From: Rhodopirellula baltica SH 1
GTDB lineage: Bacteria; Planctomycetota; Planctomycetia; Pirellulales; Pirellulaceae
Length of the DNA: 64,000 bases
Direction of reading: 5' to 3'
Assembly (NCBI RefSeq): GCF_000196115.1
Contig: NC_005027.1
Coordinates: 992,001-1,056,000, forward strand
Below are positions 1-64,000 of this stretch, in pieces. Numbering within the stretch: the first letter of the stretch is position 1; every line of letters begins with the position of its first letter. The notes under the pieces were generated by a model. The model did not search any database and was not told where the DNA came from. It worked only from the letters and a program-made list of their open reading frames with translations. The position numbers were made by a program, and so were the translations under genes.

Positions 1-1
1 G

Positions 2-163
2 TGTCATGGAGTTGGCTTTTCGATTGATGCGTTGGCGGATGAACATCTGATTCAGAACTGCTTCGCCGACGCACCATCTGTACATGTTGAAAGTATTGAC
101 CTCGTGAAAGCGAGATTCGAAGAAAGACAACGCAAGAAGGAGGCTCGTTCGAAGAAGAAGTGA
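2..163 (+). CDS. C-terminal fragment of an unknown protein (truncated by window edge)
   Basis: An open frame runs from the window edge to a TGA at 161-163, giving the last 53 residues of a protein that starts outside the window. The tail is strongly basic, with RQRKKEARSKKK at the very end, and is preceded by a mixed hydrophilic segment. No family can be named from this piece. It reads in the same direction as the lipoprotein gene at 277, about 110 bp downstream. The call rests on the uninterrupted frame and plausible codon use. Confidence 0.5.
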   Translation, partial: CHGVGFSIDALADEHLIQNCFADAPSVHVESIDLVKARFEERQRKKEARSKKK

Positions 164-276
164 CTCAAACAATCGATCCGTCAAATGGCGATCGTTGTCG
201 CCTGATTTTCCGCGACGTTCTACTCGGCCGTTTCTTTCGGCCTATTCCAAGGCACGCCCAACCCTAGGACCTTTTT

Positions 277-900
277 ATGTTTTTCAGATTCAAACCCAAC
301 GCTTTCCTTTTCAGTCTGCTTTGCCTGCTCATCGCGACCTCCACCGGATGCGGCAGTGGTGCAAACGCTTCGGCAACACCATCGGAGCCAGCCGAACCGG
401 GCATCCCGTACAAGAAGTTTGCCGATGCGGTGCATGCGGTGATGATGGCCGATCGCACGGTTTATGCATCAAAGGTGGTCACGCGGTTGAAAAAGCAAGA
501 TGCCCCGGTGACGCCCAGTGAGTACTGGGAGGACGAAGAGCACACGATTCCATTGCCGGCACAAATGTTTCGAATGGGGTCGGAGTTAGTGTTCGACAAT
601 CCCGAGGCCGGATTCACTTATGCACTCAAAAGCAAATGGCCTCTCAACGAACAGAACAAACCAAAGAGCGAACTCGAGATCACCGCGTTGGACTTCATCG
701 CTGAGAATCCAACCGAAAACTTCTACGGCGAAGAAGAACTGGGTGGTGAGAAGTACTTCGTCGCCGCCTATGCCGACAAAGCCGTCGCGGAAGCATGTTG
801 GAGTTGCCACAACGATCACCCCAATCGAGGCGATGACTATCCGGAGTTTGTCAAAGACGATGTCATGGGCGGCGTCATTGTTCGAGTGCCCATGAAGTAG
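277..900 (+). CDS. DUF3365-type heme-binding lipoprotein
   Basis: A 207-residue exported protein. The N-terminus is a hydrophobic signal segment ending in a lipobox-like STGC (Cys at about residue 25), so lipidation and anchoring to a membrane facing the periplasm are likely. Near the C-terminus, CWSCHNDHP is a c-type heme attachment motif (CxxCH). Its position and surroundings match the DUF3365 / Tll0287-like family, which binds one heme and is thought to act in redox sensing or electron transfer. The length is normal for a one-domain family member. The gene stands alone, with a globin gene about 120 bp downstream. The sensing role is family knowledge, not something seen here. Confidence 0.82.
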   Translation: MFFRFKPNAFLFSLLCLLIATSTGCGSGANASATPSEPAEPGIPYKKFADAVHAVMMADRTVYASKVVTRLKKQDAPVTPSEYWEDEEHTIPLPAQMFRMGSELVFDNPEAGFTYALKSKWPLNEQNKPKSELEITALDFIAENPTENFYGEEELGGEKYFVAAYADKAVAEACWSCHNDHPNRGDDYPEFVKDDVMGGVIVRVPMK

Positions 901-1017
901 CAGTCATTCATCGGCACGGCGCCCATGCCGTGATTGGATGAAACGAACCAGATCATTCTCGTGGGAATCTCGTTCCCAATTCATTTCAAAATCACTGATT
1001 CAAAGAGCACACTCGAC

Positions 1018-1434
1018 ATGACTCCAGAACAAGTCACTCTCGTCAAAGAAAGTTGGGAAAAGGTCAAGCCGATTTCAGAGCAGGCCGCGGAGCTGTTTTA
1101 CGGAAGGTTGTTCACGCTCGATCCGAGCCTCCGGTCCTTGTTCAAAGGCGACATGAGCGAACAAGGCAAGAAGCTGATGAGCACGATCACGCTGGCGGTG
1201 ACTTCACTCGATCGACTCGAAACGATTTTGCCGACCGTTCAAGCATTGGGTCGGAAGCACGCGGTCGAATACGAGGTGCCTGATTCCAGCTATGCAACGG
1301 TCGGCGAAGCATTGATTTGGACGCTCGGGCAAGGCCTCGGTGACGACTTTACCGAGGACGTGAAGGAGGCTTGGTTGTTGACCTACACCACACTATCGGG
1401 CGCGATGCTGAGCGGCAAATCCACGGCGGCATAA
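1018..1434 (+). CDS. single-domain globin (bacterial hemoglobin-like)
   Basis: A 138-residue protein resembling the globin domain of flavohemoglobins and Vitreoscilla hemoglobin. The segment LGRKHAVEYEVP supplies the proximal histidine (about residue 80), followed by the typical VGEALIWTLGQGLGDDF helix G region. The frame stays open upstream to 934, but the ATG at 1018 puts the start directly before MTPEQVTLVKESW, the usual first globin helix, so I chose it. There is no FAD/NAD reductase domain, so this is a stand-alone globin. Likely roles are oxygen binding or nitric oxide detoxification with a separate reductase; the sequence does not decide between them. A 9-bp hairpin lies 34 bp after the stop. 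Confidence 0.88.
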   Translation: MTPEQVTLVKESWEKVKPISEQAAELFYGRLFTLDPSLRSLFKGDMSEQGKKLMSTITLAVTSLDRLETILPTVQALGRKHAVEYEVPDSSYATVGEALIWTLGQGLGDDFTEDVKEAWLLTYTTLSGAMLSGKSTAA

Positions 1435-1779
1435 GCCATCTGGCTCCCAACCCAAATCCGACAAGGCCGCGTCACCTGGTGACGCGTTGCTTTGCAGTAG
1501 TAGCAAACATGGGATTCGGGCTTCAGACTTTGATCGCTTTTGTATTGTCGCCAATTTCTGGCTTGCTGGTGCAAATTTGGAATCGCTGACTACGCGTTGG
1601 CAGCGGATGCCGTGGATGGATCCATGGCTGTCGCCAAAACGGCCGATGCGATTTGAAATGCAATGAATCGTGGCGAATCCCCTGCGATGTGGCACAGTCC
1701 CACTTGGGAATCCTTCGAGGGGCTTGCGTTTGGTTGTTATTTCCGAAACCTGAGTCGGAACCAACGCGAAGTGTCTCGG
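1435..1779. other. intergenic region between convergent genes
   Basis: No convincing gene here. It separates the rightward globin gene from a leftward gene and carries one strong hairpin (1468-1486). The short open frames lack family features and ribosome-binding sites. Confidence 0.5.
1468..1486. terminator. hairpin downstream of the globin gene
   Basis: CGCGTCACC and GGTGACGCG are perfect 9-base inverted arms around a single T. The stem lies 34 bp beyond the globin stop, between convergent genes. It is followed by TTGCTTTG rather than a clean T-run, so it may be a weak terminator or an mRNA-stabilising hairpin. Confidence 0.4.
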
Positions 1780-3861
1780 TCAACGGGTGAGCACGATCGT
1801 GAATCGATATTGATCGGAACCGGTGGAAACGTCGTTCAAGTTTACGATGACTTGCCCATCCTCGTTTCGTTCCAACGCGACCAAGCCTCGACCTCTCAAC
1901 TTCTGCAGCTGTGGCATTTGTAGAGAGGTTTCAACCGGCATGAAGCGAGTGACGCCGCTGTTTCGAAAGTAGGGCACATCACCTGGGATCCACGGCTCGT
2001 CGTTCAGTTTGACGTTGGAAGGCATCAATCCGTAGTGATGGATCCAACGGATTCCTTCGGCAGTGATTTCCATTCTTGCCGCTCCTTCCAACTCGAGTTC
2101 AAAGGTCAGCGATGTTTGCGGTAGGTTGAGTTTTCCGATCTGAGACTGAATTTGCTCACGTTCGGATCCCGGTCTTTTCGGGAGGGCTGCGAGATACCAA
2201 TGACGAGCACGTTTCTTTGCGCCGGTGGCTTCCGTCCCGGTCAGCGTTTCAGATGCGGCTCGCCAATCGTCCGCCAACTCGAGATGGGCCTCTGTGTCGT
2301 CTGACGCAGCGAGGTCTTTTTTCGCGAGAGACTGAAATAACGGATCGTTGCCCTCAGCAATCAGAGGAAGCCCTCTCTGCCAGTCCCCACATGTGAGCGC
2401 GAAGAACTTTCCTAACTGTGTGTTGGGGGCGTCCAAGGCAGACTCCAATCCACTCATGATGGACGCCTCAGACTCAGCAATCGGTTGCAATTCATCCAGG
2501 CGACTGACGAGCAGTCGCGAAAGACTTTGAGGGGCTGTGTTTGGAACAGCTGGCTTTGCCAGGGATAGCAACTGCGTTGCGTTGACGTATTGATGTCGCT
2601 TGGCAGACTCGTTGGCCCAGCCAAGTGTGATCTCCACGATGTCCTGAAGGTTGTCAGTGCCGTTCTTGTCATCGGATGCCGATTCATCCGCGACCTGCAG
2701 CAATTTCGATCGAGCGTGGTGAAGATCGAACTGATATTCATTTGATAATTCCGATAGCAACATGGCTGCTTTGGCAAATTGTCCTCCCGTCGCAAATTGC
2801 TGGCAGGCGACTCGAAGAAAGACATAACGCTCGACCAAATCAGTGGTGGCTGTCGCTTCATCGACGATCTTTTGAGCGAGCGACTGATGTTGATCCGGTG
2901 CGTTCGCACTCGCAACTTGCGTGGCAAACAACTCTTGGAATCTAGTTTGTGCTTGCTGCAGGTCATTGCGGAGAAGAGTTGGGCCTCGCGGTGAGTTCCT
3001 AACCAACAACATCGATTCGGGAACGACTACAGTTTCATGGATCTGATTCGCGTTGGTCGGTGCTCCCTGAGCGATCCAGTTCACGACGATGGGGACGAGC
3101 CACATACCACTGGAATGTGGTTCAACCGGAGAGTAAGAGACACGTCCACGCTTGTATGCAATGGTTACCAAAGCGGGCGAGTCGGGGTCGTGTTCCGCTT
3201 TTCGATCGTCTGGATCGCCCGATTTGCCACGCTTCAACATGACAGCAAATTCACGGTCTTCGGCGACGATCACGTTACCGAACGAGTGCACCAACGGGGG
3301 CGATGGAATGGAGGTTTCGTATCCTTTGAATAGGACCTCTGTTCTGCCGGGAACTTGTTGGAAGTAATCGTTGTGATAGTGGGTGGTTTGAATGCCGAAC
3401 GTTTGTAGTTGTTCGGAATTGCGTCCGTTGTAGGACCCAAAGAAAAAGAGATGTCCGCCTTGGGCAACAAAGCGTTCGAGTGTTTCAAATACCTCGGCCG
3501 TTCTTGTTTTATCTTCGTGCCAGCCCAAGAAATCGATCGCGTTGCTGCCAATGATGATGGCGTGCTCACTCGAGCAATCGAGCGGCAAGGACTCCAAAGT
3601 CGGAATGGATCTAAAGGGAAGATTCCTCTCATCACAGATTGCTTTTGCCTTGTCTGCTTCCGCTTGCCCCTGGCCTGCAACGTAGAGCAGTGCTTGATTC
3701 TGCGACCGATATTGCAAACGCAGTTGAGGCTTGGGCTCCTGTTCCGCCGCGAAGACTCGGGACCTGGAGATACCAAGCATTGAGAGGCCAGGCACGGAAA
3801 AGACGCAGGTGATAGCGAGACACGCCGTGAAGAGGAGGATTCGGGTTGACATGAGGTGCAT
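1780..3861 (-). CDS. secreted protein of unknown function with glutamine-amidotransferase-like N-terminal domain
   Basis: A 693-residue protein with a signal peptide at residues 1 to about 38, with an Ala-rich cleavage region ending FAAE. Residues ~50-270 look like a class I amidotransferase/ThuA-like fold: hydrophobic strands alternating with helices, an AIIIGSNAIDFLGW segment and a GGHLFFFGSYNGR turn. No catalytic Cys-His pair can be assigned, so this is probably a binding or structural version. The rest is helical, ending in a beta-rich C-terminal domain. It lies 76 bp behind the WD40 gene on the same strand, so the two are probably co-transcribed. An ATG three codons in (3852) is an equally possible start. 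Confidence 0.7.
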   Translation of the reverse strand: MHLMSTRILLFTACLAITCVFSVPGLSMLGISRSRVFAAEQEPKPQLRLQYRSQNQALLYVAGQGQAEADKAKAICDERNLPFRSIPTLESLPLDCSSEHAIIIGSNAIDFLGWHEDKTRTAEVFETLERFVAQGGHLFFFGSYNGRNSEQLQTFGIQTTHYHNDYFQQVPGRTEVLFKGYETSIPSPPLVHSFGNVIVAEDREFAVMLKRGKSGDPDDRKAEHDPDSPALVTIAYKRGRVSYSPVEPHSSGMWLVPIVVNWIAQGAPTNANQIHETVVVPESMLLVRNSPRGPTLLRNDLQQAQTRFQELFATQVASANAPDQHQSLAQKIVDEATATTDLVERYVFLRVACQQFATGGQFAKAAMLLSELSNEYQFDLHHARSKLLQVADESASDDKNGTDNLQDIVEITLGWANESAKRHQYVNATQLLSLAKPAVPNTAPQSLSRLLVSRLDELQPIAESEASIMSGLESALDAPNTQLGKFFALTCGDWQRGLPLIAEGNDPLFQSLAKKDLAASDDTEAHLELADDWRAASETLTGTEATGAKKRARHWYLAALPKRPGSEREQIQSQIGKLNLPQTSLTFELELEGAARMEITAEGIRWIHHYGLMPSNVKLNDEPWIPGDVPYFRNSGVTRFMPVETSLQMPQLQKLRGRGLVALERNEDGQVIVNLNDVSTGSDQYRFTIVLTR

Positions 3862-3937
3862 TCAAGGCTTGGATCAATTGGTGCGAATACGTGGTGCAGC
3901 GAAGGCGAGCGGGACGGAGCGTGGGGAGACGTTGCGA

Positions 3938-5905
3938 TCAGTTTTGCAATGCGTCCCAGACTCGGACGCTGCCGTCATCGCTGGCGGAGAGAATTTTTCT
4001 ACCGTCCGGAGTGAAGGTGACTTCGTGGACGTTCATGCGATGTCCGTGCAATGTTTTGAGAACTTGCTGTCTCTTGATGTCGCACAGGATGACCTGGCCG
4101 GGTTTCGTGGGAACGCTGGACGACCACGTGCCGGCGACCAATCGTTTGCCATCCGGAGAGATTTCGATGGACGTGATGAATTCCGCTGACAGTTCGATTA
4201 CACCGAGCTTTGAAAAGTCCTCCGCATTCCAAAGTTCGATCTTGTTCCCAGCGCCGGCGGCAGCCAGAATCTTGCCATCGGAAGACCAGTCAACGCTGTG
4301 GTTTCTTGGCGTGATTGTCTCGAATGTATGGACAAGTTCGCGTGATTCCGTGCTCCACATGCGAAGCGATTGGTCGCAACCTGCGAAGATCCGGTCGCCG
4401 TTTGGCGAGAGGGCTACGCTGGATGTTCCATTGGGAAGAGCGTCTTTCCATTCGTGCGGAATCGGTGCGTCTTCAATGAGCCAAAACTTGATGTTTCCAC
4501 CGCTGTCCGACATGGCAACCACCTTTCCATCCTCGGTCGCTGTCAGGCTTTGGATGTAGCCATCGCTTTGTCCAATGATGACAAACTCCGCTGTTTCTGG
4601 ATCACCGCGTAGGACGGTGGTGCGACCGCGAATTTGCATTCCGATGTCGATTAGATCCCCGACTGGTTGATCCGAGACGAAGGTCAGCCGTTCTGGCCAG
4701 ACGGACCTGCGATAGGATTCATCACCTGTCTCGGTGTCGTAGGCAATGATCTCCGTCGCTTTGCGTTGCCGATTGAAAGCGATGAATTGCTTTCCTTCAT
4801 TCAGCACACTCACCCGGGTAGTCCTTTTGGGACCGAGCTCGGCAACGAGTAGTGAATCCCCGATGGAGTCGGTGTCGAAGGCCCAACGCACGGTTCGTTC
4901 ATGGCTCGCAAAGTCTGGAAACGTTCCGGTGGTCCAACGCCCCTCCAGTCGTTCGATCATTGCTTGCGCTGTTTCGCGATCGCCCGCGAGGTGAGCGAAG
5001 TGTGCTATGCCTCCCAAACGCATCGGTGAATCAGGCACCTGTTCGAGCCACTGAAGGACGCCACGTTTCATTCGTGGCCATTGAAACCCGTCTTCCGAGA
5101 AATGCGTCACGTCTCTGGAATTGAAAGCCCCCCAAGCAACCATGGCGTAGGAATAGTCACCGGTCTGCGATGCCATTTCATCTGACCAGTTCTCTGCGAA
5201 CGCAAGCAAGTCTCCTTCTTCGCCGTACCAACGCGGTTGCAAGTATTGGCACATGGCACGGATCGGAGGCTGAAGCCAAGGATCAATTTTGGCGGATTCA
5301 TTAAGGTACTGTTGCATCGTTTCGCGATCGGTACCGGTCAGCAATCCAACTCGCATGCGGTAGAGCGGAATCCCGGCATCAGCAATGTCCCTGTCAGCCG
5401 CGTACGCTTCGGCTTGGTCCAGCGCTGCTTCCGCCTGTTCCAGAGCTTCGTGCATGGGGACCAACCTCGCAGGCGGGATGGTGGAAGCAAACCCGCCTCC
5501 GCGATGTTCAAAGGCCAGCGTGAACATGCAGTCAGCCATGGCAACGTAGGCACCGACAGATGGCTCGGACGAAATCCAGGCATCCAGGACTTGTTTCCGA
5601 TCATTGATCGAAACAACCGTTTGGCGTGTGGTTCGGATTGGCGATCCTAGATGCTCGTAGATGGCGGTGAGGAGCGGCGTACCATTGATGGAGTAGGCGC
5701 TCTGTTCTCGCGTTTTGGCGATGAGTTCGTTCAGCTCCGCGTATTCGCGGTTCAGAAGAAGCGAATTGACTTCGGAAAGGAGTTCATCAATGTCCGAGTC
5801 GAAATCGTGTTGCGCTTTCACCGGAATGGGGGAATTAAAAACGATTCCCAGCAACAGACAACTGATCGTTTTCAGGTAGAGCGGCTTGATGCAAGCAGGC
5901 GTCAT
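3938..5905 (-). CDS. exported WD40-repeat protein
   Basis: A 655-residue protein. The open frame extends upstream to 6040, but the ATG at 5905 gives a proper signal peptide (MTPACIKPLYLKTISCLLL... cleaved near VKAQ), so I placed the start there. Residues ~30-330 are helical and resemble tetratricopeptide-like packing, with several alternating Ala/Leu helices. Residues ~340-655 are WD40-type propeller blades: SVALSPNGDRIFAGCDQSLRMW, IEISPDGKRLVAG, and a last blade GHRMNVHEVTFTPDGRKILS ending in VRVWD. Such proteins usually serve as interaction scaffolds; the partner is unknown, though the amidotransferase-like gene 76 bp downstream on the same strand is the best candidate. Confidence 0.82.
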   Translation of the reverse strand: MTPACIKPLYLKTISCLLLGIVFNSPIPVKAQHDFDSDIDELLSEVNSLLLNREYAELNELIAKTREQSAYSINGTPLLTAIYEHLGSPIRTTRQTVVSINDRKQVLDAWISSEPSVGAYVAMADCMFTLAFEHRGGGFASTIPPARLVPMHEALEQAEAALDQAEAYAADRDIADAGIPLYRMRVGLLTGTDRETMQQYLNESAKIDPWLQPPIRAMCQYLQPRWYGEEGDLLAFAENWSDEMASQTGDYSYAMVAWGAFNSRDVTHFSEDGFQWPRMKRGVLQWLEQVPDSPMRLGGIAHFAHLAGDRETAQAMIERLEGRWTTGTFPDFASHERTVRWAFDTDSIGDSLLVAELGPKRTTRVSVLNEGKQFIAFNRQRKATEIIAYDTETGDESYRRSVWPERLTFVSDQPVGDLIDIGMQIRGRTTVLRGDPETAEFVIIGQSDGYIQSLTATEDGKVVAMSDSGGNIKFWLIEDAPIPHEWKDALPNGTSSVALSPNGDRIFAGCDQSLRMWSTESRELVHTFETITPRNHSVDWSSDGKILAAAGAGNKIELWNAEDFSKLGVIELSAEFITSIEISPDGKRLVAGTWSSSVPTKPGQVILCDIKRQQVLKTLHGHRMNVHEVTFTPDGRKILSASDDGSVRVWDALQN

Positions 5906-6225
5906 TCGAGGAGTACCAGTCCGGAGGCTTAAAAACGGGGAGATTCGTAGCCACTCGATAGAAGTTATGTGATATCTGAGCATTCGAATTGTAGGTGCGG
6001 AATCGGTCCAGGTGGGACCGTGTCCTCCGCGAGGAGGCAATTTTTTTGCAGAGGAGGCATGCCGAACCCATCCGAGCCTTCGCCAAGTTTGCCGCGTTCT
6101 ACGCTACTGATTTGCATGTCCGGAATCGAGTTGGCGATTGGAAGAGTCAGGCGAAGCTCCCAAGTACCACGATTCGGGGTGGGGTTCTTTTTCGGCTACA
6201 GCACGGTGCCTTGAACTAGTCTGCC
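5906..6225. other. leader region upstream of the WD40 gene
   Basis: About 320 bp without a convincing gene. It contains the 5' leader of the leftward WD40 gene and a pair of adjacent hairpins followed, on the + strand, by a T-run (6003-6047). No ORF with family features is visible. Confidence 0.4.
6003..6047 (+). terminator. two adjacent hairpins followed by a T-run
   Basis: CGGTCC-AGGTG-GGACCG (6-bp stem) is followed by CCTCC-GCGA-GGAGG (5-bp stem with a GCGA tetraloop), then CAA and seven T residues. On the + strand this resembles an intrinsic terminator, although no rightward gene precedes it. On the - strand it lies in the leader of the WD40 gene. Confidence 0.3.
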
Positions 6226-6504
6226 TCACATACGGCGGCGTTTCCAAACCAGGTAGTTGGCAAACGCCGGGTGAGCTTTCAGTCTCTCGATCGTGAAGTA
6301 ATCGCGACCCAATTTTTTTTCGTCGGGAATCAAATTGTGGATCGATCGATGACACATCTTGCAAACCGAAATCGTTCGCTGCATCTCCTCTTTTGCAAAA
6401 CGTTTCTTCCACCAAGTCTTCCGGTGGCAATGACGCGGGATCAAATGATGCTCATTGAAGGCAGGATCGACTTCACACAACACGCATGGCTTCTCTGCTT
6501 TCAT
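6226..6504 (-). CDS. small HNH-endonuclease-like zinc protein
   Basis: A 92-residue protein with the layout of an HNH/McrA-type nuclease: a first Cys pair (PCVLC), then HHLIPRHCH with the catalytic-type histidines, a second zinc pair (CKMCH), and HNLIP completing the HNH fold. I chose the ATG at 6504 over the upstream TTG because GGAG sits about 9 bases before it. It stands alone with no restriction, toxin or phage gene next to it. Short free-standing HNH proteins of this kind are common in planctomycetes and proteobacteria; their substrates are mostly unknown. Confidence 0.72.
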   Translation of the reverse strand: MKAEKPCVLCEVDPAFNEHHLIPRHCHRKTWWKKRFAKEEMQRTISVCKMCHRSIHNLIPDEKKLGRDYFTIERLKAHPAFANYLVWKRRRM

Positions 6505-7066
6505 GCGTTTCTTCTCCAGCAAATGACGAATTCTAAGATGACTGCTGAGCTAGAGGGACTCAAGTTTGCACTTCTAAACCGATCCTTCATGGTACTTCGT
6601 TTGGACCGTTAGGCTTCTGCGAAACCGTTGCTCCAACGATGAACGTCGTTGCCAGCTTTTTGGCAAACCTCGCAGCCGGAGGCACCCCTCACGAATCGAA
6701 TTACGACACGTTTTCGTTGAGCTATTTGGACGCAGGTTAGGACCAAATCGGGGAAATGTTGAGAAGCAAGGAACCACTTTCGCATCCCAAGTCTTGCCAA
6801 TTCAGCGTGTTTCCACAGGCGTCGATGTGTCCGACATGAGATGCTTGTTGAGTCAATTGTTCGTTCTCCAGAATGATTTCCTGCGAAATTCAAGAGGTAT
6901 TCAGTGAACCGCCCCACGAGGAGGGTGCGGGGCCCCTCGCTATGGGTGTTTGTTTCGCGTTATGTAGGCTTAGCGGTTAGCAACGCCCCAGTTGGCGGGC
7001 TGGCTTCGCTATTCTGGAGCCCTGACCAAACGCAGAACGTGCATCCAGGTGTCGGAGTGAAGATTG
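6505..7066. other. intergenic region upstream of the giant surface-protein gene
   Basis: About 560 bp without a supported gene. It must hold the divergent control regions of the HNH gene and the giant gene. A 6-bp hairpin TTGCCA...TGGCAA lies at 6649-6666, and a GC-rich patch (GCCCC...GGGGC) near 6914-6940. A 102-codon leftward frame at 6609-6917 has no recognisable features. GGAG about 8 bases before 7067 is the likely ribosome-binding site of the giant gene. Confidence 0.4.
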
Positions 7067-10000
7067 ATGGGATCGTGGGTGATCAACGAATCGGGACGGC
7101 AGCGTAGCGAAAGAAGGTCCCGCAGACATAGGCGAGGCCAGCGTTACCGGCGTCAACAGCTTCGGATCGAGATGCTTGAGGACAGGCGGGTGCTTGCAGG
7201 CCCAGGGCCAGAAGTCTTGTCAATCGTGCGAGCAGATGCGAATCCGACCAATGCAAATAGCGTTGCATTCACGGTGACATTCGACGAAGCCGTAACCGGT
7301 GTCGACGCCTCCGACTTCATCGTTGATGCGAACGGCCCCACATTTGCCAGCGTCGAACCGGTTTCCGGATCGGGAGCAGTTTACACGGTCAACGTCGGAA
7401 CAGGAGCTGGCGATGGTTCCTTGAGCCTCGATTTGATTGACGACGATTCGATTGTGAGTGCGGCGAACTCCAACAAACCTCTGGGCGGTGCTGGAACGAC
7501 TGGCAACAAAGACGGTTCATTTACGTCCGGGGAAAGCTATGCGATCGACAAAACCTCGCCCTCGAGTTTCAGTGTTGCAGCTCTCGAGCCTTCTCCGACC
7601 AATCTTCAGCAGGTTCGCTACCAAATCGAGTTTGATGAACCGGTGATCGGTCTTTCAACCGACAACTTACAGCCGTTCATTTCCAGCTCGAACTCGACCG
7701 ACCCAATCTCGGGCGTTTCTGTAACCGAAGTGACTGGGGCGGGTGACACCTACGATGTTTTGTTGAATACCGGAACGGGAACCGGCAACTTTGGATTGAG
7801 GTTGGTCAATGATGGCAACTTCAGCGATCTTGTTGGCAACAGTCCTTCGGTTGTCAGTGGTATTGGAGATGTTTATCAAATTGACCGCATCGCTCCAACG
7901 GTAGAAGCCGTCGTGTTGGAAGATGCATCTCCAACGAACGCCTCCACACTGAGTTTTCTGATCACGTTAAGTGAAAGCATCACCGCATTCGGTCTGGGAG
8001 ACGTCAACCTTGACCAGGTCGGCTTTCCCGAGGCAGCGTTTGCATCCTTGCAGACGGTATCGGGCACTCAAAAACGTGTTGTCGTCACTCCGGGCGAAGG
8101 CGAAGGAACGATCTCAATCGATGTCACGCCGGGAGCGTTGGCGACCGATTTCGCTGGCAATCAACTGATCACCCCTGCGAATGTCTTCGATGCCTACGTG
8201 GTCGACACTCGCGTTCCTGAAGTGGAATCGATCACCAGGGCTTCGGCGTCGCCTACATCCAGCCAATCACTTGACTTCAATGTTCTGTTCACGGAATCCG
8301 TCGTGAACGTTGATCCCGATGATTTCGAAGTGGCTGCAACAGGTGTTAGTGGCGCCACTGTTAGCCAAGTTTCCGGCTCAGGTGCGGCCTACACTGTAAC
8401 GGTGACCTACACGGGTGGAAGCGGAACGGTAGGACTTAATCTTCAAGCTGCGAATTCGATCAGCGACACGGTGGGCAATTCGCTGAGTGGTGGGGCCGTG
8501 ACTGGGCCGCTGTACACGGTGTCGTCGGCCGCGTTCGATATCACCGCAAACGAAGCGAATAAAGACGAGGGTCATGTTGGGACGACGCCGTTCACATTCA
8601 CCGTGACACGATCGAACGATGCCAACGGTACGGCGACGGTGGACTACGCAGTGAGCGGTACAGCGGGGGACGCGGCGAATGCAGATGATTTTGGAGGAAC
8701 ATTTCCAAGTGGTACGGTCAGCTTTGCTGACGGCGAAACAACGCAAGTTGTCACCATTGACGTTAGCGGCGATTTGATCGCGGAGACGGACGAAACCTTC
8801 ACGGTCACTCTAAGCAATCCAAGTGCTCCCGCCGCAATTTCGATTGCTTCGGCGGACGGCGTGATTCGGAACGACGACGTGCCAGCACTCAGCGTTACGA
8901 TCGATGTCGCAACGGTGACGGAGGGTGGAACCACTGCGATGGGCACCGTTCAACGAACCGGACCGGTCGATCAGGATCTGACCGTGACGCTAGCGGCCGA
9001 TCCGTTGTCACGTTTGGTCATACCCGAAACGGTTTTGATTCCAGCCGGTTCGACTTCGGCGACTTTTTTAGTCGATGTCGTCGACGACGACTTGGTCACA
9101 GGCGATGAGACCATCCTTGTGACCGCGGCGACGGGACCGCCGATCGAGTTTGACTCGACCTATGGTGACGCCGGAGCAGCTTCCATCAGTGCGGTTGAGA
9201 ATGAATCTTTTTATCTTCCCTCGTTTGGCGAGCATCTCGTCAAATCGGACGGCAAAGTTGTCACCAGTTACAACCGCCAACGTGACAGATTCAACATCGT
9301 GCGTTTCAACGTGGATGGAACTCCCGATACCTCCTTCGGCGATAACGGAATCGTTCGATATGACTACGAGTATTTCGTGGGTCTCGATGAATCCCCCGGC
9401 GACATCGTTCAGCTACCAAATGGGAAGCTTGTAGTTTCCTTCGTGCGTGGCCCGACGGCGCTCTCGCCCCCGAACAAACAATATCTCCTGCAACTCAATA
9501 CGGATGGCTCCATCGACACCAGCTTCGGTGCGTCAGGGGTGTTGGAAATCGATGCAACCGTGTGGGGACTTCATAACGACTTGGTCGCATTGTCAGACAA
9601 CTCGATCGTTGCAATTTCGACCCGACGTGTGAACTCGGCCGTCACGACCTATGCAAAGCGAATCCTGGCAAACGGGACTATCGATCCAAACTTTGATGAC
9701 TCTGCGGTCACCCCGTTGCAACAAGGGACCATGATCGTTGCGTTGCCAGACGATTCCGTTCTGTTGGCCGGGAACGTTGCAGGTGGGGCATCACAAGTGG
9801 TGAAATTACAGCCCGGCGGTGGTGCGGACTCCAATTTCGGAATGTCGGGCGTGGTAACTATTTCTGGGCCTGCCAACGTTCTCGTCAAAGACATTGCGGT
9901 AGATGGATCCGGTCGCATCCTTCTTTTTGGCGCTCGGTCTGATGTTGCAGGCGATCAAAACGCTGAAGTGACACGGCTATTGCCGAACGGATCCGTGGAT

Positions 10001-13000
10001 ACTTCTTTCGGCACTAATGGGTTTGCCAACCTTCCAGGAGAGAACACCAGTGCGTTCATCCAACGAGGTGATGTTGATTCGCAAGGACGGATCTTAACGG
10101 CTGTCTATGACACCGGGCTGCTCCAGCTGATTGCACTGGACAGCAACGGTTCGGAGATCGCACGCAGCAATGGACTCGTCGATCACTTGTATTCGTATAG
10201 CGTTTTCGATTTGGATTTCGACGATCAGGACCGAGCCTATTTCTCGACTTACGACAGCGACTACCGGGTTTATCGGCTTGGGCAACTGAACTACCCGGAA
10301 ACAATTCCATCGAACACACAAATCGATGTTGTCGAGAACGACGCCGCGACAGTCAGTCTTTCTGGCGTCGCCGATGGCAATGAAACAGCCGCATCAAATG
10401 GATCGTTCACCGTCGCGCAAACACTCGCTGCCGCCACGGACACGACGTTAACGTATTCGGTCAGTGGAACAGCTAAGTCGGGTGATGATTATTCGACGCT
10501 AGACGGTACGGTGACGATCGCCGCGGGAACGACGAGTTCCACCATCTCGGTGCCCGTGTTCGACGACCTGATTGTTGAAGGCACGGAGTCCGTCACCGTG
10601 ACGCTGACAGGAATCACCAACAGTTCGCCCGGCGTATCGATTGAAACGGGCGCAAACACGGCAAGCATCGATATCGTCGACAATGACACCGCGACGGTCG
10701 GGTTTGTCGGCAGTGGGCCATTCAGCTTTGAGTCGGCTGACGGAACGTTCAACCCGAGCCTGTTCCAATCCACTATTGTCAACGATGCATTTTGGCAATC
10801 CCATCGATTCGAGGTGGTGGGAACGTCCACGACAATTGCGGACGTAGGCGGCTACTTTCGTAATACGGATCCAGCTTCAGCCACTTTATTCGCCGCGATC
10901 ACAGCGCTGACCTCTGACTCTGACTATCCCGATTCCAACGATCTATCGACGACGGATGTCGTCGCGTCAACCACATTCTCGGTGCCAGGGAATCTTTCCG
11001 GTGGTGATGTGATGACGCCCTTTTCTGCCACGCTGGATCCAGGCTGGTATGCCCTCAGCTTCGGAACCAACGCCTTCGGCGGTCCCTCAGCAGGCTCTGG
11101 CACGACCGACGGCGTCGGAATGATTGTGCTCTCCAACGATCTGGCACCCAGTCAATTTCCCTTCAGCATTCAGCCGGGGATTCGATTCAACAACACGAAT
11201 GCGGCTACGCGGTTTGTCGTCACCGGTGAGGAATCAACCCGTGCCAGTGAATCGGGACCCACCAATGGTATCGTCCACCTGACGCAGTCAGCAGAAGCGA
11301 CCGCGGACACGGTGGTGACGTATTCGGTTGGTGGGACGGCGACATCGGGAAGCGATTACGCAACGCTCTCGGGCACGGCGACGATTCCCGCGGGCAGCAC
11401 AAGCACCACCATCACAATTCCCGTGATCGATGATTCATTGTTGGAAGCAACGGAATTGGTATCGCTGACTCTAACGAGCATCAGCAGCAGTTCGCCGGGG
11501 GTGACAATCGACTCGTCGGGCACCAGTAGCTTGGTCAACATTCTCGATAACGAAACTGCCGAAGCAAACTTGTCTGTAACGATAGACGGTGACGAGGACG
11601 GGCCCGCGAGTGTCGTTTTCACAGTCACCTTGGACACGGTAAACACCACAGGTGCGCCGATCACGTTTGAGTTCGACGATCTCGGCACGGGCACCGCCAC
11701 ACCGACCGCCGACTACGTCGCCATTGCAGCAGACGCTCAGATCGGCGTGCCTGATGGTTCAACCTCTGGAACGTTCACGATCGATGTCGTCGACGACGGA
11801 ATCTTCGAATCAACGGAGACATTGGTCGCGCAGATATCCTCGCCAAGTCTTGCTTCGGTAGCGATCGGCACAGCGACCGCAACGGCGAACATTGTTGACA
11901 ATACACCGGCGACACTATCGATCGCCGTCACCGACGCATCCAAGCCAGAAGGCAATACAGGAAGCACCGCCTTCACCTTCACCGTGACAAGGTTTGGTAA
12001 CACGACCGGAGTTGTGAGTGTTGATTATGCGGTTACAGGATCGGGTGCTCTGCCGGCCAGTGCGGACGACTTTGCGGGAACATTCCCAAGTGGCACGATC
12101 GAATTCGCCGATGGTGAATCGGCGAAGGTTGTCACGGTCAATGTCAGCGGTGACACGGATGTGGAGGCGGATGATGGCTTCACCGTCTCGCTGAGCAACC
12201 CAAGTTCATTCGCATCGATCGCGGACTCAACAGCCGAGGGGCTGATCGCGGATGATGATGCACCGCCCCTGGTCCAATCGATTGCTGCTTCCCAAAGTTT
12301 CGTTTCGGGAGATGACCCTGTTTCGTTCATTGTGACGTTCAACGAAAGTGTGACAGGCGTCGACGTGAGCGATTTCGACGTCGTTCAGTCCGCCGGTGTG
12401 ACGGGGGCTCAGGTCAGCAGCGTGAGCGATCAGGGAGATGGAATCTCCTACGACGTTGTCGTCCAAACAGGATCTGGCGATGGAACGCTGCAATTGCGTC
12501 TCAATGACAACGATTCGATCGTCGACCAGTTTGGCGTTGTCCTGGGAGGGAATGGTGCGGGCAATGGCGACGCGGTCTCGGATGTCTTAACGGTGGAACG
12601 TGACCCTCGGCGTACCGTCCGCGGTGTCGTGTTCGATGATGCAAACGACAATGGCATCAAGGATCCAGGCGAGCCCGGTGCTGAGAACGCGGGGATTTAT
12701 CTCGATTACAACCAGAACGGCTTTCGCGATGCGAATGAGCCTGAGATTCGGACGCCGGACGATGATCCTGCTACACCGGGTATCGACGAAGGCGGCGTGT
12801 TTTCCTTTGCCAATGTTCCCCTCGGCACGTTCGATCTTGCGGTGCGAGACTTTTGGTTCAGTTATCTTAGTTCGCCGGGGCGGCTGATCTCGGTGACCTT
12901 GGAGTTTGAAGACACGGAATTGGATGTCGACGTGCCAGCAACACGCAACCTCGCATCCGTTCGTGGGTTTGTCTATGAAGATCTCAATGCCAACGGCATA

Positions 13001-16000
13001 CGTGATGACGGTGAACCCGGTATCGCTGGCCAACGCATCTATCACGACAACAATGGAAACGACGCTTTTGATTCGTTCGAAACCAATGTGATCACCCAGA
13101 CAGACGATCCGACGACGCCGGAAGACGAAACCGGCGCGTACGAGATTGTTCCGGTTCCGTTTGATTGGGACCCGCTGTCATCAGACTTCTTTTGGTTTCG
13201 CTACGACGAAAACCTAGACTGGTTTGCGACGAGTCCCATTGAAACGGGACGGTCTTATTCCTCGCCCGATCAAGTCGAGATCTTTGATGTTGGTTTGGCG
13301 ACAAACCAATCGGCGATATCCGGTTTGGTCTATGACGATGTGAATGCAAATGGCGTTCAGGAATTCGGTGAAGAACCATTGTCCGGATGGATCGTTTTTC
13401 TCGATGCGAATGACAATGGCGTCAGGGATGCTGGTGAACCGTCCACGACAACGCTGGCCGACGACCCTGCCACTGACTTCGATGAAACGGGCTCTTATCG
13501 TTTCGAGCAGTTATCGCTCGGAACCTATCAGGTCGCCATTGAATCGCAGGCGGGGTATGTCGTCACCAGTCCCATGCCCGTCACGGTACAGATCAATTCA
13601 AGTGATGATCAGATTGTGGCCGACTTTGCCGTTCATGTGAATGAAACCCGCGTGGAAGGCGTCGTTTTCGAGGACAGCAACCAGAACGGCATCCAAGACT
13701 CGGGCGAAGAGGGAATTGGTGGTGCAACGGTCTACGTTGATCTTAATGACAACCGTGTGTTTGACGCGGGCGAACCCAACGTCGTAACGCCAATCGACGG
13801 CTCTTATTTGCTGGATGCTGTGATGCCAGGAGATTCGGTCGTGCGAGTCTCGCTTCCTTTCGCAGCGGACATCGTATCGCCCAGCGTCAGCGATGAAGTT
13901 CTCTTTGCGATGGCTCAGGATAGCCTCATTGCCGAGATTGACCCGAGTAGCAACAGCATCATTCGCCAGCAGTTTGTCACTGGGCCTTTTGAAGGCCTTG
14001 TTGACTCGACCGCGTTGGCATTTGACGGAACCTGGTTGTACGCAGGTGGACGTACCCCGCCGGGATCTCCTGCAGTCGTTGTGATTGATCCGAGTGATTT
14101 CTCCGCGGTCTCATACTTCCCGGTGTCCACCGGCAACTCTCCGCCCAATGGAGCAGCGGTTCTTGGCGACGAGCTGTTTTTGCTGAACCACATTGACAAT
14201 CTGATCACGGTTTACGATCTCAATTCTCGCACGCTTAGCCGAACACTCAATGTTCCGGCGGTGAACTCCGGCGGTTCCTACACCGCTTTGCAACTCGATC
14301 TTGCCTTCGCGATGGGCGAATCAGCCGACGGAACTGAGCTGTTGGTTCGCAATGCGGCAGACGAAATCCTTGTCGTGCATCCGCAGACCGCCGTAATTCT
14401 GGATGTCCTTCCCACTCCGCCTGAAACCTTGCGTCACCAGGGACTCGCCGGTGCCGGTGGCTCGATATTCATCAGTCATGATGCCGGCGAGCTATCCACG
14501 TTGGACGCCACGGGAAGTGTTCTGCAGACCGAAACACTTGCGATCTCTCCAGACTCCCTAGCCGCAAGAGTTTTCGAGGACAACTCGCACCGATTGACGC
14601 TTCTGCTGGATGCCGCTTCCATCGGGAACGACTTTGCCGTGTTGCCTCTTTTGCGAACGGTGTCAGGCGTTCAGTTTCAGGACGTCAACCAGAACGGGGT
14701 GCAAGATGCCGGCGATTTGCCTCTGGAAGGAGTCACTGTCTATGTGGACGCGAACAACAACGGGCTACTCGACAATGGAGAGTCCAACACAGTCAGTGGG
14801 CCGGATGGTCGATTTACGTTGACCGATGTTTCTATTGGTGAGCAATGGATTCGAAGGACTTGGCCAGCGGGTTACCGCCCAACCACTTTTAAGTCATCCG
14901 CAGACTTTCTGGTCGCAACCACCGATGTTCCTGATGCGGCCAGCTCGACCGGTGAATCCCTTCGTATCCGCTACTTGGATCCGCAAGACGGCTCCATTGT
15001 GGACGAGATTTCAACAGAAATTGAGGTCATTGACCCCAACAATGCAACAACGGATGGTCAATTCATCTATGCGATTGACAACGCTCGAGATGTGCTGATT
15101 CAGTTGACCGCCCAAGGTGGTTTGGTACGTGAGATTCCGATACCCCCGCTGATCTGGGGCACTCCTTATAGCCAAGGTCCGGCAGTTGTCGATGCCACGG
15201 TTTACTGGATCACTGGAAGCGACTTCAAAATAAGGACGCTGGATCCGGAATCAGAAACGCTCAGCAATGAGCGTTCGATCACAATCGCTTCAGGTCTTAT
15301 TGGGCAACTTCCGTCGTTGCCGCCATCTGGGAACATTGTCGAATCGCCTGACGGCCAATCGATCTGGTTCTTCGCCAACGCCGACGACCGAGTCTTTGTG
15401 CTCAACCCGCTCACAGCGCAGATCGAGTCGTTCTTCAACTTTTCTGATACTGGCAATGGTGTTTGGTCGGCCGCGGCGTTGAACAGTCAGTTGTATCTAC
15501 GAGGAGGGCAATCACAGGGTGCCCTGCGAATCTACGATGAAACGCTCGCCCCAATTGGTACGCTGCCCAGCACGGATTCTCAGGGACTGGGCGCCGCGAA
15601 TTTTGTTGAATACGGAGTCGTCATCAGCGGCACCGAGGATGTCGCTCTCAATCAGGGTTATGTACCGACCGCGGGATCGATTTTGGGTCACGTTGGCGAG
15701 GATGCAAACAACGATGGCATCATCGATGGCGGTGAGCTACCTATCGAAGGCGTAACGGTCTACATCGACGCGAACGAAAATCATTGGCCGGATTCCAATG
15801 AGCTTGCCACGACTTCTGCTGCAGACGGTTCCTATACGCTCAGCGGTTTGGAACCTGGAGCATATTTGGTCAGCACGCAACCGCCGGTTGGCTACCGGCC
15901 CAGCGACGCATACACATCGACCGGACGTCTGTTTGGTGCGGAACTCTATTCAAGTCCGAGTTCGCAGACAGGATATTTCGCGGAGTTGTGGGAGTTTGAT

Positions 16001-19000
16001 CCCAATACGGGTACCGTCGTCAATCGTATCTTCACCGATATTCCACTGACAACCGGGGCGATCGGTTTAGCATACTATCGAGATCGTTTGATCCTGACGG
16101 ATGACTTTGGTGACATGATTTATGAGTTAACGCTGGACGGACAACTCATCGATAGCCGGCCGTTGGGCGAACCCTTCACCAATCCGACGAATGGCCAAAC
16201 CGAGTATTCGTCGGTAACGGATTATGGTCCGGAAGTGTTCGGCGGGACGATCTTCTCCGTTCGCGACGGCCTGCATGGCTACTTGAATCTCGTCGAGTAC
16301 GATCCAGCAACCAACGAATTCATTCGCGAAAGACCGCTGACCTACGACTGGGGATTGACGGAGCCACCTGGAACATTCAATCCGGAAACCCCAACTGCGC
16401 GTAAGTCCTTCTCAATATCGCACGATGGTCAATCGCTCCTTTTAGATACCGACGACGGTTATCGATTCACGATCGATCCGGTGACCGCGGTGGCATCGTC
16501 GCCGATTTCAACGGATCCGGCGTTCGGAAACTTGCCGCATGCGTCAGCGGTTCTCGATAGCGAACGATACATTGCAACTGGCGGGGCAATCGAAGTTGTC
16601 GATGCGAACTACGAATTCATTCGCGGTTTCAGTACCGCGCACACCCAGTATGGGCTGGCGTCTGCAAATCATCGGGTAGCCAGCGCAATCGTGAGTGTCA
16701 CAACCAGCAACGCGGTTACACAGGACTTTGGTTTCGCAAAGACGCTGGCGTCGATCTCGGGCCAAGTGGTGCTTGATTCGAATGGCAGCGGTTCCTTGAA
16801 CGGAAGTGAAAGCGGTTCAACTGGGCAATCCGTCTTTGTGGACCTCAATGACAACGGACTGTTGGATACCGGTGAGCCGACTGAAATCACTGACTCGGAA
16901 GGACGCTACACGATCTCTGGCGTAGCTCCCGGTGAATACGTTGTTCGAGTGGTTCCTCCAACGCAATCGAATGTTATCGCTTGGGGGGACTCCGTCACTC
17001 GCGTGTTCGTTCATCAAAACTTCAACGGCGAGGATTCGATCATTCAGGAGATTGATCCTGGGACCGGTGCCATCTTGAATTCGTTCGCAGCACCGCCGGA
17101 TCCGACGGAGGTCGCGATTGGATTCGCTTCCGACGGTCGTTGGTTGTATCAGTCTGATAGTGACGGAATCGACATCCTATCGCCGGAAACGGGGCTGGTC
17201 GTTGATTCCATTGCCGGCCCGAGCGGCAGTGGTTTAGCGATCGTCGGGTCGAAGGCATTCGTTGCGAACCCAGATACCGACACAATCGCCGTCTTCGATC
17301 TTACACGTCGCCAATACTTGGAATCCTGGGAACTTGGCGAAGTCAATTTCAATGCACCAGGATCGATTCAGATTCGTGACTCGCTCGCCGAAGCACCTGA
17401 TGGCGTCAATGTGATTGTTGGCTTGGAAAACAACAATGCATTGGTGATTGATGTTAGCACGGGGCTGATCGTGGCCGAGTGGTCGCAAGTTTTCTTCAAC
17501 GCAGCCGCTGGTGGCGCTGGTGGCGAGGTCTTCGAACCGAATATCTACAGCGGTCAAGACTTGATCAGCCTGGGCGTACGCGACCACATGGGGTTGAAGA
17601 TTCGGGTGTTGCCAGCACTTGGCAGCGGCGTACCTCACGGAATTGCAGCGGCTGAGTTCGAGTCGACGTCGCATCGATTTCGAGTGTTTGAAAATCAGAC
17701 GACGGTCGACTTGGACTTCGGCATCGTCGCGGATACTCAGTCGATTTCCGGACAGCAATTCATCGATGCCGATGGCTCGGGTACGTTTGATATAGGCGAG
17801 GAACCGCTCGCTGGCTTGACTGTGTTTGCAGATCTGAATGCCAACGGATTTCTTGATGAAGGCGAGCCGTTGGATGTCTCGGCTAGCGATGGTTCGTATA
17901 CGCTTGCGAACGTTCCCGTTGGCCCCGTGATCGTGGACACACTGCCGGTCGAGGGTTTGCGGCAAGCGGAGACTTTCGAGGCGACTGAAGCGCTCATCGG
18001 GATGCGTCGCATCAGTGACAACAATTTTCCTTCGGGTTATCGGTTGCAGCTCGTTCTTTTGAATCCAAACGGTGCGAGCGTCAGCACAGTTTTCACCGAC
18101 GTTCCTACCCTCAACCCCGGTTCGCTAACCCAATGGGGAAATCGGTACTTGGTGATCGACAACGGTCGTGATTTGCTGCTGCAGTTGAGTCTGGACGGAT
18201 CACTCATTTCGGAAACGCCACTGCCGTCCACCTCTGGCGGACTCCCTGCATTCGCGTACGGAATGACTGTCTTGGATGACACGGTCTATCTGAGTGTATC
18301 GGGGCCGAACCGATTGATTCGATTCGATCCGCTCTCCGATAGTTTCCACGGCGCGACACCGATCACATCGCTTTGGGATCCGGAGTTTGCTGGGTATCCA
18401 TTGATGCCGCTACTTTCCGAATCGATGACGACCACCGTCGATGGCGAGGCTTTGTTGCTGTTCTCGCGCGATGACGAACGCGTGTTTCGTCTCGATCCGG
18501 TCACGGGACGGGTGATGGATGTCCAGGCCATTCCCAAGACGCAGGGTTTTGTCTACGCATCGACCGTGTTGGACGGCCAATATTACATCTATGGTCAGAA
18601 CACAAACGGACTGGAGGCGTTTGACGCGAGTTTCAATTCCGTTGGACAGGGAATCACTCCGTTCGTGAGTGGGTTGACCAGTTCTGTTGCGCCCGTCTCC
18701 GGTAGCATCGTCGAAGTCAGCTCAGGAGAAGTCGCACCGCTCGACGTGGCTCACCGCTCAACGAGTTCGATGATCAGTGGGAGCGTCTCGCGTGATGCAA
18801 ATGGAAACGGCGTCGTGGACACGGGTGAGGAAGCCGAAAACATCGTGGTTTATTTGGACGAAAACCGCAACGGAATTCGCGATCCAGAGGAAGCTTGGAC
18901 GCTTACGGATGTAGCCGGCAGCTATGTGTTTATGGATGTCCTGCCCGGCGACGTTGCGGTGGCCGTGGACAATCTCGATCGCGCTTTGGCAAACCAGAAT

Positions 19001-20956
19001 GACGTTTGGCTTTACGGAGTCGAGTTCGACAATGGCGTTGGCACGATCAATCGCCACGATCCCATCACGGGCGATCTTTTGAGCTCGTTTCCGACCCCCG
19101 GACTTCAGCCATCCGCGGCGGGGCTCGCTATGAACGCCGATTCGCTTTTCTACTCGGAGGACAACGGTGTCTGGAGTCTTGATCCAATAACCGGTCAGTC
19201 GCAAGTCTTTTACGACCTTCCCGATGGAAACTACCATGGTTTGGCGGCGGTGGACGACAACGTGTTTGTAATCGCTGCAAATGCAGGAACCATCACGCTA
19301 ATTGACACGCGGCAAGGACTCATTGCGCCGCCGATGGACATCAATTCCATCAACGGCACTTCATACGCATTTGGGTTCAACCTCAGTCCATGGACCGATG
19401 GATATCACCTGTTGAATCGCACAATCTCAGGCGATGCTTTGGTTATCGATCCCATCACCGGATTGATCGTGGAATCCTATTCGTGGTCAGGTTCGTCGCG
19501 TGGCGTCGCGTTTGCAGCCAACGAGTTCTATCGTGCGTGGGGCGACACGATTCGCGTCCAGAATGACTTGGATATGGACTTGCGTGAACTTCCGATCGGC
19601 TACGTGGCGTTTGCCCTCGCCGCCATCGACATGCCTGGTGCTGCGATCCATTTGCGAGTATCACCGGATTTGGATTTCCAGGAGCAGAACTTCCATTTAG
19701 TCTCCTCACCGATGCAACCTTCCGCATCGATCACTGGCCGCGTCTTTCTGGATGCGAACAGTGACGGTACCCAGAACTACAACGAGCAAGGCCTCGCGGG
19801 TCGAACGGTCTACATCGACAGCAACGGCAACGGTCATTGGGACGATGGAGAACCATCGCAACTGACATCCGACGATGACCCTCAAACCCCGTTCAATGAA
19901 ACAGGCGGTTATCGCTTCACCGAGTTGGCATCCGGTACACCATTGACTCCGGGGGCCTACACGATCCGCCAGGTTGTTCCTGAGTTTTGGCAATCGACCA
20001 CTCCGGGAGACTCGGTTGTCGTAACATTCGCAACCGACACGGTGGTTGCGACGCCTGGATTGGGGAGCAACCCGCCTGATGCACCGACGGACATCGTTCC
20101 TTCCGAGGATTCCATCAACGAGAATCTGGATACTTCCGCTGCGGATTTGCTTTTCTCAACGTTGTCGGCGGTGGACGCCGACGTCGACGACACACACAGC
20201 TATGAGTTGGTGTCCGGAGAAGGGGATACGGACAATGCTCGTTTCCTGATCAGCGCGGACCAGCTTTATTTACGGCAAGGCGAAGTGTTGGATTACGAGT
20301 CGCAATCGACATACGCTGCGCGAGTCCGCGTGACGGATGCGGCGGGATTGGTATTTGAGAAGTCGTTGACGCTCGGGGTCAACAACTTAGTCGAGGTCAC
20401 CAAGCAAGACATCACGGTGGGTGACGGCACGGCCCAGCGATCACGCGTGGAATCACTGTCCATCCAATTCGACGCTGAAGTAACGATTGCTCCCGGCGCA
20501 TTCACCGTTGTCAAACGCGGCCCCGACGGCGGCACCGTCGACGTCGCCTATACCACCCGTCTGGACGAAGACGGCCACACCATCGCCGACCTCACCTTCA
20601 GCGGAACTTTCGTCGAATATGGTTCGCTAGTCGACGGAAATTACCAACTCACGATCGATGGAACTAATATCGAGACTCTTGATGGGTTTGGATTCGATTC
20701 AAATCAAGATGGGTTGATTGGTGACTTACTCTCCTTTGGACAACAAGAGTCAGACAACTTCTATCGCTATTATGGAGATGGTGATGGCGATCGTGACGTT
20801 GACTATGTTGATTTGCTTTTTTTCAGAAGAAGCTTGCTAAAACAGCCCGACGACCCCCTGTACAGGTTCTGGTTCGACCATGATCTCGACCAAGACGTAG
20901 ATTACGTCGACTACATTTTTTTTCGACGAAATCTATTGAAAGCCATTCAATTCTAG
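7067..20956 (+). CDS. giant modular surface protein (Ig-like, Calx-beta, SdrD-B, propeller, cadherin and dockerin-like modules)
   Basis: About 4,630 residues in one frame. The N-terminus is very basic and leads to MLEDRRVLA, the planctomycete extracellular signal. Modules in order (approximate residues): four Ig-like repeats with FDEAVTGVDASDF-type cores (48-490); Calx-beta domains (490-710); five delta-60 repeats with xxDTSFGxxG motifs (713-1083); more Calx-beta with an inserted beta domain (1086-1733); an Ig-like repeat (to 1846); SdrD-B-like domains with DxNxNGxxDxGE calcium loops; six ~1-kb units, each an SdrD-B module plus a propeller-like segment (2200-4215); a last SdrD-B; a cadherin-like domain (~4335-4445); and two DxDxDxDxxD dockerin-like loops at the C-terminus. 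It is probably a calcium-stabilised adhesin or wall protein. The adjacent TTG at 7064 is an alternative start. Confidence 0.9.
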   Translation: MGSWVINESGRQRSERRSRRHRRGQRYRRQQLRIEMLEDRRVLAGPGPEVLSIVRADANPTNANSVAFTVTFDEAVTGVDASDFIVDANGPTFASVEPVSGSGAVYTVNVGTGAGDGSLSLDLIDDDSIVSAANSNKPLGGAGTTGNKDGSFTSGESYAIDKTSPSSFSVAALEPSPTNLQQVRYQIEFDEPVIGLSTDNLQPFISSSNSTDPISGVSVTEVTGAGDTYDVLLNTGTGTGNFGLRLVNDGNFSDLVGNSPSVVSGIGDVYQIDRIAPTVEAVVLEDASPTNASTLSFLITLSESITAFGLGDVNLDQVGFPEAAFASLQTVSGTQKRVVVTPGEGEGTISIDVTPGALATDFAGNQLITPANVFDAYVVDTRVPEVESITRASASPTSSQSLDFNVLFTESVVNVDPDDFEVAATGVSGATVSQVSGSGAAYTVTVTYTGGSGTVGLNLQAANSISDTVGNSLSGGAVTGPLYTVSSAAFDITANEANKDEGHVGTTPFTFTVTRSNDANGTATVDYAVSGTAGDAANADDFGGTFPSGTVSFADGETTQVVTIDVSGDLIAETDETFTVTLSNPSAPAAISIASADGVIRNDDVPALSVTIDVATVTEGGTTAMGTVQRTGPVDQDLTVTLAADPLSRLVIPETVLIPAGSTSATFLVDVVDDDLVTGDETILVTAATGPPIEFDSTYGDAGAASISAVENESFYLPSFGEHLVKSDGKVVTSYNRQRDRFNIVRFNVDGTPDTSFGDNGIVRYDYEYFVGLDESPGDIVQLPNGKLVVSFVRGPTALSPPNKQYLLQLNTDGSIDTSFGASGVLEIDATVWGLHNDLVALSDNSIVAISTRRVNSAVTTYAKRILANGTIDPNFDDSAVTPLQQGTMIVALPDDSVLLAGNVAGGASQVVKLQPGGGADSNFGMSGVVTISGPANVLVKDIAVDGSGRILLFGARSDVAGDQNAEVTRLLPNGSVDTSFGTNGFANLPGENTSAFIQRGDVDSQGRILTAVYDTGLLQLIALDSNGSEIARSNGLVDHLYSYSVFDLDFDDQDRAYFSTYDSDYRVYRLGQLNYPETIPSNTQIDVVENDAATVSLSGVADGNETAASNGSFTVAQTLAAATDTTLTYSVSGTAKSGDDYSTLDGTVTIAAGTTSSTISVPVFDDLIVEGTESVTVTLTGITNSSPGVSIETGANTASIDIVDNDTATVGFVGSGPFSFESADGTFNPSLFQSTIVNDAFWQSHRFEVVGTSTTIADVGGYFRNTDPASATLFAAITALTSDSDYPDSNDLSTTDVVASTTFSVPGNLSGGDVMTPFSATLDPGWYALSFGTNAFGGPSAGSGTTDGVGMIVLSNDLAPSQFPFSIQPGIRFNNTNAATRFVVTGEESTRASESGPTNGIVHLTQSAEATADTVVTYSVGGTATSGSDYATLSGTATIPAGSTSTTITIPVIDDSLLEATELVSLTLTSISSSSPGVTIDSSGTSSLVNILDNETAEANLSVTIDGDEDGPASVVFTVTLDTVNTTGAPITFEFDDLGTGTATPTADYVAIAADAQIGVPDGSTSGTFTIDVVDDGIFESTETLVAQISSPSLASVAIGTATATANIVDNTPATLSIAVTDASKPEGNTGSTAFTFTVTRFGNTTGVVSVDYAVTGSGALPASADDFAGTFPSGTIEFADGESAKVVTVNVSGDTDVEADDGFTVSLSNPSSFASIADSTAEGLIADDDAPPLVQSIAASQSFVSGDDPVSFIVTFNESVTGVDVSDFDVVQSAGVTGAQVSSVSDQGDGISYDVVVQTGSGDGTLQLRLNDNDSIVDQFGVVLGGNGAGNGDAVSDVLTVERDPRRTVRGVVFDDANDNGIKDPGEPGAENAGIYLDYNQNGFRDANEPEIRTPDDDPATPGIDEGGVFSFANVPLGTFDLAVRDFWFSYLSSPGRLISVTLEFEDTELDVDVPATRNLASVRGFVYEDLNANGIRDDGEPGIAGQRIYHDNNGNDAFDSFETNVITQTDDPTTPEDETGAYEIVPVPFDWDPLSSDFFWFRYDENLDWFATSPIETGRSYSSPDQVEIFDVGLATNQSAISGLVYDDVNANGVQEFGEEPLSGWIVFLDANDNGVRDAGEPSTTTLADDPATDFDETGSYRFEQLSLGTYQVAIESQAGYVVTSPMPVTVQINSSDDQIVADFAVHVNETRVEGVVFEDSNQNGIQDSGEEGIGGATVYVDLNDNRVFDAGEPNVVTPIDGSYLLDAVMPGDSVVRVSLPFAADIVSPSVSDEVLFAMAQDSLIAEIDPSSNSIIRQQFVTGPFEGLVDSTALAFDGTWLYAGGRTPPGSPAVVVIDPSDFSAVSYFPVSTGNSPPNGAAVLGDELFLLNHIDNLITVYDLNSRTLSRTLNVPAVNSGGSYTALQLDLAFAMGESADGTELLVRNAADEILVVHPQTAVILDVLPTPPETLRHQGLAGAGGSIFISHDAGELSTLDATGSVLQTETLAISPDSLAARVFEDNSHRLTLLLDAASIGNDFAVLPLLRTVSGVQFQDVNQNGVQDAGDLPLEGVTVYVDANNNGLLDNGESNTVSGPDGRFTLTDVSIGEQWIRRTWPAGYRPTTFKSSADFLVATTDVPDAASSTGESLRIRYLDPQDGSIVDEISTEIEVIDPNNATTDGQFIYAIDNARDVLIQLTAQGGLVREIPIPPLIWGTPYSQGPAVVDATVYWITGSDFKIRTLDPESETLSNERSITIASGLIGQLPSLPPSGNIVESPDGQSIWFFANADDRVFVLNPLTAQIESFFNFSDTGNGVWSAAALNSQLYLRGGQSQGALRIYDETLAPIGTLPSTDSQGLGAANFVEYGVVISGTEDVALNQGYVPTAGSILGHVGEDANNDGIIDGGELPIEGVTVYIDANENHWPDSNELATTSAADGSYTLSGLEPGAYLVSTQPPVGYRPSDAYTSTGRLFGAELYSSPSSQTGYFAELWEFDPNTGTVVNRIFTDIPLTTGAIGLAYYRDRLILTDDFGDMIYELTLDGQLIDSRPLGEPFTNPTNGQTEYSSVTDYGPEVFGGTIFSVRDGLHGYLNLVEYDPATNEFIRERPLTYDWGLTEPPGTFNPETPTARKSFSISHDGQSLLLDTDDGYRFTIDPVTAVASSPISTDPAFGNLPHASAVLDSERYIATGGAIEVVDANYEFIRGFSTAHTQYGLASANHRVASAIVSVTTSNAVTQDFGFAKTLASISGQVVLDSNGSGSLNGSESGSTGQSVFVDLNDNGLLDTGEPTEITDSEGRYTISGVAPGEYVVRVVPPTQSNVIAWGDSVTRVFVHQNFNGEDSIIQEIDPGTGAILNSFAAPPDPTEVAIGFASDGRWLYQSDSDGIDILSPETGLVVDSIAGPSGSGLAIVGSKAFVANPDTDTIAVFDLTRRQYLESWELGEVNFNAPGSIQIRDSLAEAPDGVNVIVGLENNNALVIDVSTGLIVAEWSQVFFNAAAGGAGGEVFEPNIYSGQDLISLGVRDHMGLKIRVLPALGSGVPHGIAAAEFESTSHRFRVFENQTTVDLDFGIVADTQSISGQQFIDADGSGTFDIGEEPLAGLTVFADLNANGFLDEGEPLDVSASDGSYTLANVPVGPVIVDTLPVEGLRQAETFEATEALIGMRRISDNNFPSGYRLQLVLLNPNGASVSTVFTDVPTLNPGSLTQWGNRYLVIDNGRDLLLQLSLDGSLISETPLPSTSGGLPAFAYGMTVLDDTVYLSVSGPNRLIRFDPLSDSFHGATPITSLWDPEFAGYPLMPLLSESMTTTVDGEALLLFSRDDERVFRLDPVTGRVMDVQAIPKTQGFVYASTVLDGQYYIYGQNTNGLEAFDASFNSVGQGITPFVSGLTSSVAPVSGSIVEVSSGEVAPLDVAHRSTSSMISGSVSRDANGNGVVDTGEEAENIVVYLDENRNGIRDPEEAWTLTDVAGSYVFMDVLPGDVAVAVDNLDRALANQNDVWLYGVEFDNGVGTINRHDPITGDLLSSFPTPGLQPSAAGLAMNADSLFYSEDNGVWSLDPITGQSQVFYDLPDGNYHGLAAVDDNVFVIAANAGTITLIDTRQGLIAPPMDINSINGTSYAFGFNLSPWTDGYHLLNRTISGDALVIDPITGLIVESYSWSGSSRGVAFAANEFYRAWGDTIRVQNDLDMDLRELPIGYVAFALAAIDMPGAAIHLRVSPDLDFQEQNFHLVSSPMQPSASITGRVFLDANSDGTQNYNEQGLAGRTVYIDSNGNGHWDDGEPSQLTSDDDPQTPFNETGGYRFTELASGTPLTPGAYTIRQVVPEFWQSTTPGDSVVVTFATDTVVATPGLGSNPPDAPTDIVPSEDSINENLDTSAADLLFSTLSAVDADVDDTHSYELVSGEGDTDNARFLISADQLYLRQGEVLDYESQSTYAARVRVTDAAGLVFEKSLTLGVNNLVEVTKQDITVGDGTAQRSRVESLSIQFDAEVTIAPGAFTVVKRGPDGGTVDVAYTTRLDEDGHTIADLTFSGTFVEYGSLVDGNYQLTIDGTNIETLDGFGFDSNQDGLIGDLLSFGQQESDNFYRYYGDGDGDRDVDYVDLLFFRRSLLKQPDDPLYRFWFDHDLDQDVDYVDYIFFRRNLLKAIQF

Positions 20957-20990
20957 TTTGAACTAGAGATAACCGGATGAGGAATCTCAA

Positions 20991-21539
20991 ATGTGTAAAT
21001 TCGCAATCCTTAAGCAGGTAAGTTTGCTGATTCTCCTGTCGTTGAGTAGTAACTTCTGTGAAGCTGCAGTCGTTGCAACTTATTCTGGAACGGACTTTGG
21101 AACAGCCACTTTTCCGTTTACAAGCAATGATAGCATTAGTGGTAGCGCGACTTTCGCGAACCTAGGCGACTCCACTCCCACCCAAATTAACCTCGAGGTG
21201 ACTTTAAACGAAGGGCCAGGGTTTCAGATCGTTGACACTAGTGGTCTGACAGGTCTTTTCGTGTGGACAGGCACAAGCATAACCAGTTGGAACGTAACGC
21301 TTCTGGATGACGTCATTGGTGGCGTAGGCTTGGAGCAGTTGGACATCGACTCAGTGGCTGGAGATGTGGCGGCAGTTGATGATGGTGCCGCCGGTTTTGC
21401 TGTCGCTACTACGACAGGGCTTTGGGCTGTTCAGGCAACGGCGGTGCCTGAACCTTCTTCTATCACACTATTGGCCTCTGGACTTGTCTTGCTTGTCGTG
21501 AGACGTGTGCGTGGCTTGGAAGTAAGGTGGCAACATTAG
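20991..21539 (+). CDS. PEP-CTERM sorting-signal protein
   Basis: A 182-residue exported protein. It has an N-terminal signal peptide (hydrophobic LLILLSLSS, then AVVATYSG), a beta-rich middle containing an LDIDSVAGD segment, and a C-terminal PEP-CTERM signal: VPEPSS, a hydrophobic stretch and a basic end (RRVR). PEP-CTERM proteins are processed by an exosortase and often linked to extracellular matrix. No exosortase gene is in the window. The gene lies 34 bp behind the giant gene and is noticeably richer in A+T than the genes on either side, as are the last ~300 bp of the giant gene, which suggests a different history for this segment. Confidence 0.82.
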   Translation: MCKFAILKQVSLLILLSLSSNFCEAAVVATYSGTDFGTATFPFTSNDSISGSATFANLGDSTPTQINLEVTLNEGPGFQIVDTSGLTGLFVWTGTSITSWNVTLLDDVIGGVGLEQLDIDSVAGDVAAVDDGAAGFAVATTTGLWAVQATAVPEPSSITLLASGLVLLVVRRVRGLEVRWQH

Positions 21540-22116
21540 CATTAAGTTGTTCTGATGTTCCTGATGGACAACGAACACATTGGAATCGAAGCATTTTGTA
21601 AGAGTGTTGGTGTTTCGCCTCGCTCTATTGCCTCTTGTGACCAGCCTTGATGAGTGCTGATGCCCTTCGCGATATTGCCGATCTGCTTAGGAAAGTTAGT
21701 TTAAACGCATAGACCTGCATCAATAAATAAGTGATTCGCGAGAAGCTAACTAGAAGCCCCAGGTCGGCGACTCGATCTGAGGTCGTGTCGTCCGAGTTGC
21801 TGGCCCGTCCCGATATAGTCAAGCTAACCATGTTGGTTTCAATTACTGGGATATGCTTGTTCGATCCTTCGGGATGCTAAGGCAAGCCGTTCGAGGCAGG
21901 CAATGCAATCGCGGGATTGGGCAATGGCCAAACTGCGTTGTTCATTGGCCACTTTTATCAAGCATTGGCGTTGGATTCAAAGTCACCTTCTGCGAATCTT
22001 CACTGAATTCGCATGGAACTCTGTGAGCAACGTTTGCAGCAACTTCATTTTTGATCGTCAGAATTCGCGGGACTTACATTGTCCCCCGTTCTTACCATCG
22101 AATTTGGATCACTCTC
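21540..22116. other. AT-richer intergenic region
   Basis: About 577 bp without a supported gene, continuing the lower G+C composition of the PEP-CTERM gene until about 21.9 kb. The open frames here lack ribosome-binding sites and family features. The control region of the nucleotidase gene must lie in the last few hundred bases. Confidence 0.4.
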
Positions 22117-25100
22117 GTGGCAAAACGATTTCTTTCCCGTCGTTCGAACAAACGCCGTCAGCACCTGCGTGCGGGATTGCAAACACTCGAATCCCGCCAA
22201 ATGTTGGCTTCTGATTTCTCGTTGCAACTGCTCCATGCCAGTGATTTGGAAGGCGGTGTGGAGGCGATTTCTGATGCACCGCACTTCGCGGCGATTGTCG
22301 ATCGTTTGGAAACAGAAGCAGCCAATGACGGTCGCGGTTCGCTGCTCGTTTCGGCGGGTGACAATTTCATCGGCGGCCCGTTCTTCAGTGCCTCCGGTGA
22401 TGGCAGTCTGCGAACTCCGCTGCAAGAAGCCTACCAAGGGTTGCTCAGCGAACCTGGCCTGAACAACATTCGTGAAGACGGGGGCCGCGTCGACATTTCG
22501 ATCATGAACCTGTTGGAATTCGATGCGTCGGCTTTGGGGAATCATGAATTCGACTTCGGGACCGACACGCTCGGTGCCTTGATCGGCACAGATATTCGCG
22601 GCAACACGCCAGGAGATGTGCGTTGGTTGGGAGCGCAGTTTCCTTCGCTCAGTGCCAACCTCGATTTCTCTGGCGATCCAAGTTTGGCCGGTTTGTTCAC
22701 CGCCGACATTCTACCCACCACCGAATATCGAGCCGATCTTGGTGATTTGGCCGCAACCGCCGCTGCGCCGAAAATCGCTCCCGCGACGATTGCCGAAGTG
22801 AACGGTGAATCGGTCGCGATTGTCGGTGCGACCACTCAGTTGCTAAGCCAGATATCGTCACCCGGCGGAACTGTTCCCAACGCGGGTGGAACCAACGACA
22901 TGCAGGCTTTGGCCGATGTCCTGAACCCAATCATCGCTGACATTGTTGATGGCGATGACGACATCGCGGGAAACGCGGATGATGTCAACAAGGTCATCTT
23001 GGTCAGCCATCTACAGCAGATTTCGCTGGAGGAAGAATTGGCTGGATTGCTCAACGGTGTCGACGTCATTGTCGCCGGTGGTTCGGACACGCTGCTCGCC
23101 GATGCGCAAGACACTTTGCGTGCAGGCGATGTAGCCGAAGGAAATTATCCTTTGCAAACGACCAACGCGGACAACGATCCGACGCTGATCGTCAGCACCG
23201 ACGGCGAATACAGTTACGTCGGGCGGTTGGTCGTCGACTTTGACGCCAGTGGTGTCGTGATTCCATCGATGTTGGACGCTTCGGTCAGCGGAGTCTTTGC
23301 CACTGACGAAGCGGGAACATTGGTCGTCACTGGTGCGGCAGACATTGCCACCGCGATCGCTGATAGTACCAAGGCGACCGAAGTCAACAAACTGGTTCAA
23401 GCCGTTCGCGGTGTTGTCACTGCCAAAGACGGAGAGATCTTTGGTGCCACCGATGTCTTCCTCGAAGGACGCCGCGCAGAGGTTCGAACACAAGCAACGA
23501 ATCTGGGCAACCTGACCGCGGACGCGAACCTTGTGGCAGCTCGTCAGTTCGATGCTACAGTGGCGGTTTCGATCAAAAATGGTGGCGGCATTCGCGCGGC
23601 GATTGGTGCGATCGATGGATCGACCGGTGAAGAGCTTCCGACCGCGGCGAACCCAGACGCAGGAAAGGAAGCAGGCGAGATCTCTCAACTGGATATCGAA
23701 AACGCGTTGCGGTTTGACAACGGTTTGACCGTGATGACGGTCACCGCGATGGAGCTGAAGCGATTGATCGAACACGGCGTTGCGGCGACCGATACGGCCG
23801 GCAACGCGACACCAGGTCAGTTCCCGCAAATCGGTGGTGCCAAGTTCAGCTTTGATCCAAACGAACCAGCATTGGTGTTGGACGCTTCCGCCAACGTCGT
23901 TCAGGAAGGCCAGCGAGTTCGCAGCTTCGCATTGGTCGACGATAACGGTGAAATCATCGACGTCTTGGTGCGAAATGGCCAATTGATCGGCAATCCCAAT
24001 CGCGAAATTCGTATCGTGACTTTGGACTTCCTCGCTGGGATCTTCTCGGGCGGTTCACCGATTGGAGGCGATGGCTACCCGTTCCCCGCCTTCGGTGATT
24101 CCATGACTCATCTTTCGTCGGCTGGTTTGTCGGATGGTGCGACGGATGTCTTCACGACCGGTAAGGAGCAGGATGCGTTGGCTGAATACCTGCTGGCCAA
24201 CCACAATCCGGATGGTGGGACCGCTCCTTATCGAGAGAGCGAGACTTCGCCAGTTCAAGATCAACGTATCCAAAATTTGGCGGTCACCAATGACACGATC
24301 CTGACGCCATCCTCGATCGACAGTTTCAAAATCTCCGTTGCCGGCACCTTCGAAACGGGCGTGTTCGACGAATCGGCCGCGGAAATCGTGGCTCATGACC
24401 CGCAAACCCAGCGAGTCTTCTTCACGAACTCCGATGCCAACCACATTGGTGTGCTGGACATTGCCGATCCAACCTCACCAACGGAACTTTCCCCCATCAC
24501 GTTTCCCAGCGGGACCGGTGGTGTGAACAGCGTCGCGGTTTCTGGTGGCATCGTTGCAGTCGCGGTTGCTGCTCCAACGCACACTGATCCTGGTGGAGTT
24601 CTGTTCTTCGACGTCGACGGCAACTTACTCGGCAGTGTCACCGTTGGGGCTCTGCCAGACTCACTCACATTTTCTCCCGACGGGATGAAAGTGGTCGTTG
24701 CTGGTGAAGGCGAACCGGACGATTTGGAAGATCCCAATCCGACCATCGATCCCTTGGGTACGATCAGCGTGATTGATCTGACTCGATTGCGTCAAGACGG
24801 CTTCATCACATCCTTCGACGTGACCACGCTCGACTTCACCGCGTTTGATGGACAAGAAGACTCGCTACGCTCACAAGGTGTACGCATCTTCCCGGGCCGC
24901 TCGGCGTCACGTGATTTGGAGCCCGAGTACGCCTCCATTTCTCCGGACGGAACGCGTGCCTATGTGACTTTGCAAGAAGCCAACTCCGTCGCAGTGGTCG
25001 ACTTGGTTCAGCCTGAAATTCTGGAGATCCAACCGCTTGGTGTGAAAGATCATTCGCTGCCAGGTAACGGCATCGACCCAAGCGATCGGGACGACTCCGT

Positions 25101-27531
25101 GGTAATTGCACCGCATCCCGTCTTTGGGCTCTACATGCCCGACGCCATCACCTCATTCGAAGTCGGTGGACAGACTTTCTATGCCACCGCCAACGAAGGT
25201 GATTCACGAGATTTTGACGAAGACCGGATCAAAGACATTGTTCTTGACCCGACCGCTTTCCCCAATGCGGCCGACCTGCAAGAAGACGATGTTCTGGGGC
25301 GTCTGACGATTTCAAATATCGATGGCGACATCGATGGTGATGGCGACTTTGATCAGCTCTTCGCGTTTGGAGCTCGCTCGTTCACGATCTTCAATGCGTC
25401 TGGCGACGTTGTGTTTGATTCAGGCGACCAGTTTGAGCAACTCACCGCTCAGTTGGTTCCTGATCTGTTCAACAGCAGCAATGATGAAAACGAGTTTGAT
25501 TCACGCAGTGATGCAAAAGGGCCTGAACCCGAGGCCATCACCACCGGAGTCATCGGCGATCGAATGTATGCTTTCATCGGATTGGAACGTACCGGTGGCG
25601 TCTTCGTCTACGACATCACGTCCCCCGAGGAAGCCACCTTCGTTCAATACATCAATAATCGTGATGCCAATGCGACGGACATCGAACAAGCTGGCGATCT
25701 GGGTGTCGAAGATCTGAAATTCGTTTCCGCATCGGACAGTCCCAACGGGCAGCCGCTGTTGCTCGCGTCCAACGAAGTCAGTGGCAGCGTCACCATCTTT
25801 CAACTCGGCCAGTCCGTATTGGACGTGGAATTGCGTGCCGTCGCGACGCCGAGCCTCGCTGGTTCGACCGAATTGCCCTCCGCGATCACGACCAGCCCCA
25901 TCGGCGGGACTTACTACGTCGAAGCCTGGGTGCAGGATTTCGACAACCAATTCAATGGATTGGCCGGTGGACAAATTGACGTTCGGTACAACACCGATGT
26001 CGTTGACGCGGTTGGGATATCCAACGACGACTACAACTTGCTGCCATCGGGAACGATCGACGATTTTGTCGGGCTGATTGATGATCTTGGAGGCGGAACC
26101 TTGCAGACCGGGCAAGGCTTGGCACCAACTTGGGTCCGCTTGGGCTACTTCGAAGTGATTGCCACCGCAGGCGGAACCGCGACCTACACACTAGCATCCG
26201 GTGACCTGCCGTTTGCACGATTTGGCGGAGGAAACCTGGACGCTGGGGCCGTGGATCTGACCGATGTTGAATCCGTTCAACATGTTCAAGCCGCAATGCT
26301 TGATTTGGCCGTCGTTCGGAACGATACCGATTTGGAAGAAGGAGGCCGAGTGGACGCGGTGCCTGAATCGGTTGGCTATGTTCACGAATGGGAAGGCTTC
26401 GCCACCGAGATCTACCTGACGCCTGAAGTAAACACACAAGCCGTCGATGCGGTTTCGTTTGACCTCTCGTACGACACATCACTGACGAGTGCTTGGACAT
26501 TCGAACCTGCCGAGTCGTTCAGTTTGGACGGCGCGGTGAACGTCGACGATGCCAATGGCATCGTCAGCAATATTTCGCTGAGCGCGTCCACACCAGTCTC
26601 GGATGGTGGTCCGATCCTGCTCGGTCGCGTTCGTTTTGCACCAACAGCAAACGATGACGCTCCCGTCGATGAGAACAGCAATTTCGTCGGTGCGTACGAT
26701 TTGGAACTGGCGGTCGAAAATGCCACCGTCACTTCAGGTGGCATCGTCGGTAGCGCAGGCGTCAGCCAAGTCCCTGATACCGGCATGTGGGCGGTTCCTT
26801 ACGACGCGGATGACAGCGACCAAATTGACTTCGCGGATTTCTCGATCTTTGCGAGCGTCTTTGGCGCGGTTGTCAGCGACAGCAATCATCTGGCCGCTTG
26901 GGCGGACTTTGATGGTTCGGGACAAGTCGACTTCGAAGACCTTGATCTGTTCGATGCCAACCACGGATTGCCTTCGGCGGATGGCGATCAGCTTGGGTTC
27001 AGCAACACCTACCCCACGCCGGAATTGGCGGGGCCACCCGTCGCGATCAAATTTGCTTCGGCAGCCGGCCAACAGCGATTGGCGAACTTCGGGCCTTTCA
27101 ACAATCAACGCATGCAAACGGACGTCAATAACGATGGCCAAGTCAGCGCACTGGATGCTTTGTTGGTGATCAATGCTTTGAACCAACCCAATACGCAGAT
27201 GTCTCGTGCGTTTTTGGATGTGAACGAAGACGGTGCCACGACGGCGATCGATGCCCTTCGTGTGATCAACGCTCTCGGCGACATCGATATCGTCGGCGAT
27301 GCAGCGCCGTCCAGCGAGCCAAACGATGAATCAAGTGTCGAAGTGCTCGATGCCGTTCTCGGTCAAGTCGAACGTGAGGCACGCAAGCTGTTGAATGTGG
27401 CACCGCAAGCTTCACTCGACTACGCCGCGATCAGCCAGGTCGATTTGGACTCGGAAGAGGACCGAGAAGAACTGGAAAGCTTGCTCGAATCACTGTCGCT
27501 CGACCAAGGTCAATTACGTCTGATGTCGTAA
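22117..27531 (+). CDS. surface 5'-nucleotidase-type metallophosphatase with propeller and two dockerin-like modules
   Basis: About 1,804 residues from a GTG at 22117, chosen because the reading then opens with a basic stretch and LQTLESRQMLA, the same planctomycete export signal as the giant protein; the frame is open to a TTG at 22051. Residues ~32-340: calcineurin-like phosphoesterase with LLHASDLEGG, GDNF and GNHEFDFG. Residues ~410-720: 5'-nucleotidase C-terminal domain with NGGGIRA. Then a choice-of-anchor-I-type propeller (~740-1240), a cohesin-like beta region, and two dockerin type I modules (DADDSDQIDFADF...; DVNNDGQVSALDAL...). The first metal motif reads DxE where classic family members have DxH. 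It probably releases phosphate from extracellular nucleotides. A terminator follows. Confidence 0.87.
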   Translation: MAKRFLSRRSNKRRQHLRAGLQTLESRQMLASDFSLQLLHASDLEGGVEAISDAPHFAAIVDRLETEAANDGRGSLLVSAGDNFIGGPFFSASGDGSLRTPLQEAYQGLLSEPGLNNIREDGGRVDISIMNLLEFDASALGNHEFDFGTDTLGALIGTDIRGNTPGDVRWLGAQFPSLSANLDFSGDPSLAGLFTADILPTTEYRADLGDLAATAAAPKIAPATIAEVNGESVAIVGATTQLLSQISSPGGTVPNAGGTNDMQALADVLNPIIADIVDGDDDIAGNADDVNKVILVSHLQQISLEEELAGLLNGVDVIVAGGSDTLLADAQDTLRAGDVAEGNYPLQTTNADNDPTLIVSTDGEYSYVGRLVVDFDASGVVIPSMLDASVSGVFATDEAGTLVVTGAADIATAIADSTKATEVNKLVQAVRGVVTAKDGEIFGATDVFLEGRRAEVRTQATNLGNLTADANLVAARQFDATVAVSIKNGGGIRAAIGAIDGSTGEELPTAANPDAGKEAGEISQLDIENALRFDNGLTVMTVTAMELKRLIEHGVAATDTAGNATPGQFPQIGGAKFSFDPNEPALVLDASANVVQEGQRVRSFALVDDNGEIIDVLVRNGQLIGNPNREIRIVTLDFLAGIFSGGSPIGGDGYPFPAFGDSMTHLSSAGLSDGATDVFTTGKEQDALAEYLLANHNPDGGTAPYRESETSPVQDQRIQNLAVTNDTILTPSSIDSFKISVAGTFETGVFDESAAEIVAHDPQTQRVFFTNSDANHIGVLDIADPTSPTELSPITFPSGTGGVNSVAVSGGIVAVAVAAPTHTDPGGVLFFDVDGNLLGSVTVGALPDSLTFSPDGMKVVVAGEGEPDDLEDPNPTIDPLGTISVIDLTRLRQDGFITSFDVTTLDFTAFDGQEDSLRSQGVRIFPGRSASRDLEPEYASISPDGTRAYVTLQEANSVAVVDLVQPEILEIQPLGVKDHSLPGNGIDPSDRDDSVVIAPHPVFGLYMPDAITSFEVGGQTFYATANEGDSRDFDEDRIKDIVLDPTAFPNAADLQEDDVLGRLTISNIDGDIDGDGDFDQLFAFGARSFTIFNASGDVVFDSGDQFEQLTAQLVPDLFNSSNDENEFDSRSDAKGPEPEAITTGVIGDRMYAFIGLERTGGVFVYDITSPEEATFVQYINNRDANATDIEQAGDLGVEDLKFVSASDSPNGQPLLLASNEVSGSVTIFQLGQSVLDVELRAVATPSLAGSTELPSAITTSPIGGTYYVEAWVQDFDNQFNGLAGGQIDVRYNTDVVDAVGISNDDYNLLPSGTIDDFVGLIDDLGGGTLQTGQGLAPTWVRLGYFEVIATAGGTATYTLASGDLPFARFGGGNLDAGAVDLTDVESVQHVQAAMLDLAVVRNDTDLEEGGRVDAVPESVGYVHEWEGFATEIYLTPEVNTQAVDAVSFDLSYDTSLTSAWTFEPAESFSLDGAVNVDDANGIVSNISLSASTPVSDGGPILLGRVRFAPTANDDAPVDENSNFVGAYDLELAVENATVTSGGIVGSAGVSQVPDTGMWAVPYDADDSDQIDFADFSIFASVFGAVVSDSNHLAAWADFDGSGQVDFEDLDLFDANHGLPSADGDQLGFSNTYPTPELAGPPVAIKFASAAGQQRLANFGPFNNQRMQTDVNNDGQVSALDALLVINALNQPNTQMSRAFLDVNEDGATTAIDALRVINALGDIDIVGDAAPSSEPNDESSVEVLDAVLGQVEREARKLLNVAPQASLDYAAISQVDLDSEEDREELESLLESLSLDQGQLRLMS

Positions 27532-27556
27532 GACTCACGTCGTTTCCAAACGTCGC

Positions 27557-27592
27557 AAACGCCAGCGAAGTTCGTCTTCTCTGGCGTTTTTA
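27557..27592 (+). terminator. intrinsic terminator after the nucleotidase gene
   Basis: AAACGCCAG...CTGGCGTTT arms with one internal mismatch and an extended GAAG/CTTC pairing, running into a T-rich end (TTTTTATTT). It starts 25 bp after the stop codon. Confidence 0.8.
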
Positions 27593-27718
27593 TTTGATAG
27601 GTGTCCACACCGCGGAACGGTATAGAAAATTACTGCAGGGTTGTGCCGCACCCCCTACAATCGGATCGAATGTTTGAAGACCGTCCTTCGAGACCGTTCA
27701 TTGCCAGAGGATTCAGCG

Positions 27719-30700
27719 ATGCGTTGGAAACCAGTCACTAAATTGCAGTTCGTTTATTTGATGCTGCTCTTGATGGTCCTTCCGCAGGGTCAGGGGGCGT
27801 CGGATGAACTTCCGGATTCAGACGTCGACCGTCTCACTGAGATCGCTGGGACGGCAGTTGATGAAGCTGGCAACGCGGTTTCCAACGCAGTTGTAGAGAT
27901 TCATTATTTCGACGGATCCAATCCGCAACGGAAGAAGGAAGGCAAAGCCGATTCCGACGGCAAATTCCAGTTCAGACTTCCGATCGCGAAGACGATGCTC
28001 GCCGCGACAACTTTTCGTGCGCAGAGCGAAGACGGTTCCCTGCTGACGTTTGACCGAATTAGCAGAGATGCTTCCAGCCAGCGTCCTTTGCCAGTTCAGT
28101 TGCAGCTCGAAAAGACCCGTCTCGGGACCATTCAGGTGGTTGATCAAGACAATCAACCAGTCGAAGGAGCCAATCTAATGGTCCAAATCGGCGCCTACTT
28201 CACGGTCGATGCTTTCGCGACTTCTGTTCCTGGGAAATACACGTTTTCCTATCCGCCTTCGAGCGGAATCCGATCGGTGATTGCTTGGAAAAATGGTCTG
28301 GGAGCGGACTACGAACTGTACGCGCTTTCACGAAACCAGCGAAACGACCAGAACGCAAAAGTCCCCGAGTTCCCAGAGGATGGAGCAAAGCTTCAGTTGG
28401 ACGGTGCGGAGTCAGTCACATTCATCGTCAAGGACGGCGATGGAAAGCCACTGGCTGACGTTGAGGTTTATCCATGGCTACTGCAAAAGGAATCAGAGAA
28501 CGACCAAGTCAATCTGAGTTTCGGCCAAACTAATTTCGTCGAAAAAACTGGGGCCGATGGGCAGGTGACATTTGATTGGATGCCGCAGTGGCAAAAGAGC
28601 CCAGTGACATTTTGGCTGTCTCGCGATGGCTTCGTCCATTCGCGAGGGAACTATTTCCCATCGAAGGGCAACAAGAATTTGTCGGTCGTCATGAACCGAA
28701 CCGTTCCCATACGCGGACGCGTGGTCGACCCTGATGGCAACCCTGCACCTGGGATCACCGTGGTCGCAAATGGTCGAGGCTATGCCACCGACCCCGGGCG
28801 AGAAAGAGTCACGACCGAGCATGACGGAACGTTTGAAATGCTAGTGCCGGGAGAGCAGATTTACCTTCTTTCCGTCGAAAGCGAGAAGTGGGCCAGCGAC
28901 GGAGTTCCGACATTCGTGGTCAATCAGTACCAACCTGTGGATGGTGTGGAACTGAGACTTCGCCAGCCCACAGTCGTCACCGGACGCATCACGGACGAAG
29001 TCACCGGCGAACCGATCGCCAACGAGCGAGTTGGTTGCTACTTGTATGGAACGTCACTGAATGACATGGAGGACGTCAAGATCGCCAATCCAGATGGTTC
29101 CAACCTCTACGTTCGTCCCATGGTCTACTTCAGCACTCAAACCGATGATGAGGGTCGATACGAGTTGAAACTTGGCAACGGCAACTACAGCTTGCGTCCA
29201 CCACAACGTGCGAAGTCGGTCGAGTTTGAAGTGGCGGGTGAATTGGAAAAGCAAGTCGACGCGAGCATTGAAACGATTGAAAAGGTCGTGTTGCAAGGCA
29301 TCGTCCGTAATGCCGCTGATGGCGTTCCCGTTCCAAACGCGACACTTGACGGTATCGCACGCGAATTCATCCGCACCGATTGGAAAGCCATATCAGATGC
29401 GGACGGAAAATTCGCGGTCGAGACGGACGGCAGCGCAGCCTACATCCACACGACCGATGAACACGGCAAACTCAGATCCATCACCAAGATTGATGACAAG
29501 GTGAAGTCAGTTGAGATTGAACTTCATCCTGTCGGTTCCGCGCGGGGTGTGCTGCACAAAAGTGACTCAGATGAACCGGCGTCTAAAACTGTCATTGCCT
29601 ACGCCATTTATGTCCACGCGAAGAACAATCGTTCCTTCAGTCCGCGGTTTGGTGGGCAAGTGACCACGGACGATGACGGCAATTTCATACTCCCAAACCT
29701 GACCGCAAATCATGAGTACGTTTTGACTTTGGCACCTGACTCACAAGGACGCAGCGTTCGACTAGGAACCGTCTTCGTCGAACCAGGTGAAACGGTCGAT
29801 CTGGGGGCGGTAGGTATTCCTGCTCCCCGGAAACCATACGTTCCACCCACGCTGGACGAGCGCATCCAGCGTGCGATGGCAGTGGACGGGACTCCCTTGC
29901 AGCGTTTTGGCCGCGCGGTTCCGCGAGTCCAGCGTTCCAAACAAATGTTGTTGATTGCATTTGGAACCATCAATGAACCTCGTCTGCACGACTTTATGCA
30001 GTGGCGATACGAAGACAGCGACTACCGCAAAGTTCGTGATGACTACTTGGTCATGGCGATCTCGACCGAAAGCCAAGAACAAAAGGAACAAGCACGCGAG
30101 TTGCTGGACGAACTTGGGGTCAAGAACCTGGATCAATCCATTGAGTTTTCGTTGGTGCTGGTCGACGCAGATGGCGAACTCATCGAACACGTTTCCGGGA
30201 AAGACTTCATTGTCGAAGAGCAGCTTTCGAAGTCACATGTGATCGATTGGCTTGACTCGTTCCGTCCCGATCCGATCGACGCTCGAAAGCTCTTCGAAAC
30301 GACTTTGACCCAAGCCAGGAAAGAAAACAAACGTGTCATCGTCCAAGAAACGGCGACTTGGTGCGGACCGTGTCACATGCTTTCAGACTTCTTGAGCGAA
30401 CACCAGGCTTGGGAAAAGGATTATCTGTGGGTGAAGATGGACCATCGTTACGTCGGTGCTCGCGAATTGATGCAAGAACTTCGCGACGGGGCACAAGGCG
30501 GCATTCCATGGTTTGCCATCGTGGATGCGGACGGCAACCGTTTGGCAACATCAAATCAAGGCGAAGGCGGACGCAACATTGGTTTCCCGTCGAGCGAAGC
30601 TGGGCAGCGGCACCTGGAACGCATCTTGATGCAAACCAAACTGACGATGACCGAAGACGAGATCACGTCGCTGGTGGATCAACTCAAAGAGGACGACTAA
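27719..30700 (+). CDS. secreted multidomain protein with carboxypeptidase-regulatory repeats and C-terminal thioredoxin domain
   Basis: A 993-residue protein. The ATG at 27719 has AGAGGA upstream and gives a clean signal peptide ending near QGQGASDE; the frame opens further upstream, but without a signal. Several carboxypeptidase-regulatory-like beta-sandwich modules follow, each recognised by a G(T/R)V.D..G.P...A pattern, at about residues 40, 330, 420 and 530. Residues ~720-860 look like a thioredoxin fold without a Cys pair. Residues ~865-990 form a second thioredoxin domain with the active site WCGPC at about 881-885. It probably reduces or isomerises disulfides of exported proteins. It is monocistronic, with a shared terminator downstream. 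Confidence 0.82.
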   Translation: MRWKPVTKLQFVYLMLLLMVLPQGQGASDELPDSDVDRLTEIAGTAVDEAGNAVSNAVVEIHYFDGSNPQRKKEGKADSDGKFQFRLPIAKTMLAATTFRAQSEDGSLLTFDRISRDASSQRPLPVQLQLEKTRLGTIQVVDQDNQPVEGANLMVQIGAYFTVDAFATSVPGKYTFSYPPSSGIRSVIAWKNGLGADYELYALSRNQRNDQNAKVPEFPEDGAKLQLDGAESVTFIVKDGDGKPLADVEVYPWLLQKESENDQVNLSFGQTNFVEKTGADGQVTFDWMPQWQKSPVTFWLSRDGFVHSRGNYFPSKGNKNLSVVMNRTVPIRGRVVDPDGNPAPGITVVANGRGYATDPGRERVTTEHDGTFEMLVPGEQIYLLSVESEKWASDGVPTFVVNQYQPVDGVELRLRQPTVVTGRITDEVTGEPIANERVGCYLYGTSLNDMEDVKIANPDGSNLYVRPMVYFSTQTDDEGRYELKLGNGNYSLRPPQRAKSVEFEVAGELEKQVDASIETIEKVVLQGIVRNAADGVPVPNATLDGIAREFIRTDWKAISDADGKFAVETDGSAAYIHTTDEHGKLRSITKIDDKVKSVEIELHPVGSARGVLHKSDSDEPASKTVIAYAIYVHAKNNRSFSPRFGGQVTTDDDGNFILPNLTANHEYVLTLAPDSQGRSVRLGTVFVEPGETVDLGAVGIPAPRKPYVPPTLDERIQRAMAVDGTPLQRFGRAVPRVQRSKQMLLIAFGTINEPRLHDFMQWRYEDSDYRKVRDDYLVMAISTESQEQKEQARELLDELGVKNLDQSIEFSLVLVDADGELIEHVSGKDFIVEEQLSKSHVIDWLDSFRPDPIDARKLFETTLTQARKENKRVIVQETATWCGPCHMLSDFLSEHQAWEKDYLWVKMDHRYVGARELMQELRDGAQGGIPWFAIVDADGNRLATSNQGEGGRNIGFPSSEAGQRHLERILMQTKLTMTEDEITSLVDQLKEDD

Positions 30701-30784
30701 CTTGAGTTGAACAGTTGTCCCCAACTGTTCCGCGAAAGTTTTCGCGATTTCCAATCGATGGCCATCCTCAATCCAACCACGAAA

Positions 30785-30813
30785 AAAGCCCGAGGGATTT
30801 CCCCTCGGGCTTT
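30785..30813. terminator. bidirectional terminator between convergent genes
   Basis: Perfect 12-base arms (AAAGCCCGAGGG and its complement) around a 5-base loop, with a T-rich tail on the right and an A-run on the left. It can serve both the thioredoxin-fold gene and the convergent oxidoreductase gene. Confidence 0.88.
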
Positions 30814-30854
30814 CTTCTGAATCCGTCAAGGCAGCGTTCACGCCGCATTCAAAC

Positions 30855-32207
30855 TCACGCAAATGGTGAGTACTTGCCTGGAGTTGGCGTTGGGTACTCG
30901 CCGTTTTCGCCGGGCAGAGTTGGTGGAGTCGACTCGAGTGTGTACTCGTCGATTCCTGGGCAAAGGTCCTTGCCTTTTTCCATCAGGTCGTCCCATTTGA
31001 CGATCTTTCCGGAGTAGCAAGCTTCGCGACCGAGGATCGCACAAAACGTCGATTTCGCTCCGTACTCACCTTCGTTGTAGATCTCGCCACGCATCAGAGC
31101 TTCGATCAAATCGTGTTGCTCTTGTTGGTGACCGTTCAAGCGTTTGCCTTCGAACGACCATTCGTTCTCGCCCATGATTTGACCCGATGGGTTGGCGGAA
31201 CCCTTCGAACCGATGGCGAATTCGCCAACGTGGTTCCAACCGCCGGCCAAGTGACGGCCTTGGCTGTGCATCTTCGATCCGTCGGCGAAGGTGAATTCGC
31301 AGAACGTGTGGTCAAAGATTTGTGACTTGGTCGCGTCACCGCCCATGCGTTGCTCGCGTCCGCCCATGCCGTTGCACTCGACAGGGTATTCACCTTTGAC
31401 CCAGCAACCGACGTCCAGGTTGTGGATGTGTTGCTCACAGATTTGATCGCCACAAATCCAGTTGAAGTGGTACCAGTTGTTGCACTGGAAGGCCATTTCG
31501 CTTTGGTCTTCGGATTTGTTGCGGTACCAGATGCCGCCACCGTTCCAGTAAACCTGTTGTGAAAGCACATCGCCGATCGCACCGTCATGAATGCGTTCGA
31601 TGCACTGCATGTAGTGTGGCTCGTGACGACGCTGCAGTCCGATGCCGACCATCAGGTCTTTCTTCTTCGACTCTTCGACAGCCTTCAAAACTCGTTTGAC
31701 GCCGGGAGCATCCGTCGCGACGGGTTTCTCCATGAAGATGTGGCGTCCCTTGTTGACCGCGTACTCGAATTGTTGCGGTTTGAATCCGGGAGGTGTTGCG
31801 ATGACGACCAAGTCGCAGTCGACATCGATTGCAGCTTTGTAGCCGTCCAAACCGGTGAAGACGTTTTCAGGTGGAACGGCAACTTTGTCGCCGAACTTGC
31901 GAGTCAGGCCTTCGATCGTTCCTTCGGCTTTGTCACCGAATGCGTCGGCCACGGCGACCAACTTGACGTTGCCCTTGGTCGACATGATGTTGGCGGCGGC
32001 TCCAGTGCCACGACCACCGCAACCAATCACGACGAAGCGAATGACGTCGTCACCAGCCGCGTGAGCGTTGGGGATCGAAACGCCGGCCAGCGTGCTGCCG
32101 GCCAATGTGGTGCCAGCAATCAAACCAGAATCCTTGAGGAACGACCGACGGCTGGCGTCGATGGTGCGGCTGGCTTCTTTGGAAACGGGTGGCTTCGGCT
32201 GTGGCAT
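30855..32207 (-). CDS. TAT-exported GFO/IDH/MocA family oxidoreductase
   Basis: A 450-residue NAD(P)-dependent oxidoreductase. The start at 32207 is supported by AGGAAG 7 bases upstream and by a twin-arginine signal (SRRSFLKDSG then a hydrophobic stretch to AHAAG). The Rossmann fold follows: VVIGCGGRGTG at ~60, then VAVADAF. MEKPVATD is the family's EKP motif, and the C-terminal half is the usual beta-sheet substrate domain. Pirellulaceae carry many exported members, thought to act on sugars or their derivatives in the periplasm; the substrate cannot be read from the sequence. The frame extends upstream to 32363 without further support. Monocistronic. Confidence 0.92.
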   Translation of the reverse strand: MPQPKPPVSKEASRTIDASRRSFLKDSGLIAGTTLAGSTLAGVSIPNAHAAGDDVIRFVVIGCGGRGTGAAANIMSTKGNVKLVAVADAFGDKAEGTIEGLTRKFGDKVAVPPENVFTGLDGYKAAIDVDCDLVVIATPPGFKPQQFEYAVNKGRHIFMEKPVATDAPGVKRVLKAVEESKKKDLMVGIGLQRRHEPHYMQCIERIHDGAIGDVLSQQVYWNGGGIWYRNKSEDQSEMAFQCNNWYHFNWICGDQICEQHIHNLDVGCWVKGEYPVECNGMGGREQRMGGDATKSQIFDHTFCEFTFADGSKMHSQGRHLAGGWNHVGEFAIGSKGSANPSGQIMGENEWSFEGKRLNGHQQEQHDLIEALMRGEIYNEGEYGAKSTFCAILGREACYSGKIVKWDDLMEKGKDLCPGIDEYTLESTPPTLPGENGEYPTPTPGKYSPFA

Positions 32208-32507
32208 CAGAGACTTCCTGTAGCAAAACGTGTTGAACGGGGCCCGAGGCAATCGGGACGTCCGCGTGAGGTCGGAAAACAAGGCGGGAACCACGACGAG
32301 CACCGAAAAGACTGGCTCGTTTTCAACAATCAACCAGCGAGTCAAAAGATGGGGATCGGGCAAAATGCGTCGCGACGGAAGTTGATTATACCCGAGATCA
32401 CTCCCTGCGGTTCCCTGAGTGCGAAGATTTGGTCCGCAAGTATTGGGAATTGTGGACTAAAATGAAGACAAACGGATCTTTCCTTTCAACGATAACAGAG
32501 CAGTGAC
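32208..32507. other. divergent control region
   Basis: About 300 bp between divergent genes; it should carry promoters for both. I see no RNA structure or binding site that I can name. Confidence 0.35.
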
Positions 32508-33485
32508 ATGCGACGCTTTTTGATCGCTTCGGCCTTAATCTTTGGCGTCTTCGCGCCGACAGCAGATGCTCAAGGAGTGGTTGCCCGCTACCGTGGGGGC
32601 CCGGGAGCCGGCTTTGGATTTTATGGACCTGCCTACCGGACACCCGGTTATCTGGTTCCACCCCCGTATTTACCGAGCACAATGGCCGTCGTGCCAATTG
32701 GCCCGCCGGTGGTTCGGCCGGGTTCCTACCGAGATCCGCTCTATCGATATCGAGGTGTCGCTCCAATCGGGCCCGCCATTCCGGTGCTGCCGTATCCCCC
32801 GGCGCCGGCGATCGTTATTGCCCCGCCCGTGGTTGCGGGCCCTGGAATCGGCGGAGTTGAAATCAACACGCCCGGTTTCCGCCTCAGCATTCCCGGCCCT
32901 GTGCCTTATCCGGTGGAGCCGGCTTATTCGGCTGAGAGTGCCTACCCATCCGATCCGGTGATCTCCTCCTACCCGCCGATACCTGGGCCGGCATTTGACG
33001 TGGCGACACAATTGACCGAAGGCGTCGAGCGTCTCGCCGCATCGTTGAACACGATCGAGGATGGCGACATTTGGTGGGACTACCTGCAGATCGATGCGTT
33101 GCGACAAGTCACTGACAATTCTCAGGTCACTTCGGATGGTTCGATGACGGCTGATGCGGCCGCAACGATCGATTCCGCCGCTCGGGCGTATCGAGGTGTC
33201 ACGTCGAACGGGCAACTTGGCAACATCACAAGGTTGGATGGGTTCGCCGAAACGAGAGACGCCCTGGTGGTTCTCTCGCAGTCGCAATCCATTTTGTCTG
33301 ATTCAGCCAACGCACCCGTCGCCTCTCCGTTGCAACCAACGTCGACGATGGCGAACGAGCCCACGTTGGCTCCGTCACCCGATGAAGCAAATGACTCGGA
33401 CGTGTCGGAAACAGACGAGGAAGATGACCGAAGCATTGAAGGCTCGGTCGAGGAATTGCCGGCGCCGCCGAAGATCAAGATTTGA
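32508..33485 (+). CDS. proline-rich secreted protein of unknown function
   Basis: A 325-residue protein with a clear signal peptide (MRRFLIASALIFGVFAPTADAQ). Residues ~25-160 are Pro/Gly/Tyr-rich with repeated PP-containing turns such as VPPPYLPS, IAPPVVAGPG and SYPPIPGP, suggesting an extended, surface-exposed region. Residues ~165-260 form a short helical domain containing IEDGDIWWDYLQIDAL. The end is acidic (SETDEEDDRSIEGS) and closes with APPKIKI. No enzyme motif is visible. Proteins of this layout are common and poorly understood in Rhodopirellula-type genomes. It is monocistronic. Confidence 0.68.
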   Translation: MRRFLIASALIFGVFAPTADAQGVVARYRGGPGAGFGFYGPAYRTPGYLVPPPYLPSTMAVVPIGPPVVRPGSYRDPLYRYRGVAPIGPAIPVLPYPPAPAIVIAPPVVAGPGIGGVEINTPGFRLSIPGPVPYPVEPAYSAESAYPSDPVISSYPPIPGPAFDVATQLTEGVERLAASLNTIEDGDIWWDYLQIDALRQVTDNSQVTSDGSMTADAAATIDSAARAYRGVTSNGQLGNITRLDGFAETRDALVVLSQSQSILSDSANAPVASPLQPTSTMANEPTLAPSPDEANDSDVSETDEEDDRSIEGSVEELPAPPKIKI

Positions 33486-33596
33486 TCAGGTGATTGAATT
33501 GGGCGGCGGCGAACGGTTGTTCGCTGTTTGTCCGCGTGTTGATGGCGAGGTTGGCGGGGTGCACGCCTCGCTTTGTTCCAAAGCATCGGTTGGGAT

Positions 33597-33690
33597 GCCA
33601 TGTGGAACATGGCCTACGTCCAATGCATGTCAAGGCATGTGGGACATGGCGTACGTCCCATGCATCATGCGAACGCATGTGGGACGTGGT
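33597..33690. repeat. cluster of short palindromes (GCCATGT-NNN-ACATGGC type)
   Basis: A perfect 7-bp stem with GGA loop lies at 33597-33613 (GCCATGT GGA ACATGGC), followed by CTACG. A second, GGCATGT GGG ACATGGC with one bulge, is at about 33634-33650, and a decayed third (GCATGT GGG ACGTGG) at about 33675. The same stem occurs in the tandem repeat at 62.0-62.4 kb, so this is a dispersed REP-like family. It sits between convergent genes. Confidence 0.65.
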
Positions 33691-33730
33691 CTGCGTGCTT
33701 TGTCGCTAAACACCGGATTGTCGGCGAGGC

Positions 33731-34948
33731 TTACTTTTGCGTGGCAAGTTTGCGGAAGTAAGCTTCGATGGCTTCGCGGTAATGCGTCGGCAAATCGCGG
33801 CTGATCTGTTGCAGTGATTCCTGACGTTCCGCGGGAGGCAGATTGCCCCAGCCATTTTGGTCGTCCATCTTCTTGCGATCCGCATCACCTTGGCCATTGG
33901 CACCTGCGATCCGGCTGTCATCCATGGGTGACGCTTGCCCATCGCTTTGGCCGCCGTTCCCACTGGCGCTTTGTTGTTGCTGCTGCTGTTGTTGCTGTTT
34001 CTGCTGCTCTTCTTCGATCTTGTCGATCAGCTTGGTGAGCTTGTCGATCACCTCTTGCTCGCGATCCTTGGTCGCTTCGTCGGCACGTCCCAAATCCAAG
34101 CGACGCGTGACATCGCTCATCAATCGAGAGATCTCGTCCAGCGAATCTTTCTTGAGTGGTTTGATATCCGCGACCATCATCTCGGCGGTACGAGCGTAAC
34201 GTGAAGGAATCTCGTCTTTGCGTTGCAACAGACGACGCAAATCCGACAGTGAGTCTTTGATCTTCAACTGCGCGTGGTAGCACGCACCGCGATAGAACAA
34301 CAGCGTCGCGGGATCGGGGCACACCATCGGATCGACTTCGGCAAAAATCGGCAGGGCTTCGTCGTAGTAACGAGCACGCACCAGTTCACGGCCGATCCAA
34401 GTTCGAAGGGCCGCTCGCAATTCGTTTGGCATTGATTCAACGATTGCGTAATCCGGACCGTTGGGATCCATGCCACGTGCGGTGGACAACAAATCGCCGT
34501 TCAGTCGACGCATCAGTTCAGACAACACATCGAACTGTGCCGACGCGGCATCAACCCATGCGTTGAGCGGTTCCATGTCGTCACGCTGGACTCCAATCAG
34601 AAAGCTCTCGGTCGCTTGGTCCATCAAGTCGGGAGCGACGCCCAACGCATCCAGTGCTGCGCGAAGCTGTTCTGCCATTTCGTCCGAGTCTCGCAGCGGC
34701 CAATCCGCGTTACTCTTCAAGCCGTCATTGGCTAGGCCGGATTCCAAAGGTTGGGCTTCTGATTCCGGAATGATTTGGACCAAATCAGAACGTAATGGTC
34801 GAGAAACCGAATTGGATGAGAACGATGCTTTCGAAGCAGCCGAGACAATGGCGAGTTCCGACGCGGGTCCGATTTCGGCCATGGCGGGAGACGCCAAAAA
34901 GGAGGCCGGCAACAGAGTCCAGAGCGCAGCAGCGAAACGAATTCTCAT
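33731..34948 (-). CDS. exported helical (TPR-like) protein with poly-glutamine tract
   Basis: A 405-residue protein, the last gene of a leftward cluster. The ATG at 34948 gives a signal peptide (MRIRFAAALWTLLPASFLAS, then PAMAE); a TTG six codons upstream (34966) is the alternative start. Residues ~75-260 are helical, with TPR-like pairing (ARYYDEALPIFAEVDP; LFYRGACYHAQLKIKDSL). Next comes a coiled-coil segment and a run of about nine glutamines (33970-34013), then a Gly/Ser/Asp linker and a short helical tail with LPPAERQESLQQI. It starts 37 bp after the stop of the Glu/Gln-rich gene, so the two are probably co-transcribed. Function unknown. Confidence 0.7.
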   Translation of the reverse strand: MRIRFAAALWTLLPASFLASPAMAEIGPASELAIVSAASKASFSSNSVSRPLRSDLVQIIPESEAQPLESGLANDGLKSNADWPLRDSDEMAEQLRAALDALGVAPDLMDQATESFLIGVQRDDMEPLNAWVDAASAQFDVLSELMRRLNGDLLSTARGMDPNGPDYAIVESMPNELRAALRTWIGRELVRARYYDEALPIFAEVDPMVCPDPATLLFYRGACYHAQLKIKDSLSDLRRLLQRKDEIPSRYARTAEMMVADIKPLKKDSLDEISRLMSDVTRRLDLGRADEATKDREQEVIDKLTKLIDKIEEEQQKQQQQQQQQQSASGNGGQSDGQASPMDDSRIAGANGQGDADRKKMDDQNGWGNLPPAERQESLQQISRDLPTHYREAIEAYFRKLATQK

Positions 34949-34985
34949 CAGCAATGATCCATTCAAGGTCGCGGGAGGTGGTTCC

Positions 34986-36851
34986 CTATTTGTTCCGCTC
35001 GGTCACTAAATCACGGGTGATTTGATAAAGCCGATCTTGTCTTTGCGACAAATCGCGGAGCAATGGCAAGACGTCTTCGGCAGAAGTCTCCTTGCCATCC
35101 ATCAAACTAGCATAGCGATCCGTGGAGCCCTGGATGCGAGTTTGCATCGTACGGATCAATTTTAACTCGGCCAATTTCTGGACAAGGGGTTCTTCTCCAG
35201 AACCCGACGGTTGCCCCCCACCGTCGCCCTGTTGTTCCTGTTGTTTCTTTTTTTCCAGGTCACGTTGTGCTTTGGCTAATGCCGCAATCATTTCCTCCAA
35301 CCCAGCCAAGATGTCGGATTGCAGACCCTGAGTGACCAAGTCAATTTTGCTTTGTCCCAACCGGGTCGAGACCCGAACGGTGTCTTCACGCAATTGTGAG
35401 ACGACTTCTGGGAACGCGACACTTGAGCCTTCTTCTCGCAAAAGCAGCATCGCGCGGTCCGCTTCCAACGTGATTTTCTGTTCTTCGAACGCCAAATCAC
35501 CGGCCTTCAAATCCGTGGCACGATTGCGTTGGACTTCGGGTGTTTTTGCCAGTTGAACGGTTTGGTCCAACACGGATGATTGCATCGCCGCCATCTTGCG
35601 CAAACGTGCTTCGAGTTTTGCCAGTTCACGTTCCATCTCTTCTTCGCGAAGTTGTCGAAGGATCTTTTCCAATCGATCGATCGCGCGACGCAACTCTTCT
35701 TCGGCTTGTCGTTGTTGTTCGGTGGCTTCTTTTCGTTCGTTCTGAGCGAGTTTGTCCTGAGCTTCTTTCATCCGCTCGATCGCGCGTTCGAGCTGCTCCT
35801 TCGCCTGTTCTTGAGGCGATTGGGGTTTGGGTGGTTGCTGTTGCGAAGACGACTGCTGTTCGCCGGACTGCTTCTCTCCAGATTTTTGCTCGCCCGATTG
35901 TTGCTGCCCTTCTTCGGATTGCTGTTCCCCGGAAGGTGACTGTTCACCTTGCTCTTCGCCCGTTTTTTCTTCGGCGGGTTCACCATCTGGTTGCTCGCCA
36001 TTTTCGGAAGCTTCTTTGGGCTCATCGCCTTCAGGTTGCTGTTGCGAGTTCTCGTCTTGTTGTCCGCTTTCTTTGGGCTGCTCGTTTTCCTGCGGCTGTC
36101 CGTTCTCGTTTTGCTCGCTGCTCTCTTCGCCAGGTTTCTGTTCGCCGGACTCTCGTCCCGCTTCCATCTCGCTCTTGTTGCCAGATTGGTTTTCGGAATC
36201 TTCGTTCTTTGATTCTTGTGATTCGCTCTTTGACGATTCGCTTTCGGATGGTTCGCCGCTGGCGTCGTCGGATTCTTCCTCGAGTTCTTTGCGAAGTTCT
36301 TCAGCCCGTTCGGCGATCGCCTTCTGCTCCTTTTCAACTTCACTCATCTCGACACCGTTTTCGGTTCGAGCCCGGACGCTACGTTCGTTGCGCTCGGTCA
36401 ATCGAAGTTGTTTGATGAGTTCCGAAATGCGTTTCTTCTCATCGCGAATTCGGGAGCTTCGGTCTTCGCTCATCAACAGTTTCAGAATCGACTGCAGTTC
36501 TTCCGTCGCCGACTTCTGATCCGTCATCGCTTTGGATAGTTGGCCGTCGCCGATCATCTTGCCGGCACCGCGAAGTTTTTCCAGCACGAATCGTTCGCGA
36601 GATTGTTTGGCGACGCGTCGCAGTAGGGCTGAACGTTCCGGGTTTTCGCTGGCTTCCATGTCAGCCAATCGAAGCAACAGTTCTTCGAGACGCTCGTAGC
36701 GGGTTGCAACGCTGGATTGGCGTGACGCGAGCGTTGTGACTTCATCGTCCGTCGATGATTGAGCAAAGGACGGTTTCGCGGCGATTGAGATCACCAACAC
36801 GGCCGAAGCCAACGCGAGTGAGTAAGCGAAACGAATGCGTGCGTTTTTCAT
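34986..36851 (-). CDS. exported coiled-coil protein with long Gln/Glu/Ser-rich region
   Basis: A 621-residue protein from the ATG at 36851, which gives a normal signal peptide (MKNARIRFAYSLALASAVLV, cleaved near SFAQ); the frame is open to 36932. Residues ~40-190 are charged helices with heptad character. Residues ~195-350 are almost entirely Glu, Gln, Ser, Gly, Asn and Pro with many GEQ and GEE repeats, and are surely disordered. Residues ~350-620 form a long coiled coil (EQLERAIERMKEAQDKL; REEEMERELAKLEARLRKM) followed by a helical end. It is the middle gene of a three-gene leftward cluster behind a DUF4175-like membrane protein. In planctomycetes such proteins accompany that membrane protein; their role is unknown. 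Confidence 0.72.
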   Translation of the reverse strand: MKNARIRFAYSLALASAVLVISIAAKPSFAQSSTDDEVTTLASRQSSVATRYERLEELLLRLADMEASENPERSALLRRVAKQSRERFVLEKLRGAGKMIGDGQLSKAMTDQKSATEELQSILKLLMSEDRSSRIRDEKKRISELIKQLRLTERNERSVRARTENGVEMSEVEKEQKAIAERAEELRKELEEESDDASGEPSESESSKSESQESKNEDSENQSGNKSEMEAGRESGEQKPGEESSEQNENGQPQENEQPKESGQQDENSQQQPEGDEPKEASENGEQPDGEPAEEKTGEEQGEQSPSGEQQSEEGQQQSGEQKSGEKQSGEQQSSSQQQPPKPQSPQEQAKEQLERAIERMKEAQDKLAQNERKEATEQQRQAEEELRRAIDRLEKILRQLREEEMERELAKLEARLRKMAAMQSSVLDQTVQLAKTPEVQRNRATDLKAGDLAFEEQKITLEADRAMLLLREEGSSVAFPEVVSQLREDTVRVSTRLGQSKIDLVTQGLQSDILAGLEEMIAALAKAQRDLEKKKQQEQQGDGGGQPSGSGEEPLVQKLAELKLIRTMQTRIQGSTDRYASLMDGKETSAEDVLPLLRDLSQRQDRLYQITRDLVTERNK

Positions 36852-36984
36852 CGGCCAGAGGATTCGGCGGGGGCGGTCAGCTTGGTTCATGCAATAGGCG
36901 TTCATTGAAGTGGCTTTCCATCCGCGGTTCACGTCGCGAGGATGCGTCCAGAAAACGAACCCGGTCGATCACCCGCGTTCCTTT

Positions 36985-39483
36985 CTACTTGAACAGATCT
37001 TGAACCTGCTGGTTTCGAGTTTCTTCCGTTTCCTCGATCAATTCTTCCTGATCGCTGATCAACCCTCGGACCAAATCCAGAATTTCGTTGAAACTTTCCA
37101 GGTCAAGCATCTTTTCCAAGACGGCGTTGAGCGACAGGAGGACTTCGTCGGTTGTTGCGATTGCCGCGGTCGCTGCTTCCGTCATCTTGTCCCCAGACGA
37201 TTCGGCGGAATCTTCCGCCATCAAAACCCGTTCCATCGAAGTGATTTGACGCTGCAGGCGTGGCAAGGGTTCCGTCACCACCGCCGACAATGGGTTACGG
37301 ACGCCGTTTTCTAATCGTTCGCGGCGGTCAACCGAATCGACGCGGTTCTGCACCATTTCGAGAAGCAGGTCTTCGAGTCCGACGACAATCCCCGCCAACT
37401 CTTCCGTGGATTTGGTTGCCTGCAATTCCGATTGGCGGATTCGCAGCTGGACTCTTTGTCTCGCCCGGACGTCTTCCTCGCCGTCGTCGTCAGCGGATTC
37501 GCCGTCACCAGTCGAGGCGGATTCCTCGGCAGATTCACCCTCATCCGGAGTTTGCAAAACATCCAACGCGTCGTTTTGCACCGCGGCCAAACTCTGGCGC
37601 AAACGTTGTGTTTCATCGATCGCTTGTTCCAACCGCGAACGGAATTCAAGTTCGCGTCGTTCGAGTGTCGCGAGCAGTGTCTCTGGTGTCACGACTTGCA
37701 AACGAACCACCTCGCCGCGAATCGAGTGTGGTTCACCCAAGTCGAACCGGTCCTTGGCCGTCGTGAAAATTTGCACGCTCGCTCCGGGAGCCAACCCATT
37801 CACGGTGCCGTCGTCAGATAGGTCTCGCAGGTCAAACGTCCAAGCCGCGTTTCCGTCACGATCCAATTCGGGCGAGACGGTGTGTTGCTGTGGTTCCCCA
37901 TTGGCCGCCGCTTCGCCATCGCTAGCCCCGTCTGCGTTTTCCTCGGATGCTCGGACCGCCATCGTCAGGCTCAACGATTCGACGCCGTAGTCATCCGTTG
38001 CAGTCGCTTGAATTGGCAACATCGCGATAGGAGTGATCGACGAGCCGATGCCCTTCATCGTCATCGATGTCTCGGGAACTTGGTCTCGGACGACGCCAAT
38101 GAAGTATCGATAAGATGCCTGAGCGGAAATGCCAGTTTCGTCTTTAGGAACCAATCGAACGGAGGTGGGTTCTCGCAAATCGGACACCGACCATTCAAAC
38201 GACATGCGGTCGTTAGCGATTTTAACGACAGGTTCCGCACGTTCGGTGGACCCATCGCTTGCACCTTCGGAAGTCGTTGCGACATCGACGGCACCGAGTG
38301 GTTTACTGCTGGTTCCACGAAGCGTGAGTGAGCTGCCCTCGCGAATTCGGAAGCCGGCTTGGTACTTCAGGATTTGATCAGCGGCGTCGGGCGATGCATC
38401 TTCGGCGTTAAAGATGCGTAGGTAATCGGGATAACGAATTGCCAATTCCATGTCCGCGATCGCGGGCGGATCAACCGCTTCGATACGGTAGTCGAGCAAG
38501 CGATCGTCCAAGCCTCGAATGGTCATCGTCACGGACTCGGCCAACGAAGCGAGCGGTGGCCCGTCGAGCACAAACGATTGATAACCATCTTGAATGCGGC
38601 CAACTCGGCGAAGGTTGCTTTGACCACGGTTGCCGGAATCATCGACGTAAGAAACGGTGCAGATCTCGGGAACGGTGTGCCCGAGTTCTTCCGTTGCCGC
38701 ACGAATGCGAAGCGTTGTGCTGCTCCCGCGAGCCAAGCGGAGCGTCTTGTCCTCGAATGTCAAAAGTTCGGTGCCGACCTCTTCGGTGTCGTCCGCGGTG
38801 ATGATCGGCGATTCCACGCCAATCATTTCAAGCTCAGCTTTTCGTGGCCAAGGTGAATCGGAAAACAATGACAATCGTCCGACCGCGCGAGCGAACGTAT
38901 GTGGGCTGGCGATCGCCATCACCAAAGCGGCCAGCAACAACGGGATGACCAACATCAACTTTCGGCGAATCGGTTCCCACCGAAAGACACGTCCGAATTC
39001 AACTTGGTCGACGGCCGCGGCGGCTTCCTGGTGAACGTGTTGCAACAACACGGGGCTGTGCGAATCGTAGGTGCGATTCTCTTGAGTCAATTGAACGGCG
39101 GTAACCAAACGTCCGCCAAGACTCGGATGGTGACGTTCGATCAGCAACGCCAATGAGTCATCGGGCAGTTCTCGGTTGAGTCGGCCCCACAACCATTTGG
39201 CCAGAATCACAACGACCAAAACCGCGACAACAAACAGCACGACCGCGCGGGCCGATCGAGGCATTTCGCTGCCGCCGATTCGGACTGGCAGATAGTCGAC
39301 CGCAAGTGCCACCCAAAACACGACCAGCACCAGCGCCGCGATTGCGAGCAACGAATCCCAAACGATGTAGCGTCGCACCCGTTCGCGTAGTCGTGACAAT
39401 AAATCACGAAGTCCCGGATCCAACGATTCAGTACGACCCATCCGATTCCCAATTCGATTTGTACGTGTGTCCGTCGTCCCCAT
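36985..39483 (-). CDS. large membrane-anchored protein resembling DUF4175 family
   Basis: An 832-residue protein. There are two N-terminal membrane helices, at about 40-60 (LLAIAALVLVVFWVALAV) and 80-100 (AVVLFVVAVLVVVILAKWLW), and a third at about 175-195 (LMLVIPLLLAALVMAIA). A long soluble beta-rich region follows, resembling the periplasmic part of DUF4175-type proteins, with a coiled-coil C-terminus (LERRELEFRSRLEQAIDE and onward). It is the first gene of a cluster with two Gln/Glu-rich exported proteins, 133 bp upstream of the next start. This module often travels with MoxR/BatA-type genes in planctomycetes, but none is next to it here. An in-frame ATG at 39441 is an alternative start with GGGA before it. 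Confidence 0.7.
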   Translation of the reverse strand: MGTTDTRTNRIGNRMGRTESLDPGLRDLLSRLRERVRRYIVWDSLLAIAALVLVVFWVALAVDYLPVRIGGSEMPRSARAVVLFVVAVLVVVILAKWLWGRLNRELPDDSLALLIERHHPSLGGRLVTAVQLTQENRTYDSHSPVLLQHVHQEAAAAVDQVEFGRVFRWEPIRRKLMLVIPLLLAALVMAIASPHTFARAVGRLSLFSDSPWPRKAELEMIGVESPIITADDTEEVGTELLTFEDKTLRLARGSSTTLRIRAATEELGHTVPEICTVSYVDDSGNRGQSNLRRVGRIQDGYQSFVLDGPPLASLAESVTMTIRGLDDRLLDYRIEAVDPPAIADMELAIRYPDYLRIFNAEDASPDAADQILKYQAGFRIREGSSLTLRGTSSKPLGAVDVATTSEGASDGSTERAEPVVKIANDRMSFEWSVSDLREPTSVRLVPKDETGISAQASYRYFIGVVRDQVPETSMTMKGIGSSITPIAMLPIQATATDDYGVESLSLTMAVRASEENADGASDGEAAANGEPQQHTVSPELDRDGNAAWTFDLRDLSDDGTVNGLAPGASVQIFTTAKDRFDLGEPHSIRGEVVRLQVVTPETLLATLERRELEFRSRLEQAIDETQRLRQSLAAVQNDALDVLQTPDEGESAEESASTGDGESADDDGEEDVRARQRVQLRIRQSELQATKSTEELAGIVVGLEDLLLEMVQNRVDSVDRRERLENGVRNPLSAVVTEPLPRLQRQITSMERVLMAEDSAESSGDKMTEAATAAIATTDEVLLSLNAVLEKMLDLESFNEILDLVRGLISDQEELIEETEETRNQQVQDLFK

Positions 39484-39655
39484 GGTACCAACGATCCACG
39501 AACCAGCCTATCGCGGCGGATTTGGCGTCGAATCTTGATCGTCGGGAAGCGTGTGGTCGTCTCAAAACCAACGTAAACGCGATGTCGTCGCGAAAGAGCG
39601 TGCTGGCAACACGGGGGAGATGGCAGTCACCTGAGCCGCAGCCGAACTCCCAAGA

Positions 39656-41554
39656 CTAGCTTCGTTTGTCGGCCCGCGGTTCACTTTCACGTTGACCGTA
39701 GATCACCGTGCGAACGCCTTGTTCGTGACCCACCAAGGCTCGGTCCCAATCCGTTCGCATGGTGGGACCGCCTGCCACCGAAACATCGCCTGCAAATTCA
39801 CGGATCATCCAGCCTCTTTGGGCGGCCGGTGAATCTGCCGGAGCGTTGCGACGACGCATCTCGATGTCATCTTCGTCGACCAGTTCATGTTCTCGGTGGT
39901 CAGCAATGAATCGAGCGAAGTAACCCTCTTCGGACAACTCGTGGTATCGAAGGTCGATCTTCTTTCGAGTCACCCAAGATGCGTTCTCACCGGGCATCTC
40001 ACCGGCGGCTTGATCCAGCATCCAACGTTTGCCCAGCCAATCGATGCGGCCGAGTCCCTGCGCCGTTTGGTTGCCATCTTTTCGGAACTGGCGAACCAAA
40101 CGAATCGACTCGGCCCAATGTTGCAGTGCCCGATCGGCTTCGTCCCAACCGGACGTTTGGCGAGATTGCTGTTGTTGCTCGCGGACGAACTTCGCCGCCG
40201 CGCGGTAGTAGTGCGTTTGCATTTCCAACGATGTCATCTCACCGTGGCTGGTTGGAACTCGCCGCAGCAGATTCCAATCGCGATTGAAAACATGCAGAGC
40301 TCGAATTGGACGACGTAGTCGTGGCAGCTCCTTCGTTTGCTTTGCTTCGATCATGTCCAGCACCAACGCGACGCTGCCGACCTTTGCCCATTGCGCCAGA
40401 TCGCTGAGGTTGGAATCGGACAACCCAATTTGCAAACGTTGTCTGCGTTTGAGCAAGTGACGAGTCTCGGCAATCGATCGCCAAGAACGACCACACAACT
40501 TTGACAACCAGTGACCGTAAACGAAGATTGGTCGTTCGCCGTTGAAGCCACCCATGTCGGCGACCCGGTCAATTCCCAACGCTTTGCCTGACAAGAAAAA
40601 ACGGCCGTCATGATCCAGGTGACCGGTTCCCATGATCGCAACTCGCGAAACCAGCAGGCCGGTCAGATGGCGACGTTGGGTTCGGAATGCGATGTGTGTC
40701 CCAATCACTCGCAAGGACAACACCAGTGGCAGGTGCAGCATTCGCAAGCAGGCGATGGAAAGCCATTGAAACCATGATGGCAGTGCCACAAAAGTTTCTT
40801 CCGAATCACTGGTGTCGGGATGGTCGTGCCACTGCAGATCATTGTCTTGGTCCGTGGTGTTCAGTTGTGTGTCAAAGCGACCACCACGCCGGTAAACTAT
40901 CGATCGAGCTTGCCGAACCGAGTGTTGAATCAGCGATGCAAAGACGATCGCGACCACAATGGGAAATGACATCAACACACAAATGATCTGCAACGCCCAA
41001 ACGAAACATATCGCGAGTCGGTAGACCAGCAAGCCAAAGCCGGATGCCACATCGGTCTCGTAGTTTTCCTGACAACCATAGAGATGCCCGGCCGCGTCGC
41101 AGCTGTTCTTCAGAACTCGAAGTCGTCCGACGTTTTGATCGTCTGACCACCGTGCCTCGTTCGATGCGTCTCGCATGATTTCGTCGATCGCTCGTTGACA
41201 CGCGACCAGATCACTTGGGCGATACACTTCCGGGGTCGCCATCTCAAACAACCCGCCCGGTCCGTCGCGAAATGCCAGATGGGTCTCCAGGTTGATGGCT
41301 GAGCCGTTTGCCAAGAAACGGCGATCGCCGCCATCGAGTCCTTCCACGGCCGGCAAGTGGCGACAAATCGCATCTCGCAGGCCAGCGTAGACTTCGCGAG
41401 CTGTAACGCTGGAACTCAACGAACCGTCGCGAGGTTCGACGACGGTGGCGAACTCGGTTTCCATTCCCATCAACCGTCGGCACAAACGCTGGCGAATGGC
41501 AATCCTGGCTGAGGGCGATGTCGTCTGGGGTGGGGGCGTTCGAGGCCTGGTCAT
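39656..41554 (-). CDS. Pup-ligase/depupylase (PafA/Dop) family protein with membrane-spanning insertion
   Basis: A 632-residue member of the PafA/Dop carboxylate-amine ligase fold. Family landmarks are clear: GMETE at ~30-34 (family GIETE), FLANGSAINLE...FEMATPE (family NGARLYxD...HPEYATPE), LKNSCDAAGHLYGCQENY (family KNNTDSAGxSYGCHENY), LLVSRVAIMGTGHL, RLQIGLSDSNLSDLAQW...VALVLDMIEA (family RLHVIVGDSNMSE...AALVLEMIE), and YYRAA. Between CQENY (~160) and LLVSRV (~297) lies an insertion of about 130 residues with a strongly hydrophobic stretch (~172-208), absent from PafA and Dop. The usual catalytic Asp appears to be Glu (INLE). The start at 41554 lies 13 bp behind a small ORF ending in Gly-Glu. 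The frame remains open upstream to 41797, but that part overlaps the small ORF. Confidence 0.85.
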   Translation of the reverse strand: MTRPRTPPPQTTSPSARIAIRQRLCRRLMGMETEFATVVEPRDGSLSSSVTAREVYAGLRDAICRHLPAVEGLDGGDRRFLANGSAINLETHLAFRDGPGGLFEMATPEVYRPSDLVACQRAIDEIMRDASNEARWSDDQNVGRLRVLKNSCDAAGHLYGCQENYETDVASGFGLLVYRLAICFVWALQIICVLMSFPIVVAIVFASLIQHSVRQARSIVYRRGGRFDTQLNTTDQDNDLQWHDHPDTSDSEETFVALPSWFQWLSIACLRMLHLPLVLSLRVIGTHIAFRTQRRHLTGLLVSRVAIMGTGHLDHDGRFFLSGKALGIDRVADMGGFNGERPIFVYGHWLSKLCGRSWRSIAETRHLLKRRQRLQIGLSDSNLSDLAQWAKVGSVALVLDMIEAKQTKELPRLRRPIRALHVFNRDWNLLRRVPTSHGEMTSLEMQTHYYRAAAKFVREQQQQSRQTSGWDEADRALQHWAESIRLVRQFRKDGNQTAQGLGRIDWLGKRWMLDQAAGEMPGENASWVTRKKIDLRYHELSEEGYFARFIADHREHELVDEDDIEMRRRNAPADSPAAQRGWMIREFAGDVSVAGGPTMRTDWDRALVGHEQGVRTVIYGQRESEPRADKRS

Positions 41555-41567
41555 TCTGGGGCCGGGT

Positions 41568-41801
41568 TCATTCGCCGTCGTGATGCGTGTTGGCACGATG
41601 CAGATAGATTGCGGCATCGTCGCAGGCGTCCAATCCAATCGACAAGGCGAATGATTCCAGGCTGCCCGATTCGTCTTTCGCAGGAAAGGACGTCGCGGGT
41701 GCGTTCGATTCAGCTGATTGCGTCCGTGAAGACGGCGACGGTTGACGACCGCTGGATGTTTCGGATGGCTGATCCAACGGTTTCGTTTCAGTGACATTCA
41801 T
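41568..41801 (-). CDS. small disordered acidic protein ending in Gly-Glu, candidate Pup-like modifier
   Basis: A 77-residue ORF starting at an ATG with GGAAGG about 10 bases upstream and ending 13 bp before the PafA/Dop homologue on the same strand. Residues 1-45 are Ser/Pro/Thr/Glu-rich and look disordered. Residues ~46-68 (LESFALSIGLDACDDAAIYL) could form an amphipathic helix, and the protein ends HHDGE. Pup is 60-70 residues, disordered, has a C-terminal helix, ends in Gly-Gly-Glu or Gly-Gly-Gln, and is encoded next to its ligase. Similarities here are size, order of parts, terminal Gly-Glu and gene position. Differences are Asp in place of the first Gly and no visible alignment to known Pup helices. 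The assignment is inference; it could be an unrelated small protein. Confidence 0.55.
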   Translation of the reverse strand: MNVTETKPLDQPSETSSGRQPSPSSRTQSAESNAPATSFPAKDESGSLESFALSIGLDACDDAAIYLHRANTHHDGE

Positions 41802-42373
41802 CGTTCAAAGACCTTCCGTTCGACATTGCGAACGATTCCATTTGCTCGGGCCGTTTCATTCGTTCATTCGTTGCCGGCATCAGTCCACGCTGATGCGTAT
41901 CGCGGCTTCGGTTCGCGTTGGCTCGTTTCGGTGCCATCCAGTTGGCCACCTTGGTCACCAAGAGCATCAACGCGGGATGTGTCGTCATTCTAACACCACG
42001 GCGATACCTGGTTTCACCTTCGGAGAGCGAAATTCGATTCGATCGTGCGAAAAAGTGCACTGGCTCGAGGACACGCCACGTCGACGAAACTGTGGTCTGT
42101 CCGGGTTTGCTCACCGATCAGGTGGTCTGCTGAAACCGATTTGAGTCCGCTTCGTTAGAGCAATTTGAGAACCACAAATTGCGATCCCAGCTCCCGCTCA
42201 CAAAATTTTCGAGAGAATTTTTTTGCGAATTCGGAAAAGTTTTTTCTCGTCGTCTCAAAATTTTGTGGAATTTTTACCTGCGGGGATCACTTCGGGGCCT
42301 TCTGGAGACCGGTTGGGCCGACCCGACGGCCCTTGACGTTTTGGCCCAAACGCACGTATTCTCTGGAAAAGTC
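41802..42373. other. intergenic region with AT-rich inverted repeat upstream of tRNA-Thr
   Basis: About 570 bp without a supported gene. The left part should hold the promoter of the small ORF and ligase. The right part (42165-42290) is unusually AT-rich for this window and has an 11-base inverted repeat. A leftward 108-codon frame at 41788-42114 shows no family features. Confidence 0.4.
42199..42267. repeat. AT-rich inverted repeat upstream of tRNA-Thr
   Basis: CACAAAATTTT at 42199-42209 and its exact complement AAAATTTTGTG at 42257-42267 flank a T-rich interior with further partial pairing (CGAGAG / TTCTCG). It lies about 105 bp before the tRNA. Confidence 0.5.
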
Positions 42374-42447
42374 GCCAGCGTAGCTTCAATTGGCAGAGCA
42401 TCGCATTCGTAATGCGAGGGTTGCCGGTTCAAATCCGGCCGCTGGCT
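42374..42447 (+). tRNA. tRNA-Thr (anticodon CGU)
   Basis: A complete cloverleaf can be drawn. The acceptor stem is GCCAGCG paired with CGCTGGC and a T discriminator. The D arm is GCTT...GAGC with GG in the loop. The anticodon stem is TCGCA/TGCGA with loop TTCGTAA, so the anticodon is CGT, which reads the threonine codon ACG. The variable loop has five bases and the T arm is GCCGG TTCAAAT CCGGC. CCA is not encoded, so the CCA-adding enzyme must supply it. Flanking DNA is AT-rich on both sides. Confidence 0.96.
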
Positions 42448-42645
42448 TAGACGAGCAGAAAATTTTCCACTTTTTTGCCGCCGAGCGTCGGGAAAAATTG
42501 GCATCACAATTTGTGCGTCGATTTTCTCGACAAATTTTTGTTCCTGCAGAGCACATTTTTGCAGAGCAGATCGCCACCTGACTCCTTATCCCTCCTTTCG
42601 GATCGCTGTGCGAGCGAGCCGAAGTTAGCCCCGGACAAAACGAAG

Positions 42646-43977
42646 ATGAGCGAAGTCGAACTCGAAGTTCTCGACCTGAAGCAAATGGTTCTGGCGAGTA
42701 ACTCGTTCGGCCCCAGCGACGTCGCCGAAATTCGGCAGGCGATCACCGAAAACTACGGACACTTCGGTGAACTGCGCGACGCGGTCAACGAAATGGAGCA
42801 GGACGACGCCCTGACTCCCGCCGGCAAAACCAAAATGGGTGTTTGCCAATTCATGCTGGGCCGTTTCAAAGACGCCTCGGAGACCCTCTCCGCGGCCGAC
42901 GGCAGCGCAATGGCGTTGTTCTACAACGCTCGTTGCCAGTTTGAACTGTCGAACTTCGACGGGGCGATCGAAGGCTACGAACAAGCCAAGACGTCAGGAT
43001 ACAACGAAGATCAATGCAAGATTGGTATCGCGGAAGCCAAGCGTTACCAAGGCAAGATCGAAGAAGCGATGGCGATCTTGGACGACATCTTCGGCCCCGC
43101 CGAGCAGACCGCTGACTACATGTATCAGCGTGCTGCGACCGCCGCCCAGATCGGTGGACGGATGGAAGAAGCGATCAACTTGTACCAACGAGCTGTGTCG
43201 ACCGACGAAAACCACGCTGGTGCGTTGTTTGGTTTGGCACTCGAAAACGACCGCTTGGGCAACGACGACGAAGCCCTCCGTCTGTACGAGCGTGCCGCCA
43301 AGGCATTCCCGACCGGCATCGGTGCCCTGATCAACTTGGGCGTGATGTACGAAGACAACGGGCAATACGACAAGGCTCAGCTTTGCTACAAGCGAATCCT
43401 GGACTGTCACCCCGATCACCCTCGTACGCAGCTGTACATGAAGGACGCTTCGGCGACCGGCAACATGCTGTACGACGAAGAGGCCCAACGTCGCAACGAT
43501 CGTTTGGCTCAAACGTTGAACATGCCCGTTGCAAACTTCGAGCTCAGCGTTCGAAGCCGCAACTGCCTGCAGAAGATGGGCATCGAAACGATTGGCGATT
43601 TGACCCGCCACAGCGAACAAGAATTGCTCTCGAGCAAGAACTTTGGCGAAACCAGCTTGGTCGAAATTCGCGAAATGCTGTCGCAGAAAGGTTTGTCGCT
43701 CGGCCAGTTCGCTGGCGAGAAGAAATCCAACGACCCGCCTGTCGACACTTCGCACATGTCGCCCGACGAACAAGCGTTGCTGGAACGTCCCATCGCAGAC
43801 CTCAACTTGTCCGTTCGTGCTCGCAAGTGCATGACCCGTTTGCAAATCAACTCCATTGGCGAGCTGATCCGCAAGACCGGCGATGACATGCTTGAGTGCA
43901 AGAACTTTGGTGTGACCAGTTTGAACGAAGTTCGTGAAAAGCTGGGTGACCTCGGATTGAAAATGCGGGGCGACTGA
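42646..43977 (+). CDS. tetratricopeptide protein with two RNA polymerase alpha-CTD-like domains
   Basis: A 443-residue cytoplasmic protein. The start at 42646 is chosen because the protein then begins [16 protein letters not shown] without the unlikely upstream extension. Residues ~20-290 carry TPR-type helix pairs ([57 protein letters not shown]). Two copies of a helix-hairpin-helix domain like the RNA polymerase alpha C-terminal domain follow: ~302-360 ([20 protein letters not shown]...) and ~380-440 ([20 protein letters not shown]...). The alpha-CTD contacts UP-element DNA and regulators, so a role in transcription is plausible but not shown. tgt starts 5 bp after its stop, suggesting co-transcription. 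Confidence 0.85.
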
Positions 43978-43982
43978 CCCGC

Positions 43983-45101
43983 TTGTTTCGCTATGAATTG
44001 ATCGGCACCGATGGAGGTGCCCGGCGCGGTGTGTTTCATACGCCGCGCGGACCGGTCCGCACGCCTGGCTTCATGCCGGTGGGAACGCTTGGAACGGTCA
44101 AAGGCCTGACGATTGATCAAGTTGCCGCCACCGGTGCGGACATGATCCTCGGCAACACGTACCATTTGCGTTTGCGTCCCGGACACGAAACCGTGGCGGC
44201 TCTCGGCGGTCTGCACAAAATGTGTGGCTGGGACGGGCCAATCCTGACCGACTCGGGCGGTTTCCAAGTCTTCTCACTTGGTGCAATCAACAAGGTCAAC
44301 GAACACGCCGCGACGTTTCGTTCGCACATCGACGGCGCGAAGATCGAACTGACCCCGGAACACTCGATCGAAATCCAACAGGCACTCGGCAGCGATGTTG
44401 CGATGGTGCTGGACCACGTCATCGCCTTGCCCGCTCCGATGACTCAAGTCGAAGACGCACTTGCGAGATCGATCCGCTGGGCCGCGCGTTGTCGCATCGC
44501 CGCCGACCGAGAAGACCAGGCGCTGTTCGCGATCGTGCAGGGTGGTTTGGATCGAACGCTGCGGCAGCAGTGTGCTTCTGAATTGGCCGCGATGTCCTTT
44601 GAAGGTTACGCCGTTGGTGGTTTGTCGGTTGGGGAACCACCCGAAGACATGTACACGACGACCGGATTCACGACGCCTCATTTGCCGGCGGACAAGCCAC
44701 GGTATTTGATGGGTGTGGGAACACCGCGTGATTTGCTCGAAAACATCGCCCGCGGGATCGATTTGTTCGATTGTGTGATGCCAACTCGCAACGGTCGGAA
44801 TGCTCTCGCGTTCACCGACGAGGGTCCGCTGAAGCTACGCAACGCGGTGCACAAGCTCGACACTCGTCCGCTGATGGAAGATTGCCCGTGCTTGGCTTGC
44901 CGGCACAGTCGTGGCTATCTGCGCCATTTGTTTGTTGCGGGCGAGATGCTTGGGCCGATCCTGCTCTCGCATCACAATTTGATGTACTACGGTCGTTTGA
45001 TGCAGGCGACACGCGACGCGATCGAAGCGGGCGAGTTCGAAGCTTTCAAGAATGCAAAGCTGGCGGGCTGGGGACACGAACCGTTCCAAGAGACGGTTTA
45101 G
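43983..45101 (+). CDS. tgt: queuine/preQ1 tRNA-ribosyltransferase (TGT)
   Basis: A 372-residue tRNA-guanine transglycosylase that swaps guanine 34 of GUN-anticodon tRNAs for preQ1. It begins at a TTG 5 bp after the preceding stop, with no earlier start possible without overlap. Family landmarks are present: [27 protein letters not shown], the general-acid Asp in [10 protein letters not shown] (residue 90), [12 protein letters not shown], the nucleophile Asp in [12 protein letters not shown] (residue 263), and the zinc site CPCLACRH with a later His. The length is typical. Other queuosine genes are not nearby. A perfect 23-bp inverted repeat lies just downstream. Confidence 0.96.
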
Positions 45102-45140
45102 CCCGTACGATGGACTTCCAAGTCCGTCTGCCCCAAACAG

Positions 45141-45201
45141 TAGCCGGATTCGCCAGAATTCGGACGAGAATTGGAACACCGAATTCTGGCGAATCCGGCT
45201 A
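45141..45201. repeat. perfect 23-bp inverted repeat
   Basis: Left arm 45141-45163 (starting TAGCCGGATTCGCC) and right arm 45179-45201 are exact complements around a 15-base spacer. It lies between the convergent tgt and HTTM genes. There is no T-run, so it is not a classical intrinsic terminator. It could be a repeated extragenic element or an mRNA 3'-end hairpin. Confidence 0.8.
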
Positions 45202-45221
45202 CGTGGCGCAAGCAACGCGAC

Positions 45222-46496
45222 TCACGACTCGTTGAGATCGTCGTTTCTCAAAACGCTATCACCGGCCGACAGGCTCCCATCGGCCAGCTTTTGTTTGATC
45301 TTTTCGCGAGTTGCCATCAAACGCTCGGTGCGTTCTTCGTTCTTGGCTTCGCGACGTTTGAGTTTCGCGTAGCGCTTTTGGATGCCTTTTTCGGCTGCTT
45401 CCAATTCTTCCAAGCGGTGCTGCAAATCAGCCGGCAATTGGACGGACTTTGAACCACCATTTGGATCGCCACCCAGCGATGTCATCACCCCGGAAAGGGA
45501 TGCGTCGTCGCTCTCATCTTCGGCGAGGTCGCCGAGTCGTTTCCGGCGAATCCAATCGGGCGAAACAAAGATTCCGTTGGCTCCGATCATCATGATTCCG
45601 AATGTCATCATGCCCAGGAACAATGCTATTCCGCCGTGGACGGCTACGGCGAGAGCCAGTGTGATTCCTCGCGTCAGTCGCGGCCAAATGATCGCACAAT
45701 AAAAGATTTCCCAGAACATCGTGATGTGCGACAAAGCCGTGAAGACCCGCGGAAAACGTCCCAGGAATGTCATGTCGAGCGATTGATATTCGTAGTTGGC
45801 GACGGCGAACCAGACCGCGGTCCCATCCCACCAAAGCTCACCGCGTGCCTTCGCGATTCCGCCGAACAAGTAGATCACGCACAGGTGAATTTGCAGCAAA
45901 CGCGTCGCCACGTTGGCAGTGATGGTTTTCTTGTCCGCCGGAAACAACCAAGCTTTCAGGCCGGTCAGCGTCTTCTCGCCATCATCCGTGAATCGTCGTC
46001 GCAGTTTCGCGTCGATGGACCACACCGCTCCGCAGGGAGTGAAGGCCACGTACATTGCGCAGTAAGTCACGATTTGGTCCAAACCGAAGAGGCTGCCGAG
46101 CAATCGATGAATCACCATCAATTGAAGGAACCATGTCAGCGGGCCGGTCACGCGTGTGAGGAAGCCGACCATGAAACAGGCAGTGACCAAGATCGTCGCG
46201 ATGTGGTTCAGCCATAGAACCGTCGCGTTGTCGACCAGCCAAAGGTAAGACCACGCCGCGGTTTGTTCGCCAAGCGTTCCATCGTGCAGTCGCGCGCTGG
46301 TTTCATTGTCGATCCAGGCTTCCGTGCCGATGAAGGATGCAAAGTCGGTGGCGAGAACCAAGTGCGAATACAACAGCATCGCTCCGGTCACGATTCGCAG
46401 CACGGCAAGCGTGTCGATGTGGCGCGGTGTGAACCAGAATCGATCCCAAGCATCGACCCATGAAGCGGCGTACTGTTTGAAGGATTCGATCATCAT
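45222..46496 (-). CDS. HTTM-domain membrane protein (gamma-carboxylase-like fold)
   Basis: A 424-residue integral membrane protein of the HTTM family (the membrane domain shared with vitamin K-dependent gamma-carboxylases). Typical features are a start with a WFTPRHIDTLAVLRIVTGAML helix, SYLWLVDNATVLWLNHIA, VGFLTRVTGPLTWFLQLM and QIHLCVIYLFGGIAKARGELWWDGTAVW, with several more hydrophobic helices. The last ~80 residues are a charged coiled coil (RLEELEAAEKGIQKRYAKL...). The first ATG overlaps the stop of the upstream gene (ATGA at 46493-46496) and has AGGAGG 7 bases before it, a strong ribosome-binding site. Activity unknown. Confidence 0.85.
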   Translation of the reverse strand: MMIESFKQYAASWVDAWDRFWFTPRHIDTLAVLRIVTGAMLLYSHLVLATDFASFIGTEAWIDNETSARLHDGTLGEQTAAWSYLWLVDNATVLWLNHIATILVTACFMVGFLTRVTGPLTWFLQLMVIHRLLGSLFGLDQIVTYCAMYVAFTPCGAVWSIDAKLRRRFTDDGEKTLTGLKAWLFPADKKTITANVATRLLQIHLCVIYLFGGIAKARGELWWDGTAVWFAVANYEYQSLDMTFLGRFPRVFTALSHITMFWEIFYCAIIWPRLTRGITLALAVAVHGGIALFLGMMTFGIMMIGANGIFVSPDWIRRKRLGDLAEDESDDASLSGVMTSLGGDPNGGSKSVQLPADLQHRLEELEAAEKGIQKRYAKLKRREAKNEERTERLMATREKIKQKLADGSLSAGDSVLRNDDLNES

Positions 46497-47290
46497 GATG
46501 CGTCCTCCTGTGTATCGTCTGGTTGATCCGTTTCGACGATGGGGGAATCGGCGTCGGTTTTACGTTCGCCGTCCGGCACGGGGACGGGTTCCGAGTTCGA
46601 TGGATCGATGGGAGTCGCGTTTTCGGCGTCTGGTTGAGGCAATGCTTCGGCGGTACCGAGCAGTCCTTCCAACGTGATCGGAACGTCGGGCAACTCGACG
46701 TAGGATCGTTCTTCGGTCAGAGACAAGTTTTCTTGAGCGAAGAGGACGAAATCGGCCAATTGGTGTTCCAGACGCACGATCGCGACATCCGATTTGCCGG
46801 TGGACTCCAGGTGCCGGACCATCGATTCCAGGATGCGTTCGTATCGTTTGCGGCCCAGTCGAAGCGTTTGCAATTCTTCAGGACTGAGTTCGGGGCCGAT
46901 CAATTGACTGACCTCCAGCGGCAATGCGGGCTGGTAGGAGTCATTCAGGAATTCAGCCAGCATGAAGTGCCGGTGGTATTTCAGCCGGGGCCACTGCTCG
47001 TCGAGGTCGGGGAACACCTGAACCGTTTCTCCGGCATCGGAAGACGCCCGGATCAGGTGGCTGGGGCCGGGATCGGGAGCGAAAAAGGCATACCCGCGAT
47101 CCATGTAAAACATCTGGGCGATCGGCGAAATCACCGAAAGCAATGTTCCGACCGATGGGGATAACCCGCGAGCCCCACGTGCTTGAAAAGCGAGCGGCGG
47201 CAGAACGATCGTCAACAGCATTCCGATCAGCAAGATGCTGATCAGAAATCGATTTCGGCGTGAAAGCGGCAAGGAATCGGGGTGAGTCAC
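46493..47290 (-). CDS. membrane-anchored partner of the HTTM protein, unknown function
   Basis: About 265 residues from a GTG at 47290. The frame is open to 47470, but starting there would leave only 17 bp to the divergent exonuclease gene, and the extra residues look non-coding. One membrane helix lies near the N-terminus (RFLISILLIGMLLTIVLPPLAF), followed by a soluble domain with FYMDRGYAFFAPDPGPSHLIR and a helical part, ending in an acidic Pro/Asp-rich tail. The stop overlaps the start of the HTTM gene (ATGA), so the two are translationally coupled and probably form one complex. DPGPSH-type proteins commonly accompany HTTM genes in planctomycetes. Confidence 0.72.
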   Translation of the reverse strand: MTHPDSLPLSRRNRFLISILLIGMLLTIVLPPLAFQARGARGLSPSVGTLLSVISPIAQMFYMDRGYAFFAPDPGPSHLIRASSDAGETVQVFPDLDEQWPRLKYHRHFMLAEFLNDSYQPALPLEVSQLIGPELSPEELQTLRLGRKRYERILESMVRHLESTGKSDVAIVRLEHQLADFVLFAQENLSLTEERSYVELPDVPITLEGLLGTAEALPQPDAENATPIDPSNSEPVPVPDGERKTDADSPIVETDQPDDTQEDAS

Positions 47291-47487
47291 GTTTGTTTGG
47301 TGGTCCCGGAAGGATTGGCAATGGTGGAGCGGTCGTTGATTGTCAGCGGCAATTTGGCCGTTTTTTACGGCGTGGTTCACGCGGCGATACAGTGGAACGG
47401 ATCGGGGGCCGCTTCGATTTTCGCCCAACCTTAATCCGTCCGCATCCCATGTACAGATGACGGCCTTCACCAGCCACAGCCGCTTTC

Positions 47488-48645
47488 ATGACACGCCCAC
47501 GACCAAAATTGTTGGAAACGACCCCCGCGGGGCTGCATTGTCCCATCGGCGGATTTTATGTCGATCCCGTTCGACCGGTCGATCGGGCCGTGATCACTCA
47601 CGGACACAGTGATCACGCGAGATGGGGTTGTCGCCACTATTTGTCAGCCAGACCCGGCGAACCCATTTTGCGAATGCGTCTGAGCAATGAAGCTGAATTT
47701 GAGTTCCTGGAATATGGCGAGCCACGCACGATTGGCGGCATCCAAGTTTCTCTGCATCCGGCCGGGCACATGCTCGGTTCGGCTCAGGTGCGACTTGAAT
47801 ATCAAGGCGAAGTCGCCGTCGTCACGGGAGACTACAAATTGCAATCGGATGCGACGTGTGCCGATTTCGAACCGGTGCGATGCCACACTTTGGTGACGGA
47901 GTCGACCTTTGGGTTGCCGATTTACCAGTGGCGTGAAGATGTTGAGATCTTTGCCGACATCAATGATTGGTGGCGAACATCGGCGGCGGAAGGAAAGTGC
48001 TGCTTGCTGTACGGGTACGCGGTTGGGAAGTCGCAGCGATTGTTGTCCGGTCTGGATCCTTCCATTGGTCCGATCTACACGCACGGTGCGGTTGAGAAAG
48101 GCGTGCAGGCTTATCGTCAATCCGGAGTGGAATTGCCGGAGACGATGGCGGTGACACGTAGAATCGAGATGACGGGGCAATCGAGTGAAACAAAACTCGA
48201 TTCGGACGAGTCCGCTGAAAAGTCGCCGAAAAAACGATCTCGCAAACGAACAGCGAAACTGGATTGGGCGGGTTCAATCGTGGTCGCGGTGCCGAGCGCT
48301 CATGGCACACCGTGGATGCGAAAATTTGGAGCGGTCAGCACGGCGATGGCCAGCGGTTGGATGGCGGTCCGAGGTGCGAGGCGGCGTCGGGCGGTCGACC
48401 GCGGATTTGTGCTGAGCGACCACGTGGATTGGTCGGGGTTGATGAATGCGATCGTATGGAGCGAAGCCGACGATATTTGGGTGACACACGGAAGCACCGC
48501 CGTCGTCAGTCGCTTTTTGAACGAGGGTGGACTGACAGAGCGTTTGATCGCGGAACGAGAAACTGACCGACACACGATTCGTGCTTGCGAGATTCCTTCC
48601 TACTGGGAAACCGCCACGGCAGATTCAGATGTGGACGATGACTGA
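47488..48645 (+). CDS. ligase-associated DNA exonuclease (metallo-beta-lactamase fold)
   Basis: A 385-residue nuclease of the beta-CASP-like metallo-beta-lactamase group found with ATP-dependent DNA ligases. Landmarks: GLHCPIGGFYVDPVRPVDRA, the metal site HGHSDHARWG, LHPAGHMLGSAQV, VVTGDYKLQSD and a late SDHVDW histidine. Residues ~232-252 form a Lys/Arg/Ser-rich linker (SAEKSPKKRSRKRTAK) longer than I would expect for the family. The partner ligase and Lhr-like helicase genes that often follow are absent here; the next gene is a protein of unknown function. It may act in DNA end processing. Confidence 0.86.
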   Translation: MTRPRPKLLETTPAGLHCPIGGFYVDPVRPVDRAVITHGHSDHARWGCRHYLSARPGEPILRMRLSNEAEFEFLEYGEPRTIGGIQVSLHPAGHMLGSAQVRLEYQGEVAVVTGDYKLQSDATCADFEPVRCHTLVTESTFGLPIYQWREDVEIFADINDWWRTSAAEGKCCLLYGYAVGKSQRLLSGLDPSIGPIYTHGAVEKGVQAYRQSGVELPETMAVTRRIEMTGQSSETKLDSDESAEKSPKKRSRKRTAKLDWAGSIVVAVPSAHGTPWMRKFGAVSTAMASGWMAVRGARRRRAVDRGFVLSDHVDWSGLMNAIVWSEADDIWVTHGSTAVVSRFLNEGGLTERLIAERETDRHTIRACEIPSYWETATADSDVDDD

Positions 48646-48877
48646 CGAGTTCCGCAGTTTCACACGAGATCCGTTTCACGCGTTCGGCGAGTTGAACATC
48701 GCGTGGTGAGCGGGCGAAGCAATAAAATCACTCATTCTGAGCGACAAACCTCGCATCGCGGCGATCGGTGGCAGAATTCATCTTGGTTTGGAGAGCCCAT
48801 TTTAGGCATAAGCGTTTGATCGGCGCAAATCGTCTCGTCGCCGGCCTTCTCAATTGCTCTCTAATATCAGTCATCGA

Positions 48878-51800
48878 ATGCGTCAGGATTCCCGACGATC
48901 GCTGTTGTTGTGGCCAATCACGGCATCCATCGCCGTCATCGCAGCCACCACTTCGCCCTATCTTCTGAAGTCGACCGGTTTGATCGACCCGGACGCTGTG
49001 TTCGCCAAAATTGGATTCGACCGATCCGTCGATGCCGATTCGTCTGCGACACCTGATGACGGTGACACATATCTGACATCGGAAGAAAACGTTCTCGCGT
49101 GGGACGCCGACACGCCCAATCGGCCCGATGATTTTGCTTCGTCGACTCAGCACGGGTTTGGCGCTCCTGAACCGTTGACGCCGCTCAATCAAGCGGACGT
49201 GAAATCGCCTGAAACGCCCGCTGAAGATGCACATCGTCCTGACCGTGGCGGTCGAGGATTGTCATTGCCCGAGCGTTTGGCCGACGATGCGCCGGAATCA
49301 CCCGGTGTGTTGCAGGCCCCGGTGATTGACCTTGAAACGGAGCTGGCTGGATTTTCTGAAGCTTTGGAGCTGGAACCTGCTCTGGAACAGATTTCCGCTG
49401 CGGTTCCCGCCTCGTTGTCACCCGGATTGGAAGACCCGACGACAAAGCAATCCGAATCGGTTTCGCTACCCGCGGAAATGTTCCACACGGGATCGCAAGA
49501 CGCGGGCGACAAATCCACTTCATTGATTCCCGATTCGGTTGCGGTCCTGGCAAAACCAAGCGTGCGAGCCGCGGACGTTCCGCAATTGAATCTGGACTTG
49601 CCCCGTTTTGTCCGTCCACCTGTTGTCTCGCCGGCCGAAAACGCGAGTGCAACGAAAACGCACCATGCGACCGGTTGGCCACTTCCGAAACAACTGCGAT
49701 TGGAATTGTCGGAGTTGTCCTCGCATGCGAATTTGGCTTTAGATGCCAATGAAGAGCTGAGCGATGTGTTGCTGACTTCGGTCGATATCGAGCGAACCGA
49801 TTTGAAGACCGCTCATGACGAAATGCTTCGGACAGGAGACCTGCATAACGGATCGATCTCTTCCGCCGAAGCGATGCGTCGTCAGGCGACCTCGATCGTG
49901 ATGGGACGCTGGGCCGAGGAAGTCGACGAGCGACTGAGCCAGCTTCGTCAACTCGCTCGATTGGGCGAACAAGACGCTGGGCCGATCCTGCGTGAGCTAT
50001 CATCGTTGGCCGCTGCTGGATTGCAGTTGGCTGAACGAGCTCCTGAACGTGACCAGCAAGTGCGTTGGTTGCAGGCATCTCATTCGTTGTCGCGTCGCAC
50101 AAGTGTGTGGGCATCGATTTGGCAGTTGGCTCGCGGCCATGCGGGTTCCTTCGAACCGTCCGGCACCCTGCCGAATGAGACGTTGACCTTGCACAGTCAA
50201 AACAAGGTGCATGAACGGTTTGATGTGCACCAACTGATTCGCGATGTCCGTGAAAAATTGCCGGAAACGGGTGATCCAAATGGTTGGACGACGTTCCTGT
50301 TGCTCGACAAAATCCAAACACTCGCTTCGTCGGATGACATGGACGAGCGTGCCTTGACGGCCCAGCGATATCTTTCGCGAATCACGTCGAAGCGATTGGC
50401 ACCCGAGCACGAGGAATGGTTGAGTCAAGCTGCACTGTTGCAATTGACCGAAGCCATGAAGACGTGGAGTGCGATCCCGATCGACTACGTCGCGTTGCTG
50501 CAAGACTTGGAACGAGCCGAAGCCGACGCGATTGATTTGGCGGCTGTGAAGGTCACCAACGCGTTTCAATCACTGCGGTTTTCAGACGACGCTCACGCGG
50601 CTCGAGTCGCCAAAGCAATTGATCTGAACTACCGAAATGCAAATGTTCGAACCGCGATCTCGGCGAAGTTGATCGAGCGATTGATCCCATCGGTTCCTGA
50701 TCGCACGTCACCAATCGCGACCCGGGTTGCCGGAACGCCCGTGCGAGGAACCAGCAACGTCAGCACCGCGATGGATCTGCGTTTGAATCCTGTGCCTGGA
50801 CAATGGAGCATCGATTTGTTGACGCGAGGTGACGTGTCGACACGCAGCTACGCTCAGCAAAGTGGCGTGACCGTTCATGCCAATGGTTGGGCCGAGTTTG
50901 ATGCGTCGACTCCGATTCGTATCACGCCCGGTGGTTTGACCGTTGGCGGCACCGAAGTGCAGGTCAACGCCGACAACCGATTGCAGCGAGTGGATTCCAA
51001 GGTCAACCAATGGCCGTTGATTGGATCCTTGGTTCGCGGCATTGCGGAAAAGAAATACGAAGACACCAAGTCGTTGGCGAATCAACGAACACGTCAACAA
51101 ATTCGAGATGAAGTCACAACGCAGACTCAATCGGAATTGGGAAGTCAAACGTCAAAGGCGGAAGAAAAGTGGGACGACCTCGTACTCGGACCGCTTGGAC
51201 GTTTGGAGTTGTCACCGACGGTGATCGATTTGGAGACCACGTCGGAACGTTTGATCGCTCGGTATCGTTTGGCCGGTGATTGGCAACTCGCCGCTCACAC
51301 GCCTCGTCCTCGCGCGTGGAATGACAGCTGGTTGAGTTTGCAGATGCATCAATCGGCAATCAACAACACGTTGGAGCAAATTCTTCCTCGCGGCGAAGTC
51401 AAAACGTTTGATCAGCTTTACACCGATACGTTTGCTTTGTTTGGCAAAGAAGGTGCGACGTTGCCGGAGGAAGTTCCCGGTGATGCTGAAATCGCGTTCT
51501 CGCCGACGCGGCCAATGACAATTGAAATCGAAGACGGCAAGATGTGGCTGACGCTGCGTGTGGTTCGATTGAGCCAACCGGGCAGTCCGAAGCTGACGCG
51601 ATTCATCGTTCGCGCGGCTTACAAACCTGAGATCGACGGGCTCAACGCGAGGCTGGTTCGAGATGGGCACCTGCGAGTCAGTGGCCCGGGCATGTCGATG
51701 CGACAACGACTGCCAATTCGAGCGGTCTTCAACAAAGTGTTGGCGGAAGATCGAGTGATTCCGTTGACGACGCCAAAGTTGGTCGAGCATCCTGCGATGC

Positions 51801-51910
51801 AGGATTTGGTCGTCAGTCAGTTGGAACTTCGTGACGGTTGGTTGGCTCTGGCATTGAGCCCCGACGCCGCACCAAGCGTCGCCAATCGCCCGCAAGCCAA
51901 CAACCGTTAG
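48878..51910 (+). CDS. large single-pass membrane or secreted protein of unknown function
   Basis: A 1,010-residue protein from the ATG at 48878; a TTG at 48854 is in frame. Residues ~8-32 (SLLLWPITASIAVIAATTSPYL) form a signal anchor. Residues ~40-280 are Pro/Ser/Glu/Asp-rich and probably disordered. Residues ~290-660 are mainly helical with many Leu/Ala heptads (VDERLSQLRQLARLGEQ). The C-terminal third mixes strands and helices, including RLNPVPGQWSIDLLTRG and GPGMSMRQRLPIRAVFNKVL. No known domain is recognised. Conserved hydrophobic spacing and codon use support a real gene. It is monocistronic and converges with a small membrane protein gene. Confidence 0.72.
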   Translation: MRQDSRRSLLLWPITASIAVIAATTSPYLLKSTGLIDPDAVFAKIGFDRSVDADSSATPDDGDTYLTSEENVLAWDADTPNRPDDFASSTQHGFGAPEPLTPLNQADVKSPETPAEDAHRPDRGGRGLSLPERLADDAPESPGVLQAPVIDLETELAGFSEALELEPALEQISAAVPASLSPGLEDPTTKQSESVSLPAEMFHTGSQDAGDKSTSLIPDSVAVLAKPSVRAADVPQLNLDLPRFVRPPVVSPAENASATKTHHATGWPLPKQLRLELSELSSHANLALDANEELSDVLLTSVDIERTDLKTAHDEMLRTGDLHNGSISSAEAMRRQATSIVMGRWAEEVDERLSQLRQLARLGEQDAGPILRELSSLAAAGLQLAERAPERDQQVRWLQASHSLSRRTSVWASIWQLARGHAGSFEPSGTLPNETLTLHSQNKVHERFDVHQLIRDVREKLPETGDPNGWTTFLLLDKIQTLASSDDMDERALTAQRYLSRITSKRLAPEHEEWLSQAALLQLTEAMKTWSAIPIDYVALLQDLERAEADAIDLAAVKVTNAFQSLRFSDDAHAARVAKAIDLNYRNANVRTAISAKLIERLIPSVPDRTSPIATRVAGTPVRGTSNVSTAMDLRLNPVPGQWSIDLLTRGDVSTRSYAQQSGVTVHANGWAEFDASTPIRITPGGLTVGGTEVQVNADNRLQRVDSKVNQWPLIGSLVRGIAEKKYEDTKSLANQRTRQQIRDEVTTQTQSELGSQTSKAEEKWDDLVLGPLGRLELSPTVIDLETTSERLIARYRLAGDWQLAAHTPRPRAWNDSWLSLQMHQSAINNTLEQILPRGEVKTFDQLYTDTFALFGKEGATLPEEVPGDAEIAFSPTRPMTIEIEDGKMWLTLRVVRLSQPGSPKLTRFIVRAAYKPEIDGLNARLVRDGHLRVSGPGMSMRQRLPIRAVFNKVLAEDRVIPLTTPKLVEHPAMQDLVVSQLELRDGWLALALSPDAAPSVANRPQANNR

Positions 51911-51986
51911 GCGTCAATCATCTCAGGCCTGGTTCACACTCACCGCAACTGTGGTCCTGAGCTTCTGAGTCCCTTTCGACTTCCTA

Positions 51987-52403
51987 CTACATCATCTGCA
52001 TGTAGCAGGCGGCGAAGAGGACCGAGTGGGCAATCAGGCAGAGTGCGGCACCGACGAGTCGGGATGAGAACATTCCGAGGATCGAAAGGCCGCACCCAAG
52101 TCCCGTGACCAGGATGCCGCCAGCCGGGAACAATCGCCAACAGGCGACCGAGAACACCAGCACGATCAGTGCGGCGATGACGCTCGCTTGCAGAATGCCG
52201 GACTCGGGCACCCAGACTTCTTCTTGATGAAACGGAATGGTCGCGGCGATGACGGGGCGATCGGTTCCCGCCGCGAAGGGGCTGCCACGCCGGATCTCGC
52301 TCGATTCAGCGCTCGCGGACAGATCGCCTGCTGCTTGCGAAGACGAAGCGGCCTCGGAAGTGGCTTGATCCGATGGTGGCGGCGAAGGGTTCGGTTCACT
52401 CAT
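51987..52403 (-). CDS. small membrane protein, unknown function
   Basis: A 138-residue protein. The ATG at 52403 starts MSEPNPSPPPSDQ; the frame is open to 52502 without support. Residues 1-70 are Ser/Pro/Ala/Glu-rich and hydrophilic. Three hydrophobic segments follow, at ~72-92 (ASVIAALIVLVFSVACW), ~95-112 (ILVTGLGCGLSILGMF) and ~115-134 (LVGAALCLIAHSVLFAAC), suggesting two or three membrane helices. The Cys residues lie inside the membrane segments. No family is recognised. It is divergent from the large cytochrome gene. Confidence 0.66.
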   Translation of the reverse strand: MSEPNPSPPPSDQATSEAASSSQAAGDLSASAESSEIRRGSPFAAGTDRPVIAATIPFHQEEVWVPESGILQASVIAALIVLVFSVACWRLFPAGGILVTGLGCGLSILGMFSSRLVGAALCLIAHSVLFAACYMQMM

Positions 52404-52540
52404 TGAAACGGTGACTTCGGGATGGAGACCAAGAAGTTTGACAGGCAAATATTCGGTTGGAATGCCAGATGCTGGACGGTTAATCCTTGTCCATCTTTCC
52501 AAGCCCCAGTTATTCTATACATACCGCTCGCCGCCGCCCA

Positions 52541-55500
52541 ATGAGGTCTCTTATCAGCACTATGTCGTCGCCAATTGCTTTCCCCTCTCGCTCGTTTTCC
52601 CGTTCTTTGCGTCGGTCGCGGCGTCCGTCTTCCTTCATTCGCTCCGCGATCGGGCTCGGCCTCATCGTCGCTGCGATGCCGGTCTGTGCCGTTCTCAGTG
52701 GTACCGATTCGATCGGCTCGGTGAGTGCCGACGAGCCAGCTGCCGCGGCGGTGACGAATACCAAACCCGAAGCGCTGGAACCGGAAATCGCCGAGGCGTC
52801 CGAAGAAGCGGCCCAGGCGATGGCGGGATTCAAGATCCCTGAAGGCTGGGAAATCAAACTTTTCGCGGCCGAGCCCCAAGTCGCCAACATCGTCGCGTTT
52901 GGCGTGGATTCGAAGGGCCGAGTCTACGTTTGCGAAAGCTACCGGCAGAATCGCGGCGTGACGGACAACCGAGGTCACGACGACGAATGGTTGCTGGCTG
53001 ATTTGTCGGCCGAGACAGTTCAAGACCGAATTGATTACCACAAACGGTTGCTCGGTGAAGCGGCGATCACTTACGCACAACATGACGATCGGATCCGCCG
53101 GTTAACGGACACCGACGGCGATGGTGTCGCCGATGAGTCCACCGTCGTGGCCGATGGCTTCAACGGTTTGGAAGAGGGGACCGGCGCGGGAGTTTTGATC
53201 AACGGTTCGGATATCTATTACACCTGCATTCCCAAACTGTGGAAATTGACCGACGCGGATGACGACGGCGTCGCGGAAGATTCGCAAGTGTTGTCGGATG
53301 GGTATGGCGTCCGAGTCGCTTTCCGTGGTCACGACATGCACGGGTTGATCCGAGGCTATGACGGGCGTTTGTACTTCTCGATCGGAGACCGTGGTTACCA
53401 CGTGACGACTCCCGAAGGAAAGCTGTTGTCCAACCCAGCCGTCGGCGCTGTGTTCCGTTGCGAAATGGACGGCAGCCAGTTGGAAGTTTATTGCAACGGT
53501 TTGCGGAACCCGCAGGAGTTGGCCTTCAACGACATCGGCGACTGGTTCACCGTCGACAACAACTCCGACAGTGGCGACAAAGCTCGTTTGGTTCATCTGT
53601 TGGAAGGTGGCGACACGGGTTGGCGGATGCACTATCAGTACTTGCCTGATCGCGGACCTTTCAATCGTTTGAAGATTTGGGAGCCGCACCACAACGAACA
53701 ACCGGCTCACCTTGTTCCGCCGATCATCAACTTCACCGACGGACCATCGGGACTCGCCTTTTATCCGGGCACCGGATTCGGGGAACTACTCGACAATCAA
53801 TTTCTGATTTGTGATTTCCGTGGCGGCCCATCCAATAGCGGCATCCGGTCGTTCTCGGTGGATCCCGATGGGGCCTTTTACAAAATGGGCGCCGATGACC
53901 AGCCGATTTGGAACATTCTCGCGACCGACGTTGCGTTCACTCCTTCGGGTGAGCTTTTGGTCAGTGACTGGGTCGATGGTTGGGACGGACTTGGCAAAGG
54001 GCGCTTGTACAAGCTGAGTGACCCGGCACAGCAAGACACCGATGTTGTGACGGAAGTCAAGGAACTGCTCAGTGGTGATTTCACCTCCGCATCGGTGGAG
54101 GATCTGACCGAGCAACTTCGCCACATCGATCGTCGAGTGCGTTTGAATGCTCAGTGGGAACTCGCCAGCCGCGGTGAAACGAAACCCCTGATCGACATCG
54201 CGTCAGCGACTGACTTGGATGCTCGTTTGCGTTTACACGGCATTTGGGGATGCGAGCACGCGGTGCGTTTGGATGGTTCGAAGCAAGCGGATGTGTTGGC
54301 CGCCAATCGCGGTTGGTTGACCGATTCCGACCCGGTCATTCGTGCCGCCGCCTGTGCTTTGGCCGGCGATCGGAACGATGCCGAATCAGTCGCGAAGATC
54401 AGCGAGTTGTTGGCTGACGAATCGCCTCGCGTGAAGTACTTCGCCGCGATGTCATTGTCCGAATTGTTGACTTCGCAAACTGGCAACGCTTCTGTCAATC
54501 AGCAAGCGATCGGCAGTGTCTTGCAGATTTTGGCGAAGAACGACAACAACGATCCTGCCCTCCGACACGCGTGCACGTTTTTCCTGCGACGTGTTGCATC
54601 GGAAGACTTGTTGGCGGGATTGGCGACGCACAGCAGTGTTCCCGTTCGCCGAGCCGCCATCGCCGCTCTTCGTGGTCAAGGCAGCGAGAAGGTGACGGCA
54701 TTTTTGTCCGACGCCAGTTCACTGGTCTTGGCGGAAGCCGCGATGGCAATTCACGACCGACCAATTCCGGCTGGCGTGGACGAGTTGGCGAAGCTGATTT
54801 CGGTCGCGGATTTGCCGCTGAATTCGGAGGCGTTGTTGCGTCGCGTGTTGACGGCCAATTACCGAATTGGCACGGCTGACTCCGCTGCGGCTCTAGCGTC
54901 CTTCGCTGCGTCGGGTGAAAAGCCGACGTGGGCTCGAATCGAAGCGATCGACATGTTGGCCAATTGGGCCACTCCGGAACCGCGTGACCGAGTCACGAAC
55001 GAATATCGACCTTTGGAAAGTCGTCCTGAAATCGTCGCTCGCGAAGCGTTGGCCAAGCACATCGAAGTCTTGATGATCACCGACCAAACGGTTCGCGAAA
55101 AAGCGATCGATGTTGGATCCAAACTTGGGATCAAGAAAATCGCTCCGCAGTTGATTGCACGCACCAATGACGCTCAATCGCGACCCGCATCACGAGCGTC
55201 GGCATTGACGGCGTTGGCTCGTTTGCAACCCGCTCAAGCGGTCCAGATCGCTCGGGCGATCGATATCGAGCAACCGACTCAGTTGGTCACCGCCGCACTC
55301 TCCGTTCTGGGCAAGCACGATGGCCCCGCGTCCGTTGATCGCTTCATTGCCGCGACGGCGACCGAGAGCCAACTCGTTCGAGGATTGGCTTGGGACTTGT
55401 TGGCCAACGTGGAGTCGAAAGAGGCCCTCGAGCACATCATCAAAGGTGTGAACGCTTACCTCGAAAATGATCTTCCGGCCGATGTTCAGTTGAACCTGGT

Positions 55501-56065
55501 CGAAGCCGCCGCGAAACGTTTGCCTGAAGACTGGAACGCGAAGATCGCCGCTCATCGAGAGCAATTGGCGACGACGGAACCATTGGCGAAGTGGATGGAT
55601 TCGTTGCACGGTGGTGATCCCGACAAGGGAGCGAAGCTGTTCTTTGGCAAGACCGAACTTTCGTGTGTGCGTTGCCACAAAGTGGATCGCGCGGGTGGTG
55701 AAGTTGGTCCGGTCCTGACAACGATTGGCAAAACGCGAGACCGTCGCACGTTGCTGGAAGCGATCGCTCTGCCGGATGCAAAGATCGCAGAAGGCTTCGA
55801 GACGGCTGTAATCGCGGACGAAGATGGACAGGTCTTCACCGGGATTGTGGGAGCGGAGACCGACGATGTGATTGAACTGATCGCCGCCGACGGGTCACGG
55901 TCTCGGATCGAGAAGGACTACATCATCGCTCGGAAGAAAGGCAAGTCATCGATGCCGGCTGGATTGACTGAGCAGATGACCGCCCGCGAATTGCGTGATT
56001 TGGTTGCCTATTTGGCGAGCCTTCAAGTCGACCCACGGGCCGGCGAGGAAGAAGGCCACGAATGA
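52541..56065 (+). CDS. PVC-type cytochrome: propeller dehydrogenase, HEAT-like repeats and CxxCH heme domain
   Basis: About 1,174 residues from the ATG at 52541; an ATG seven codons on (52562) is also possible. An N-terminal signal segment (FIRSAIGLGLIVAAMPVCAVL) is followed by a propeller of the membrane-bound dehydrogenase family (~90-480: IKLFAAEPQVANIVAFGVDSKGRVYV; GLRNPQELAFN; DNNSDSGDKARLVH; SGLAFYPGTGFGELL). Then come HEAT-like helical repeats (~520-1010) and the PVC-type heme domain with SCVRCHK (CxxCH at ~1042) and a closing ARELRDLVAYLASL helix. Such proteins are hallmarks of Planctomycetes and Verrucomicrobia and are presumed periplasmic sugar or polysaccharide dehydrogenases. The substrate is unknown. 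A terminator follows. Confidence 0.92.
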   Translation: MRSLISTMSSPIAFPSRSFSRSLRRSRRPSSFIRSAIGLGLIVAAMPVCAVLSGTDSIGSVSADEPAAAAVTNTKPEALEPEIAEASEEAAQAMAGFKIPEGWEIKLFAAEPQVANIVAFGVDSKGRVYVCESYRQNRGVTDNRGHDDEWLLADLSAETVQDRIDYHKRLLGEAAITYAQHDDRIRRLTDTDGDGVADESTVVADGFNGLEEGTGAGVLINGSDIYYTCIPKLWKLTDADDDGVAEDSQVLSDGYGVRVAFRGHDMHGLIRGYDGRLYFSIGDRGYHVTTPEGKLLSNPAVGAVFRCEMDGSQLEVYCNGLRNPQELAFNDIGDWFTVDNNSDSGDKARLVHLLEGGDTGWRMHYQYLPDRGPFNRLKIWEPHHNEQPAHLVPPIINFTDGPSGLAFYPGTGFGELLDNQFLICDFRGGPSNSGIRSFSVDPDGAFYKMGADDQPIWNILATDVAFTPSGELLVSDWVDGWDGLGKGRLYKLSDPAQQDTDVVTEVKELLSGDFTSASVEDLTEQLRHIDRRVRLNAQWELASRGETKPLIDIASATDLDARLRLHGIWGCEHAVRLDGSKQADVLAANRGWLTDSDPVIRAAACALAGDRNDAESVAKISELLADESPRVKYFAAMSLSELLTSQTGNASVNQQAIGSVLQILAKNDNNDPALRHACTFFLRRVASEDLLAGLATHSSVPVRRAAIAALRGQGSEKVTAFLSDASSLVLAEAAMAIHDRPIPAGVDELAKLISVADLPLNSEALLRRVLTANYRIGTADSAAALASFAASGEKPTWARIEAIDMLANWATPEPRDRVTNEYRPLESRPEIVAREALAKHIEVLMITDQTVREKAIDVGSKLGIKKIAPQLIARTNDAQSRPASRASALTALARLQPAQAVQIARAIDIEQPTQLVTAALSVLGKHDGPASVDRFIAATATESQLVRGLAWDLLANVESKEALEHIIKGVNAYLENDLPADVQLNLVEAAAKRLPEDWNAKIAAHREQLATTEPLAKWMDSLHGGDPDKGAKLFFGKTELSCVRCHKVDRAGGEVGPVLTTIGKTRDRRTLLEAIALPDAKIAEGFETAVIADEDGQVFTGIVGAETDDVIELIAADGSRSRIEKDYIIARKKGKSSMPAGLTEQMTARELRDLVAYLASLQVDPRAGEEEGHE

Positions 56066-56142
56066 GATTCGCAGCGGCTTGGTCGCCGTCCGTCCAAACG
56101 GCGGACTGCCACGGCATCCCATCGTGAATTGAGATAGAATTG

Positions 56143-56174
56143 GCACCGAGGAGCAGATGTTCCTCGGTGCTTTT
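56143..56174 (+). terminator. intrinsic terminator after the PVC cytochrome gene
   Basis: Perfect 10-base arms GCACCGAGGA / TCCTCGGTGC with an 8-base loop, followed by TTTTCTTA. It lies 78 bp after the stop. Confidence 0.82.
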
Positions 56175-56195
56175 CTTATTCAAACGGAGGTCACG

Positions 56196-56672
56196 ATGAA
56201 GACTTGTCTAGCCATTTTCGCGATCCTGGCAGTCACCGCGACGTCTGTAATCGGAGCTGAGCCTCTCCCGCCGGAAGGATGCTCGCGAGTCAAACTGTTC
56301 TTTGTCGTGCCCCAAGACGAACCACCAGCAGACAGGCAAACGATGGTCAATGTCGGTGGTATGGTGCTTCCGATCGATTCCATTCGGCCGATCTCCATCT
56401 TCGTCGATGGAAAGTTCACCGGGCACGCGATGACATCGCCCTATTCATCGGTGCAGCCGGGACTTCACTTGCAGGCTGGTGACCGTGAGTTTGAATTCAA
56501 GTGCGACGGCTTCGCGCCCACCAAAGCCAAACTCACGGTGTTGCCGAACCAGTGCACTCAGAATTTGATTGTGAAAATGACCAAGGAAGCGGAGGAGAAT
56601 ACGGCGAAGTTGATCGACTCCGCCCGTCGATCCGCTGCGAGCGAAAAAGCGAAGGTTGAAATCGCGAAGTGA
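56196..56672 (+). CDS. small secreted protein of unknown function
   Basis: A 158-residue protein. The ATG at 56196 has a good ribosome-binding site (GGAGG about 6 bases upstream) and gives a signal peptide (MKTCLAIFAILAVTATSVIG, then AEPLPP). The mature part is beta-rich (SIFVDGKFTGHAM; LHLQAGDREFEFKCDGF), resembling a small beta-sandwich such as a PEGA-type domain. A charged helix follows at the end (EEAEENTAKLIDSARRSAAS). The gene begins 130 bp behind the cytochrome gene, separated from it by a terminator, so it probably has its own promoter. Confidence 0.72.
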   Translation: MKTCLAIFAILAVTATSVIGAEPLPPEGCSRVKLFFVVPQDEPPADRQTMVNVGGMVLPIDSIRPISIFVDGKFTGHAMTSPYSSVQPGLHLQAGDREFEFKCDGFAPTKAKLTVLPNQCTQNLIVKMTKEAEENTAKLIDSARRSAASEKAKVEIAK

Positions 56673-56703
56673 GCTCCATTCAATTGCTTGATCAGGGGGC
56701 GGT

Positions 56704-57129
56704 TTGTTGAGCGTCGTCACGACATTGAACTTCGGTGGTCGCACGGAAGAAGCGGTCGAGCATTACCAAGCGGTGCTCGACGCCGATGTGTTGATGCTGA
56801 TGCGTTTTCGCGAATGCCCCGACACGTCATTCGCGAAATCCGGGTTTGAAGAAAAAGTCTTCCACGCGACGATTCGCATTGGGTCGACGGAGTTGATGGC
56901 GAGTGACGTCGGTTGCGACGACCCGTCATTCGAGACTTCCTTCGCCGGTTTCGCGTTTGCTGTGAGAGCGAGATCAATTGAAGATGCCGAGCGGCACTTC
57001 ACCGGTTTGAGCGAACACGGGCAAGTGATCGTTCCGCTCTCAGAGACTTTTTTCGCCACGCGTTACGGAATCGTGAAAGACCGATTCGGCGTGTCTTGGA
57101 AAATCACCGTGCCCGGTGAAGCAGAGTAA
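56704..57129 (+). CDS. PhnB-like glyoxalase/bleomycin-resistance (VOC) fold protein
   Basis: A 141-residue protein of the PhnB-like branch of the vicinal oxygen chelate superfamily. It opens with VVTTLNFGGRTEEAVEHYQAVL, the typical first beta-alpha unit, contains VFHATIRIGSTELMASD, and closes with the late ATRYGIVKDRFGVSWKI motif. PhnB-like members are often annotated as 3-demethylubiquinone methyltransferase-like, but most have no known substrate. The start is a TTG at 56704 (a second TTG follows at 56707); no ATG is available, which lowers confidence in the exact start. Confidence 0.84.
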   Translation: MLSVVTTLNFGGRTEEAVEHYQAVLDADVLMLMRFRECPDTSFAKSGFEEKVFHATIRIGSTELMASDVGCDDPSFETSFAGFAFAVRARSIEDAERHFTGLSEHGQVIVPLSETFFATRYGIVKDRFGVSWKITVPGEAE

Positions 57130-57203
57130 AACCGAAGCAAAGTCGAACTTTTGTCTCAAATGTTCGGGTGGGTGAAAGCCTTTGTGAGACTTGTCGATTG
57201 GGA

Positions 57204-58466
57204 TCAGACTTTGTCTTGGAAGGCTCGTCGCAGAGCGTCTTCTCGCGATGTGAGTTTGCCGTCGAGTTGATCGTCGCGAATTGATTGCAGAATGGATTTG
57301 AATTCCGGACCGGGACGCATCCCGTTGGCAATCAAGTCCGCTCCGGTCACCAGGGGTGGCGGATTGAGTTTGTTCGGATCGCCAAAGAGAGATCGAGCCG
57401 CACGGGCGACGCCGCGGGACTTCGGTGCCAAGGCTCGCGCGGTCGCGACGATGGTTTCAGCATCCTCGTCGATCAAGATCGGCTGCAGTCGTGACCATGG
57501 TAAGCCGTCACACTGGGTGATCGTTTGGGCATGTGTCAGTGCGGCTTCGATTGCACGACGCTCCGCGACGGAGAGTTTCCAATCATTGAAGAGCAGGCGT
57601 AGGCACTGAATTGAATCGCCGGGTAGGTGAAACAGTGCGAGTGCCATCGCGACTTCGAATGAGCGATGCTTCGTCGTCTGGATGGCTCGTGAGTATTCCG
57701 TCCAATTCATGGAACGCAGTTGTGGCCAAACGTGCAACGCCAATCCGGTGTCGACCAATGTTTCCAATCCGAAATCGCTGGCGGATGACGTCATCACGCG
57801 ACGCATTTCGGCACCGATGCGTTCGCCGCTAACGACGCTGATGTCGCTGGCGTGGTTTTGGATCGCGGCAAAGGTTTTGTATTCGATTGAAAATCCGAGA
57901 GTCGTCGCAAAGCGAACCGCTCGAAGCATTCGGAGCTTGTCCTCTTCGAAACGCTGTACCGCTTTACCGATCGTTCGCAGATGGCCTTTTTCGAGATCCT
58001 GGATGCCACCGACGTAATCGATCACTTTGGATTCGAACAGGTCGTAGAACATCCCGTTGATGGTGAAGTCACGACGCATGGCATCGGCTTCCGCATCGCC
58101 ATAGGTGACGCTGTCAGGCCGGCGGCCGTCGGAGTAGTTGCCATCGGCGCGAAACGTCGCGACTTCGGTCGGCATCAGTTTGGCAGAGGGCTCTTCCGTC
58201 ACTGCGGATCGCGGAGGCAGCACCCCGATCACGCCGAAGGATTCTCCAAACGCTAGCGTGTTGCGTTTGCCAAAGACTTCACGCACGGATTCGGGTGTCG
58301 CATCAGTCGCGACGTCGAAGTCCTTGGGTTTGCGACCCAGCAACGCGTCACGGACGCAGCCTCCCGCCAGGACAGCGACAAATCCGGCGTCTTTCAATTC
58401 GGTGATGATTCGAACCGCTTCGGCGGCTTCGGGCGAATTCAGAATTTCGGTCGGGAAGTCAGGCAT
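57204..58466 (-). CDS. cca: CCA-adding enzyme / poly(A) polymerase family nucleotidyltransferase
   Basis: A 420-residue class II nucleotidyltransferase. Landmarks: GGCVRDALLGRKPKDFDVAT (catalytic Asp pair), TFRADGNYSDGRRPDSV, DAMRRDFTINGMFYDLF, IDYVGGIQDLEKGHLRTIG, and FEEDKLRMLRAVRFATTLGF. These are shared by CCA-adding enzymes and bacterial poly(A) polymerase I, so the two cannot be separated with certainty. The absence of a long basic tail favours the CCA type, and the tRNA gene here lacks encoded CCA, so such an enzyme is needed. The start at 58466 (MPDFPTEIL) is preferred over the ATG seven codons upstream. There is no HD domain. Confidence 0.83.
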   Translation of the reverse strand: MPDFPTEILNSPEAAEAVRIITELKDAGFVAVLAGGCVRDALLGRKPKDFDVATDATPESVREVFGKRNTLAFGESFGVIGVLPPRSAVTEEPSAKLMPTEVATFRADGNYSDGRRPDSVTYGDAEADAMRRDFTINGMFYDLFESKVIDYVGGIQDLEKGHLRTIGKAVQRFEEDKLRMLRAVRFATTLGFSIEYKTFAAIQNHASDISVVSGERIGAEMRRVMTSSASDFGLETLVDTGLALHVWPQLRSMNWTEYSRAIQTTKHRSFEVAMALALFHLPGDSIQCLRLLFNDWKLSVAERRAIEAALTHAQTITQCDGLPWSRLQPILIDEDAETIVATARALAPKSRGVARAARSLFGDPNKLNPPPLVTGADLIANGMRPGPEFKSILQSIRDDQLDGKLTSREDALRRAFQDKV

Positions 58467-58486
58467 CGAACAGCGAGAGTCGGACA

Positions 58487-59065
58487 ATGGGAGGTCGAGG
58501 GTCGTGGAGCGACGATTTCACGGAGCGTCGTTCCGCCCGAGTTTCGAAAAGACGCTACCATACCGAGACGTTTGATTCTGCCGATCGTCGTCGGTCCATT
58601 TCATTTTCTCGCACCTTTGAATTTCCGTTGTCCGCTGATTCCGCTTCTTCGCCCGACCGATTCTCCGACGCGGAATTGGTCGCTTTTCTGGATGAGCAAC
58701 TCGAACCGTCGCGGTCGTCCGAGATCGAGCAGGCGGTGCGGGAGGACGAAAAACTGCGTCAGCGGCTGATCCAATTGCGAGGCCAGGATGTCGCTGGATT
58801 GCACACGATCGGTGCGATTTGGCGTCGTCAGCGGCTGTCGTGTCCCGACCGATCGACGCTGCAGGCGTACGTCGCGAATCAGTTGGATCACGAGATGGCG
58901 GACTACGTCCTGTTTCATCTGACCGAAATCGGATGCCGCGTTTGTCGGGCCAATTTCGATGATTTGAACCAGCAACTCGCTCGCGGCCGCTCCGCCGAAG
59001 AAGCCGCCACTCGGCGTCGGCGATTGTTCCAAACCAGTGCCGGGCATCTGCGTCGTCACGACTGA
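58487..59065 (+). CDS. small anti-sigma-factor-like protein
   Basis: Up to 192 residues. The recognisable part begins near residue 54: FSDAELVAFLDEQLEPSRSSEIEQAV, a short helical N-terminal domain like that of anti-sigma and zinc-finger-type regulators, then DRSTLQAYVANQLDHEMADYVLFHLTEIGCRVC, which carries a His and a Cys-x-x-Cys-like pair (CRVC) suited to metal binding, and an Arg-rich tail. The first ~45 residues are poorly supported; a TTG at 58628 would give a 145-residue protein. No sigma factor gene lies beside it. It is divergent from the nucleotidyltransferase gene with only about 20 bp between them if the ATG is used. Confidence 0.6.
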   Translation: MGGRGSWSDDFTERRSARVSKRRYHTETFDSADRRRSISFSRTFEFPLSADSASSPDRFSDAELVAFLDEQLEPSRSSEIEQAVREDEKLRQRLIQLRGQDVAGLHTIGAIWRRQRLSCPDRSTLQAYVANQLDHEMADYVLFHLTEIGCRVCRANFDDLNQQLARGRSAEEAATRRRRLFQTSAGHLRRHD

Positions 59066-59262
59066 CCGCCGGGACGTTTGTTGAGCGTGTCGATCTGGCG
59101 ATGGCGCGGCGTGTCCCGACCAAGCCCCAAACGGTGCGAAAACCCCGTGATTTTGCCGGTTTCGGACGTCTTAACTGATTGACCTAACTACGTGTGCCAA
59201 ATACGCTTTGCGGCCAAACGTTCTTTTGATTTCCAAACCCCACACAGGGATTGACAGCGACG

Positions 59263-61923
59263 ATGGCAAAAAAAGACAAGATGGTTTACTACTTCGGCAA
59301 AACGAAGACCGAAGGAAAAGGCGGAAGCAAAGCCATCCTGGGCGGCAAAGGCCTGAACTTGGCCGAAATGACTTCCATCGGACTGCCGGTCCCTCCCGGG
59401 TTCACGATCACCACCGAAGTTTGCGATGGCTACTACAAAGCCGGCAAAAAGCTTCCCAAGGGATTGATGGACGAAATCCAGGACGCCGTCAAAATCCTCG
59501 AAAAGGAACTCGGCAAGAACTTCGGCGACAATGAAAACCCATTGCTCGTCAGCGTCCGCTCCGGTGCCGCCGTCTCGATGCCCGGGATGATGAACACCAT
59601 TTTGAACCTCGGTTTGAACGACGAAGCAACCGAAGGTTTGGCCAAAGCGACCAAGAACGAGCGTTTCGCTTACGACGCTTACCGTCGTCTGATCAACATG
59701 TACGGCGACGTCGTTATGGGACTGCACCACGAGCAGTTCGAAGCTGCGTTTGACAAGGTCAAGAAAAAACACAATGTCACCGAAGACACCGAAGTTCCCG
59801 CCGAAGGTTTGCGAGAACTTTGCGAAGCTTACAAAGCGGTCTACAAGAAAGGCACCGGCGAAGACTTCCCACAAGACCCGATCAAGCAACTTCAGTTGGC
59901 CATCGAAGCCGTCTTCGGCTCATGGAACGCTGACCGTGCGATCAGCTATCGCCGCATCGAATCGGCCAAGGGCAACACCGAGATCAACAACTTGATCGGT
60001 ACCGCCGTGAACGTCCAAGCCATGGTTTATGGCAACATGGGCGACGATTCGGGAACTGGCGTTGGTTTCACCCGTGACCCCAACACCGGACAAAACAAGT
60101 TCTACGGTGAGTTCCTGATCAACGCTCAGGGCGAAGACGTGGTCGCTGGTATCCGTACCCCACAACCTGTCGCTCAAATGGCGAAGTGGGACAAAGCGGC
60201 TCACAAAGAGTTGATGGAAATCAAGAAGAAGCTTGAGGACCACTACACTGACATGCAGGACATCGAGTTCACGATCGAGCGTGGCAAGTTGTTCATGCTG
60301 CAAACTCGAAACGGCAAGCGAAACGGCATCGCAGCCGTGAAGATCGCTTGCGACATGGTCAAAGAAGGTTTGATCACCGAGAAGGAAGCTGTTCTTCGTG
60401 TTCCTGCGTCCGACCTGACTCACTGCTTGTTGCCATCGTTCAAACCCACCGCTCGTAACGCGGCAGACGTGTTGTGCCGTGGTCTGAACGCATCGCCAGG
60501 TGCCGCGGTTGGCAAGTTGGCCTTCACCGCTCCCGAAGCTCGTGAGCGTTTCGAAGCTGGTGAAGACGTCATCCTGGTTCGTCGCGAAACCAGCCCCGAA
60601 GACGTCGAAGGCATGTCGGCTGCTGTTGGTATCTTGACCAGCACCGGTGGTGCGACCAGCCACGCGGCTGTGGTTGCTCGCGGTTGGGGCAAGTGCTGCG
60701 TCGCTGGTGCCAGCGAAGTGGAAATCAACGAAAAGGGCAAGACGATCACGGTCGGCGGACGCAAGTTCACCGCCAAGGACACGATCAGCCTGGACGGCAC
60801 GACCGGCGAAGTGATGGCCGGCGAAGTCGAAACGCAAGAGCCCAAACTGTCCGGCGATTTCGCCAAGTTGATGGAATGGGCCGATCAGTATCGTCGCCTT
60901 TCGATCCGCACCAACGCGGATTCGCCTGCCGACAGCAAGCGTGCCCGTGACTTCGGTGCCGAAGGCATCGGACTGTGCCGCACCGAGCACATGTTCTTCG
61001 AAGCCGATCGCATCATTCACATGCGTGCCATGATTTTGGCCGAAGACGAAGACGCGCGTCGTGCAGCACTGAAGAAGTTGTTGCCATTCCAACGCAAAGA
61101 CTTCGAAGGCATCTTCAAAGCCATGAAGGGTTGCCCAGTGACCATTCGTTTGCTGGATCCACCATTGCACGAGTTCTTGCCCCACGAAGCAGCAGCTCAA
61201 AAGCAAATGGCGGAAGAGTTGGGCGTCAAACCAGCGGAAATCAAAAAGCGTGGTGAGGCTCTTCACGAGTCCAACCCAATGCTCGGTCACCGTGGTTGCC
61301 GTCTCAGCGTGACGTATCCCGAAATCCTGGAAATGCAGGTCCAAGCGATCGTCGAAGCAGCCATCAGCTGTGCCAAGAAGAAGATCGACGCTCAGCCTGA
61401 GATCATGATCCCATTGGTCGGTACCGCTGCTGAACTTCGTATCCTGCGTGAAAAGGTCGAAGAAACGATCGAAGCCACCAAGACCGCCAAGAAGTTTGAA
61501 GGCGAGCTGAACATCTTGATCGGTACCATGATCGAGATTCCTCGTGCTTGTTTGACCGCAGACGAAGTTGCCGAGTACGCCGACTTCTTCAGCTTCGGCA
61601 CAAACGACTTGACCCAAATGACGTTCGGTTACTCCCGCGATGACGTCGGCGGATTCCTGCCCGATTACATCGAGGCAAAGATCGTTCCTGTTGACCCATT
61701 CCAATCGCTGGACACCAGCGGCGTTGGACAGTTGGTTGAAATGGGCGTTACCAAGGGCCGTAGCATCAAGAAGAAGCTGAAGGTTGGTATCTGTGGCGAA
61801 CACGGTGGTGATCCAGCCTCGATCGAGTTCTGCAACTCGGTTGGTTTGGATTACGTTTCGTGCAGCCCGTTCCGCGTGCCAATCGCACGTTTGGCCGCTG
61901 CTCAAGCTGCTTTGAAGGCGTAG
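59263..61923 (+). CDS. ppdK: pyruvate, phosphate dikinase
   Basis: An 886-residue enzyme interconverting pyruvate + ATP + Pi and phosphoenolpyruvate + AMP + PPi. It starts MAKKDKMVYYFGKTKTEG at the ATG at 59263. The N-terminal ATP-grasp part carries LGGKGLNLAEM and SVRSGAAVSMPGMM (~90-110). The central swivelling domain has the phospho-accepting histidine in TGGATSHAAVVARG (His ~467). The C-terminal PEP/pyruvate barrel contains GIGLCRTEHMF, MIPLVGT, SFGTNDLTQM and the catalytic Cys in GICGEHGGDP (~843). The length matches bacterial PPDK. It is monocistronic with its own terminator. AGGGA lies 13 bases before the start. Confidence 0.97.
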   Translation: MAKKDKMVYYFGKTKTEGKGGSKAILGGKGLNLAEMTSIGLPVPPGFTITTEVCDGYYKAGKKLPKGLMDEIQDAVKILEKELGKNFGDNENPLLVSVRSGAAVSMPGMMNTILNLGLNDEATEGLAKATKNERFAYDAYRRLINMYGDVVMGLHHEQFEAAFDKVKKKHNVTEDTEVPAEGLRELCEAYKAVYKKGTGEDFPQDPIKQLQLAIEAVFGSWNADRAISYRRIESAKGNTEINNLIGTAVNVQAMVYGNMGDDSGTGVGFTRDPNTGQNKFYGEFLINAQGEDVVAGIRTPQPVAQMAKWDKAAHKELMEIKKKLEDHYTDMQDIEFTIERGKLFMLQTRNGKRNGIAAVKIACDMVKEGLITEKEAVLRVPASDLTHCLLPSFKPTARNAADVLCRGLNASPGAAVGKLAFTAPEARERFEAGEDVILVRRETSPEDVEGMSAAVGILTSTGGATSHAAVVARGWGKCCVAGASEVEINEKGKTITVGGRKFTAKDTISLDGTTGEVMAGEVETQEPKLSGDFAKLMEWADQYRRLSIRTNADSPADSKRARDFGAEGIGLCRTEHMFFEADRIIHMRAMILAEDEDARRAALKKLLPFQRKDFEGIFKAMKGCPVTIRLLDPPLHEFLPHEAAAQKQMAEELGVKPAEIKKRGEALHESNPMLGHRGCRLSVTYPEILEMQVQAIVEAAISCAKKKIDAQPEIMIPLVGTAAELRILREKVEETIEATKTAKKFEGELNILIGTMIEIPRACLTADEVAEYADFFSFGTNDLTQMTFGYSRDDVGGFLPDYIEAKIVPVDPFQSLDTSGVGQLVEMGVTKGRSIKKKLKVGICGEHGGDPASIEFCNSVGLDYVSCSPFRVPIARLAAAQAALKA

Positions 61924-61965
61924 TGAACCGAGCCAAACTGGCACCATTCCACGAATGATTGATGG

Positions 61966-62006
61966 GCCGCGAGACCGGAGAAGCCCTCCGCCTCGCGGCT
62001 TTTTTT
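61966..62006 (+). terminator. intrinsic terminator after ppdK
   Basis: GCCGCGAG / CTCGCGGC arms with an 18-base loop and a run of seven T residues. It starts 43 bp after the ppdK stop. Confidence 0.88.
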
Positions 62007-62040
62007 GTGCGTGGGTAGCAGGCCGGGGATGGCTTGGGAT

Positions 62041-62428
62041 CGCTAGAATCCTGAAGTGGTCCACGTAGGCCATGTCTCACATGGCATTGGTGAAATGCCG
62101 TGACAACCGACGCTCGCGAGAGATTGTTGGTTCGTGTGCTCGCCTCGTTTCTTACGAAGCATCGGCTCGAACGCCAGGTGGAACCTGGCCTACGGCTGGT
62201 CACCACTGCCAGGTGGAACCTGGCCTACTGGATTCGCTAGAGTCCTGACGTGGTCCACGTAGGCCATGTTTTACATGGCGTTGGTGAAACGCCGTGACAA
62301 CCGACGCTCGCGAGGGAGCGTTGGTTCGTGTGCTCGCCTCGCTTCTTTCGAAGCATCGGCTCAATCGCCAGGTGGAACCTGGCCTACAGCTGGTCACCAT
62401 TGCCGGGTGGAACCTGGTCTACTGGCTT
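62041..62428. repeat. tandem 194-bp direct repeat rich in hairpins
   Basis: Two imperfect copies, 62041-62234 and 62235-62428. Each carries, in order: the GCCATGT-NNN-ACATGGC palindrome (62069-62085 with loop CTC; 62263-62279 with loop TTT); a touching second hairpin (GGCATT-GGTGA-AATGCC in copy 1, GGCGTT-GGTGA-AACGCC in copy 2); a conserved middle (CGACGCTCGCGAG... and TTCGTGTGCTCGCCTCG); and two GCCAGGT-GGA-ACCTGGC palindromes. Differences between copies in the second hairpin are paired changes that keep the stem. It lies in the 500-bp region between ppdK and the glycosyltransferase gene. No protein-coding role is supported. Confidence 0.85.
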
Positions 62429-62503
62429 CGTTACCATAGAATTGATGGTGGTGACCGAACACGGACGCCGGCCAACAAATCTCCATCCCAACCAGTCTGC
62501 CAC

Positions 62504-63706
62504 ATGCCACGCCGCCGAGTCCTGTTAATGGCCAGTTCGATGCGTGGCGGCGGAAGCGAACTGCAAACGGCGATGCTGGCTCGGCATCTCGATCGCGGAC
62601 GATTTGACGTGCATCTGTATCTGACCCAAGCGGTCGGTGATTTGCTAAGCACCATTCCAAACGATGTCACGATTCATCATCCGCCCGAATCCTTTTCGCC
62701 TCGAATATCAGATCGAATTCCCGGCGGGTTGCTAAAACGTCAAGCCGAATGGTTTCGCGATCTGATTCGTCGGGCTGACGTGGATGTGATCTACGACCGG
62801 ACGTTCCACATGACGCTGATCGCCGGACATCCGATCGTCCAGCGCGGATCCTCGGGGAGACCGTGTCCACGGGTGTCGACCATCGTCAGTCCTCCCGAAG
62901 TTGCATTGCCGCTGGTCGAAAAGCGATTCGTGTGGTTGAAGCGTCAACGGCTTGCTCAGGCGTACCGGCGGAGCGCTGCCGTGGTTGCGGTCAGCGAGGC
63001 GGCACGTCGGTCCGCCATTCGGTATTACGGGTTGCCCGAATCGCTCGTGCAGACGATTCGCAATCCGATCGATGTGGATTCAATTCGCGGCTCTGCGGGC
63101 TCAAGCGAACCTGGTCTCGAACCGGATGGTTCGCTGCGATTGGTCGTCGTTGGACGAATGACTCCGGAAAAAGGGCACGCCACACTGCTCAGTGCAATTG
63201 GCATTCTGGCGAAGGATTGGCCCGAGCAGTTGCCGGCGCTTCGTTTTCGGTTGATCGGCGACGGGCCGCTTCGCGGTGATCTCGAATCTCGATGGAAAGA
63301 CATGGTGTTGGCGGCCGGGCCGAAGGATGCGATCCACCGAGTCGAGTTCGCCGGCGCGATCCAGCCGGCATGTTCTGAAATCGCTGCGGCGGACGGATTG
63401 GTCCTGCCTTCGCATTTTGAGGGATTGCCCAATGTGGTCCTGGAAGCGTTCGCTTTGCAGACCCCGGTCATCGCGACTCGGGCCGGGGGAGCCGTCGAAC
63501 TGCAGAAATCGAGCGACGAGCCGACATGTCACTGGGCCGTTCCAGCCGACCCTGGTTCACTGGCGAGAGCCATTCGCGAATTCGCGGAACAGGCTGATCA
63601 GAGGCAGTTGCACGTCGCCAATGCGGACCGTTTGATTCGCGAAAATCATGATTTGCGATCCGCGATGGACCGGATCAGCGATCTCTTGATGCGGGTTGGA
63701 ACGTAG
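62504..63706 (+). CDS. group 4 (GT-B) glycosyltransferase
   Basis: A 400-residue glycosyltransferase. The start at 62504 (MPRRRVLLMASSMRGGGSELQ) places the glycine-rich first loop at the N-terminus, as in GT4 enzymes; the frame extends upstream into the repeat and is not credible there. N-terminal half: VLLMASSMRGGGSEL and VVAVSEAARRSAI. C-terminal half: LRLVVVGRMTPEKGHATLL, FRLIGDGPL and the donor-binding ExxxxxxE region in LPSHFEGLPNVVLEAFALQTPVI. GT4 enzymes transfer sugars from nucleotide donors, usually to lipid-linked or polysaccharide acceptors; acceptor and sugar are unknown. No other glycan gene is adjacent. Confidence 0.9.
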   Translation: MPRRRVLLMASSMRGGGSELQTAMLARHLDRGRFDVHLYLTQAVGDLLSTIPNDVTIHHPPESFSPRISDRIPGGLLKRQAEWFRDLIRRADVDVIYDRTFHMTLIAGHPIVQRGSSGRPCPRVSTIVSPPEVALPLVEKRFVWLKRQRLAQAYRRSAAVVAVSEAARRSAIRYYGLPESLVQTIRNPIDVDSIRGSAGSSEPGLEPDGSLRLVVVGRMTPEKGHATLLSAIGILAKDWPEQLPALRFRLIGDGPLRGDLESRWKDMVLAAGPKDAIHRVEFAGAIQPACSEIAAADGLVLPSHFEGLPNVVLEAFALQTPVIATRAGGAVELQKSSDEPTCHWAVPADPGSLARAIREFAEQADQRQLHVANADRLIRENHDLRSAMDRISDLLMRVGT

Positions 63707-63931
63707 AACCACACCCATTTCCCGCTCAATGCTGAGTTGAACGGCCGGTCGTCGAGCCGGTTCAACTCACGTTGTGCTCAATCCACGCCGGTGCGATTTC
63801 ACCACGAGGCCTGGTCCTCATCTGTGGCGGGGTATGAACACACATGGACAACCGTGGCGACCCTTACAATCGCTACACTTTCCATTGAAATGGTGGGTGT
63901 CGTCAATTGCGACGTGTTTCAGGCAATTTTG

Positions 63932-63961
63932 TTGACACTCATTTTTGGGCGTAACTATACT
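63932..63961 (+). promoter_or_regulatory. sigma-70-type promoter
   Basis: TTGACA (63932-63937) and TATACT (63956-63961) separated by 18 bp, a close match to the sigma-70 consensus. It points to the right edge. An ATG at 63967 opens a frame (MKFPTSFLHPE...) that runs off the window, but the start is too near the expected transcription start for a normal leader, so the gene start remains uncertain. Confidence 0.55.
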
Positions 63962-64000
63962 TTGGAATGAAATTCCCGACCTCTTTTCTCCATCCGGAAC

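Follow-up and report, generated by a model that had tools for sequence, protein, structure and literature searches.

The window analysed here is a stretch of 64,000 nucleotides of Rhodopirellula baltica SH 1 (NC_005027.1, positions 992,001 to 1,056,000). It carries a gene for a small protein, termed the modifier below, directly upstream of a gene for a ligase of the PafA/Dop family, and the features of both genes, together with a neighbouring membrane-protein gene, are collected in Table 1.

Table 1. Features of the modifier-ligase locus of R. baltica SH 1, numbered from the first letter of the window.
Feature	Position	Strand	Remarks
Pup-like modifier gene	41568..41801	-	77 aa, end ...HHDGE
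Ribosome-binding site GGAAGG	41812..41817	-	10 nt before modifier ATG; same in R. europaea
Modifier residues 45-69, predicted helices 45-61 and 63-69	41595..41669	-	AlphaFold2, mean pLDDT 69
Terminal Gly76-Glu77, proposed attachment residue	41571..41576	-	conserved Gly-Glu ending
PafA/Dop-family ligase, 632 aa	39656..41554	-	
GhExE motif (GMETE), ligase residues 30-34	41453..41467	-	G30, E32 and E34 invariant in 25/25
Ligase Glu90	41285..41287	-	aligned with Asp of PafA 'RLYLDVGSH'
Ligase insertion, residues 172-288, predicted membrane anchor	40691..41041	-	hydropathy, AlphaFold2
Neighbouring membrane protein	36985..39483	-	matches in 115/119 genomes, some weak

A first-pass annotation of this DNA had proposed a 77-residue ORF with a C-terminal Gly-Glu, preceded by a GGAAGG ribosome-binding site and ending 13 bp before the ligase gene. 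Translation of the minus strand gave just such a protein, with an ATG start and the C-terminus ...YLHRANTHHDGE, and the coordinates confirmed both the ribosome-binding site and the 13 bp between the modifier stop codon (end at 41568) and the ligase ATG at 41554. It had also been recognised that the small frame might be a shadow of a longer ligase gene, and the ligase frame does stay open upstream to 41797 in R. baltica. In R. europaea 6C (L147), however, the open stretch upstream of the ligase ends within the small ORF, which rules out the small frame as a mere shadow; the substitutions between the two species, which follow the small frame, contradict the shadow reading as well. The 77 codons align with those of R. 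europaea around a length difference of 18 whole codons, with a dN of 0.22 and a dS of 0.54 over all aligned codons. Across the last 30 codons these values were 0.076 and 0.436, with 4, 0 and 8 differences at codon positions 1, 2 and 3, respectively. Four database relatives (P0021, P0022, P0025, P0029) share the last 17 residues without change, while the N-terminal half varies freely and is poorly conserved. A profile search of the whole genome returned the ORF at E 1.1e-11 (it is itself one of the 46 profile rows), with the runner-up at 0.42, and a small protein 90% identical to it is filed under R. baltica as a hypothetical protein. The modifier gene is real, and its C-terminal end is under purifying selection.

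Conservation of the modifier with the ligase was examined in a family sample of 119 genomes, 60 of which carry the ligase, R. baltica SH 1 included; the three other sampled members of the genus have neither ligase nor modifier. Sixty ligase loci from 58 genomes were inspected, leaving out that of the window itself, that of G089 and the second ligase of G072. Directly upstream of the ligase, 47 of these 60 loci have a small ORF that ends in GE (45 from the ORF list, where the modifier of the window also appears, and in addition L056 and L059), and one locus (L065) begins at a contig end and could not be judged. As a measure of chance, the same DNA contains 15,152 stop codons that follow 25 or more open codons, and at 126 of these the frame ends in G[EQ], the real modifiers included. 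The remaining 12 loci (L031-L038, L040, L042, L043, L090), most of which carry the ligases nearest to that of R. baltica SH 1, have no GE-ending ORF upstream. This apparent failure of conservation was overturned for 11 of them when 16 whole genomes were screened with a profile built from 46 modifiers (A1): the modifier was located elsewhere in 11 of the 12 genomes without an adjacent copy, on a different contig from the ligase or at a distance of over 1.8 million bases, with one match per genome (E 1.7e-9 to 0.0022), each reaching the last profile position. The twelfth, G116, gave no significant modifier match in this whole-genome search.

A widened profile of 48 rows (A2) was then applied to the same 119 genomes at E <= 0.05, with at most 52 candidate stretches scored per genome. 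Matches occurred in 60 genomes, from which those of G115 (E 0.015) and G089 (E 0.024), both ending short of the C-terminus, were dropped. The modifier is therefore present in 58 of the 60 ligase-bearing genomes (in one of them, G003, cut by a contig end) and in none of the 59 ligase-free genomes; since the profile was built largely from these same genomes, its composition favours the 58 but not the zero. A ligase without a modifier was seen only in G089, a genome 72% complete with a ligase fragment, and in G116. The anticipated conservation of the small ORF with the ligase thus holds, while the accompanying expectation, that the modifier is encoded beside its ligase, is borne out here and at 47 of 60 loci but not in the 11 genomes where it is unlinked, mostly those with the nearest ligases. 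Three genomes (G006, G072, G103) have two ligases each, every one with its own GE-ending modifier beside it, which suggests matched pairs. The two-ligase genomes (L062/L082, L066/L083, G072) all belong to one genus.

Scanning named genomes yielded 160 relatives, and 80 of them, many overlapping the first set, were retained as a second set; it gave a profile-selected ORF scoring at least 15 bits at 55 of 80 loci. The 25 ligase loci without a linked match comprise L148-L168, which are the near relatives, L170, L182 and L204, where a contig end cuts in at the ligase, and the proteobacterial MAG L222, whose ligase has no GE-ending ORF just upstream. Among the hits of this set were the myxobacterium Paraliomyxa (L214), a further proteobacterial MAG (L225) and Candidatus Uabimicrobium (L226). 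One relative filed as R. baltica strain BR-MGV (L150) has a ligase only 45% identical to that of R. baltica SH 1, and its name therefore looks doubtful.

The ending of the linked ORFs in the first set is not independent evidence, because they were picked by their G[EQ] ending. The profile used for the second set, which partly overlaps the first, favours GE without requiring it, and there all 55 selected ORFs end in GE, in agreement with the proposal that the terminal Gly-Glu would be the best-conserved part. The third-last residue varies: GGE was found 32 times, SGE 8, NGE 4, VGE 4, EGE 2 and CGE 2, with QGE, DGE and YGE once each. Among the 46 linked modifiers of the first set, which include that of R. 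baltica ending in DGE, 31 end in GGE. All 11 unlinked modifiers of close relatives end in DGE, within a common pattern [YF]xx[RK][SC]N[TV]xxDGE for which R. baltica SH 1 has YLHRANTHHDGE. The departure from GGE, which had given cause for concern, is consequently a trait common to close relatives and no defect of the R. baltica copy. None of the modifiers found, whether linked, unlinked or in the second set, ends in Gln; since all are encoded with Glu, a deamidase is unnecessary.

In the low-confidence AlphaFold2 model (Table 1), the modifier has no structure up to residue 44, followed by two helices and a tail. A small protein often encoded just ahead of the ligase, with a variable N-terminal half, might also be a partner that is never conjugated, either a regulatory subunit or a leader peptide of the ligase gene. 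Against this, the end of the modifier is its most constrained part (GE in 55 of 55), there is selection on its amino acids, and the persistence of the C-terminus in the 11 genomes where the gene is unlinked argues against a leader peptide; such a role is very unlikely.

The ligase matched the Pfam Pup_ligase family (PF03136) over nearly the whole model, with 276.6 bits and above the gathering score, but stayed well below the cut-offs of the PafA equivalog TIGR03686 (128.1 against 551.3 bits) and of the Dop model (115 against 492.3 bits). The predicted structure has the Dop/PafA fold. Alignment of 25 ligases left 40 invariant columns, among them the GhExE motif, named as ATP-binding in PMC7947786. 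Residue 90 is Glu in all 25, opposite the Asp of PafA (4b0t) at a position outside the Dop alignment; in a collection of 140 loci with some redundancy, 129 were matched there, 127 with Glu and 2 with Asp. In place of the conserved catalytic Asp of PafA and Dop, the ligase thus has a nearly invariant Glu. The insertion contains long helices at residues 172-223 and 260-288 with hydrophobic stretches, as judged from hydropathy and the AlphaFold2 model, and long hydrophobic stretches occupy the corresponding place in the ligases of L214, L222, L225 and L226. The R. europaea 6C ligase is 94% identical to that of R. baltica in the best segment.

By fold and by profile the enzyme is somewhat nearer to Dop than to PafA, its best matches being Dop, and hydrolase activity is therefore possible. 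According to PMC7947786, planctomycete homologues are 29-31% identical to both PafA and Dop and align partly with the Dop-loop, and the single planctomycete homologue served as outgroup for the two. The enzyme could then be mainly a Dop-like deconjugase or hydrolase, the true ligase being another enzyme not found here. A search of the R. baltica SH 1 genome with the ligase gave no second PafA/Dop homologue, however, so that a hydrolase would stand alone and without substrate, and modifiers that encode Glu rather than Gln do not need deamidation. This alternative is extremely improbable. Next by fold after Dop and PafA came YbdK-type and glutamate-cysteine ligases. LysW, of lysine/arginine synthesis, also ends in Gly-Glu, and the modifier might in the same way be a carrier peptide that holds a metabolite on its C-terminal Glu, with the enzyme ligating small amines and not protein lysines. 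The identical chemistry of the terminal Gly-Glu speaks for a carrier, as do the fold relatives, which make small gamma-glutamyl compounds; we give it a very low probability.

No proteasome match (PF00227) was found in the R. baltica SH 1 genome. The Pfam Proteasome family had matches in 87 of the 119 family genomes, most of which we take to score like HslV. Mpa/ARC (TIGR03689) did not exceed the cut-off of 504.75 bits in any of the 119 genomes, the best score being 240.9, while 1 of 14 control genomes passed. Sub-threshold matches to the AAA part occurred in 117 of the 119 (151.6 bits in R. baltica SH 1). The combination of a 20S proteasome and Mpa/ARC that marks a Pup-proteasome system was thus not found in R. 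baltica SH 1. Some genomes (G013, G037, G055, G059, G098, G106, G115 and a few others) gave weak matches to the proteasome family in frames roughly 240-330 residues long; these are perhaps Anbu- or BPH-like, and they are present also in ligase-free genomes such as G115.

Adjoining a tRNA-Thr, the window encodes a TPR-type protein (42475-43977), whose C-terminal part, read by eye, appears to contain a pair of repeats resembling the C-terminal domain of RNA polymerase alpha. The membrane-protein gene adjoins the modifier-ligase pair in both R. baltica SH 1 and R. europaea, but nearly every family genome has it, whether ligase-bearing or not, and for this reason a role for it as part of the system is not supported. 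Strong homologues occur in the three sampled congeners that lack the ligase; beside it, these (L229-L231) have no ligase, modifier or tRNA-Thr, and no clean empty site was seen. In G046 and G092 (L108, L113), the unlinked modifier lies about 1.5 kb upstream of the membrane-protein homologue, with an opposite-strand ORF between them.

Taken together, these results make it very probable that the modifier serves as a protein tag, in a system that is bound to the membrane and independent of the proteasome. Its conservation with the ligase and its Gly-Glu ending support the Pup-like reading of the first-pass annotation; ligation itself we infer. There is a strong likelihood that the modifier is ligated through Glu77 by its membrane-anchored neighbour for a purpose independent of the proteasome. 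The short helical C-terminal half would dock on the ligase, itself presumably held at the membrane by the inserted hydrophobic helices; using ATP, the ligase would activate the side-chain carboxyl of Glu77 and attach it to lysine residues of targets that lie at the membrane or close to it. Given that no proteasome and no qualifying Mpa/ARC were found, the tag most likely alters how active its targets are, where they are located or how they assemble, or else hands them over to a different protease (FtsH, Lon or Clp, for example).

More tentatively, and with somewhat less than an even chance of being right, these genes may represent a separate class of proteasome-independent conjugation, in which a membrane-anchored ligase with Glu for Asp is paired with a modifier family of its own, whose relationship to Pup is very distant or does not exist. 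This class would extend across Planctomycetota and to at least one myxobacterium (Paraliomyxa), proteobacterial MAGs and Candidatus Uabimicrobium; the proteasome and Mpa/ARC searches covered the 119 family genomes. Such a system would tag proteins of the membrane or envelope in order to regulate them, and a single enzyme might attach the tag and also take it off. If the modifier and the ligase act in the way proposed above, Pup-like tagging is tied neither to proteasomes nor to actinobacteria, and planctomycetes would offer a compact, membrane-bound, two-gene conjugation system that is directly testable and would show the role of such tags when the tagged protein is not degraded by a proteasome. 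The modifier escapes the standard models of Pup and UBact, and its close R. baltica relative is still named hypothetical.

The relationship to Pup was explored in several ways. Neither Pup model (PF05639, TIGR03687) matched any of the 46 modifiers at E <= 1, and the best whole-genome score with TIGR03687 was 14 bits, away from the ORF (against a cut-off of 41.45, which 1 of 14 control genomes exceeded). Comparison of the modifier with a narrow profile of 19 close actinobacterial Pups by hhalign gave E 0.06 and a probability of 0.9%, and 120 Pups scored like shuffled Pups against the modifier profile. A profile search of the PDB with the modifiers returned one cyclase-domain chain (7xkx, E 8.2e-4), taken as chance. 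In form, the R. baltica modifier corresponds to Pup, for which 50-90 residues, an unstructured N-terminus, a helical C-terminal part and a G[EQ] end are characteristic (some modifiers reach 109 residues with the chosen start codons), and the gene stands beside that of the ligase in R. baltica SH 1, whose modifier lacks the Gly-Gly before the last residue. The modifier is Pup-like in form, position and partner, and membership of the Pup family by sequence fails.

The Pup/PafA system of actinobacteria is alike in that a short protein, for the most part unstructured, helical in its C-terminal half and ending in Gly-Glu, is encoded just ahead of a ligase of the PafA/Dop fold. It differs in that the R. 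baltica modifier has no detectable sequence similarity to Pup and a variable third-last residue, its ligase has a hydrophobic insertion and Glu for the conserved Asp, and no second Dop/PafA, proteasome match or Mpa/ARC above cut-off was found. UBact is a small modifier with a C-terminal Gly-Glu in Gram-negative phyla, and goes with proteasome genes. Its model, NF033388, did not match the R. baltica modifier; the best score was 15.6 bits, elsewhere in the genome (cut-off 35), and as no control genome passes, the sensitivity of this model is unproven. The ligase of corynebacteria is not known to carry a membrane insertion. Pupylation in these bacteria is similar in that Pup directly precedes the ligase and proteasome subunits are absent (PMC3511204; for C. 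glutamicum ferritin, PMC8223512). According to PMC8223512, C. glutamicum has ARC, the Mpa homologue, and Dop, whereas the searches of R. baltica SH 1 gave no Mpa/ARC above the cut-off and no PafA/Dop homologue besides the ligase.

The core idea, a Pup-like tag beside a membrane ligase, was put forward as a prediction in 2008. Iyer, Burroughs and Aravind (PMC2588565) described Pup and a Pup ligase in Rhodopirellula and Plesiocystis and suggested a possible role on membrane-associated proteins. The Rhodopirellula Pup described there is very likely the ORF at 41568-41801, and the linked membrane-protein gene probably that at 36985..39483. The Rhodopirellula protein was called a Pup ortholog in that text, an orthology by sequence that was not reproduced with the narrow Pup alignment. 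No experimental work on this prediction was recognised among the open-licence papers listed by full-text searches, subscription papers being outside the scope. The present analysis adds the family-wide co-occurrence, the unlinked modifiers, the DGE group and the Asp-to-Glu difference, as well as the occurrence of the membrane protein without the ligase and the absence of profile similarity between the modifier and Pup. In other respects, the system in PMC2588565 and that of the window are alike: both are from Rhodopirellula, the ligase has a transmembrane insertion (four inserted segments in that account), there is no linkage to proteasome genes, and the small, unannotated Pup gene is adjacent. 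The modifier model, with its predicted pair of helices and tail, likewise resembles the bihelical unit with an extended tail as which Pup is described there.
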